The position numbers and the translations under genes are program-made. A stretch of DNA of 42,537 bases from an uncultured Prevotella sp. (GTDB lineage Bacteria > Bacteroidota > Bacteroidia > Bacteroidales > Bacteroidaceae), in the NCBI GenBank assembly GCA_944320195.1, contig CALUGP010000021.1, positions 1 through 42,537 of the forward strand. Reading direction: 5' to 3'. Shown here in pieces: positions 1-42,537 of this stretch; position 1 is the stretch's first letter, and every line of letters starts with the position of its first letter. Under the pieces are notes generated by a model, which saw nothing but the letters and a program-made list of their open reading frames with translations, was not told where the DNA came from and did not search any database.

Positions 1-1
1 T

Positions 2-1315
2 ATGGCAAATTTAGTAGCGATAGTAGGCCGCCCCAACGTGGGCAAGTCTACGCTTTTCAACCGCCTTACCAAGTCGCGCCAGGCCATCGTCAGCGACGTG
101 GCCGGCACCACGCGCGACCGCCAATACGGCAAGTGCGACTGGAACGGGCGCGAATTCTCAGTCGTTGACACCGGCGGATGGGTGGTAAAGTCTGACGACA
201 TATTCGAGGAGGAGATACGCAAGCAGGTGATAGTGGCCACCGAGGAGGCCGACATCGTGCTCTTTGTGGTGGATGTAGGCTCTGGTGTTACCGATTGGGA
301 CGAGGATGTCGCCATGATCTTGCGCCGCACCAAGCTGCCCGTGCTGCTCGTTGTCAACAAGGTGGACAACAGCGCACAGCAGTTCGACGCGGCCGAGTTC
401 TACAAGCTCGGGCTTGGAGACCCCATCTGCATAAGCAGCATGAGCGGCAGCGGCACGGGAGACCTGCTAGACATCGTGGTGTCGAAGCTCAAGGGAGACA
501 GCGGCGAGCTGCTTGAAGACGGCATCCCCCGCTTCGCCGTGGTGGGTCGTCCCAACGCCGGCAAGAGCAGCATCATCAACGCCTTCATCGGCGAAGACCG
601 CAACATCGTGACTGAAATAGCCGGCACCACGCGCGACAGCATCTACACGCGTTACGACAAGTTCGGCTTCGACTTCTACCTCGTCGACACGGCAGGCATA
701 CGCCGAAAGAACAAGGTTACGGAAGACTTGGAGTTCTACAGCGTGATGCGTTCCATCCGCGCGATAGAGAACTCGGACGTCTGCATACTCATGATTGACG
801 CAACGCGAGGCATCGAGGCGCAGGACATGAACATCTTTCAGCTCATACAGAAGAACAACAAGAGCCTCGTGGTGGTGGTGAACAAGTGGGACTTGGTTGA
901 GGACAAGAACCAGAAAGTAATCGACACGTTCAACGATGCGATACGCAACCGCATGGCTCCGTTCACCGACTTCCCCATAGTATTCGCCTCCGCGCTGACC
1001 AAGCAGCGCATCTTCAAGGTGCTCGAGACTGCCAAGGACGTTTACATGAGCCGCAAGATGAAGATCGGTACGACCAAGCTCAACGAGGTGATGCTGCCCT
1101 TGATAGAGGCTTACCCACCACCATCTATAAAGGGAAAGTACATCAAGATAAAGTACTGCTCGCAGCTGCCTAACACGCAGATACCTTCTTTTGTGTTCTA
1201 TGCCAACCTGCCGCAGTATGTGAAAGAGCCTTACAAGCGCTTCCTTGAGAACAAAATCCGCGAGAACTGGAAGCTCACCGGCTCGCCGATAAACATCTTC
1301 ATAAGGCAGAAATAA
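2..1315 (+). CDS. der: Ribosome-assembly GTPase Der (EngA)
   Basis: Der is a double-GTPase that binds the 50S subunit and is needed for its late assembly in the cytoplasm. The 437-residue protein has two complete G domains in tandem: the first P-loop GRPNVGKS is near residues 9-16 and the second, GRPNAGKS, is at 182-189. Each is followed by a DTAG/DTGG G3 motif and an NKxD G4 motif (NKVD, NKWD). A KH-like domain that ends in a basic tail follows. The length fits the shorter Der proteins of Bacteroidota. The ATG lies at base 2, so the ribosome-binding site and promoter are outside the window. A small lipoprotein gene follows closely on the same strand and is probably co-transcribed. The identity is very secure. 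Confidence 0.97.
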
Positions 1316-1377
1316 AAACAGTGTGGAAGCCGGGATGCCGTGCAAATGGCTTCCCGGCAATCTTAAAATACCTCTCA

Positions 1378-1797
1378 ATGCGTAAGATCTTATTTCTTGT
1401 TTTTGCATGTCTTGCGATGGGCTTTTTCTCCTGTTCGCGTGAAAAGAAGCCCGACGATGCAGCCGCGCGTGCCGCCAAAGAGTATTATGACTCGCTCTTT
1501 GCCAAGAACTACGCTTACTTCGTGCGCGGCATGTATCTGCCCGACACTGTTCCGCCAACGTACCGCGAGCAGCTCGAGGCCAACGCCTCGATGTTCGTAG
1601 GACGCATGCAGGAAGAGCATCACGGCGTGCACGACGTAAGGATAATGCGTTTCGAGAACGACACGATAGCGTCGCCCGACAAGAAGTCGCACGTCCACAC
1701 GTCTGATGTTTTCCTCGTATTATGCCTCGGCGACAGCCTTAACGAGGAGGTTGTGGTGCCCATGGTGCTCCACAAAGGCCGCTGGCTGATGAGATAG
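1378..1797 (+). CDS. Small putative lipoprotein of unknown function
   Basis: I do not recognise the family. The reading frame is open from 1321, but the ATG at 1378 is preferred because it gives a classic lipoprotein signal: a basic MRK start, a hydrophobic stretch, then a lipobox ending FFSC. The product is 139 residues. The mature part is mixed charged and polar with no further membrane segment, so it is probably anchored in the outer or inner membrane facing the periplasm. The middle (YYDSLFAKNYAYFVRGMY) and the end (VPMVLHKGRWLMR) resemble small DUF4878/NTF2-like lipoproteins in shape, but this is only an impression. It starts 62 bases after der with no visible promoter between them, so it probably shares the der transcript. 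It is convergent with the next gene. Confidence 0.7.
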   Translation: MRKILFLVFACLAMGFFSCSREKKPDDAAARAAKEYYDSLFAKNYAYFVRGMYLPDTVPPTYREQLEANASMFVGRMQEEHHGVHDVRIMRFENDTIASPDKKSHVHTSDVFLVLCLGDSLNEEVVVPMVLHKGRWLMR

Positions 1798-1809
1798 TGG
1801 GTTTTGCTA

Positions 1810-1833
1810 CCATTGACGGATGTCGGTCAATGG
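1810..1833. terminator. Short hairpin between convergent genes
   Basis: CCATTGAC (1810-1817) pairs perfectly with GTCAATGG (1826-1833) across an 8-base loop. It sits between the stop of the lipoprotein gene (1797) and the stop of the minus-strand gene (1827-1829), overlapping the latter. Neither side has a T-run, so it is at best a weak or factor-dependent terminator. Confidence 0.35.
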
Positions 1834-2123
1834 GAAATGATGTCTTTCAATAGTCCGCCAAGCCACGGCTCTTTCATCTTTTCGTTGAATGCGTCGTAGC
1901 GTTTTGTCTTTGCCGCATTCTTGTCCATCTTGCCGTTGCCTGGGGCTTGTTTTGGTATGTCACGTACCACTATTGGGCGGCTATTGTCTGTCTCCGTGCT
2001 GTCGTTTCTTTGCATTGCGGTGTCTTTCGGCGTTGCCGGTTGCCGTCCGGCTGTATTTCCGTTCTGTGCTGAAACGGCGTTGATGGCAGCCAAGAACAAT
2101 ATTGTCAGTACCAGATTTTTCAT
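1827..2123 (-). CDS. Small exported hypothetical protein
   Basis: A 98-residue protein of unknown function. The frame is open further upstream, but the ATG at 2123 is chosen because it gives a Sec signal peptide (MKNLVLTILFLAAINAVSAQ, cleavage after VSA) and lies just downstream of a good promoter (-7 box at 2150-2157). The mature protein is short, hydrophilic and rich in N, T, P and K, with a more ordered C-terminal segment (RYDAFNEKMKEPWLGGLL). No catalytic motif is visible. It is transcribed alone, convergent with the lipoprotein gene and downstream of mdh on the same strand. It is probably periplasmic. Confidence that it is a real gene rests on the signal peptide plus promoter. Confidence 0.65.
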   Translation of the reverse strand: MKNLVLTILFLAAINAVSAQNGNTAGRQPATPKDTAMQRNDSTETDNSRPIVVRDIPKQAPGNGKMDKNAAKTKRYDAFNEKMKEPWLGGLLKDIISH

Positions 2124-2149
2124 GGTTTTAGGACCTTTGATGTATAAGG

Positions 2150-2181
2150 CAAAGGTATTAAAATTGGAGATATGCCGCAAA
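2150..2181 (-). promoter_or_regulatory. Bacteroidota-type promoter for the small exported protein
   Basis: Read on the minus strand, TTTG (2178-2181) is followed after 20 bases by TACCTTTG (2150-2157). This matches the Bacteroidota primary sigma pattern TTTG-N19/20-TAnnTTTG. The start codon at 2123 is about 27 bases downstream of the -7 box. Confidence 0.7.
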
Positions 2182-2211
2182 TGTTTTAAGTGAAAGATGT
2201 TAAACGCATTC

Positions 2212-2314
2212 TGAAAGGCCGCCTTCCAGAATGCCGTTGATGGCCTTTGGGCCTTCGATTGACGGCTTTTTGGCGTGCAAAAGACGGCCTTTTGCAATGC
2301 GAAAGGCCGTCTTT
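2212..2314. repeat. GGCCGTC palindromic repeat, copy 1
   Basis: Contains AAAGACGGCCTTTT and its reverse complement around the spacer TGCAATGC, preceded by degenerate GGCCTTT units. The same spacer and arms recur at 5436-5544, 6842-6951 and, more divergently, 8820-8927, 29899-29972 and 34216-34305. It lies immediately downstream of mdh on the minus strand. Confidence 0.85.
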
Positions 2315-2322
2315 GGGAAAAC

Positions 2323-2355
2323 AAAAAAGGGCACGCCCTGTTAGAGACGTGCCCC
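2323..2355 (-). terminator. Intrinsic terminator of mdh
   Basis: On the minus strand GGGCACG (2348-2354) and CGTGCCC (2329-2335) form a stem with a 12-base loop, followed directly by six Ts (2323-2328). It lies 22 bases after the mdh stop codon, as expected for a rho-independent terminator. Confidence 0.85.
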
Positions 2356-2377
2356 ATTGTTAATCGAAAAAGTGTGA

Positions 2378-3370
2378 TTAGAGGTTCGGGTTGATTTCGT
2401 TCCACTTAGAGATCTCAGGCACGATGTTCAGCGTAACCAGCTCGTCGCGCATCTTGCAGAGGTGCTCGTAGCTTGCGTCAAGCTTGGCGTTCTCCTCGGC
2501 TGTGCCCTGGGGCACGGTGTAGTGTGCGCCGGTAGTGTCGAGAGTGGTGTTCATCGCCATCATGATGTGGTTGTACTTGTCTGTTGAAACATAAGTTCCC
2601 ACAGGATACTTGAACGGCTCGCCGCCCATCACAGAGCGTATCATCTCAACCGAGAGGTAAGCCGGGCTCTGGAATGAAGAGCGTCCGCGCAGCTCGATAA
2701 TCTTCGCTCCGCCCTGCGTTACGTCTTTCTTCATCTGCTCCCACTCAGCCTCGGGGAACTCGTCTGTGCCGATGATGTCGGTCAGCTTGCGGCCGTCGAT
2801 TGTTACGTGAGAGCCGAACACTGCCATCTGCTCGCCGTGGCCGCCGTATGTGGCGCAGCCCTTAACCTCGCTCTGCATCACGTTGAACTTCTTTGCCAGC
2901 GCGCTCTGCAGACGTGTCGAGTCGAGAGCTGCAAGCGTTGTAACCTGTGAAGGCTTCAAGCCGGAGTACAGGAGAGTAACCAGTCCGGTAAGGTCTGCCG
3001 GGTTGAAGATGATTACAACGTGCTTTACGTCGGGGCAATACTCCTTGATGTTCTTGCCGAGACCCTCTGCGATTTCGCAGTTTCCTTTCAGCAAGTCTTC
3101 ACGAGTCATGCCTGCCTTACGGGGAGCGCCGCCTGAAGAGATGATGTATTTTGCGTTGGTGAATGCCTCTTTGGCATCAGTTGTGGCGGTGATCTTCACG
3201 TCGCCGAAGCCGCTCTGGCGCATTTCCTCAGCCACGCCTTCGGGTGAGAACACGTCGTAGAGGCAGATGTCGTTAGTCAGACGCATCGTGAGGGCTGTCT
3301 GAACCATGTTTGAACCAATCATTCCGGCTGCGCCGACGATTGTAAGTTTTTCGTTAGTCAAAAATTCCAT
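2378..3370 (-). CDS. mdh: Malate dehydrogenase
   Basis: Interconverts malate and oxaloacetate with NAD(H) in the cytoplasm. In Bacteroidales this belongs to the reductive branch that leads to fumarate and succinate during fermentation. The 330-residue protein starts with a Rossmann glycine motif (GAAGMIGSNM, about residues 13-22). It has the substrate-binding segment GGAPRKAGMTR followed by the NAD-site region, and the catalytic histidine segment YGGHGEQM. Length and motifs fit the LDH-like MDH family; the call of malate over lactate rests on the arginine-containing loop APRKAGMTR. It is monocistronic: it has its own terminator and a TAACTTTG -7 box upstream. Confidence 0.93.
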   Translation of the reverse strand: MEFLTNEKLTIVGAAGMIGSNMVQTALTMRLTNDICLYDVFSPEGVAEEMRQSGFGDVKITATTDAKEAFTNAKYIISSGGAPRKAGMTREDLLKGNCEIAEGLGKNIKEYCPDVKHVVIIFNPADLTGLVTLLYSGLKPSQVTTLAALDSTRLQSALAKKFNVMQSEVKGCATYGGHGEQMAVFGSHVTIDGRKLTDIIGTDEFPEAEWEQMKKDVTQGGAKIIELRGRSSFQSPAYLSVEMIRSVMGGEPFKYPVGTYVSTDKYNHIMMAMNTTLDTTGAHYTVPQGTAEENAKLDASYEHLCKMRDELVTLNIVPEISKWNEINPNL

Positions 3371-3419
3371 AGTAACCTATTGTTTTATAAGTGTAAGACA
3401 TTCATTGGTTTCTGTTGTG

Positions 3420-3427
3420 CAAAGTTA
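3420..3427 (-). promoter_or_regulatory. mdh: -7 box of the mdh promoter
   Basis: Minus-strand TAACTTTG matches TAnnTTTG. It lies 50 bases upstream of the mdh ATG. There is no clear TTTG at -33, only a T-rich segment. Confidence 0.55.
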
Positions 3428-3467
3428 GGCAAAAAAGCTGAAAATGTGGTATTTATTCTCCTTTTAG

Positions 3468-3499
3468 TTTGTTATTAAAATTAAAAAAACATATCTTTG
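3468..3499 (+). promoter_or_regulatory. Promoter of the aminopeptidase P gene
   Basis: TTTG (3468-3471), then 20 bases, then TATCTTTG (3492-3499). This is a full match to the Bacteroidota pattern. It implies a 5' leader of roughly 105 bases before the ATG at 3612. Confidence 0.75.
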
Positions 3500-3611
3500 T
3501 AATGTCTGTCTTACAGAACTTGCCGTAAGACAGCATGGCCTTATAAGCGTATGACCCAATGCCTGGCCGTATGGCCTGATAACCGTAAAAACCTAAAAAC
3601 CGTATAAGAAC

Positions 3612-5396
3612 ATGAACGAAACAATCTGCAAACGAATTGAAGCCTTGCGCGAGGTGATGAAGCGCGAGGGCATGGACGCTTTCATCTTTCCCAGCACAGA
3701 CCCACACAACGGGGAGTATGTGCCGGAGCACTGGGAGGGGCGCAAGTGGATAAGCGGCTTCAACGGCTCCGCCGGAACGGCCGTGGTGACTATGGACGAT
3801 GCCGCCCTGTGGACCGACTCGCGCTATTTCCTGGCGGCCGAAGAGCAGCTGCGCGGCACGGGCTTCAGCCTGATGAAGGAGCGCATAGAGGGCACGCCGT
3901 CCATCACGAAATGGCTCGGCATGAAGCTTGCCCGGGTTGAAAGTCCTGTGGTGGGTGTCGACGGAATGGTCAACTCGGCGTCGTCTGTCGAGTCGCTTAT
4001 GCGAGAACTGCGGGCCGAAGGCGGCATAACCGTGCGCATAAACTTCGATCCGCTTGCCACAATATGGACGGACCGTCCGCCCGTGCCGCGCGACAAGGCT
4101 GTGATTCACCCCTTGGAGTATGCCGGGGAGACGTGCCGCGCCAAGCTGGAACGCATCCGAGCCGCATTGAGGGAACGCCACGCATGCGGCATGCTGGTGT
4201 CCGCGCTCGACGACATCGCTTGGACTCTCAACCTGCGCGGCACCGACGTGCACTGCAATCCGGTGTTCGTCGCATATCTCATTATAGAGCCTGAACGCGC
4301 GACATTGTTCATAAACAAGGAAAAACTGACACCCGGCGTTGAGGCTTATCTCGCCGCCGAGGGCGTGGGCACGGCCGGATATGCCGACGTGGGCAAGGCT
4401 CTTGCCGCCTATGGCGAGTACAACATCCTGATGGATGGCGACGAGACGTGCTACACATTATATAATATGCCCTCATGCCTCACGGTGGACGGGCCGTCGC
4501 CCATACCAGCGATGAAGGCCGTGAAGAACCAGACGGAGATAGAGGGCTTCCGCCGCGCCATGCTGCGCGACGGCGTTGCCATGATGAAGTTCCTGCGCTG
4601 GCTGCGCCCGGCGGTCGAGGCAGGAGGGCAGACGGAGCTGAGCGTCAGCACGAAGCTGGAGCGGCTGCGCGCCGAACAGGAGTTATACCGCGGTCTGTCG
4701 TTTGACACCATCGCTGCGTATCAGGAGCACGGGGCCATCGTTCACTACGAACCTACGCCTGAAACCGACATCCCTCTGCGTCCCGAAGGATTCCTGCTGC
4801 TTGATTCGGGGGCGCAATACGCCGACGGGACTACCGACATCACGCGCACCATAGCCCTTGGCCCGGTCACAGACGAGCAGCGTCTTGTCTACACCTTAGT
4901 GCTCAAGGGGCACATTCAGTTGGAGCTGTGCACGTTCCCCAGGGGTGCGTCTGGCACTCAGCTCGACGCCCTGGCGCGCAGGGACATGTGGTGTTACGGC
5001 TTCAACTACCTGCACGGCACGGGCCACGGCGTAGGCTCTTACCTCAACGTGCATGAAGGACCTCACCAGATCCGCATGGAATACATGCCCGCGCCGCTCG
5101 TCGAGGGCATGACCGTCACCGACGAGCCGGGCATCTACCTGCCGTCGCTCTTCGGCGTGCGCACGGAGAACACCCTGTTAATCGTGCCTTACAAGGAGAC
5201 GCAGTTCGGCCGGTTCCTCCGGTTCGAGCCGCTCACGCTCTGTCCGATAGACACCGCGCCGATAATCCGCGACATGCTTACTGCTGAAGAGGCCGCGTGG
5301 CTCAACGACTATCACAAGACCGTCTTTGACCGCCTTTCGCCTCTTCTTGACGGCGAAGACCGCGCTTGGCTGGCCAAGGCATGCGCCGCGATATAG
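3612..5396 (+). CDS. Xaa-Pro aminopeptidase (aminopeptidase P, three-domain type)
   Basis: A metallopeptidase of family M24B that removes an N-terminal residue preceding proline from peptides; cytosolic, as there is no signal peptide. The 594-residue length fits the three-domain, XPNPEP1-like form rather than the 440-residue E. coli PepP. Two creatinase-like N-terminal domains (roughly 1-310) are followed by the pita-bread catalytic domain. All five metal ligands are visible: D398 (LLLDSG), D409 (GTTDITRT), H472 (HGTGHGVG), E505 (DEPGIY) and E519 (RTENTLL). H468 in the same histidine motif is the expected proton shuttle. It has its own promoter and is followed by a copy of the palindromic repeat that could terminate it. 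Confidence 0.93.
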   Translation: MNETICKRIEALREVMKREGMDAFIFPSTDPHNGEYVPEHWEGRKWISGFNGSAGTAVVTMDDAALWTDSRYFLAAEEQLRGTGFSLMKERIEGTPSITKWLGMKLARVESPVVGVDGMVNSASSVESLMRELRAEGGITVRINFDPLATIWTDRPPVPRDKAVIHPLEYAGETCRAKLERIRAALRERHACGMLVSALDDIAWTLNLRGTDVHCNPVFVAYLIIEPERATLFINKEKLTPGVEAYLAAEGVGTAGYADVGKALAAYGEYNILMDGDETCYTLYNMPSCLTVDGPSPIPAMKAVKNQTEIEGFRRAMLRDGVAMMKFLRWLRPAVEAGGQTELSVSTKLERLRAEQELYRGLSFDTIAAYQEHGAIVHYEPTPETDIPLRPEGFLLLDSGAQYADGTTDITRTIALGPVTDEQRLVYTLVLKGHIQLELCTFPRGASGTQLDALARRDMWCYGFNYLHGTGHGVGSYLNVHEGPHQIRMEYMPAPLVEGMTVTDEPGIYLPSLFGVRTENTLLIVPYKETQFGRFLRFEPLTLCPIDTAPIIRDMLTAEEAAWLNDYHKTVFDRLSPLLDGEDRAWLAKACAAI

Positions 5397-5435
5397 CCAC
5401 TTTTTTGCCTGGTTGCAATGCTGTTTACCGCTGCC

Positions 5436-5544
5436 GCGTAACTGCTTGATAATCAGTGCTGTTGTAAAAGGCCGTCTTTTGCCTTCTAAAAGACGGCCTT
5501 TTAGCGTGTCGTTGACGGCCTTTTGCAATGCGAAAGGCCGTCAA
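5436..5544 (+). repeat. GGCCGTC palindromic repeat, copy 2
   Basis: Begins with a conserved lead-in (TAACTGCTTGATAATCAG) shared with copies 3 and 4. Then AAAAGGCCGTCTTTT (5466-5480) pairs perfectly with AAAAGACGGCCTTTT across a 7-base loop. A second stem follows, GACGGCCTTTTGCAATGC then GAAAGGCCGTC. The T-run after the first stem makes it terminator-like. It begins 40 bases after the aminopeptidase stop. Confidence 0.88.
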
Positions 5545-5545
5545 T

Positions 5546-5847
5546 TGGTTCATCCGCATTTTAGGTGTATAGTATTACTGTACCTTCTTTTGTCTTTGTG
5601 ATAGCATTTTATGTACGCCTCCTACTTTAATCCAGGCAGTCGGTAACCGTCATGCCGCACTCCGATGCGGCATCCAGAAAACACCCGATACGCCAAACGA
5701 AACAGGCTGCATACACTGGATGCCGCATCGGAGTGCGGCATGACAGTTACCGACAACCTGGATTGTGGCAGGATGTATTTGCAAATGAAATAATGTGTCA
5801 CATTTGATAGAGCCATATGTCCATCCAAAAGGTTTGCGGATGAACCA
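5546..5847. repeat. Nested inverted-repeat element (REPIN/MITE-like)
   Basis: Two inverted repeats share the same exact centre, 5696.5. The outer one is 13 bases and perfect (5546-5558 against 5835-5847). The inner one has 49-base arms (5629-5677 against 5716-5764) with 46 of 49 matches. Each inner arm itself contains a small hairpin, GCCGCA-ctccga-TGCGGC. The segments between inner and outer arms are both 70 bases but only weakly complementary. No coding sequence is inside. Confidence 0.75.
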
Positions 5848-5893
5848 TTTGTTTAATTGTATTTTGCGGTTTGAAAGTCTTTGCTCGAACTCT

Positions 5894-6096
5894 AAATTAA
5901 CGCGAGTTCGGCATAAGGAATCATCTTTCCAAATATAGAAATTCTTACCGCTTTTCTTTTCTGCCGCTCAGTGTCAAGTCATCATTGCCTTAACGGCGAC
6001 TTTCAGTTCTGCTTTTCAGCGGAATGACGACTCGCCACCGACTTGCAAAAAACTGATAAGTGTGACATTTCTGTTATGCCGAACTCGTGTTAAATT
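5894..6096. mobile_element. MITE-like element with 23-base terminal inverted repeats
   Basis: The left end (5894-5916) and right end (6074-6096) are inverted repeats matching at 21 of 23 positions, including a perfect inner 14 bases, CGAGTTCGGCATAA. The 203-base element has no coding capacity. Its size and structure suit a non-autonomous transposable element or a long-loop repeat. No target-site duplication could be identified with confidence. Confidence 0.5.
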
Positions 6097-6253
6097 ATGT
6101 CGATTATATTTCTGTTTGCACGTTTGGCATTGATAATTAGGATTTTCCGTTCACTTTGGATTGCAAATGTTCCGGTACAGATGGGTTTTCATATTATGAA
6201 ATACAGATTGGTTATTTTTTTTGTTAAATCGTAATTTGTTTTGCTTTTATTGC

Positions 6254-6284
6254 TTTGATTCCCAAATATTTATGACTATTTTTG
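6254..6284 (+). promoter_or_regulatory. Promoter of the first four-helix membrane protein gene
   Basis: TTTG (6254-6257), 19 bases, TATTTTTG (6277-6284). The surrounding sequence (TTGCTTTGATT upstream, TATTTTTGCGGAAAAAG at the -7 end) is nearly repeated at 7029-7070 before the DUF1573 gene, suggesting a shared origin and shared regulation. Confidence 0.75.
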
Positions 6285-6345
6285 CGGAAAAAGAAATAGG
6301 CCGGAGTGTATCGGCATATATGCTTTTTGTTAAAAATAAGGTATT

Positions 6346-6795
6346 ATGAAAGAGTTGTTCTTTTCTTTTCTTTTGGGTCTGGGCTTTACGATAGTGGCGT
6401 GTACGTTTAACACGTTTTCATCGATTTTCGTTTCAGCGTTGGGCGGTTTGCCGCTTGCCGCCGTGGCTTATTGGCGCCTCTCGTATGTAGGCAAGGCCGA
6501 GTTGGGCGTGGGTAAGCATGCCGCGGTGTATATGTTGGGATGGTTTTCAATCTTTTTGGCTGTCATATTGCCGCTCTTGAACAGCACGATGGGGTCTGTC
6601 ATGATTTACGCCAGCTGGGGCTTGGCGGCGGCTTTGGCGTGCCTGTGCTATAAATACAGGAGCCGGTTGGCCGTGGTTGTTGTCGCCTCTCTTGTGGTGT
6701 GGTGGTTTTTTGTTACGGCGGTGCTCCCACTGTGGTCGCGCTATTTGCTTTCAGTGCCTGACGAAGTGAGAGACAGACTGATATTCTTTGGATGA
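6346..6795 (+). CDS. Four-helix membrane protein, paralogue A
   Basis: A 149-residue integral membrane protein whose family I do not recognise. Hydrophobic segments lie near residues 5-22, 27-45, 60-80, 84-102 and 108-128, giving about four or five helices. It is about half identical, without gaps over most of its length, to the protein encoded at 8256-8711. The best conserved core is ALGGLPLAAVAYWR, with MLGWF and GSVMIY also shared. It has its own promoter and is followed by repeat copy 3. Context suggests a partner of the fulvocin-like lipoprotein, perhaps a self-protection (immunity) or export/maturation protein, but nothing in the sequence proves this. The tail (about 20 residues) diverges from its paralogue. 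Confidence 0.8.
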   Translation: MKELFFSFLLGLGFTIVACTFNTFSSIFVSALGGLPLAAVAYWRLSYVGKAELGVGKHAAVYMLGWFSIFLAVILPLLNSTMGSVMIYASWGLAAALACLCYKYRSRLAVVVVASLVVWWFFVTAVLPLWSRYLLSVPDEVRDRLIFFG

Positions 6796-6841
6796 AACAA
6801 TGCTGATATCCTTTGCGGCGAAAGCGGCCATCAGCCGCTCC

Positions 6842-6951
6842 CGTGTAACTGCCTGATAATCAGTGATGTTGCAAAAGGCCGTCTTTTAGAAGATAAAAGA
6901 CGGCCTTTTAGCGTGCAGTTGACGGCCTTTTGCAATGCGAAAGGCCGTCAA
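6842..6951 (+). repeat. GGCCGTC palindromic repeat, copy 3
   Basis: Close copy of the element at 5436-5544: the same lead-in (TAACTGCCTGATAATCAG), the same first stem AAAAGGCCGTCTTTT and its complement around an 8-base loop, then the second stem with the TGCAATGC spacer. It lies 47 bases after the paralogue A stop and likely terminates that transcript. Confidence 0.88.
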
Positions 6952-7031
6952 TCAGATAATAATAGTCTTTATACATCCAAAGTCTTTGTAGCTAATTTAT
7001 GTTAAACTAAAACTATTCCTTTTCGCATTGC

Positions 7032-7062
7032 TTTGATTTAAAGCAAAAAATGCTTATTTTTG
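7032..7062 (+). promoter_or_regulatory. Promoter of the DUF1573/fulvocin-like operon
   Basis: TTTG (7032-7035), 19 bases, TATTTTTG (7055-7062). It closely resembles the promoter at 6254-6284. The -7 box ends only 12 bases before the ATG at 7075, so the leader should be extremely short. This also rules out the alternative TTG start at 7060, which lies within the -7 box. Confidence 0.72.
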
Positions 7063-7074
7063 CGGAAAAAGGAA

Positions 7075-7512
7075 ATGAATAGATGCTTTAACCTTTTAGC
7101 TTTGTTTTTCTTGATTTTGATATGTAGCTCATGTAACAAGAAGGGCAATAGCTCACCTGGTGATGAACCGTATCTCATAAATAAAGATAGTGCTGCGGTT
7201 TTGAACATAAGTTCAAAGATTGTTGATTTTGGAAAAGTAAATACGTTTCGACAGGAAATAGTTGAATTGAATGTCAAAATAGCAAATTCTGGAGCAAAGC
7301 CTCTGTCTTTGTATAAGGCAGATGTGTCGTGTGGTTGCATGAAGGTTGAGTTTGACAAAAAGGTGTTGCGTGCTGGTGAAAGTTCAAAAATTAGAATATT
7401 AGTACATACAGAAGGTAACGATGGATTCTTCAACAAGGCTGTTTTCATACAGTCAAACGCAAAAAATAATCCGGAAATCATCAGAGTTAAGGGTGAATTC
7501 TATAAAGACTAA
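7075..7512 (+). CDS. DUF1573-domain lipoprotein
   Basis: A 145-residue predicted lipoprotein. A hydrophobic signal ends in a lipobox ICSSC with the lipidated cysteine at residue 20. The rest is an Ig-like DUF1573 domain: DFGKVNTFRQEIVELNVKI, then the family's typical CGC segment (DVSCGCMKV), then the GESSKIRI and FFNKAVFIQSNA strands. DUF1573 proteins are common in Bacteroidota and their role is unknown. The start at 7075 is chosen because upstream codons lie in the promoter. The gene is AT-rich (17 of 60 bases are G or C at 7201-7260) compared with its flanks. It is 13 bases from the fulvocin-like gene, so the two are very likely one operon and the protein may help display or mature its neighbour. 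Confidence 0.85.
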   Translation: MNRCFNLLALFFLILICSSCNKKGNSSPGDEPYLINKDSAAVLNISSKIVDFGKVNTFRQEIVELNVKIANSGAKPLSLYKADVSCGCMKVEFDKKVLRAGESSKIRILVHTEGNDGFFNKAVFIQSNAKNNPEIIRVKGEFYKD

Positions 7513-7525
7513 ATAATTTGTTGCT

Positions 7526-8221
7526 ATGAGAAAAAATTTGTTTTATGTTTTTATAAGCATTATAAGTGCTTTTGGGCTTTCATCTTGCTCAGATCAGGAT
7601 GATATGGTATTCAGTTGCGATGAAAGTGTGAATCTGTGGGCAAAAGAGAATATTGCGGAGATTCGTGAGATGAATAGAGCTGGATGGAAAACTTTGCCTG
7701 CATCGAAAAAACGTGCTGCTTATGTGGCATTCACGCCGCAACAAAAAATCTCATTTTGGAAGGAGAAGCTGACAAACGTAATGTCTATGGACTGGACTAA
7801 AGAAGAACAGGCCCATATAAAACTTGTTTATGATTTTGTAAATGAGCATCCTGATTTCTTTGGCGGTGACGGTTTGACGGATGAGCAGCTGAATGTGTTG
7901 GATCTGTTCTTTTATAAATGGGTTGATGTTGCCCGGAATGAGTTGGGGTGGGATATGAAACTAATTGCTGCAATAGCGGCTTATGGTGGCGATTTCGAAA
8001 TTGATGCTTCTACAAAGGGACGTAAACGTGTTGTTACGGATATTTTCGATGATCGTTTGGACGATATGAATAGTTGTCATTGTAATACGGGGATGCTTTC
8101 AGACTTTTGCAATGTTACAGGGGAGGGGATGTGTGAAGACGTAAAATGTGAAGGAAGCGATTGGGGCTGTGGTTGGATATGGCTTGACGATTGTAATGGT
8201 AGATGTTCCGAGTTTTTGTAA
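7526..8221 (+). CDS. Fulvocin C-related cysteine-rich lipoprotein
   Basis: A 231-residue lipoprotein (lipobox LSSC, Cys21). Residues about 30-180 look helical and hydrophilic, with many W and aromatic residues. The last 51 residues form a compact domain with eight cysteines at 184, 186, 195, 203, 208, 215, 223 and 227, in a CxC...C...C...C...GCGWxW...CNGxC layout. From memory, the Myxococcus fulvus bacteriocin fulvocin C is about 45 residues, also has eight cysteines, starts CxC, and has a GCGxGW...CNG end. So this domain is probably its relative, and the protein may be a tethered precursor. Bacteroidota proteins annotated as fulvocin C-related are known. Whether it is antibacterial is unproven. 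It is AT-rich like the upstream gene, and 34 bases separate it from the membrane protein gene downstream. Confidence 0.8.
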   Translation: MRKNLFYVFISIISAFGLSSCSDQDDMVFSCDESVNLWAKENIAEIREMNRAGWKTLPASKKRAAYVAFTPQQKISFWKEKLTNVMSMDWTKEEQAHIKLVYDFVNEHPDFFGGDGLTDEQLNVLDLFFYKWVDVARNELGWDMKLIAAIAAYGGDFEIDASTKGRKRVVTDIFDDRLDDMNSCHCNTGMLSDFCNVTGEGMCEDVKCEGSDWGCGWIWLDDCNGRCSEFL

Positions 8222-8255
8222 TGTAATTGTTGTTTTTTATAAAAAGATATTGCTT

Positions 8256-8711
8256 ATGAAAGAGTATTTTGTTACGTTTTGCATCGCGTTTTTCATGACC
8301 GTTTTCGCATGCTTCTTTAATTATTTCCAGTCTTTACCAATCGCAGCACTGGGCGGTCTTCCTCTTGCAGCCGTGGCATATTGGCGCATGGCTGTGGTGA
8401 ATAAGGCCGGATTGAGCCTCACCAGCCATACAGTGGCGTTCATGCTGGGCTGGTTCTTGATATTTGCAGCGGTTATTTTCCCGATGTTGAAGAGCACACT
8501 GGGCAGTGTTATGATATATTGCAGTTGGGGACTGGCGGCTCTTTTGGCCTGCATAGTTTACAGATTCAGGCGCAAGATTGTAGCTTCGGCTGTGGTCTCG
8601 GCTGCTGTGTGGCTTCTGTTCGTCACGTTCGCCCTGCCTGCTTGGGAGGATTATCTGAAGACTTGGCCGAAGAATAAGGCCGGGTGGGTGATGCCGTGGA
8701 ACGAGCATTAG
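8256..8711 (+). CDS. Four-helix membrane protein, paralogue B
   Basis: A 151-residue membrane protein, paralogue of the one at 6346-6795. The frame is open from 8148, overlapping the fulvocin-like gene. The ATG at 8256 is chosen because it aligns with the paralogue's first residues (MKEYF against MKELF) and places a hydrophobic helix at the N-terminus. Shared segments are ALGGLPLAAVAYWR, FMLGWF, LGSVMIY, SWGLAA and FVT..LP.W. The C-terminal 20 residues are polar and differ. It is the last gene of the DUF1573/fulvocin-like operon and is followed by repeat copy 4. Its tight linkage to a bacteriocin-like gene makes an immunity or maturation role a reasonable guess; the family is not recognised. 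Confidence 0.8.
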   Translation: MKEYFVTFCIAFFMTVFACFFNYFQSLPIAALGGLPLAAVAYWRMAVVNKAGLSLTSHTVAFMLGWFLIFAAVIFPMLKSTLGSVMIYCSWGLAALLACIVYRFRRKIVASAVVSAAVWLLFVTFALPAWEDYLKTWPKNKAGWVMPWNEH

Positions 8712-8819
8712 TCACGGCAGGACGGTCTGCGGCATTCAAGCGTTATGCCGGTTTGATAACTGTCTGCATCGCGTTCAATCTTTGTTGGTTGAAGACTGTA
8801 CAGAGACGTGCCGCATATG

Positions 8820-8927
8820 CGTAACTGCTTGATAATCAAAGTAGCTATAAAAGACCGTGTTTTGTGTCGCGAAACATGGCCTTTTAGCGTGCGTTTGATG
8901 GCCTTTTATTTTCCAAAAGGTCATCAA
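8820..8927 (+). repeat. GGCCGTC palindromic repeat, copy 4 (degenerate)
   Basis: Keeps the lead-in GTAACTGCTTGATAATCA and the TGGCCTTTTAGCGTGCGTTTGATGG layout of copies 2 and 3. The arms have drifted (AAAAGACCGTGTTTT paired with AAACATGGCCTTTT; GATGGCCTTTT paired with AAAAGGTCATC). It begins 109 bases after the paralogue B stop. Confidence 0.75.
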
Positions 8928-9038
8928 ATGCATTTGTTTAAGTAGCTGTACAAAATTAACCGATATTATTATTTTATTCAGTTTTTCTTTACATCTTTGC
9001 CATTATCTTGCACGCTCTTCCGGGCTGTTTTCTGAGTA

Positions 9039-9129
9039 TAAGGATTTGTAATCCGCTAAATGGTTGATTGTCGATGCTTTTGCGGATTCGAATCCTTATA
9101 TTGGTTAACGGCGGATTGCAAGTCCGCCG
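9039..9129. repeat. REP-like inverted repeats
   Basis: TAAGGATTTGTAATCCGC (9039-9056) is an inverted repeat of GCGGATTCGAATCCTTA (9082-9098). A perfect hairpin follows, CGGCGGA (9109-9115) with TCCGCCG (9123-9129). All three contain the GCGGATT/AATCCGC core, typical of short extragenic palindromes. Confidence 0.6.
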
Positions 9130-9267
9130 TGACGTGAACCTTGGAACGCAGGCTTGTCTCGCGTCTTAGCTGTGCGGCTGTTGTTATGGAAACACGGCTG
9201 CCGTAAAAGTCGTCCGGCGGTTTTATAAGGAAATATTACTTCGGTTTGATAAAAAACACTTTAATAT

Positions 9268-9299
9268 TTTGCAAATCAGAAAAATAAGCCGTAACTTTG
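9268..9299 (+). promoter_or_regulatory. rpsU: Promoter of rpsU
   Basis: TTTG (9268-9271), 20 bases, TAACTTTG (9292-9299), a full Bacteroidota promoter match. The leader before the rpsU ATG at 9364 would be about 58 bases. Confidence 0.78.
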
Positions 9300-9363
9300 C
9301 AGGCGCTAATAAAAGCACCGATGTAGAAATAAGTTTAACACATTAAATAATAAAGGACAAAAC

Positions 9364-9555
9364 ATGATTATCGTACCAGTTAAAGACGGTGAGAACATCG
9401 AGAGAGCGTTGAAGAAGTTTAAGAGGAAATTCGAGAAGACAGGCGTTGTTAAGGAGCTCCGTGCACGTCAGCAGTACACAAAGCCTTCTGTCTTGAAGCG
9501 TCTCAAGATGCAGCATGCCATTTACGTCCAGAAGCTGAGAACTGCCGAGGATTAA
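9364..9555 (+). CDS. rpsU: 30S ribosomal protein S21
   Basis: S21 is a small basic protein of the 30S platform. In Bacteroidota it takes part in holding the 16S rRNA 3' end with S18 and S6, which is linked to the weak use of Shine-Dalgarno sequences in this phylum. The 63-residue protein begins MIIVPVKDGENIERALKKF and is highly basic in the middle (KRKFEKTGVVKELRARQQY), typical of the family. It opens a transcript that continues into a tyrosine recombinase and hpf, an order recalled as common in Bacteroidota. Confidence 0.97.
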   Translation: MIIVPVKDGENIERALKKFKRKFEKTGVVKELRARQQYTKPSVLKRLKMQHAIYVQKLRTAED

Positions 9556-9633
9556 AAAACATACCCGAAAATTTGGTGGTTCGGCCTAAAATTCGTAAAT
9601 TCGTTGCCGAAAACATTAGTAGGCAACGCTTTT

Positions 9634-10518
9634 ATGTGTGTTAGGGAATTTTTGGACTACCTGCGTGACGAGCGGAATTATTCTGCAAGGACGATAGGGG
9701 AATACGGCGATGACTTGCAAAAGTTTGAGTCGTTCTTCAAGAATTTGGACAACACGCTCACATGGGAGACAGTTGACTCCGATGTCATCCGTGATTGGAT
9801 GGAGAGCATGATGGATAAAGGAAACATTGCGACTTCGGTCAACAGAAGGCTGAGCGCGGTGCGTTCCTTTTATCGTTTTGCACTTTCGCGAGGTTTTGTG
9901 GTGGCCGATCCTTCAAGGAAGGTGAAGGGACCGAAAAAGGCGAAGCCTCTGCCGCAGTTTGTAAGAGAGGCCGACATGGAAACCCTGCTTGACGAAAGCA
10001 TGTGGAATATGGAGAGGTATGAGGATGTCCGCGCGCGTACTATCATACTGACTATTTATGAGACCGGGGTGAGAATATCCGAACTTCTTGGACTTGACGA
10101 TGCCGACGTGGACGTGGAGGCGTGCCAGCTGAAGGTTACCGGCAAGCGCGACAAGCAGCGCGTGATACCTTTCGGACTTGAGTTGCGTGAAGCGTTGGTC
10201 TTTTACATGCGCATGCGTGATGCCGCGATTGAAAAGAGGTGCGGGGCATTGTTCATGTCGGTAGACGGTGGGCGGATGGCTTACTCCGCCGTGCGCCGCG
10301 AAGTGAAGAAGCATCTTTCTCGCGTATGCACACTGAGGAAACGCAGCCCTCACGTGCTCCGCCATACATTCGCCACGGCCATGCTGAACAATGGCGCTGG
10401 GATTGAAAGTGTGAAAAAACTGCTCGGGCACAGTCGTCTCACAACAACGGAGATCTACACACACACCACGTTCGAGCAACTGAAAAAAGTTTATGAATCG
10501 GCCCATCCAAGGGCTTGA
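9634..10518 (+). CDS. Tyrosine recombinase, XerC/XerD type
   Basis: A site-specific recombinase, probably one of the chromosome dimer-resolution pair. The 294-residue protein (start ATG 9634; a TTG at 9604 is an unneeded alternative) has an N-terminal SAM-like DNA-binding domain (FLDYLRDERNYSARTIGEY) and a C-terminal catalytic domain. Catalytic residues are visible: R147 (GVRISE), H240 and R243 (HVLRHTF), H266 (LGHSRL) and the nucleophile Y275 (EIYTH). The length fits Xer proteins rather than phage or transposon integrases. Its position between rpsU and hpf is a housekeeping one, so it should not be read as a sign of a mobile element. The choice between XerC and XerD cannot be made from this sequence alone. 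Confidence 0.9.
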   Translation: MCVREFLDYLRDERNYSARTIGEYGDDLQKFESFFKNLDNTLTWETVDSDVIRDWMESMMDKGNIATSVNRRLSAVRSFYRFALSRGFVVADPSRKVKGPKKAKPLPQFVREADMETLLDESMWNMERYEDVRARTIILTIYETGVRISELLGLDDADVDVEACQLKVTGKRDKQRVIPFGLELREALVFYMRMRDAAIEKRCGALFMSVDGGRMAYSAVRREVKKHLSRVCTLRKRSPHVLRHTFATAMLNNGAGIESVKKLLGHSRLTTTEIYTHTTFEQLKKVYESAHPRA

Positions 10519-10553
10519 ACCTTTAATAACCTTATAAAAAACAGGAGGTAACT

Positions 10554-10853
10554 ATGGAAATTAGAATTCAGTCGGTCAATTTTGACGCTACCGAGCAATT
10601 GAAAGCTTTTATCGAGAAGAAAGTGTCCAAGCTGGAAAAGTCTTACGAGGATATTCAGACAGTGGAAGTGGGGCTGAAAGTTGTGAAGCCTGCAACCGCT
10701 TTAAACAAGGAAACCAGTATGACGGTAATGGTGCCGGGCTCTCGTCTTTTTGTTGAAAAGGTGTGCGACACTTTTGAGGAGGGAGTTGACCTCTGCGTGG
10801 ACTCAATGAAGGTCCAATTGGTGAAATTCAAGGAAAAACTGCGGAATAATTAA
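10554..10853 (+). CDS. hpf: Ribosome hibernation factor, HPF/RaiA short form
   Basis: Binds between the ribosomal subunits in the decoding region during slow growth and silences translation. The 99-residue protein has the S30AE/YfiA fold pattern: an opening strand MEIRIQSVNFDATEQL, helix AFIEKKVSKLEKSY, and a closing helix DLCVDSMKVQLVKFKEKL. It lacks the C-terminal dimerisation domain of the long form, so it resembles E. coli HPF or YfiA in size. A good ribosome-binding site (AGGAGG at about 10542) precedes the ATG, which is unusual for this phylum. It is the last gene of the rpsU-xer-hpf group. Confidence 0.92.
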   Translation: MEIRIQSVNFDATEQLKAFIEKKVSKLEKSYEDIQTVEVGLKVVKPATALNKETSMTVMVPGSRLFVEKVCDTFEEGVDLCVDSMKVQLVKFKEKLRNN

Positions 10854-10859
10854 AAAAAA

Positions 10860-10877
10860 TCGCCAAAAGTTTTGGCG
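10860..10877. terminator. Perfect short palindrome after hpf
   Basis: CGCCAAAA joined by GT-type symmetry to TTTTGGCG forms an almost loop-free palindrome directly after the hpf stop. On the minus strand it is followed by a T-run, on the plus strand it is not. It overlaps the -33 element of the tRNA promoter, so it may also be an operator. Confidence 0.35.
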
Positions 10878-10901
10878 GTTGAAAAATTATGCCTATCTTT
10901 G
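10871..10901 (+). promoter_or_regulatory. Promoter of the tRNA-tuf transcript
   Basis: TTTG (10871-10874), 19 bases, TATCTTTG (10894-10901). Just downstream GCAGCCGT (10901-10908) and ACGGCTGC (10940-10947) can pair, giving a 5' leader stem just ahead of the first tRNA. Confidence 0.78.
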
Positions 10902-10954
10902 CAGCCGTTTTAGGACACGTCCTTACAAACAAGCGCCTGACGGCTGCTTTGCTT

Positions 10955-11028
10955 GCCTCTTTAGCTCAGTTGGCCAGAGCACGTGATTTGTAATCTCGGG
11001 GTCGTTGGTTCGAATCCGACAAGAGGCT
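10955..11028 (+). tRNA. tRNA-Thr (anticodon TGT)
   Basis: Acceptor GCCTCTT pairs with AAGAGGC (11021-11027), discriminator T at 11028. The D-loop (AGCTCAGTTGGCCAGAGC), anticodon loop with TGT, and T-loop GGTTCGAATCC are all present. Bases 11029-11031 encode CCA, unlike the other four tRNAs here. Confidence 0.96.
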
Positions 11029-11054
11029 CCAACAGGACGAAGCTGAAACAACAA

Positions 11055-11137
11055 GGGTGGTTACCAGAGTGGCCAAATGGGGCAGACTGTAAATCTGCTG
11101 GCTTTCGCCTTCGGTGGTTCGAATCCATCACCACCCA
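11055..11137 (+). tRNA. tRNA-Tyr (anticodon GTA)
   Basis: Acceptor GGGTGGT pairs with ACCACCC (11130-11136), discriminator A. Length is 83 with a long variable arm, as expected for tyrosine tRNA, and the anticodon is GTA in ACTGTAAAT. CCA is not encoded. Confidence 0.96.
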
Positions 11138-11154
11138 CTCAGTAGAAGTCTTTT

Positions 11155-11227
11155 GCGGAAATAGCTCAGTTGATAGAGCACTAGCCTTCCAAGCTGGGGG
11201 TCGCGGGTTTGAGTCCCGTTTTCCGCT
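11155..11227 (+). tRNA. tRNA-Gly (anticodon TCC)
   Basis: Acceptor GCGGAAA pairs with TTTCCGC (11220-11226), discriminator T. The anticodon loop is CTTCCAA with TCC. CCA is not encoded. Confidence 0.96.
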
Positions 11228-11233
11228 CTCGCT

Positions 11234-11305
<72 letters not shown>

Positions 11306-11378
11306 CTACGACTTTCTGATTGTATCAAAGAAGCAGAAAATACACGATTATTCATTAAAATAACAAATAAATAAAGCT

Positions 11379-12563
11379 ATGGCTAAAGAACAATTCGTAC
11401 GTACCAAACCGCATGTTAACATTGGTACCATCGGTCACGTAGACCACGGTAAGACTACCTTGACGGCAGCCATCACGACTGTACTCGCAAAGAAGGGTCT
11501 TTCTGAAGTTAAGTCATTCGACCAGATTGACAACGCTCCCGAGGAGAAAGAGCGTGGTATTACCATCAATACGGCTCACGTTGAGTATGAGACTGCAACT
11601 CGTCACTACGCACACGTTGACTGCCCGGGACACGCTGACTACGTGAAGAACATGGTTACCGGTGCTGCTCAGATGGACGGTGCTATCATCGTTGTAGCTG
11701 CAACTGACGGTCCGATGCCTCAGACTCGCGAGCACGTGCTTCTCGCTCGTCAGGTAAACGTTCCTCGTCTGGTTGTGTTCCTGAACAAGTGCGACATGGT
11801 AGAGGATGAGGAAATGCTCGAACTCGTAGAGATGGAAATGCGCGAGCTTCTCGATCAGTATGAGTACGATGGCGACAATACTCCTATCATCCGCGGCTCT
11901 GCCCTCGGCGCATTGAACGGCGTTGAAAAGTGGGAGGAGAAGGTTATGGAGCTTATGGATGCAGTTGACAACTGGATTCCGCTGCCTCCGCGTGACCTCG
12001 ACAAGCCTTTCTTGATGCCGGTTGAGGACGTGTTCTCAATCACTGGTCGTGGTACAGTTGCTACAGGCCGTATCGAGACTGGCCGTGTAAAGGTTGGAGA
12101 TGAAGTTGAATTGCTCGGTCTTGGCGAGGACAAGAAGTCTGTCGTTACAGGTGTCGAGATGTTCCGCAAGATACTTGACGAGGGTGAAGCCGGTGACAAC
12201 GTAGGTCTGCTTCTCCGCGGTATCGACAAGAACGAAATCAAGCGTGGTATGGTGCTCTGCCATCCGGGACAGATCAAGCCTTACAAGAAGTTCAAGGCTC
12301 AGATCTACGTTCTGAAGAAAGAGGAAGGCGGCCGTCACACTCCGTTCGGAAACAAGTATCGTCCTCAGTTCTATCTCCGTACTATGGACTGCACGGGTGA
12401 AATCTCTCTGCCGGAAGGCGTTGAGATGGTAATGCCTGGTGACAACGTAACCATCACTGTAGATCTTATCTACGCAGTTGCATTGAACGTTGGTCTGCGT
12501 TTCGCTATCCGCGAAGGTGGCCGTACGGTAGGTGCTGGTCAGATCACTGAAATCATCGACTAA
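11379..12563 (+). CDS. tuf: Elongation factor Tu
   Basis: Delivers aminoacyl-tRNA to the ribosomal A site with GTP. The 394-residue protein has the P-loop GHVDHGKT (19-26), switch I with the [14 protein letters not shown] segment, G3 DCPGHADY, and G4 NKCD, followed by the two beta-barrel domains. It is the only tuf gene visible and sits in the conserved order tRNAs-tuf-tRNA-Trp-secE-nusG. Codon use is strongly biased (CGT, GGT, CTC), as expected for one of the most abundant proteins. It is followed by a hairpin at 12585-12617. Confidence 0.98.
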
Positions 12564-12584
12564 TCTGAAGATTTGACAATCATA

Positions 12585-12617
12585 AGGCTCTCGCCTTGTA
12601 GACGGGAGCCTATTTTT
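12585..12617 (+). terminator. Terminator-like hairpin between tuf and tRNA-Trp
   Basis: AGGCTC (12585-12590 region) pairs with GAGCCT ending at 12611, extended by weaker pairs, and is followed by a five-T run (12613-12617) that abuts the tRNA. It could end most tuf transcripts and let some polymerase read into tRNA-Trp-secE-nusG. Confidence 0.65.
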
Positions 12618-12690
12618 ACGGGAATAGCTCAGTTGGTAGAGCACTGGTCTCCAAAACCAGGTGTCGGGAGTTCGAGCCTCTCTTCCCGTG
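12618..12690 (+). tRNA. tRNA-Trp (anticodon CCA)
   Basis: Acceptor ACGGGAA pairs with TTCCCGT (12683-12689), discriminator G, as usual for tryptophan tRNA. The anticodon loop is TCTCCAAAA region with CCA. The 3' CCA is not encoded. It lies directly upstream of secE. Confidence 0.96.
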
Positions 12691-12705
12691 CTAAAAAGAG
12701 ATAAT

Positions 12706-12897
12706 ATGTTTAAGACTGTTACAAATTATTGCAAGGTTTGCTATAACGAACTTGTGCATAAAACATCATGGCCGACACGAGCCGAACTTACTCACAGCGC
12801 AATGGTTGTATTATCTGCTTCCTTGATCATTGCGATTGTGGTGTTCATTATGGATTCTGTGTTTAGGTTTGTAATGAGTACTGTCTATCCGAATTAA
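12706..12897 (+). CDS. secE: Preprotein translocase subunit SecE
   Basis: The SecE subunit clamps SecY in the inner-membrane SecYEG channel. The 63-residue single-span form begins with a cytosolic amphipathic segment (KVCYNELVHKTSWPTRAEL, the hallmark of SecE) and ends with one membrane helix (VVLSASLIIAIVVFIM). The frame runs back into tRNA-Trp; the ATG at 12706 is the first codon after the tRNA. It is followed 14 bases later by nusG, the usual partner. Confidence 0.95.
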   Translation: MFKTVTNYCKVCYNELVHKTSWPTRAELTHSAMVVLSASLIIAIVVFIMDSVFRFVMSTVYPN

Positions 12898-12911
12898 TCC
12901 GTTAAGAGTAA

Positions 12912-13454
12912 ATGGCAGATTCAGGTAAGAAATGGTATGTGTTGCGTGCTGTAAGCGGCAAGGAGGCTAAGGTCAAGGAATATATCGAAGCCGAATTGAA
13001 GCACAACGCAATGCTTTCAGCTTATGTTTCCCAGGTGCTTATACCGATGGAGAAGCATGCTACTTTGCGTAACGGCAAGAGGGTTGTGAAGGAGAAAATA
13101 GCTCTTCCTGGCTACGTGCTTGTCGAGGCTGAACTGAAAGGCGATGTCGCCCATACCTTGCGCTTCATGCCTAATGTGTTAGGCTTCCTCGGGGGATTGG
13201 ACAATCCGACTCCCGTAAAGCAGTCTGATGTGAACCGGATACTTGGTACGGCCGAGGAGTCTGTGCTGGCCGAGGAGGTTAATATTCCGTTCAGCGTGGA
13301 CGAGACGGTAAAGGTTACGGACGGACCGTTCAGCGGCTTTACCGGTGTCATCGAAGAGGTGAATACCGAGAAGCACAAACTTAAGGTCATGGTCAAGATT
13401 TTCGGGCGTAAGACGCCTTTGGAACTCGGTTTTATGCAAGTTGCAAAAGAATGA
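12912..13454 (+). CDS. nusG: Transcription elongation factor NusG
   Basis: Binds RNA polymerase and links it to the ribosome or Rho. The 180-residue protein has the NGN domain (KKWYVLRAVSGKEAKVKEYI, PGYVLVEAEL) and a C-terminal KOW domain (VKVTDGPFSGFTGVIEEV). It follows secE and precedes rplK, the standard order. A small hairpin, ACGCAT (13454-13459) with ATGCGT (13468-13473) plus a T-rich stretch, starts at the stop codon and may partially terminate. Confidence 0.96.
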   Translation: MADSGKKWYVLRAVSGKEAKVKEYIEAELKHNAMLSAYVSQVLIPMEKHATLRNGKRVVKEKIALPGYVLVEAELKGDVAHTLRFMPNVLGFLGGLDNPTPVKQSDVNRILGTAEESVLAEEVNIPFSVDETVKVTDGPFSGFTGVIEEVNTEKHKLKVMVKIFGRKTPLELGFMQVAKE

Positions 13455-13513
13455 CGCATTGTTACGGATGCGTGTGTTCTTTTATATCACCAATTTTTTA
13501 ATAAACGAAAGAA

Positions 13514-13954
13514 ATGGCTAAAGAAGTTGCTGGATTAATCAAATTACAGATTAAAGGTGGCGCTGCAAATCCCTCTCCTCCCGTAGGACCCGCTCTAGGT
13601 TCAAAGGGTATTAACATCATGGGATTCTGCAAGGAATTCAACGCCAGAACCCAAGATAAGGCAGGAAAAGTTCTTCCGGTCGTTATCACTTACTATGCTG
13701 ACAAGTCGTACACTTTCGAAATCAAGACTCCTCCTGCTGCAGTTCAGCTTATGGAGGCAGCTAAGGTCAAGGGTGGTTCGGCTGAGCCTAACCGTAAGAA
13801 GGTTGCTAGCGTAACATGGGATCAGGTTCGTGCAATTGCCGAGGACAAGATGGCAGACCTCAACTGCTTTACCGTTGAGTCGGCCATGAAGCTTGTCGCA
13901 GGAACTGCAAGAAGCATGGGTATCACTGTAAAAGGGGAGTTCCCTGGTAAATAA
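13514..13954 (+). CDS. rplK: 50S ribosomal protein L11
   Basis: L11 binds the GTPase-associated centre of 23S rRNA at the base of the L7/L12 stalk. The 146-residue protein starts with the usual [20 protein letters not shown] segment and contains the P-rich hinge [18 protein letters not shown], the target region for thiopeptide antibiotics. The C-terminal RNA-binding domain ends [10 protein letters not shown]. It is 59 bases after nusG and 17 bases before rplA. Confidence 0.98.
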
Positions 13955-13971
13955 TTTATAACTTCAAGAAG

Positions 13972-14664
13972 ATGAGTAAACTGACAAAAAATCAAAAATC
14001 AGTAGCTGATAAGGTTGAAGCAGGGAAAGCATACTCTTTGATGGAAGCAGCTGAACTTGTCAAGGAGATTACCACGACGAAGTTTGACGCTTCTCTTGAT
14101 ATCGATGTACGCTTGGGCGTAGACCCACGTAAGGCTAACCAGATGGTGAGAGGCGTTGTCTCTCTTCCTAACGGAACTGGTAAGGTTACACGTGTGTTGT
14201 GCCTTTGTACACCTGATGCTGAGGCTGCTGCAAAAGAAGCCGGCGCTGATTATGTTGGTCTCGACGAGTATATCGAGAAGATCAAGGGCGGATGGACTGA
14301 CGTTGATGTCATCATCACAATGCCGTCATGCATGGGTAAGATCGGACCTCTCGGCCGTGTTCTCGGTCCGCGTGGCTTGATGCCTAACCCCAAGAGCGGC
14401 ACCGTAACTATGGATGTTGCTAAAGCAGTTAAAGAGGTAAAGCAGGGTAAGATAGACTTTAAGGTTGACAAGACCGGTATCATCCATGCTTCAATAGGCA
14501 AGGTGTCTTTCTCTGCGGAACAGATTTATCAGAATGCGAAGGAGTTTATCGCTACTGTAATCAAGTTGAAACCTGCTGCTGCCAAAGGTACATATGTCAA
14601 GAGTATCTATATTTCGAGCACGATGAGTAGGGGTATCAAGATTGATCCTAAATCAGTTGAATAA
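13972..14664 (+). CDS. rplA: 50S ribosomal protein L1
   Basis: L1 forms the mobile stalk at the tRNA exit side of the 50S subunit and in many bacteria represses its own operon. The 230-residue length is normal. Visible family segments are [20 protein letters not shown], the central [20 protein letters not shown], and the closing [14 protein letters not shown]. Its start is 17 bases after rplK and its end 18 bases before rplJ. No L1-type mimic was recognised in the short leader before rplK. Confidence 0.98.
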
Positions 14665-14682
14665 CTCTAAAAGTTTTGTAAG

Positions 14683-15201
14683 ATGAAGAAAGAAATTAAA
14701 GATACTGTAGTTGTAGAACTCGGAGAGAAGCTGAAGGCGTATCCTCATTTCTACCTCGTTGACGTGACGGGACTGAATGCCGGCGCTACAAGCAAGCTTC
14801 GTCGCGAGTGCTTCAAGAACGAAATCAAGATGGTCGTTGTGAAGAATACTCTTCTCCACAAGGCTTTCGAGGCTTCGGATGTTGATTATGAGCCTTTGTA
14901 CGGTTGCCTTAAGGGTAGTACGGCTGTGCTTTTCTGTGAGACGGCCAATGTGCCCGCAAAGTTGCTTAAGAAGTATACTAAGGAGGGCATTCCTGCTTTG
15001 AAGGCTGCATATGCAGAAGAAAGCATCTATGTAGGTGCGGACAAGTTGGAAGAACTTGCATCACTCAAGAGCAAGAACGAGGTTATTGCAGAGATTGTCG
15101 CTTTGCTCCAGTCTCCGGCAAAGAACGTTGTTTCGGCTCTTCAGTCAGGCGCCAACACCATTCATGGTGTACTCAAGACATTAGGCGAGCGTCCTGAATA
15201 A
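14683..15201 (+). CDS. rplJ: 50S ribosomal protein L10
   Basis: L10 anchors the L7/L12 dimers to the ribosome. The 172-residue protein has the N-terminal rRNA-binding part (YLVDVTGLNAGATSKLRREC, MVVVKNTLLHKAF) and a C-terminal helix (AKNVVSALQSGANTIHGVLKTL) that binds L12 dimers. It is immediately downstream of rplA, so there is no room for a separate L10 leader of the E. coli kind. Confidence 0.97.
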   Translation: MKKEIKDTVVVELGEKLKAYPHFYLVDVTGLNAGATSKLRRECFKNEIKMVVVKNTLLHKAFEASDVDYEPLYGCLKGSTAVLFCETANVPAKLLKKYTKEGIPALKAAYAEESIYVGADKLEELASLKSKNEVIAEIVALLQSPAKNVVSALQSGANTIHGVLKTLGERPE

Positions 15202-15250
15202 GTAATCACCCATACAATTAACATTTAAAAACATTAAAATTTAGAATAAA

Positions 15251-15631
15251 ATGGCAGATATCAAAGCTATTGCTGAAGAATTGGTTAATTTGACAGTTAA
15301 AGAAGTAAACGAGTTGGCAACAGTCCTGAAGGACGAGTATGGAATTGAACCCGCTGCTGCAGCCGTTGCTGTTGCTGCTGGCCCTGCTGCAGGTGGTGCA
15401 GCTGCCGAGGCTGAGGAGAAGACATCTTTCGATGTTGTGCTCGCTGAGGTTGGCGGTGCTAAGCTCCAGGTTGTAAAGGCTGTTAAGGAGGCTTGTGGCC
15501 TTGGCCTGAAGGAAGCAAAGGATCTCGTTGACGGTGCTCCTTCAACATTGAAGGAAGGTCTGTCTAAGGACGAGGCAGAGAACCTTAAGAAGGCCATCGA
15601 AGAGGCTGGTGCTAAGGTAGAGCTTAAGTAA
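15251..15631 (+). CDS. rplL: 50S ribosomal protein L7/L12
   Basis: The flexible stalk protein that recruits translation GTPases. The 126-residue protein has the N-terminal dimerisation helices, an alanine/glycine-rich hinge (residues about 36-56) and the C-terminal factor-binding domain ([35 protein letters not shown]). A hairpin with a T-run follows and probably sets the high ratio of L12 to RNA polymerase. Confidence 0.98.
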
Positions 15632-15653
15632 TTCAAGGCTTCTTAAATATACG

Positions 15654-15691
15654 GGTTAAGATTCTCCCAGTCGGAGAGTCTTAACCTTTTT
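15654..15691 (+). terminator. Attenuator between rplL and rpoB
   Basis: A 14-base stem with one G-T pair (15654-15667 against 15673-15686) and a 5-base loop, followed by five Ts (15687-15691). This is a strong intrinsic-terminator shape inside an operon, so it most likely lets only part of the polymerases through to rpoBC. The remaining leader up to 15806 has further small hairpins, for example GGATG-cagt-CATCC at 15704-15717. Confidence 0.8.
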
Positions 15692-15806
15692 GTGTCTTAA
15701 CATGGATGCAGTCATCCACCGCTGTATCTGCCGGTAAGTTTTGATTGTGCTATTGCCGGCATGTTGTTTGGTAAGGTGGCATTTATAACGGTAACATAAA
15801 TCTGTA

Positions 15807-18800
15807 ATGGCTTCAAAAATTGTTGATAACAGAGTAAATTTTGCCAGCGTGAAAAATCCGATGCCGTATCCGGATTTTCTTGATGTGCAATTAAAGTCTT
15901 TCAGGGACTTCTTGCAGTTGGACACTCCGCCTGAAGAACGCAAGAATGACGGTTTGTATAAGGTATTCGCGGAGAATTTCCCTATCACCGATACGCGAAA
16001 TAATTTCGTTCTTGAGTTCTTGGATTACTATATCGATCCGCCTCGTTATACCATAGATGAGTGTCTTGAGCGCGGATTGACATACAGCGTACCCCTTAAG
16101 GCCAAGATGAAGCTGTATTGTACAGATCCCGACCATGAGGACTTTGGCACATTCATCCAGGACGTGTTCCTTGGGACGATTCCTTATATGACTGACAACG
16201 GCACATTTATTATCAACGGTGCCGAGCGTGTGGTGGTATCACAGCTGCACAGGTCGCCGGGCGTGTTCTTCGGTCAGGGCGTGCATGCCAACGGCACTGT
16301 GCTTTATTCGGCGCGTATAATTCCGTTCAAGGGCTCTTGGATCGAGTTTGCCACTGATATCAACAATGTGATGTATGCCTACATCGACAGGAAAAAGAAG
16401 TTGCCGGTAACTACTTTGCTTAGGGCTATCGGGTTCGAGACTGATAAGGATATCCTCCAGATATTCGACTTGGCTGAAGAAGTCAAGGTGAACAAAAAGA
16501 ATATGAAGGAGGCGATAGGCCGTAAGTTGGCGGCAAGAGTTTTGAAGAGTTGGAATGAGGATTTTGTCGATGAGGATACGGGTGAGGTCGTTTCAATCGA
16601 GCGTAACGAGGTCATCATGGAACGCGAGACTGAAATAACCAAGGACAATATCGACGACATTGTTGACAGCGGTGCTAATACAATCCTTTTGCATAAGGAT
16701 GCTGATGCTGCAAGCAAATATTCAATAATCTTTAATACTTTACAGAAAGATCCGAGCAACTCAGAGAAAGAGGCTGTCCTTTATATATACAGGCAACTTC
16801 GTAATGCGGATCCAGCCGATGACGCCAGTGCTCGTGAGGTTATCCAAAACTTGTTCTTCTCGGACAAGCGTTATGACCTTGGCACTGTTGGCCGTTACCG
16901 TATAAACAAAAAGCTAGGTTTGGATACGGACATGGATGTCCGCATCTTGACTAAAGAGGATATTATTGAGATTATAAAGTATCTCATCCAATTGGTTAAT
17001 TCGAATGCCACTGTTGACGATATTGACCATTTGAGTAATCGCCGTGTACGTACGGTTGGAGAGCAGTTGAGCAATCAGTTCTCGATAGGATTGGCCCGTA
17101 TGAGCCGTACCATTCGCGAACGCATGAATGTGCGTGACAACGAGGTGTTCACGCCGACTGACTTGATCAATGCGAAGACAATATCAAGCGTCATAAATTC
17201 GTTCTTCGGTACTAATCCGTTGTCGCAATTTATGGATCAGACCAATCCTCTTGCCGAGGTTACTCACAAGCGTCGTCTGTCAGCCCTTGGCCCTGGCGGC
17301 TTGTCGCGTGAACGTGCCGGATTCGAGGTGCGCGACGTACATTATACCCACTATGGCCGTCTTTGCCCGATTGAGAGTCCTGAAGGCCCCAACATCGGAC
17401 TTATTTCGTCGCTTTGTGTCTATGCAAAGATCAACGACCTTGGTTTCATAGAGACTCCTTATCGTAGGGTGAAAGACGGAATTGTGGATTTGGACAACGA
17501 CCACATTGTTTACCTCACGGCTGAAGAGGAGGAAGATCATATAATAGGCCAAGGCAACGCTCCGCTTAACGATGACGGCACGTTCATACGAGATGTCGTG
17601 AAGTGCCGTCAGGATGCTGACTTCCCTGTTGTGCCGCCGTCGGAAGTTGACCTCATGGACGTTTCGCCTCAGCAGATCGCTTCAATAGCCGCTGGCCTTA
17701 TCCCGTTCTTGGAACATGACGACGCCCACCGTGCGTTGATGGGTAGCAACATGATGCGCCAGGCTGTGCCTTTGCTTCATAATGAGGCTCCTATTGTAGG
17801 AACAGGTATCGAGAAACAGGTTTGTGTGGATTCACGCACAATGATTACCGCTGAAGGTGATGGTGTAATAGAGTATGTTGACGCAACGACAATACGAATA
17901 CTTTATGACAGGACGGAGGAAGAGGAGTTTGTAAGCTTTGAGCCTGCGCTTAAGGAATACAGAATTCCCAAGTTCCGCCGTACCAACCAAAATATGACGA
18001 TAGACCTCCGCCCGATTTGTGACAAGGGACAGAGGGTTAAGAAAGGCGATATTCTTACAGAGGGATATGCTACTGAGAATGGAGAGCTTGCTCTCGGACG
18101 CAACCTGCTTGTCGCATATATGCCTTGGAAGGGATATAATTACGAGGACGCGATTGTGCTGAATGAGCGTGTCGTGCGTGAAGACATTTTGACTTCTGTC
18201 CATGTTGACGAGTATTCACTCGATGTGCGTGAGACCAAGCGCGGCATGGAAGAGTTTACAAGTGATATCCCGAATGTCAGTGAGGAGGCCACCAAAGATC
18301 TTGATGACAACGGCATAATCCGTGTCGGTGCGCGTGTGGAGCCTGGAGACATTCTCATCGGTAAAATCTCGCCCAAGGGTGAGAGTGATCCTTCACCGGA
18401 GGAGAAGCTTCTCCGTGCCATATTCGGTGATAAGGCCGGTGACGTGAAAGATTCTTCTTTGAAAGCCAATCCTTCGCTGACAGGTGTGGTCATTGACAAA
18501 AAGTTGTTCTCACGTGCGGTTAAGACTCGTGCTTCAAAGCAGCAGGACAAGGTTGTCCTTGCCAAGATAGACGAAGAGTACGCAGCCAAAATAGACGATT
18601 TGAAAGACATCCTTGTGGACAAGCTTCTCGCTCTTACAGAGGATAAGACTTCGATGGGCATAAAAGACTATACCGGCGCCGAGATTATCACCAAGGGCAG
18701 TAAGTTTACAATTGCCCAACTTAAGAACCTCGAGTATGACGGCATACAGTCAAACAATTGGACCGGCGACGAGCATACCGACATGCTTGTCCAGAAGCTT

Positions 18801-19619
18801 ATAATGAACTTCATAAAGAAGTACAAGCTTCTTGACGCCGAACTTAAACGTCGTAAGTTCGCCATAACAATAGGTGATGAGCTGCCTTCAGGCATACTTC
18901 AGATGGCCAAGGTGTATGTGGCAAAGAAACGTAAGATCGGTGTTGGCGACAAACTTGCCGGACGCCACGGAAACAAGGGCATCGTATCGAAGGTTGTGCG
19001 CCAGGAAGACATGCCGTTCCTGGAGGACGGACGTCCTGTAGATCTTGTGCTCAATCCCCTTGGCGTGCCGTCTCGTATGAACCTGGGACAGATTTTCGAG
19101 GCCATTCTTGGAGCTGCGGGCAAACGTCTTGGCGTGAAGTTTGCAACACCCATTTTCGATGGCGCAAAATTGGATGATCTCCAGGAATGGACAGACAAGG
19201 CCGGTTTGCCGCGCCTGTGTTCAACACATCTTTATGATGGTGAGACAGGAGAACAGTTCGACCAGCCTGCCACTGTCGGCATAACTTACTTCCTCAAACT
19301 CGGTCACATGGTAGAGGATAAGATGCACGCCCGTAGCATCGGTCCGTATTCGCTCATCACGCAGCAGCCGCTTGGAGGTAAGGCTCAGTTTGGTGGCCAG
19401 CGTTTCGGAGAGATGGAAGTCTGGGCTTTGGAGGCATTCGGCGCAAGCCATGTGCTTCAGGAGATACTTACGATAAAGTCGGACGACGTTGTTGGACGTT
19501 CAAAGGCTTATGAGGCGATAGTAAAGGGTGAGCCTATGCCTACGCCTGGAATTCCGGAGTCACTTAACGTGTTGCTGCACGAACTTCGTGGTCTTGGCTT
19601 GAGCATAACTCTTGACTAA
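15807..19619 (+). CDS. rpoB: DNA-directed RNA polymerase subunit beta
   Basis: The catalytic beta subunit, 1270 residues, a normal Bacteroidota length. The rifampicin-binding region begins near residue 466 ([20 protein letters not shown], then [20 protein letters not shown]) and looks wild type, with no classic resistance substitution seen. Later markers are the [14 protein letters not shown]-like segment, [20 protein letters not shown], and the C-terminal [20 protein letters not shown] that interlocks with beta-prime. It follows the attenuator and is 39 bases ahead of rpoC. Confidence 0.99.
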
Positions 19620-19658
19620 AAATTGAACTCTTTACATAACAAATATAACATAAGAAAT

Positions 19659-22600
19659 ATGGCTTTCAAGAAAGATACAAAGATAAAGAGTAATTTTACG
19701 AAGATCACCATCAGTCTCGCGTCGCCTGAGGAGATCCTCGAAAATTCATATGGTGAGGTCACTAAGCCTGAAACCATAAACTACCGTACTTACAAGCCTG
19801 AGCGCGATGGTCTGTTCTGTGAGAGAATTTTCGGTCCTACAAAGGATTACGAATGCGCCTGCGGAAAGTACAAGCGCATAAGATATAAAGGTATAGTCTG
19901 TGACCGTTGCGGTGTGGAGGTTACAGAGAAGAAAGTGCGCCGTGAGCGGACTGGACACATAGAACTGGTTGTGCCGGTGGCTCATATTTGGTATTTCCGT
20001 TCTTTGCCAAATAAGATAGGATATCTGCTTGGTCTTCCAACAAAGAAACTTGACGCTGTTATTTATTACGAGAAGTACATCGTAATCCAGCCTGGTGTCA
20101 TGGAAGGGAAGAAAGACTCGGAAGGCGTTGAAGTGAACGGTTCACACAAGATGGACCTGCTTACTGAGGACGAGTATATCGACATAATGGACAATCTGCC
20201 AGACGGCAACGAATATCTTGATGACAGCGATCCAAATAAGTTCATAGCAAAGATGGGTGCAGAGGCTGTTTACGATTTGCTGGTAAACATCGACCTTGAC
20301 TCTTTGTCGTATGAACTTCGTGACCGTGCCAACAGCGACTCGTCACAGCAGCGTAAGACTGAGGCGTTGAAGCGCTTGCAGGTTGTGGAGGCTTTCCGTG
20401 GCAGCCGCAACGTAAATAAGCCGGAATGGATGATTATGAAAATAATTCCCGTCACTCCGCCTGAACTTCGTCCGCTTGTTCCGCTTGATGGAGGACGCTT
20501 TGCCACGTCTGATCTCAACGACCTTTACCGCCGTGTGATAATACGTAACAACCGCCTCAAGAGGCTTATGGAAATAAAGGCTCCCGAGGTGATTCTGCGT
20601 AACGAGAAGCGTATGTTGCAGGAGGCTGTTGACAGTCTTTTCGACAATTCCCGTAAGAGCAGTGCCGTCAAGAGTGAGTCAAACCGTCCGTTGAAGTCGC
20701 TTTCTGATTCGTTGAAGGGCAAGCAGGGACGTTTCCGCCAGAACCTTCTCGGTAAGCGTGTCGATTATTCAGCACGTTCTGTCATCGTTGTTGGTCCGGA
20801 ACTGAAGATGGGCGAATGTGGTTTGCCCAAACTGATGGCTGCAGAGCTTTACAAGCCGTTCATCATCCGCAAGCTAATTGAGCGCGGAATCGTCAAGACT
20901 GTAAAGAGTGCCAAAAAGATAGTTGACCGTCGTGAGCCGGTCATCTGGGACATTCTTGAGAATGTGATGAAGGGTCATCCCGTGCTGCTTAACCGTGCGC
21001 CGACGCTTCACCGTCTTGGTATCCAGGCTTTCCAGCCCAAGCTGATTGAAGGCAAAGCCATCCAGCTTCACCCGTTGGCATGTACTGCGTTCAACGCGGA
21101 CTTCGACGGCGACCAGATGGCCGTACACCTTCCGTTGAGCAACGAGGCCGTGCTTGAGGCGCAAATATTGATGCTTCAGAGCCATAACATTCTCAACCCT
21201 GCCAACGGTGCGCCTATCACCGTGCCGTCGCAGGATATGGTGCTCGGACTTTATTACATCACGAAGATACGACCGGGCGCCAAGGGCGAGGGACTTACGT
21301 TCTACGGACCCGAAGAGGCTATCATTGCCCATAATGAAGGGAAGTGTGATCTGCATGCCCAGGTCAAGGTCGTGGTCAAGGATGTTGACGAGGAAGGCAA
21401 TTATTACAACCACATGGTCGAGACTTCTGTCGGACGTGTCATCGTTAATGGCATAATTCCAGACGAGGTCGGCTTTGTCAACAAGATCATTTCGAAGAAG
21501 AGCTTGCGTGACATTATTGCCGATGTAATCAAGGCTGTTGGTTTTGCCCGTGCCTGCGAGTTCCTCGATGGAATCAAGAATCTCGGTTATCGCATGGCAT
21601 ACCTTGCCGGACTTTCGTTCAACCTCGATGACATCATCATTCCGAAGGAGAAGGCCGAGCTTGTAGAGAAGGGTAACGAGGAAGTTCGCCAGATTACCGA
21701 TAACTACAACATGGGCTTCATCACCGACAACGAGCGTTACAACCAGGTTATCGATGCATGGACACACGTCAACAACGAGCTTGGTGATGTTTTGATGAAA
21801 GAGATGACTGAGGCAGACCAGGGTTTCAACGCCGTTTACATGATGCTCGACTCCGGAGCCCGTGGTTCTAAGGACCAGATACGTCAGCTTGCAGGTATGC
21901 GTGGACTTATGGCCAAGCCGCAGAAGGCCGGAGCCGAGGGCGCGCAGATTATCGAGAATCCGATTCTTTCCAACTTCAAGGAGGGTATGAGTGTGCTGGA
22001 GTATTTCATCTCCACCCACGGTGCCCGTAAGGGTCTTGCAGATACCGCCATGAAGACGGCCGATGCCGGTTACCTTACACGTCGTCTTGTTGATGTCTCT
22101 CATGACGTGATAATCACGGAAGAAGATTGCGGAACCCTCCGCGGCCTTGTCTGCACGGCGTTGAAGAATGGAGACGAGATAATATCCTCGCTTTATGAAC
22201 GCATACTTGGACGTGTGTCGGTTCATGACATAATACATCCTACTACAGGTGAGCTTATAGTTTCAGCCGGAGAAGAGATAACAGAGCCGATAGCCAAGAT
22301 AATAGAGGATAGCCCCATCGAGAGTGTCGAGATTCGTTCGGTGCTCACTTGCGAGAGCAAGAAAGGTGTCTGCATGAAGTGTTACGGACGCAACCTTGCT
22401 ACCAGCCGCATGGTTCAGAAGGGTGAGGCTGTCGGTGTCATTGCCGCGCAGGCCATCGGTGAGCCGGGAACTCAGCTTACGCTCCGTACATTCCACGCCG
22501 GTGGTGTGGCTGCCAACGCAGCTGCCAATGCGTCTATCGTTGCCAAGAACGACAGCCGTATCGAGTTCGACGAGCTTCGTACTGTTCCGTTTGTTGAGCA

Positions 22601-23993
22601 GGGAGAGAATGGCGAGGTTCAGTGCGAGATGGTTGTCAGCCGTCTGGCCGAAATCCGTTTCGTCGATCCAAATACCAACATCGTGTTGTCAACACTTAAC
22701 GTTCCTTATGGAAGCTCGCTTTATTTCAAGGGCGGTTCGGTTGTCAAGAAGGGCGACATCATCGCCCGTTGGGACCCGTTCAATGCCGTTATCGTCACCG
22801 AATATGCCGGTAAACTGAAGTTCCGCGATGTTATCGACGGTGTGACGTTCCACTCTGAGACAGACGACACCACAGGTCTTACAGAGAAGATCATCACCGA
22901 GTCTAAGGACAAGAGCAAGGTGCCGACCTGCGACATTCTTGATGAGAACGGCGATGTGATCGGAACGTACAACTTCCCGGTAGGCGGTCACGTCGTAGTA
23001 GAGGACGGACAGGTTGTCAGAACCGGTGCCACACTCGTCAAGATACCTCGTACCGTCGGCAAGGCCGGCGACATCACCGGAGGTCTTCCACGTGTCACCG
23101 AGTTGTTCGAGGCGCGCAATCCGTCCAATCCCGCCGTTGTCAGCGAAATCGACGGCGAGGTTACCATGGGTAAGGTCAAGCGCGGTAACCGTGAGATCAT
23201 CGTCACTTCAAAGACTGGTGAGCAGCGCAAGTACCTCGTTTCGCTGTCCAAGCAGATTCTTGTACAGGAACACGATGCCGTGCGTGCCGGCACGCCGTTG
23301 TCTGACGGTGTGATAACCCCGAACGACATCCTCGCCATCAAGGGCCCGACCGCTGTTCAGGAGTACATCGTCAACGAGGTGCAGGATGTTTACCGCTTGC
23401 AGGGTGTTAAGATTAACGACAAACACTTTGAGATTATCGTGCGCCAGATGATGCGCAAGGTGCAGATCAACGACCCGGGTGACACCACCTTCCTTGAGCA
23501 GGAGATTGTCGACAAGCTCGACTTTGCAGAGGAGAACGACCGCATCTGGGGCAAGAAGGTTGTCGTTGACGCTGGCGACAGCGAGACGCTTAAGCCGGGC
23601 CAGATAGTTACCGCACGCAAGTTGCGCGACGAGAACTCGACGCTGAAACGCCGCGACTTGAAGACCGTGCAGGTGCGTGATGCCGTTCCGGCCACGTCTA
23701 CGCAGATTCTCCAGGGTATCACGCGTGCCGCTCTCCAGACAAAGAGCTTCATGTCGGCCGCTTCGTTCCAGGAGACGACCAAGGTGCTCAACGAGGCTGC
23801 CATCCGCGGCAAGGTGGACTATCTTGAGGGTATGAAGGAGAACGTCATCTGCGGTCACCTCATCCCGGCTGGTACCGGTCTGCGTGAGTTTGACAAGATT
23901 ATCGTCGGCTCCAAGGAGGACTACGACCGCATGCAGGCCAACCGCAAGAATGTGATTGACTACAGCGAGAAAGAGGCTGTCGAGGCTGAGTGA
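19659..23993 (+). CDS. rpoC: DNA-directed RNA polymerase subunit beta-prime
   Basis: The largest polymerase subunit, 1444 residues from the ATG at 19659; an in-frame TTG at 19623 would add 12 unconserved residues and is rejected. The N-terminal zinc site has C66, C68, C81 and C84. The catalytic magnesium is held by D481, D483 and D485 in [12 protein letters not shown]. The trigger-loop region ([18 protein letters not shown]) and the second zinc site ([15 protein letters not shown]) are intact. A perfect 51-base palindrome starts 20 bases after the stop. In relatives, as I recall, DUF3467-rpsL follows directly; here those genes are 13 kb away. Confidence 0.99.
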
Positions 23994-24012
23994 TGACCAG
24001 CTCTGACTGCAA

Positions 24013-24063
24013 CATGGCGAAAGGGCCGTCCAAACGTATCGTTTGGACGGCCCTTTCGCCATG
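24013..24063. terminator. Perfect 24-bp palindrome after rpoC
   Basis: Bases 24013-24036 are exactly the reverse complement of 24040-24063, with only TAT between them. The stem runs CATGGCGAAAGGGCCGTCC inward. There is no T-run on the plus side. It lies between the convergent rpoC and pectate lyase genes and could end both transcripts. Its GGGCCGTCC core resembles the dispersed GGCCGTC repeats. Confidence 0.75.
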
Positions 24064-24125
24064 TTTGGACGGCTCAAACGTATTGTCCGGGCCGTTGATT
24101 CACTGTCATTCCTGTTCTTGTTCCG

Positions 24126-26270
24126 TCATCTCTTTTTGATGAATTTCTTTCCGTCACGGATGTATATGCCCGGGGCCAGTGGCTCTTTCACTTCCATGCC
24201 CTGCATGTTGTATGTCTTTCCGTTGCCGGGTTTGCTGTCAACGGTGATGTCTGTTATTCCCGTTGCAGTCTCGGGATAAAGCGTGATAATCCATACACAC
24301 TGGTTGTCGCCTCCTATGCGTAAATGCAGACTGCCCTTGGCATTGTTGTCAAGGACTATTTTGTGTGTCACTGATTGGTCTCCGGTGCGTGACGGATACA
24401 GGTAGTCGGCCGCTGTGAATGTATTGTCGCCAAGCTCGCTCAGGTAAGCAGTCTGGTCGTCGCCGTTGCAGTATCCGGTAATGGCCACAGCTGAAATCTC
24501 GATGCCGTCAGGTATGTTTATGGTGTAGTCGCGGTTGCGTGAGAACTTGATTCCTGTTATTCCGCAGTCAGAACCGTCGGAGTAGTCTCCTTTTTCCGGC
24601 GTTATGCTGAAGCCGTTGGTGAACTGCCAGTTGTTGTTTTCGTCGGTGCCATTGTAAGTCAGAGGAGACAATTCATATTCCGTTTCAACGGGTTCTTCGC
24701 CCACATATCTGTCTTCTCCCATCACTTCGCCGCCGGCCAGTTGTCCTTCGGTTATGTCGGCGACAAGGCTGTTGAGGTAAATTTCAAGGTTTGTGTATCC
24801 GTTGCCGCTGTCTTCAGCACCGTCTTCAGGATTGTTCGGGTCAAGCCCATTTGCCGTTTCATAGCCGTCGGGCATGCCGTCCCCGTCGGTGTCAGGCTGC
24901 ACTTCGCTCTGCTCATATGTCAGTTCCGGCCATGGGCTCCAGTCTGCAGGAGCATTGTCGGGGCGGTTGTCCTCTGGTGTGTTGATCATTCCAGGGTTGT
25001 TGTCGTAGTGCTTTCCGCCGTCTTCGTATCCGCTGCCCGTATACGTGGCTGTCCCGTTTTCCGTGTCTTCGATTATGAATTGGTCATACGAGTCCCTTAC
25101 CTTGCTGCATCCTGCGTATTTGATTACGCGGTCATAAGCGTCATTTGCAGAGTGGGTAGTTACATGGACAAACTCTATCGGCTTGACAAGCTTCATCTGT
25201 CTTTTCACTTCGTCCGTGTAAGTGTAGTCAACCTTTTCGTCGTTCTTTGTCTGGTTATACACGCCGTAGGCCCAGTTGTCTTTCGTCACATCGTCATATT
25301 TTGAGTTCACGTTGCCGTCGATGTAGAATGTGCCCCATTTGTGAAGGGTCGGCTCATATTCATGGTATTCGGCGACATATTCGTTGGTCCTTACGCCGAT
25401 TGCGGCAATTCGCCTTTGTATTGTTTTTGCGTCACGCTTTGCAGTGCCCGGCCCCGGCTTGTAATAGTTGTTCACTATGTTTACGTTCATGGCCTCGCCG
25501 CCGTAGCATCCGTTACCGGCCCAGTTGTAGAACACGTTGTTGCGCATGTCGAGCCGTTCGTCAAGCTGTGTAGTGTAGCGCGGTCCGAGGCGTGGTACGC
25601 GGCTCTCGTGGTGGGCCAGCAGGTTGTGGTGGTAAGTCACGCCCGAGCCTCCCCAGTTGCCTCCGTATCCGTGGGCTCCTTTTGAATGGCCTGAAGCTTG
25701 GAGGCTTTGCGCCGCTATGCACCATTGCACGGTGGCGTTGCGCACACCGTATACGGACAGGCATTCGTCTATGCTCCAGCTTACCGAGCAGTGATCCACC
25801 ATGATGTTCTCCTTGTCCATTCCGCCAAGGCCGTCCCATCCGTCGGCGTTCTTTTCGGTGACATACTTGTTGCCGAGGCGGAAGCGCATGTAACGTATTA
25901 TCACGTTGTTCGCTTCTATCTGGAACGGATTGTCCGCGATGCATATTCCATCGCCCGGTGCGGTCTGGCCGGCAATGGTGACGTTGCCGTTTTCAAGCTC
26001 CAGCGGTGTCTCCAGATGGATGGTGCCGGCCACGTCGAACACTATCGTGCGCGCCCCGGCCTCGCTGCATGCGGCACGGAACGAGCCTTCGCCACTGTCA
26101 TTGAGGTTGGTTACATGTATTACCTTGCCTCCGCGTCCGCCGGTGGTGTATCGGCCAAAGCCTTCTGCTCCGGGAAAAGCCGGAGTCTTTTCCACTTGCT
26201 GGGCCATGCACGGTGTTGATGCGAACATGGCCGTGGCAAGTAGTAGTGAATGAAGAATTCCTTTTATCAT
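24126..26270 (-). CDS. Secreted pectate lyase, polysaccharide lyase family 1 type
   Basis: Cleaves de-esterified pectin by beta-elimination. The 714-residue protein has a Sec signal (ending MAQQ, about residue 24), then a right-handed beta-helix domain that opens PAFPGAEGFGRYTTGGRGG, the usual PL1 start in Bacteroidota. The catalytic-site region HESRVPRLG contains R224 and R227, one of which should be the catalytic arginine. Calcium ligands are suggested by DGWDGLGG and VDHCSVSWSIDE. A thrombospondin type 3-like calcium repeat (DTDGDGMPDGYE) is near 458-490. The last 35 residues (YNMQGMEVKEPLAPGIYI, ending FIKKR) resemble a type IX secretion C-terminal signal. It is the second gene after the CE8 gene on the minus strand. 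Confidence 0.9.
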   Translation of the reverse strand: MIKGILHSLLLATAMFASTPCMAQQVEKTPAFPGAEGFGRYTTGGRGGKVIHVTNLNDSGEGSFRAACSEAGARTIVFDVAGTIHLETPLELENGNVTIAGQTAPGDGICIADNPFQIEANNVIIRYMRFRLGNKYVTEKNADGWDGLGGMDKENIMVDHCSVSWSIDECLSVYGVRNATVQWCIAAQSLQASGHSKGAHGYGGNWGGSGVTYHHNLLAHHESRVPRLGPRYTTQLDERLDMRNNVFYNWAGNGCYGGEAMNVNIVNNYYKPGPGTAKRDAKTIQRRIAAIGVRTNEYVAEYHEYEPTLHKWGTFYIDGNVNSKYDDVTKDNWAYGVYNQTKNDEKVDYTYTDEVKRQMKLVKPIEFVHVTTHSANDAYDRVIKYAGCSKVRDSYDQFIIEDTENGTATYTGSGYEDGGKHYDNNPGMINTPEDNRPDNAPADWSPWPELTYEQSEVQPDTDGDGMPDGYETANGLDPNNPEDGAEDSGNGYTNLEIYLNSLVADITEGQLAGGEVMGEDRYVGEEPVETEYELSPLTYNGTDENNNWQFTNGFSITPEKGDYSDGSDCGITGIKFSRNRDYTINIPDGIEISAVAITGYCNGDDQTAYLSELGDNTFTAADYLYPSRTGDQSVTHKIVLDNNAKGSLHLRIGGDNQCVWIITLYPETATGITDITVDSKPGNGKTYNMQGMEVKEPLAPGIYIRDGKKFIKKR

Positions 26271-26368
26271 GATGTCTTGTTTTTAGTTGAACGGGTAAAA
26301 AGCCCTTACGGCTTGCCGCGTGGCGTATGGCGTGCCAAGCGTGGCGAAGCCGCAGGGGAGAGCTTCTG
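26271..26368 (-). other. Spacer between the CE8 and PL1 genes with a weak terminator-like hairpin
   Basis: On the minus strand AAGCC (26310-26314) and GGCTT (26300-26304) form a five-pair stem followed by Ts. It is too weak to be sure of. With only 98 bases and no TAnnTTTG box seen, the two genes are probably one transcript with partial attenuation. Confidence 0.35.
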
Positions 26369-29300
26369 TCATTTCCTTATCATTTTGCGTACTGTCTTGC
26401 TACCGTCTGCCATGGTCTGCACTTCTATCACCAGGCCGCGGTATGTGCTGCTTACGCGTTCGCCCTGTACGCTGTAATATGCTGTGCTTACTGCCTCGCC
26501 GTCTGAAGTTCCGTCAATCCGGTCGATGCCGGTCGAAGCGGTGTTCGACGCTTCGCCAAAGCCGCCGTGCTCGTTGGCGGCGCGCACAGAGTAGTTCTTT
26601 ATGTCGCCTTCCGTTATTTCGTATGATGTGCTTGTGGTCATTCCCACGAAGCGGTCACCGTTGAATATGGCATAAGCCGTCGCGCCTTCCACAGCGTCCC
26701 ATGCCAGTCGGCTTTCGCCCTCGCAGCGCAAAACGCCGATTGACATCTGTCCGGTGTACTCGGCAGGTGTCCAGTCGGTGAACACTTTGTCGAGCGCAAA
26801 GTTCTTGGCCTCTTCTTCTGTGAGTATGGTTTCGAAGGTGTTTTTCTTGTTGTCCTTGGTGAATGTCAGGACGAGCGATTCCGGCGAAATCATTTTCCCG
26901 TCTTTGTCCATGGTGTTGTATTCCACGAACCTGTCGGCGGGCACGTTCATTCCTCCCAGCGTCCAGCGGTTTTCGTTGAGCCGTTCGGGCTGCAGCAGGG
27001 TGGTGTTGAGGTAGGCACAGCGTGCCTTGTTCTGCCATGCGCGGCCGTAGTTGAACTTCTCCGCCTTGCTGTCTATGGTGCATTCGTTGAACACATATCC
27101 GTATTCGGTCTCCGTGGTGGGAGCTGTTATGGTGCATTCGCCGCTTCCGTCGGCATTGCGTGGCTCCACGGTTAGCGTGCAGCGGTTGAAGAACACGTCG
27201 CCTCCGCCGCAGATGAAGTCCACTGTTCCGTGGATGTCAGAGTCCTCGAAATAGAATTGCGCGTCGTTGTTGTTTGAGTAATACGTGTCCTGGTAGGAGA
27301 GCATTCTCACGTTCTTGCATATCGTGCGGTTGCCCTTGTCCTGCAGCACCACGGCGCGGCCGGCGAAGCCCGGCTGGTAATAGTCGTATGCGTTCTTGAT
27401 GGTAAGGTCCTGCATATAAGTGTTGTTGCCGGTTACGAGCAGTGTGGCAGACACGCCGATGCCCTCTTCCTCAGTCTCGTTCACGATGATGGTGTTGTCC
27501 ATGCTTTGGCCGATGAGTGATATGTTGTCGCCTGAGATGGGTGTGAGCGTAGTGTGCCCCAGGTCGTAAGTGCCGTCTGGCAGGAATATGTATGTGCGCC
27601 TGTCGGCCGATGCTTGTGCGTTGGCTATGTCAATGGTGTTCAGCAGGGCGAGTCCGTCGCCTCGCCTTACCACATAATATCCCTGCTCGTTGGGCGTTAT
27701 GGGCGAGCCTTCAACGTTCATTATGGTAATCTTGTGCAGGTACACCTCGTTGCTTGTTGTCAGCGTCAGCGTGCCGGCTCCTCCTGTGTATTCCATCATC
27801 ACGGTTTTGCCGTCGGTGTCGCTGTAGCCGTTCGCCGTAGCTACGGGGTTGCCTCCGGTGTCGCTCAGTGTCATGACTGCATCGGCCTTGCTGTATTTGC
27901 ACAGTGTGGCTATGATGTAAGCGTGTCCGCCCACGAGCAAGTCTATCTTGCCTTCCTTCTCAAGCGTCCATCCGTGCTGCCCGTCGTGCCACGCGGCACC
28001 TTCGGCGTTGAAGGCCTCGTGGTCCTCGTCGTAGAAGTATTCGTCGGTAAGGTTGAACGTGTAGCGTGCCGTGGCGCTTTCTGTCTCGATGTCTGTCGCA
28101 ACGGCGTAGAGGGTAATGTCAGACGTTACAATGTCCTCCACGTTGTATTTCCGGCCGCCGTCGGCTTCAACGAACCAGCCGCGGAAGGCTTTGCCTTCGG
28201 GTACGGTTACGTTGGCTCCGTCGTCGAGCGTACCTATTTTGGCGTCTTTCTCTACTTTCTGCGTGTTGTTGATTACGGTCTTCCCGTCAGTGTCGAGATA
28301 TGTCAGAGTGAAGTATGGCTTATGCTTGAACGTTGCCTTGTAGGTCATTGTCTCGCCGTTGGCGGTAACCTTGATTGTCACCAGCACGGTGTGCTCGTCT
28401 TGTTTTTCGTAGGCCACATCGCCGTCCACGTCGCCGTTGTCGCATGATATGGAGGTTATCGGGTTGTCGGCTGACGGCAGCTGTACCGCGTTCTCGATTT
28501 CGATGACGGCTTCCTGCACGCCTTCGGCCGTTTCAGTGAACACGTCCACGGCCTGGTAAGTGACACCGTTGAACGCGAACGAGCCGAGCGCCGGGTATTG
28601 CGACATGTCCACGAGGCTGTATAGCGCGAGGTCGGTGACGTATGCGTTCTGGTCGAGTCCGCCCGAGTAGTTCTCGAGCTTTATCTTGCAGTTCTCTCGG
28701 TTTACCTGCAACGTCAGCGTCTCGCCCTTGCTGTTGCCTATCGACTTGTCGTGGAGCACAACCCAGTCGGTGTCTCCGTCGCCTTTAACCGACACCTTTA
28801 TGCCGCGGTTGCCGCCCGTTGCCGCCTGTGTCAGCTCTATTTTCGACAATGACTTCAGCGGCGACGTCTCCACGTAAGGCTCTGCTGCTTCGCCCAGTTC
28901 GCTTTTGTATTTGCCTGTTATGATGTATCCCAGGCCCAGGTTTTCAAGGTCGGTGAACTTTGACTGCGTGCCGTCCGGGTCAACGCCTGCGCCGCAGAAG
29001 GTGAATGTCAGCCGCTCGTTGCTGTACTTCGTTGCCACTTCGTGCGTGGTGGGATCTGCTGTGTTCTTCTTTCGGTCAATCTCGGGCCACTCTGTGAACG
29101 ATGTGGAGTAAATCTCCCTGCTTTGCATTTCTGAGACGAATGTGACGCTGATTTCCCACAGGTAGCATCCGTCTGTCGCAACGATGTCAACGTGTCCGGC
29201 TTCCGCCTCGGCCACGGTAGCCTTGTGCTCGGTGGGGTTTGTAAGGTCGGCCTGTTCTCCGCCGAGGGTGAAGAATCCGTAATTGGGGCTTGGAGTCACC

Positions 29301-29605
29301 TTGACTATGTCTCTTGCCGACTTTACCGGCACGCGTATCACGGTGCCTTCGTTTACCTGCACGTCGCCGTCGCGGTCCTTGGAGTTGAATTTTCCGTTTG
29401 TCGCGTCGACGAAAAGGCTTACTCCGTCAACGTTTGAAGCCACTTCGCCAGTGTTTCCTTGGATAGCTGCCGCACCCGCTTCTGCCGGGATTTTGTTCTT
29501 GAAGTCCCACGTGGCCGTCACGTCCTGTGCGCCGACTTGCGTCGGAACGGCTGTTGCCAACAATGCAACCAGCATGCAAACAACAATGTGTAGATGTTTG
29601 TTCAT
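26369..29605 (-). CDS. Multidomain pectin methylesterase (carbohydrate esterase family 8)
   Basis: Removes methyl esters from homogalacturonan, preparing it for the adjacent lyase. The 1078-residue protein has a Sec signal (ending VGAQ) and a beta-rich N-terminal region with carbohydrate-binding-like segments. A Listeria-Bacteroides (InlB B) repeat follows near 432-505 (KAFRGWFVEADGGRKYNV). The CE8 domain spans about 633-950. The active site is intact: D773 (YQDTYY), D796 (GTVDFICG) and R855 (YGRAW). A short FN3-like stretch and a C-terminal tail (YYSVQGERVSSTYRGLVIEV, ending KMIRK) follow; the tail resembles a type IX secretion signal. It is much longer than simple CE8 enzymes of about 330 residues. 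It is first in the minus-strand pectin pair. Confidence 0.9.
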   Translation of the reverse strand: MNKHLHIVVCMLVALLATAVPTQVGAQDVTATWDFKNKIPAEAGAAAIQGNTGEVASNVDGVSLFVDATNGKFNSKDRDGDVQVNEGTVIRVPVKSARDIVKVTPSPNYGFFTLGGEQADLTNPTEHKATVAEAEAGHVDIVATDGCYLWEISVTFVSEMQSREIYSTSFTEWPEIDRKKNTADPTTHEVATKYSNERLTFTFCGAGVDPDGTQSKFTDLENLGLGYIITGKYKSELGEAAEPYVETSPLKSLSKIELTQAATGGNRGIKVSVKGDGDTDWVVLHDKSIGNSKGETLTLQVNRENCKIKLENYSGGLDQNAYVTDLALYSLVDMSQYPALGSFAFNGVTYQAVDVFTETAEGVQEAVIEIENAVQLPSADNPITSISCDNGDVDGDVAYEKQDEHTVLVTIKVTANGETMTYKATFKHKPYFTLTYLDTDGKTVINNTQKVEKDAKIGTLDDGANVTVPEGKAFRGWFVEADGGRKYNVEDIVTSDITLYAVATDIETESATARYTFNLTDEYFYDEDHEAFNAEGAAWHDGQHGWTLEKEGKIDLLVGGHAYIIATLCKYSKADAVMTLSDTGGNPVATANGYSDTDGKTVMMEYTGGAGTLTLTTSNEVYLHKITIMNVEGSPITPNEQGYYVVRRGDGLALLNTIDIANAQASADRRTYIFLPDGTYDLGHTTLTPISGDNISLIGQSMDNTIIVNETEEEGIGVSATLLVTGNNTYMQDLTIKNAYDYYQPGFAGRAVVLQDKGNRTICKNVRMLSYQDTYYSNNNDAQFYFEDSDIHGTVDFICGGGDVFFNRCTLTVEPRNADGSGECTITAPTTETEYGYVFNECTIDSKAEKFNYGRAWQNKARCAYLNTTLLQPERLNENRWTLGGMNVPADRFVEYNTMDKDGKMISPESLVLTFTKDNKKNTFETILTEEEAKNFALDKVFTDWTPAEYTGQMSIGVLRCEGESRLAWDAVEGATAYAIFNGDRFVGMTTSTSYEITEGDIKNYSVRAANEHGGFGEASNTASTGIDRIDGTSDGEAVSTAYYSVQGERVSSTYRGLVIEVQTMADGSKTVRKMIRK

Positions 29606-29798
29606 AATTGATTTGTTAGTTTGTTAGTTGTTATTAATTTAAAGTGTAAGGTTTCCGTCATCGGCCGCATGCCCTTTATTGGACGGCGGCGCGCCTGAAG
29701 TTTTAAATGAAGTAGTTTGTTCCGATTGCCGCGCCTTGCGGTTTCCGCAGTGTTTGCGGGCTGTTGTGGCAGGACTGCAGGGCGCGGTTTTATTTTTG

Positions 29799-29806
29799 CA
29801 AAGATA
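29799..29806 (-). promoter_or_regulatory. -7 box of the CE8-PL1 promoter
   Basis: Minus-strand TATCTTTG. No TTTG was found at -33. A plus-strand TATTTTTG at 29791-29798 abuts it in the opposite direction. The start codon at 29605 implies a leader of about 187 bases. Confidence 0.5.
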
Positions 29807-29898
29807 AGAATAAAATCCCAATAAGCATGCTTTTTTGTAAATATATTTTCTTTTTGCCGTTTTGACAGTGTCGTCCTGTATTATGATTTGTGCTCTTT

Positions 29899-29972
29899 TG
29901 CCTTGCAAAAGGCCGCAAATCGCGCGCTAAAAGGCCGTCTTTCAGCCTGCAAAAGACGGCCTTTTGCAAGGC
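29899..29972. repeat. GGCCGTC palindromic repeat, copy 5
   Basis: Outer arms CCTTGCAAAAGGCCG and CGGCCTTTTGCAAGG are exact inverted repeats. Inside, AAAAGGCCGTCTTT pairs with AAAGACGGCCTTTT. It sits between divergent genes. Confidence 0.85.
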
Positions 29973-30058
29973 GTGACGTAAGTGTCTGGTTGTCAACTTG
30001 TTATGGAACGTGTTCCGGGTTTAACCTTTCTTTGCTTTTATTGGTCGGCATTATTTCT

Positions 30059-30087
30059 TATCTTTGCACCTGGCAAGGTGCAAAGAT
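30059..30087 (+). promoter_or_regulatory. MscS promoter -7 box overlapped by a palindromic operator-like site
   Basis: TATCTTTG is at 30059-30066. Overlapping it, ATCTTTGCACCT (30060-30071) is the exact reverse complement of AGGTGCAAAGAT (30076-30087), with loop GGCA. A 12-base perfect inverted repeat across the -7 box and start site suits a repressor site, or it forms the first hairpin of the mRNA. Confidence 0.55.
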
Positions 30088-30093
30088 TACGCA

Positions 30094-30116
30094 GGCGGCA
30101 TGCATGGCATGCCGCC
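30094..30116 (+). other. Leader hairpin of the MscS mRNA
   Basis: GGCGGCATGC (30094-30103) pairs exactly with GCATGCCGCC (30107-30116) around ATG. It is 43 bases before the start codon and shares the CATGCCGC motif with the nested element at 5546-5847 and with 34119-34160. Confidence 0.5.
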
Positions 30117-30158
30117 CGTTGCCGGGCATCAGCCAAGAGCAGAACCAAGAATTTTCAC

Positions 30159-31349
30159 ATGGAACATATCGACAAGTTATTGATAGACTTCTTGAGGAGT
30201 GTGGCCGGCGTGTCCGACGACATTCTCGGATGGGTGTATCCGCTGACGGCCGCATTCGCCGTGGCGCTGTTATCGTATGCATGCACGGCCCTGTTCCGTT
30301 TCGTCGTGATGCCCGCCGTGCAGAAACTGACGGAGAAAACCAAGGCCACGTGGGACGATTATCTGTTCAACCGGCGCGTGATGCGTGCCTTCCGCCGCCT
30401 TATTCCGCCCGTCATCTGGTATGCCACGCTGCCGCTTGTGTTCACCCATTCGCCCGGTTTGCTGTCGGTACTGCTTAAGGTGTGCAGCATTTACTTGGTG
30501 ATAGTGTCCCTGCTGTTCATCAGCCAGTTCCTGCATTCGCTCTACGACATATCCGCCGAACACCAGAAGCTGCGCAACCGTCCGCTGAAAGGAGTCTACC
30601 AGATGTTCAACCTGCTGGCGTTCGTCGTGGGATGCATCCTCGTCGTAAGCATCGTCATCGACAAGAGCGCCACCACCGTGCTTGCGGGCTTAGGCGCTTC
30701 GGCCGCCGTGCTCATGCTCATCTTCAAGGACTCCATACTCGGACTGGTGGCCGGCGTGCAGCTCTCGGCCAACGACATGCTGCGCCCGGGCGACTGGATA
30801 ACCATGCAGAAGTATGGCGCAAACGGCTATGTGCTCGAGGTTTCGCTTACAACGGTAAAGGTGCAGAACTTCGACAAGACCATAACCACCATTCCGCCTT
30901 ACGCCCTCGTGAGCGACTCTTTCCAGAACTGGCGCGGCATGCGCGAGTCTGGCGGACGCAGGCTGAAGCTCTCCGTCAACATAGATGCCAACACCGTTCG
31001 TTTCTGTTCGCCGGAAGAACTGGCGTCGTTTGCGGCCAAGGGCTATGTCCTTGACGGGCGTTATGCCGATGCCGGTTTCCCCGTGGCCAACACGCAAGTG
31101 TACCGCGACTTCATGTTCGACTTCATGAAGAGCCATCCCGACGTGCAGGCCGACATGATGGTGATGGTGCGCATGCTCCAGCCTACGCCCGACGGGCTGC
31201 CCCTCGAGCTGTATTGCTTCTGCTCGTTTGTAGACTGGCAGCCCTTCGAACGCTTCCAAAGTTCAGTGCTCGACTATGCCGTAGTCATGGCAAAGGAGTT
31301 CGGCCTGCGCGTGTTCCAGCGTCCGGCCGGCACTGATTTCAAAGGGTGA
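30159..31349 (+). CDS. Mechanosensitive ion channel, MscS family (YbdG type)
   Basis: An inner-membrane channel of the MscS superfamily that opens under membrane tension during hypo-osmotic shock. The 396-residue protein has several N-terminal helices (FAVALLSYACTALF, VFTHSPGLLSVLLKV, IYLVIVSLLF) before the pore helix region GLGASAAVLMLIFKDSILGL. The beta domain follows (DMLRPGDWITMQKYG, GYVLEVSLTTVKVQNFD). The NWRGMRESGGRRLK segment is characteristic of the YbdG/MscM branch. The ATG at 30159 is preferred because the upstream frame crosses the promoter and hairpins. It ends before a bidirectional terminator shared with the convergent GH3 gene. Confidence 0.9.
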   Translation: MEHIDKLLIDFLRSVAGVSDDILGWVYPLTAAFAVALLSYACTALFRFVVMPAVQKLTEKTKATWDDYLFNRRVMRAFRRLIPPVIWYATLPLVFTHSPGLLSVLLKVCSIYLVIVSLLFISQFLHSLYDISAEHQKLRNRPLKGVYQMFNLLAFVVGCILVVSIVIDKSATTVLAGLGASAAVLMLIFKDSILGLVAGVQLSANDMLRPGDWITMQKYGANGYVLEVSLTTVKVQNFDKTITTIPPYALVSDSFQNWRGMRESGGRRLKLSVNIDANTVRFCSPEELASFAAKGYVLDGRYADAGFPVANTQVYRDFMFDFMKSHPDVQADMMVMVRMLQPTPDGLPLELYCFCSFVDWQPFERFQSSVLDYAVVMAKEFGLRVFQRPAGTDFKG

Positions 31350-31390
31350 GAAGGTGGAAAAGTGAGAAGGAACGGAAAGAAAAACAAGTA

Positions 31391-31424
31391 AAAAAGTCCA
31401 AGGAGCAGTCTCCTTGGACTTTTT
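31391..31424. terminator. Bidirectional intrinsic terminator
   Basis: GTCCAAGGAG (31396-31405) pairs with CTCCTTGGAC (31410-31419) around CAGT. Five As precede the stem and five Ts follow it, so it works as a terminator for both the plus-strand MscS gene and the minus-strand GH3 gene. Confidence 0.9.
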
Positions 31425-31427
31425 GTG

Positions 31428-34016
31428 TTATCTAAGGCTGACCTTTACAGTCTTCAACGCCTTGCTGTCTGATGTTCCGCCGTAGAGTATCTCGTATTCG
31501 CCTTCCAATGGACGGACGGTGTTCGACTCCGTGTCAAACCAGTTGAAAGTCTCTCCGTTGAGGCTGAAGGTCACATTCTTGGTCTCTCCTTTCTTAAGCG
31601 TTACACGGCGGAAGTCGCGCAATGTCTTTGCCGGGCCTTCCTTGTCCGCAGGCCGGCGCAGGTACACCTGCACCACTTCATCACCGTCACGGCCGCCAGT
31701 GTTGGTTACGGGCACGGTCAGCGTGCAGCTGTCGCCGGCTTTTATCTCGGCGGATGACAGTGAAGCGTCGCCATACTTGAACGTAGTGTAGCTCAGTCCG
31801 TAGCCGAACGGGAACAGCGGCTCTCCCTTGAAATATCTGTATGTGCGGCCTTTCATCGAGTAATCCTCGAAGTCGGGCAGCTGAGAGGTGCTCTTGTAGA
31901 ATGTTATCGGCAAGCGTCCGGCGGGGTTGTATTCGCCGAACAGCACCGAGGCCACGGCCTCTCCGCCGGCCTGTCCGGGATACCAGGCCTGCACCATGGC
32001 GTCACACATGGCGGCTTCACGCGTCAGTGCCATGGCAGACCCTGAGAAGTTGACGAACACTATCTTCTTTCCCGTCTTCTTGAGTTCGCCGAGCAGGCGC
32101 GTCTGCACGGCCGGAAGCTCTATCGTTTCGCGGTCTCCTCCGCGGAAGCCGGGCACCTTTATCGGCATCTCCTCGCCCTCCAGGCCGGGCGTTATGCCGC
32201 CTGCGAAGATGATGACGTCGGCATCCTTCACGTTGTCAACACTCTGCTTGATGTCCAAGGGCACCTCCCGGCCGAAGTCGAAGTTGAGCGTTGCGCAGTC
32301 GCCTTCGCTTGCCCTGAAGTCCACCTTTATGTCATATGTCTTGCCGGCTTCCGCCTTCATGGCGTATGCCCTGCTGTTTTTGGTGTTGAGGGCTTCGGCC
32401 ACTTCCTTTCCGTTGATGTGCAAGTGGGCTTTCCCCTGAGTCTGGAAGCTGAACACGATTTCCTCGTTTTTCTTCGGCGTGAACGTTGTCTCGTATTCCG
32501 CATAGAATCCTCCCAGCTGCACGCCTGGCGCGAACACTATGGCTCCGGCCGTCGTGAAGCGGAACGGTTCGCTGACGTGTGTCACCACGTCGGGCTTGCC
32601 TTCGGGGTCGAGTGTGTTCCAGTAGGAAGCTTTGAAGCCCTGCTTCCCGTCAGCTTTGCAGTCGGCGAAGAGGCTCTGCAGGCCCACGGAAGAAGTGTGG
32701 TCGCAGCCGTATTCGTATATGAGCCTGTCTTTCGGCACCCTGTTTTGCAGCCCTTGCAACAACGTATAAGTGTGAGACGGGAACCCGTTGTAGTTTCCCC
32801 ACTGCATCACGCTGTCGTTCGCGTTTGGCCCTATGACGGCAATCTTCAGTCCGGTCTTGGGCAAAGGCAGCAGGTTGCCGTCGTTCTTCAGCAGGACGAT
32901 TGATTGCTGTGCGGCGCGCAGGGCCAGGTCGCGGTGCTCCTTGCTGTCGACAACACTGTAAGGGATCTTGCGCCAAGGAACGTTCTCGTCAAATTCTCCA
33001 AGCTCTATGCGCGCCTTCATCAGCCGGGTGACGGCTGTGTCAAGTCGGCTTTCGCTGATGAGTTTCTCGTTCACGGCGTCAACGAGCGAGGCGTAGCTTT
33101 CGCCGCATTCCAGGTCGGTTCCGCTCATCACGGCCTTGGCTGATGCGTGCGCCGAGTCAGGCTCTGTATTGTGGTGGCCTTCGGTGTAGAAGTCGGAAAT
33201 GGCCCAACAGTCAGACACCACGATGCCCTTGAATCCCCATTCGTCGCGCAGTATTTGTTGAAGCAGGCGGTTGCTGCCGCAGCACGGCTCGCCCTCGTAG
33301 CGGTTGTAGGCGCACATCACTTCCTTTACTCCGGCCTTCTGGACTACGCCTTTGAAGGCAGGCAGGTATGTTTCCCATAGATCGCGCGGGTCTATGTCCT
33401 CCGCGTTGAACACGTGTCGGTTCCATTCCGGCCCCGAGTGTACGGCGAAGTGCTTGGCGCAGGCGTGCAGCTTGTTGAACTTCTCGTCCTTTGGGCCTTG
33501 CAGGCCGTTGACCACGCTGATGCCCATCCTCTCGGTGAGGCAGGGGTCTTCGCCGTAGGTCTCCTGTCCGCGTCCCCACCGTGGGTCGCGGAAGATGTTG
33601 ATGTTGGGTGTCCAGAACGTCAGGCCTTGGTATATCTTGATGTTGCCCGACTTTGAAAACTCGTTGTTCTTGGCCCTTGCCTCGTCGCTTACGGCGGTGA
33701 AGACTTCGTTCACCAGGCTGTCGTTCCACGAGGCGGCCATGCCTATGCACTGCGGAAATACTGTGGCCAGGCCGGCGCGTCCCACGCCGTGCAGGGCCTC
33801 GCTCCACCAGTTGTAGCCCTTGATGCCGAGCCTTTCGACGGGCGGCGAGTCGTATTGCATGAGCGCTACTTTCTCTTCCAGCGTGAGCCGGCTCACCAGG
33901 TCGGCCGCGCGTTCGTCAGCCGATAGGTCTGGGTCTTGGTAGGGCAGGTTGCTGCCGCACGACAAGGCGAGCATGGCACAACCGGCCATCATGAATTTGT
34001 TGAGCAAGTTTTTCAT
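31428..34016 (-). CDS. GH3 glycosidase lipoprotein, probably beta-xylosidase
   Basis: Releases terminal beta-linked sugars from oligosaccharides, most likely xylose. The 862-residue protein has a lipoprotein signal (lipobox ALSC) and a first GH3 domain with RLGIKGYNWWSEALHGVGRA and HFAVHSGPEWNRH. The nucleophile is D269 in VVSDCWAISDF. A PA14-type insert lies near 455-580, then the second GH3 domain and a C-terminal FN3-like domain (GDEVVQVYLR). The NWWSEALHGVGRAG start and PA14 insert match Bacteroidota xylosidases better than glucosidases, but substrate is inferred. The ATG at 34016 is chosen over one at 34055, which overlaps the promoter. It is transcribed alone, with no SusC/SusD pair nearby. 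Confidence 0.87.
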   Translation of the reverse strand: MKNLLNKFMMAGCAMLALSCGSNLPYQDPDLSADERAADLVSRLTLEEKVALMQYDSPPVERLGIKGYNWWSEALHGVGRAGLATVFPQCIGMAASWNDSLVNEVFTAVSDEARAKNNEFSKSGNIKIYQGLTFWTPNINIFRDPRWGRGQETYGEDPCLTERMGISVVNGLQGPKDEKFNKLHACAKHFAVHSGPEWNRHVFNAEDIDPRDLWETYLPAFKGVVQKAGVKEVMCAYNRYEGEPCCGSNRLLQQILRDEWGFKGIVVSDCWAISDFYTEGHHNTEPDSAHASAKAVMSGTDLECGESYASLVDAVNEKLISESRLDTAVTRLMKARIELGEFDENVPWRKIPYSVVDSKEHRDLALRAAQQSIVLLKNDGNLLPLPKTGLKIAVIGPNANDSVMQWGNYNGFPSHTYTLLQGLQNRVPKDRLIYEYGCDHTSSVGLQSLFADCKADGKQGFKASYWNTLDPEGKPDVVTHVSEPFRFTTAGAIVFAPGVQLGGFYAEYETTFTPKKNEEIVFSFQTQGKAHLHINGKEVAEALNTKNSRAYAMKAEAGKTYDIKVDFRASEGDCATLNFDFGREVPLDIKQSVDNVKDADVIIFAGGITPGLEGEEMPIKVPGFRGGDRETIELPAVQTRLLGELKKTGKKIVFVNFSGSAMALTREAAMCDAMVQAWYPGQAGGEAVASVLFGEYNPAGRLPITFYKSTSQLPDFEDYSMKGRTYRYFKGEPLFPFGYGLSYTTFKYGDASLSSAEIKAGDSCTLTVPVTNTGGRDGDEVVQVYLRRPADKEGPAKTLRDFRRVTLKKGETKNVTFSLNGETFNWFDTESNTVRPLEGEYEILYGGTSDSKALKTVKVSLR

Positions 34017-34052
34017 TGTGTTAGATTTTATTTTAATAAATATAATAATGTG

Positions 34053-34060
34053 CAAAGATA
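34053..34060 (-). promoter_or_regulatory. -7 box of the GH3 gene promoter
   Basis: Minus-strand TATCTTTG, 36 bases upstream of the ATG at 34016. It overlaps the alternative ATG at 34055, supporting the downstream start. No clear TTTG at -33. Confidence 0.55.
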
Positions 34061-34215
34061 GCGATTTTATTTTACATTGCGGCGCAATCCGCCGTGTTTT
34101 GCAGTTTCTTTTCAGCTTGCATGCCGTGCCGCATGCATCGCGTCGTGGTGTGCGGCATGCTTGTTCTGGTGGCCTGTGCTAACTCGTTGTAACACAACGC
34201 GTTACCGAGCGCATT

Positions 34216-34305
34216 CCAAAAGGTGGCCAATCGCGTTGCAAAAGGCCGTCTTTCACCATGCAAAAGGCCGTCTTTTGCAAACTGAAAGACGGCCTTTTGT
34301 AAAAC
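34216..34305. repeat. GGCCGTC palindromic repeat, copy 6
   Basis: GCAAAAGGCCGTCTTT occurs twice in direct orientation (34238-34253 and 34260-34275) and is followed by the inverse AAAGACGGCCTTTTG. AAAGGCCGTCTTTTGC is partly an inverted repeat with the end of the element. Confidence 0.82.
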
Positions 34306-34373
34306 GCGCGGCTGTTAACTTTTTTAAACCTGAAATAATCCTGCAAATGTATTGGTTTCACGTCGTCTTTCGC

Positions 34374-34381
34374 TATATTTG
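34374..34381 (+). promoter_or_regulatory. -7 box of the HAD-thioesterase promoter
   Basis: TATATTTG matches TAnnTTTG, with a possible degenerate -33 (TTGG at 34352-34355). The leader before the ATG at 34475 is about 85 bases. Confidence 0.5.
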
Positions 34382-34474
34382 CAAAAGATAAGCTGCATAA
34401 GGTTATTTACGGGCAAATTTGCCGTCCGGCCGTATGCAGGGTCTTTTTAGTTATAAACCAAAACGCCCGACGCT

Positions 34475-35707
34475 ATGAAATACAAACTATTGGTTCTCGA
34501 CGTAGACGGGACACTACTGAACAATGAGAAGGAAATCAGCAAGCGCACGCTTGCGGCCTTGCTGAAAGTGCAACACATGGGAATACGCATCGTGCTGGCC
34601 TCGGGCAGGCCCACGTCCGGCATAATGCCTTTCGCAAAGGCGCTGGAGCTGGGCAACTTCGGCGGCTACATATTGTCTTACAACGGCTGCCAGGTGATCA
34701 AGGCAGACACGGGAGAGGTGATGTTCGAGCGCCGCATCAATCCCGAGCAGATTCCTTACCTGGAGAAAAAGTCGCGCAAGAACGGCTTTTCCATATTCAC
34801 TTACCATGACGACTACATCCTTACGGACAACGCCGACGACCTGCACATCCGCAAGGAGGCGTGGCTCAACCACCTGAAGATAATGGAAGAGCCTGAATTC
34901 TCGATCGCGATAGACTTCGCCCCGTGCAAGTGCGTGCTGGTGAGCGACGATTATGAAGCCCTGCGCGGACTTGAAAACCACTGGAAGAGGCGGCTGGCCG
35001 GAGTGCTCGACGTGTTCCCGTCGGAGCCGTATTTCCTCGAGGTTGTGCCATGCGGTGTGGACAAGGCCAACACCTTGGCTCTGCTCATGGATCAGCTTGG
35101 CGTAAAGCGTGAGGAGGTGATAGCCATCGGCGACGGCGTGGCCGACGTGACGATGCTGCAGCTGGCAGGCAAGAGCGTTGCCATGGGGCATGCGCCAGAC
35201 TCGGTGAAGATATGCGCCGACTATGTGACGGCGTCAAACGACGAGGACGGCGTGGCCCAGGCCGTCGAGAAACTTATCCTTTCGGAGGTGCATGCGTCAG
35301 AGATTCCGCTCGACTTGCTCAACGCCCAGGCCAAGCACGCGCTGATGGGCAACCTCGGAATACAGTACACCTACGCCTCGCCCGACCGCATAGAGGCCAC
35401 CATGCCCGTAGACGAGCGCACGCGCCAGCCGTTCGGCATCCTGCACGGTGGCGCAACGCTGGCCTTGGCGGAGACCGTGGCCGGCCTCGGCTCGATGGTG
35501 ACTTGCCAGCCAGACGAGATTGTCGTGGGCATGCAGGTAAGCGGAAACCACGTATCCTCGGCCCACGAGGGCGACACGGTGCGCGCCGTCGGCACGGTAG
35601 TACACCGCGGACGCTCGTCGCATGTGTGGAACGTCGATGTGTTCACCTCCACCAACAAGCTCGTGTCGAGCATCCGCGTGGTGAACAGCATAATGAAGAA
35701 GAGGTGA
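34475..35707 (+). CDS. HAD phosphatase (Cof type) fused to a MenI-like hotdog thioesterase
   Basis: Two enzymes in one 410-residue chain. Residues about 1-270 are a Cof-type HAD phosphatase: DVDGT with nucleophile D9 and acid/base D11, motif II LASGRP, and motif IV IGDGVADVTM. The usual GDGxND asparagine is alanine here. Residues about 280-410 are a hotdog acyl-CoA thioesterase: FGILHGGATLALAET carries H324 and E333, spaced nine apart as in E. coli MenI (DHNA-CoA thioesterase), and a closing GRSSHVWNVDVF strand follows. The thioesterase half may serve menaquinone synthesis and the HAD half may act on a sugar phosphate or on a quinone-pathway phosphate. These substrates are inferred. It is cytosolic. 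Confidence 0.88.
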   Translation: MKYKLLVLDVDGTLLNNEKEISKRTLAALLKVQHMGIRIVLASGRPTSGIMPFAKALELGNFGGYILSYNGCQVIKADTGEVMFERRINPEQIPYLEKKSRKNGFSIFTYHDDYILTDNADDLHIRKEAWLNHLKIMEEPEFSIAIDFAPCKCVLVSDDYEALRGLENHWKRRLAGVLDVFPSEPYFLEVVPCGVDKANTLALLMDQLGVKREEVIAIGDGVADVTMLQLAGKSVAMGHAPDSVKICADYVTASNDEDGVAQAVEKLILSEVHASEIPLDLLNAQAKHALMGNLGIQYTYASPDRIEATMPVDERTRQPFGILHGGATLALAETVAGLGSMVTCQPDEIVVGMQVSGNHVSSAHEGDTVRAVGTVVHRGRSSHVWNVDVFTSTNKLVSSIRVVNSIMKKR

Positions 35708-35723
35708 GGCTTTTTGCCGGTAA

Positions 35724-36905
<1,182 letters not shown>

Positions 36906-36906
36906 G

Positions 36907-36980
36907 AATTAAGAGTTAAGAATTAAGAAAACATGCAAGTTGCAGCCAAAGCATATTTTCTTAATTCTTAACTCTTAATT
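36907..36980. terminator. AT-rich perfect inverted repeat after trpS
   Basis: Bases 36907-36931 are the exact reverse complement of 36956-36980 (25 bp), with a 24-base loop. The left arm is part of a tandem 14-base direct repeat TTAAGAATTAAGAG (36902-36929). The stem is almost all A/T, so it could be an AT-rich terminator or a dispersed repeat. Confidence 0.55.
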
Positions 36981-37016
36981 TCAGAACTTTCACCTTAATT
37001 ATATAAATAACGACAA

Positions 37017-37331
37017 ATGGAAAATAACAACAAACAAGGTCAGTTTCAAATAGAGCTGCCACAAGACGTGGCGCAAGGGGAGTATGCCAACTTCGCGATA
37101 ATAACCCATTCGAGTTCAGACTTCATACTGGATTTCGCACGCATCTTGCCCGGAGTGCCGAAGGCAATGGTGAAGTCGCGTGTGATATTGGCTCCCGAGC
37201 ATGCGAAGCGTCTTTTGATGGCCCTTAAGGACAATATTGTGAGGTATGAAAATGCTTTCGGACAGATCAAGCTGCCACAACAGGAAAAGGGTACGATAGC
37301 TCCTTTCAACATCAACAAGGGCGAGGCTTGA
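37017..37331 (+). CDS. DUF3467 protein
   Basis: A 104-residue cytosolic protein of the DUF3467 family, function unknown. Recognisable features are EYANFAIITHSSSDFILDFA, then RILPGVPKAMVKSRVILAPE and the helix HAKRLLMALKDNIVRYENAFG. In Bacteroidota, as I recall, this gene usually lies between rpoC and rpsL, which suggests a role linked to transcription or ribosome production. Here it keeps its place upstream of rpsL but has lost contact with rpoC. A separate promoter (37550-37557) lies between it and rpsL. An upstream promoter for this gene itself was not identified. Confidence 0.85.
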   Translation: MENNNKQGQFQIELPQDVAQGEYANFAIITHSSSDFILDFARILPGVPKAMVKSRVILAPEHAKRLLMALKDNIVRYENAFGQIKLPQQEKGTIAPFNINKGEA

Positions 37332-37639
37332 CGGCTGTAGGCCATGCTGTTCGTGGCTTTTCGCTGCCAGATTTGTGATGTGGGGTTTTCAGCCGGGTTA
37401 TGGCAAAATGACAGATGAAACATTCGCAAATGACACGTTATTGAAATATTGCAAGTTAATTAATTTTAATAAAGTCTATATTATTTGAAAAATCAAGTGA
37501 TATAGGCTTTCGTGATTCTTTATAATTAGGTACTTTGAATATTTATTCGTACCTTTGCAGCCCAAATACGGCTTGTGTCCGAGCCGTGCATATTAGTCTG
37601 ACAATAACAAAAATAATATATAACTAAAAATTAACAACA
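37332..37639. other. Upstream region of the rpsL operon
   Basis: About 300 bases, AT-rich from 37420 onward. It contains a -7 box TACCTTTG (37550-37557) without a clear TTTG at standard spacing, then a 7-pair leader hairpin (ACGGCTT, 37568-37574, with GAGCCGT, 37581-37587) at the expected 5' end of the mRNA. No gene seen. Confidence 0.65.
37550..37557 (+). promoter_or_regulatory. rpsL: -7 box of the rpsL operon promoter
   Basis: TACCTTTG followed by GCAGCC, the same -7 context as in the tRNA promoter at 10894-10906. It should start transcription near 37564, some 75 bases before rpsL. Confidence 0.6.
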
Positions 37640-38020
37640 ATGCCTACAATTCAACAATTGGTAAGAAAGGGTAGAAAGGCGCTTGTTGACAAGAGCAAAT
37701 CGCCGGCTTTGGACTCATGTCCCCAGCGTCGTGGCGTATGTGTTCGTGTGTACACAACAACCCCGAAGAAACCTAATTCGGCAATGCGTAAGGTTGCCCG
37801 TGTCCGTTTGACAAACCAGAAGGAAGTGAACTCTTACATACCGGGAGAGGGACACAACCTTCAGGAACACTCAATCGTGCTTGTGCGTGGCGGTCGTGTG
37901 AAAGACCTGCCTGGTGTACGTTATCACATCGTACGTGGAACTCTTGATACCGCAGGTGTGGCAAACCGTACTCAGCGTCGTTCCAAGTATGGTGCAAAGC
38001 GTCCTAAGGCTAAGAAATAA
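37640..38020 (+). CDS. rpsL: 30S ribosomal protein S12
   Basis: S12 sits at the decoding centre and affects accuracy. The 126-residue protein has the two signature loops [14 protein letters not shown] and [13 protein letters not shown]. The lysines that change in streptomycin-resistant mutants are unchanged in both loops, so no S12-based resistance is predicted. It opens the rpsL-rpsG-fusA-rpsJ group. Confidence 0.98.
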
Positions 38021-38156
38021 TAAGATTAAGGACACAAAAGACATTTTATATTAAACGTTTTGCTGGAGATTTGTCATAAAGGTTGAGTAAGTGTTTCCGG
38101 AGGGAAAACTGAAGAACAAGTGAACAGCCCCATGCAGAATTAATTTCAAAAAAGAA

Positions 38157-38633
38157 ATGAGAAAAGCAAAACCAAAGAAGCGCGTGATCCTGCCGGATCC
38201 CGTCTACAATGACCAGAAGGTCTCGAAATTTGTCAATCATTTGATGTATGACGGAAAGAAGAATACATCTTATGAGATTTTCTACAAAGCATTGGACACC
38301 GTAAAGGAGAAGATGGCTAACGAGGAAAAGTCCGCTCTTGAGATATGGAAGGCCGCCCTCGACAACATAACTCCGCAGGTGGAGGTTAAGAGCCGCCGTA
38401 TCGGTGGTGCGACGTTCCAGGTGCCTACGGAAATCCGTCCTGACCGTAAGGAGAGCATCTCGATGAAGAACATGATCAACTTCGCACGCAAGCGCGGCGG
38501 CAAGACCATGGCTGACAAGCTGGCTGCCGAGATCATGGACGCTTACAACAACCAGGGCGGCGCCTTCAAGCGTAAGGAAGACATGCACCGCATGGCTGAG
38601 GCTAACCGCGCATTCGCTCACTTCAGGTTTTAA
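38157..38633 (+). CDS. rpsG: 30S ribosomal protein S7
   Basis: S7 organises the head of the 30S subunit. The 158-residue protein starts [20 protein letters not shown] and has the conserved [20 protein letters not shown] segment and C-terminal [15 protein letters not shown]. It lies 136 bases after rpsL. The spacer contains a small hairpin around TTTCC-GGAG-GGAAA near 38092-38110, a possible S7 control site, though that is speculation. fusA follows 22 bases later. Confidence 0.98.
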
Positions 38634-38655
38634 ACATAGTTAGGTAAAAAGAAAC

Positions 38656-40773
38656 ATGGCAAAGCAAGACTTACATTTGACTCGCAACATCGGCATCATG
38701 GCCCACATCGATGCCGGTAAGACGACAACTTCGGAGCGTATCCTTTATTACACGGGTAAGACTCACAAGATCGGCGAGGTTCATGACGGTGCTGCCACAA
38801 TGGACTGGATGGCTCAGGAGCAAGAGCGTGGTATAACCATCACGTCTGCCGCCACCACGTGCTATTGGCATTATGACAACAAGCAGTTCAAGATAAACTT
38901 GATCGACACTCCGGGACACGTTGACTTTACGGCTGAAGTGGAGCGCTCTTTGCGCGTGCTTGACGGCGCTGTCGCTACATATTGCGCAGTGGGCGGCGTT
39001 CAGCCCCAGTCGGAGACTGTGTGGCGCCAGGCTGACAAGTACAATGTCCCACGTCTTGGATATGTGAACAAGATGGACCGTTCCGGCGCTGACTATTTCG
39101 ATGTCCTCCGCCAGATGAAGGAGGTTCTCGGCGCAAATCCCGTTTCTCTTGTTATTCCTATCGGTAGCGAAGAAACTTTCAAAGGCATAGTGGATCTTAT
39201 AAAGATGAAGGCTATCATATGGCATGACGAGACTCAGGGCGCAGAGTTCGAGATTGATGACATTCCGGCAGACCTCAAGGATGAGGCCGAGGAGTGGAGG
39301 GGCAAGCTGCTTGAAAGCGCTGCTGAGTTCGACGAGGCTCTGATGGAGAAGTATTTTGACGATCCTAACACCATTACGGAGGAAGAGGTGATAGCTGCGA
39401 TACGCAAGGGAACGCTGGCTATGCAGTGCACTCCTATGCTCTGCGGATCTTCATTCAAGAACAAGGGCGTGCAGACGTTGCTTGACTATGTCTGCGCATT
39501 CCTGCCTTCTCCGCTTGACACTCCTAATATTGTCGGCACAAATCCGACGACAGGAGAAGAGGAAGATCGTAAGCCGTCTGAGGATGCGCCTACATCTGCG
39601 CTCGCATTCAAGATTGCTACTGACCCGTATGTCGGCCGTCTCGTGTTCTTCCGCGTTTATTCAGGCAAGGTTGAGGCCGGATCATATGTTTACAACACAC
39701 GTTCGGGCAAGAAAGAGCGCGTGAGCCGCTTGTTCCAGATGAACTCAAACAAGCAGGTGCCTATGGAGGTTATTGATGCCGGTGATATTGGCGCGGGCGT
39801 TGGTTTCAAGGATATCCGTACAGGTGACACGTTGTGTGACGAGGCACATCCGATTGTGCTTGAGTCAATAAGCTTCCCGGATCCTGTTATCGGTATTGCA
39901 GTTGAGCCGAAGAGCCAGGCTGACGTTGACAAGTTGGGCATCGGTCTTGCAAAACTCGCAGAGGAAGATCCTACTTTCACTGTGCATACCGACGAGCAGA
40001 GCGGCCAGACCGTAATCTCAGGTATGGGTGAGCTTCACCTTGACATCATCCTCGACCGCTTGAAGAGAGAATTCAAGGTTGAGTGCAACCAAGGCAAGCC
40101 ACAGGTTAACTACAAAGAGGCCATTACAAAGACTGTCAACCTGCGTGAGGTTTACAAGAAGCAGAGCGGTGGCCGTGGTAAGTTTGCCGATATCATTGTA
40201 AACGTTGGTCCTATTGACGAGGATTACAAGGAAGGCGGATTGCAGTTTGTCAATGAAGTTAAGGGTGGTAACATTCCTAAGGAATTCATACCTTCAGTCC
40301 AGAAGGGATTTGAGACTGCGATGAAGAGTGGCGTGCTTGGTGGCTATCCTATGGACAGCTTGAAAGTTACGTTGCTTGACGGTTCTTTCCACCCCGTAGA
40401 CTCTGACCAGTTGTCGTTCGAGATCGCTGCGATCAATGCTTATAAGAATGCTTGCGTTAAAGCAGGCCCTGTGCTGATGGAGCCTATAATGAAACTTGAG
40501 GTGGTAACACCTGAAGAGAACATGGGTGATGTCATTGGCGACCTGAACAAGCGTCGTGGCCAGGTTGAAGGCATGGACGAGACACGTAGTGGTGCACGTA
40601 TTGTCAAGGCAATGGTTCCGCTGGCAGAGATGTTCGGATATGTAACAGCTCTCCGTACCATCACTTCTGGACGCGCGACAAGCTCTATGGAGTATGACCA
40701 CCACGCAGCAGTTTCAAGTTCGATCGCTAAGACAGTTCTTGAGGAAATCAAGGGACGCGTAGACTTGGTATAA
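38656..40773 (+). CDS. fusA: Elongation factor G
   Basis: Catalyses translocation and, with RRF, ribosome recycling. The 705-residue protein has the P-loop AHIDAGKT (16-23), switch [16 protein letters not shown]3 DTPGHVDF and G4 NKMDR, followed by domains II-V ([14 protein letters not shown] is in the domain III area; the end is a domain V fold). No fusidic acid resistance change was assessed. It is in the standard place after rpsG. Confidence 0.98.
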
Positions 40774-40782
40774 GTCAAAACA

Positions 40783-40838
40783 AAGAGAGTGAGGCGTCGC
40801 GTTAGCGAATGACTCTTAACGGGCGTACCTCCTCTCTT
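40783..40838 (+). promoter_or_regulatory. Structured leader upstream of rpsJ
   Basis: AAGAGAG (40783-40789) pairs with CTCTCTT (40832-40838), then after a single bulged T GAGG (40791-40794) pairs with CCTC (40828-40831), and CGTTA (40800-40804) pairs with TAACG (40817-40821) nearer the tip. There is no T-run, so it is not an intrinsic terminator. It is a candidate ribosomal-protein leader for the S10 operon. Confidence 0.5.
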
Positions 40839-40867
40839 CCATAATATTAATTGAATTTAAAGTAACT

Positions 40868-41173
40868 ATGAGTCAGAAAATCAGAATCAAGCTGAAGTCA
40901 TACGACCACAAGTTGGTAGACAAGTCAGCAGAGAAAATTGTAAAGGCCGTTAAGGCGACAGGTGCGATTGTAAGCGGTCCTATTCCATTGCCCACACACA
41001 AGCGCATTTACACCGTGAACCGCAGTACGTTCGTAAACAAGAAAGCGCGTGAGCAGTTCCAACTCAGTGATTACAAGCGTCTTATTGACATTTATAGCTC
41101 TACGGCAAAAACTGTGGACGCTCTGATGAAGCTTGAATTGCCAAGCGGTGTGGAAGTTGAAATAAAAGTATAG
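40868..41173 (+). CDS. rpsJ: 30S ribosomal protein S10
   Basis: S10 is part of the 30S head and also acts as NusE in antitermination. The 101-residue protein has the usual start [20 protein letters not shown] and the loop [20 protein letters not shown]. It is 24 bases before rplC and opens the S10-type ribosomal gene group. Confidence 0.98.
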
Positions 41174-41197
41174 TTTTTAATTTTAATATTAATTGAA

Positions 41198-41812
41198 ATG
41201 CCAGGATTAATTGGAAGAAAAATCGGAATGACATCCGTTTTCAGTGCCGACGGCAAGAATGTGCCGTGCACTGTTATCGAAGCTGGTCCTTGTGTTGTAA
41301 CTCAGGTGAAGACTGTCGAGAAAGATGGCTATAAGGCTGTTCAGCTTGGTTTCGGCGAAGCCAAGGAAAAGAACACCACCAAGCCTATGCAGGGAGTTTT
41401 CAAGAAAGCCGGTACAACACCGAAGAGACACTTGGCCGAGTTCAAGTTTGACGAAGAGTACAACCTTGGTGACACAATCACCGTTGACATCTTCAGCGAC
41501 GCAACTTTCGTTGACGTTGTGGGAACGTCAAAGGGTAAAGGTTTCCAGGGCGTAATGAAACGTCATGGCTTCGGTGGTGTAGGCCAGAGCACCCACGGTC
41601 AGGACGACAGAGCCCGTAAGCCGGGATCTATCGGCGCATGTTCTTATCCCGCCAAAGTTTTCAAGGGAATGCGCATGGCCGGACAGATGGGAGGCGACAG
41701 AGTTACTACCCAGAATCTCAGAGTTTTAAAAGTTATACCGGAGCATAACCTCATCCTTGTGAAAGGTAGTGTTGCTGGTTGCAAAGGTTCAACCGTTTTA
41801 ATTGAGAAATAA
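41198..41812 (+). CDS. rplC: 50S ribosomal protein L3
   Basis: L3 is an early assembly protein of the 50S subunit that reaches close to the peptidyl transferase centre. The 204-residue protein starts [19 protein letters not shown] and includes the loop [20 protein letters not shown], which contacts rRNA near the active site. Its stop TAA shares one base with the ATG of rplD (TAATG), so translation is probably coupled. Confidence 0.98.
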
Positions 41813-42441
41813 TGGAAATTAACGTATTAAATATCAAAGGTGAGGACACTGGGAGAAAGGTTACGTTAAACGAATCTGTCTTCGGTATTGAACCTAACGA
41901 CCACGTTATATATCTTGACGTTAAGCGTTATATGGCTGCTCAGCGCCAGGGTACAGCTAAGGCAAAGGAAAGAAGCGAGCATGCTGGCTCAACTCGCAAG
42001 CTCGGACGCCAGAAGGGCGGCGGCGGTGCTCGTCGTGGCGACATCAACTCTCCGTTGCTTAAAGGCGGTGGTCGAGTATTCGGTCCTAAGCCTCGCGATT
42101 ACAGCATAAAGATTAATCATAAGACAACGGTTCTTGCACGTAAAAGCGCATTGTCATATAAGGCAAAAGAGAATGCCATTGTAGTTGTTGAAGATTTCAG
42201 TTTCGACGCTCCTAAGACAAAAGATTTTATAAATATCACTAAAAATCTTAAAGTTGACGGTAAGAAGCTGCTCTTCCTTTTGCCGGAAGCAAATAAAAAC
42301 GTATATTTGTCGGCTCGTAATTTGCAGCGCACTCATGTCATGCCTGCCGCTACACTTAATACCTATAAGGTGTTGGATGCAGATGTGCTTGTCATGACAG
42401 AGAACTCGCTGAAGGCAATCGACGAAATCTTAAACAAGTAA
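41812..42441 (+). CDS. rplD: 50S ribosomal protein L4
   Basis: L4 lines the exit tunnel and in E. coli represses the S10 operon. The 209-residue protein has the basic tunnel loop [20 protein letters not shown] followed by [15 protein letters not shown], and the C-terminal domain ends [11 protein letters not shown]. The first base overlaps the rplC stop. It is followed 16 bases later by rplW. Confidence 0.97.
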
Positions 42442-42457
42442 GAAGGAGAAAAGTATT

Positions 42458-42537
42458 ATGGCATTTATCATAAAACCGTTGGTCACTGAGAAGATGACCA
42501 AGATTACAGACAAGTGGCCTAACCGCTACGGCTTCAT
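42458..42537 (+). CDS. rplW: 50S ribosomal protein L23 (start only)
   Basis: The first 26 codons of L23, cut by the window end. MAFIIKPLVTEKMTKITDKW is the usual start of Bacteroidota L23, and it sits directly after rplD with a good AGAAGGAG ribosome-binding site. Confidence 0.92.
   Translation, partial: MAFIIKPLVTEKMTKITDKWPNRYGF

Follow-up and report, generated by a model that had tools for sequence, protein, structure and literature searches.

Fulvocin C of Myxococcus fulvus is reportedly a free 45-residue peptide that was purified as a bacteriocin and sequenced as a peptide by Tsai and Hirsch in 1981. We take it to be the only member of its family known as a bacteriocin, and the letters used for it in every comparison here are its presumed sequence. 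The family line of the NCBIfam entry NF033852 ("bacteriocin fulvocin C-related") is silent on operon, lipoprotein topology, and precursor relationship. Fulvocin C is cited in PMC8708641, and the family name occurs as a search word in PMC12333140; the accessible portions of these open-licence papers, which name fulvocin C, give no gene or precursor.

Two other described systems share features with the locus reported here, which lies in a 42,537-nucleotide stretch of DNA from an uncultured Prevotella sp. (the window, by which we mean the whole stretch analyzed). According to the accessible parts of PMC8546572, the SitA lipoprotein toxins of Myxococcus have nuclease tails and are delivered by outer-membrane exchange. 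The lipoprotein of the window is likewise lipid-anchored, with a predicted N-terminal escort part and C-terminal active part, but its tail is a disulfide-type peptide, and no C-terminal polymorphic nuclease was matched in NCBIfam or Pfam. Pediocin PA-1 has PedC, a putative thiol-disulfide oxidoreductase (PMC4919988, accessible parts). Our locus resembles it, by description, in that a bacteriocin-type gene has a disulfide-enzyme-type companion; pediocin PA-1, however, belongs to another organism group, and the partner in the window lacks a thioredoxin domain.

Operon and lipoprotein of the window

Three genes at 7075-8711 on the plus strand form one unit, encoding a DUF1573 lipoprotein, a 231-residue lipoprotein, and a 151-residue membrane protein. 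A preliminary description, made from the sequence alone, had placed the three reading frames at the positions listed here, and these were borne out.

6250-6284: sister promoter-like site, before the upstream membrane-protein paralogue
6346-6795, plus strand: membrane-protein paralogue, 149 aa, 54% identity over 139 residues
7028-7062, plus strand: promoter-like site of Bacteroidota type, TTG at 7033 and TATTTTTG at 7055-7062
7075-7512, plus strand: DUF1573 lipoprotein, 145 aa from ATG, with a CGC motif and CNKKGN (PF07610, 71.3 bits; gathering cut-off 26.1)
7526-8221, plus strand: fulvocin C-related lipoprotein, 231 aa (NF033852, 116.5 bits over residues 62-228; curated cut-off 35)
7526-7603, plus strand: signal peptide, lipobox at Cys21, and acidic residues 22-26 (SDQDD), by sequence, resembling SDDDD of B. 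fragilis
7622-8020, plus strand: helical region, residues about 33-165, helical by look and common to relatives of the putative fulvocin C precursor
8066-8218, plus strand: eight-cysteine C-terminal domain, residues 181-231, by the tail profile against the presumed fulvocin C sequence
8256-8711, plus strand: small membrane protein of 151 aa, akin to the membrane portion of certain membrane-anchored TlpA/ResA-like thioredoxins
8811-8933, plus strand: terminator-like element at the operon end, the third copy of the 118-nt repeat D1, with a hairpin at 8889-8933

The promoter-like site of the operon reads TAnnTTTG, which we take to be the Bacteroidota-type consensus, with TTG 22 nt ahead. Because TAnnTTTG by itself occurs 16 times on the plus strand of the window, the evidence for a promoter is not the motif but a repeat: the direct repeat D4, at 6272 and 7050 and 88% identical, has a copy at each promoter-like site. 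Similarly, copies of D1 at 5428, 6835, and 8811 follow a 594-aa peptidase gene, the paralogue, and the operon, respectively, and the hairpin in the last copy has a 19-pair stem. Generic promoter and terminator scans of the window gave no excess over shuffles (3 terminator sites compared with 3.5 in shuffles), so the two sister transcription units rest on these repeats, and the paralogue is probably a transcription unit of its own. The membrane-protein gene is thus duplicated together with promoter-like and terminator-like DNA, and DUF1573 and the fulvocin-like gene accompany only the second copy. We also observed that a TTG at 7060 is an alternative start that would lengthen the DUF1573 protein by 5 aa. 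The 8256-8711 frame sits inside a longer frame opening at GTG.

The preliminary description had proposed a link between the 231-residue lipoprotein and fulvocin C, together with a profile search whose failure would refute it. Run with the whole protein, the search returned NF033852 far above its cut-off, as the sole family over cut-off for this protein in NCBIfam and Pfam (Pfam itself gave none), and the match covers the tail. Since it spans residues 62-228, the helical part and the eight-cysteine tail are both members of the family. The cysteines, at residues 184, 186, 195, 203, 208, 215, 223, and 227, follow the order CxC...C...C...C...CGW...CNGxC, which confirms the resemblance noticed earlier, and the NF033852 score places it beyond chance. 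Glycines are also conserved in the tail, as is, for the most part, an aromatic turn, a pattern like that of folded disulfide peptides. PDB sequence searches gave nothing significant, and hits to Spy-like chaperones were set aside (E 0.7). A ninth non-lipid cysteine, Cys31 (codon 7616-7618), lies soon after the anchor and is invariant in an alignment of seven sequences (A3); relatives in the order of Myxococcus have a look-alike near the mature N-terminus.

The lipobox, LSSC, ends at Cys21 and is followed by the acidic stretch. In B. fragilis, SDDDD is a proposed surface export signal, with a polar residue at +2 and then acidic residues (PMC5080379, accessible parts). Among 16 relatives of the own-family type, including that of B. 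finegoldii, two without a recognized lipobox were dropped, and 12 of the remaining 14 had two or more acidic residues in positions +2 to +6, compared with 5 of 29 background lipoproteins that were crudely called and include some membrane proteins; for the window the count started from a cysteine farther on, whereas three acidic residues follow the true lipobox. A stricter rule over all 31 family genes found 18 lipoboxes, with at least two acidic residues in 10, and the acidic signal is therefore not general. The tethered and possibly surface-directed lipoprotein of the preliminary description agrees with the lipobox at Cys21 and with the acidic stretch from +2 to +6. The DUF1573 partner has basic residues after its lipid cysteine (CNKKGN). 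Judging from these signals, the fulvocin-like lipoprotein may face outward and the DUF1573 protein inward.

Full-length relatives from the Myxococcus order

Genome contigs were scanned with the presumed fulvocin C sequence, which gave at least 593 candidates, and among the matches listed one was confirmed, in Myxococcus sp. CA023 (L065). Its gene is 90% identical to the presumed sequence, which supports the letters used. This copy (8001-8127) is interrupted: NF033852 matches it in two pieces in two frames, at 18.9 and 17.2 bits, both below cut-off. For this reason, intact relatives were read in its place. In the order of Myxococcus sp. CA023, 17 genes in 14 of 145 genomes scored over the NF033852 cut-off and covered about the whole profile, and two genomes carried several family copies. 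These proteins have a signal-peptide-like start, then the helical region, and then the tail; by eye, most starts resemble ordinary signal peptides, and that of L093 may have a lipobox.

We compared the two parts separately, and we quote bits and not E-values because the E-values of these profile tests come from tiny databases. A window-side helical profile built from 20 regions matched all 17 relatives (25.5-51.9 bits), and a separately built tail profile from 21 tails, from which ten family genes without the tail pattern were excluded, also matched 17 of 17 (24.5-37.3 bits). In the reverse tests, 17 of 20 helical regions and 20 of 21 tails were matched. Against the presumed fulvocin C sequence, the tail profile scored 24.1 bits, a value reached by none of 2000 cysteine-keeping shuffles (maximum 15.9), which rules out a chance likeness of cysteine spacing. 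In a midpoint-rooted tree of 41 sequences, from which seven genes were excluded, the 17 proteins form one clade (support 94) beside the window-side protein L037 (98).

The closest relative of fulvocin C was L092, whose tail is identical to the presumed peptide sequence at 33 of 43 positions and is preceded by the same helical region and a signal-peptide-like start without a lipobox. With this architecture and tail identity, fulvocin C appears to be the tail cut from a prepro-protein of this kind, which is the simplest reading that homology offers; L092-like proteins would then be, we infer, the fulvocin C precursor. It is well supported by the sequence comparisons that the window protein is a homologue of full-length precursors of the fulvocin C type. 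What makes the link stronger than first suggested is that the order of a Myxococcus contains full-length relatives that carry the helical region. In common with fulvocin C, the window protein has the CG(x)GW turn and eight cysteines whose order is almost unchanged; in common with the full-length relatives, it has the helical region. On the other hand, it is a lipoprotein whose acidic stretch resembles an export signal, and its gene belongs to an operon, whereas fulvocin C is reportedly a free peptide; the presumed peptide sequence ends in CACNG, compared with CNGxC in the relatives.

Thiol-type neighbors and the membrane protein

Which genes accompany the family? Its genes were examined in loci where genes were called by a simple ORF rule. 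DUF1573 lay within 2.5 kb of a family gene in 12 of 27 family-holding genomes, where 0.19 would be expected from the 99 DUF1573 matches there (the search covered 28 genomes, the 28th, G004, being without the fulvocin family). Among 14 named control genomes, DUF1573 was picked up in Bacteroides ihuae only. The DUF1573 lipoprotein itself, as first described, was confirmed by Pfam; NF041425 (the OS_HP2 seleno-family) scored 44.7 bits against it, under the cut-off of 100. MauE is present in loci L036 and L054, and in L053 (5178-6092) MauE and DUF1573 form one fused protein. With a CGC motif and with MauE and thioredoxin genes as neighbors, the DUF1573 protein gave no support to its earlier casting as a display partner. 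Searches of the open-licence literature found nothing joining MauE, DoxX, and disulfide, and nothing for NVEALA.

Of the 31 family genes, 22 have a membrane protein in the neighboring slot, no more than 0.7 kb away and on the same strand; the 31 include fragments and tail variants, none of which was dropped from this count. With DUF1573 in 12 of 27 genomes and the slot protein beside 22 of 31 genes, the three-gene co-occurrence that the preliminary description wished to see surveyed held once divergent relatives were counted. Against it, in a sample of the own genome and 59 relatives, a single relative, G010, had the lipoprotein, and a single different one, G004, had the window-type membrane protein. 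The G010 lipoprotein is without the cysteine tail and adjoins a small membrane protein of another type; G004 has the membrane protein without the lipoprotein.

The 22 slot proteins comprise seven small ones without thioredoxin (that of the window included), four of type tm1, seven of type tm2, and four of the L055-L058 type. The 11 tm1 and tm2 proteins carry a CxxC thioredoxin domain, and the L055-L058 type has a thioredoxin-like end without CxxC (93.6%, hhalign). The 151-aa protein, which by its hydrophobic stretches appears to have several membrane helices and has no Pfam or NCBIfam family over cut-off, is related to the membrane half of certain membrane-anchored TlpA/ResA-like thioredoxins (e.g., L064:12750-13757), but, unlike them, it ends after the membrane part and has neither thioredoxin domain nor CxxC. 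In hhalign comparisons, the window type matched the small type smB at 94.5% and smB matched tm1 at 98.6%, with 43.1% over 147 columns for the window type against tm1 directly and 0.03% against tm2; the remaining values were 92.6% for tm1 and the L055-L058 type, 39.9% for smB and tm2, and 35.3% for tm1 and tm2. In the controls, the small and thioredoxin types reached at most 0.57% against MauE and an O-antigen-ligase-like set, 30 column-shuffled comparisons at most 0.24%, and the highest unrelated pair 5.1%. These unequal values tie the window protein to the tm1 branch, and it is only likely, on profile similarity, that tm2 belongs to the same family.

The membrane protein had been proposed to be an immunity protein. 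The hhalign link to thioredoxin-bearing slot proteins, through their membrane half, weakened this and demoted the plain immunity reading; such a kinship favors a redox or maturation partner. A wider form, in which the membrane protein gives immunity to the toxin and those of its relatives that carry a thioredoxin domain neutralize the toxin by reducing it, is one that we consider distinctly unlikely. Bacteriocin immunity genes are often adjacent and co-directional, as the membrane protein is in the 22 of 31 cases, and the window has two copies of it; on the other hand, its homology is to a thioredoxin-bearing membrane half, none was seen beside the Myxococcus-order relatives, and membrane-family matches also occur without a called fulvocin family. 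Of 251 own-family genomes, 19 had such matches, and in 12 of the 19 no fulvocin gene was called. The overlap of seven genomes, with 0.98 expected, is partly circular because the query alignment includes rows from sampled genomes; both searches probably covered the same 251 genomes, to judge from their shared handles. As for the 12, the G004 locus was viewed, and 10 of the 11 other loci (pieces of 4.3-9.5 kb) gave no fulvocin match; in the remaining one, L114, a fulvocin-type gene is present as a 40-aa fragment (1358-1480). For two of the eleven, G770 and G795 (L121 and L118), our profiles of small and membrane-half proteins did not bear out the membrane match.

Could the lipoprotein be an envelope redox protein and no toxin, its tail carrying electrons or disulfides with DUF1573, the membrane-anchored thioredoxin, and MauE? 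Thiol-type genes are the commonest neighbors found. Furthermore, in L055-L058, which are one clade and are counted as one event, tails of 5-6 cysteines stand beside thioredoxin-like proteins that lack CxxC, as if one constraint had been lifted from both. However, the glycines and aromatic turn of the tail resemble a folded disulfide peptide, the distribution is sporadic, and the Myxococcus-order relatives, including the one closest to the purified bacteriocin, have no thiol neighbors in the stretches fetched. We regard this reading as rather unlikely. It is likely, all the same, that the neighbors handle the disulfides of the tail.

Distribution and proposed mode of action

The NF033852 family is rare: it was found in 4 of 395 genomes of a phylum sample (3 over cut-off) and in 13 of 251 of the own family, the own genome being included in both; two other families gave 11 of 249 and 1 of 92, and each of these samples was centered on a known holder. 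Phage records gave no match, and viral contigs held no DNA matching the peptide patterns of the window protein. Plasmid records gave one match, in Bacteroides finegoldii, with the gene order DUF1573, fulvocin-related gene, TlpA. In the window, the peptidase and rpsU lie 4.0 kb apart (5396-9364), and the gap is 0.1-3.7 kb in 8 of the 12 same-genus relatives showing both; tblastn at 1e-4 found no relative of an operon gene in the 12 same-genus stretches. The operon seems either to have arrived here or to have persisted locally, and the gap is a possible insertion hot spot. Sporadic presence, a plasmid copy, multiple copies, and interrupted copies fit antagonism genes.

The tail varies among loci. 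L059, L060, and L061 have the helical region and no cysteine tail, which implies an independent use for the helical part. L047, L048, and L063 have the helical region followed by a different, cysteine-poor tail (CFWC or CLVC) and share the neighbor cluster CL6. Cluster CL3 occurs in nine loci (L049-L053 and L055-L058), and one of its members contains TPRs and matches O-antigen ligase below the cut-off. Six loci (L051, L053, L055, L057, L058, and L062) have TPR proteins belonging to cluster CL4, the last of them without a fulvocin-like gene. Small cysteine-rich domains are often signals or protease inhibitors, and with CL4 proteins near several family loci, the tail might be a peptide signal or protease inhibitor shed from the cell surface. 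The window, however, has no CL4 member within 6 kb, and neither inhibitor families nor pheromone families were matched in NCBIfam, Pfam, and PDB searches; this is the kind of explanation that we would hardly expect to hold.

The reading that we put forward, and to which we give about an even chance, is that of a lipoprotein related to the fulvocin C prepro-bacteriocin, bound to the surface or to vesicles, whose disulfides are matured by thiol partners and whose tail strikes neighboring bacteria. The helical part would serve as a pro-region or escort. The four disulfides of the tail would form in the periplasm with the help of thiol-active partners: the DUF1573 lipoprotein with its CGC motif, the membrane protein, in whose slot other loci have a membrane-anchored thioredoxin, and, at some loci, MauE. 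After this, the fulvocin-like lipoprotein would reach the cell surface or vesicles, and the tail could act on neighboring bacteria either tethered or after cleavage of the linker at about residues 166-183. Action against bacteria is the most likely use by analogy with one characterized family member. Against this pro-bacteriocin reading, the window operon lacks a thioredoxin domain though the tail keeps eight cysteines, and the Myxococcus-order loci, in the stretches fetched, have no partner gene in common except among close kin. A gene downstream of L092 is also found in the genome of L065, in the cluster of L092 and L110.

More broadly, there might be a class of surface-tethered disulfide bacteriocins in the phylum of the window and in myxobacteria, a suggestion that we make tentatively and consider somewhat doubtful. 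Each would be a pro-bacteriocin with a lipid anchor, displayed through lipoprotein export and matured by a thiol relay of its own (DUF1573 CGC, membrane-anchored thioredoxin, and MauE); some lineages would have pared the thioredoxin down to the membrane half, which perhaps became the immunity factor.

With these results, the bacteriocin of 1981 gains a gene family and a testable operon. If the proposed reading is true, the fulvocin C precursor, its family, and the lipid-anchored form would become directly testable, and the DUF1573, MauE, and membrane-thioredoxin genes would gain a candidate substrate.
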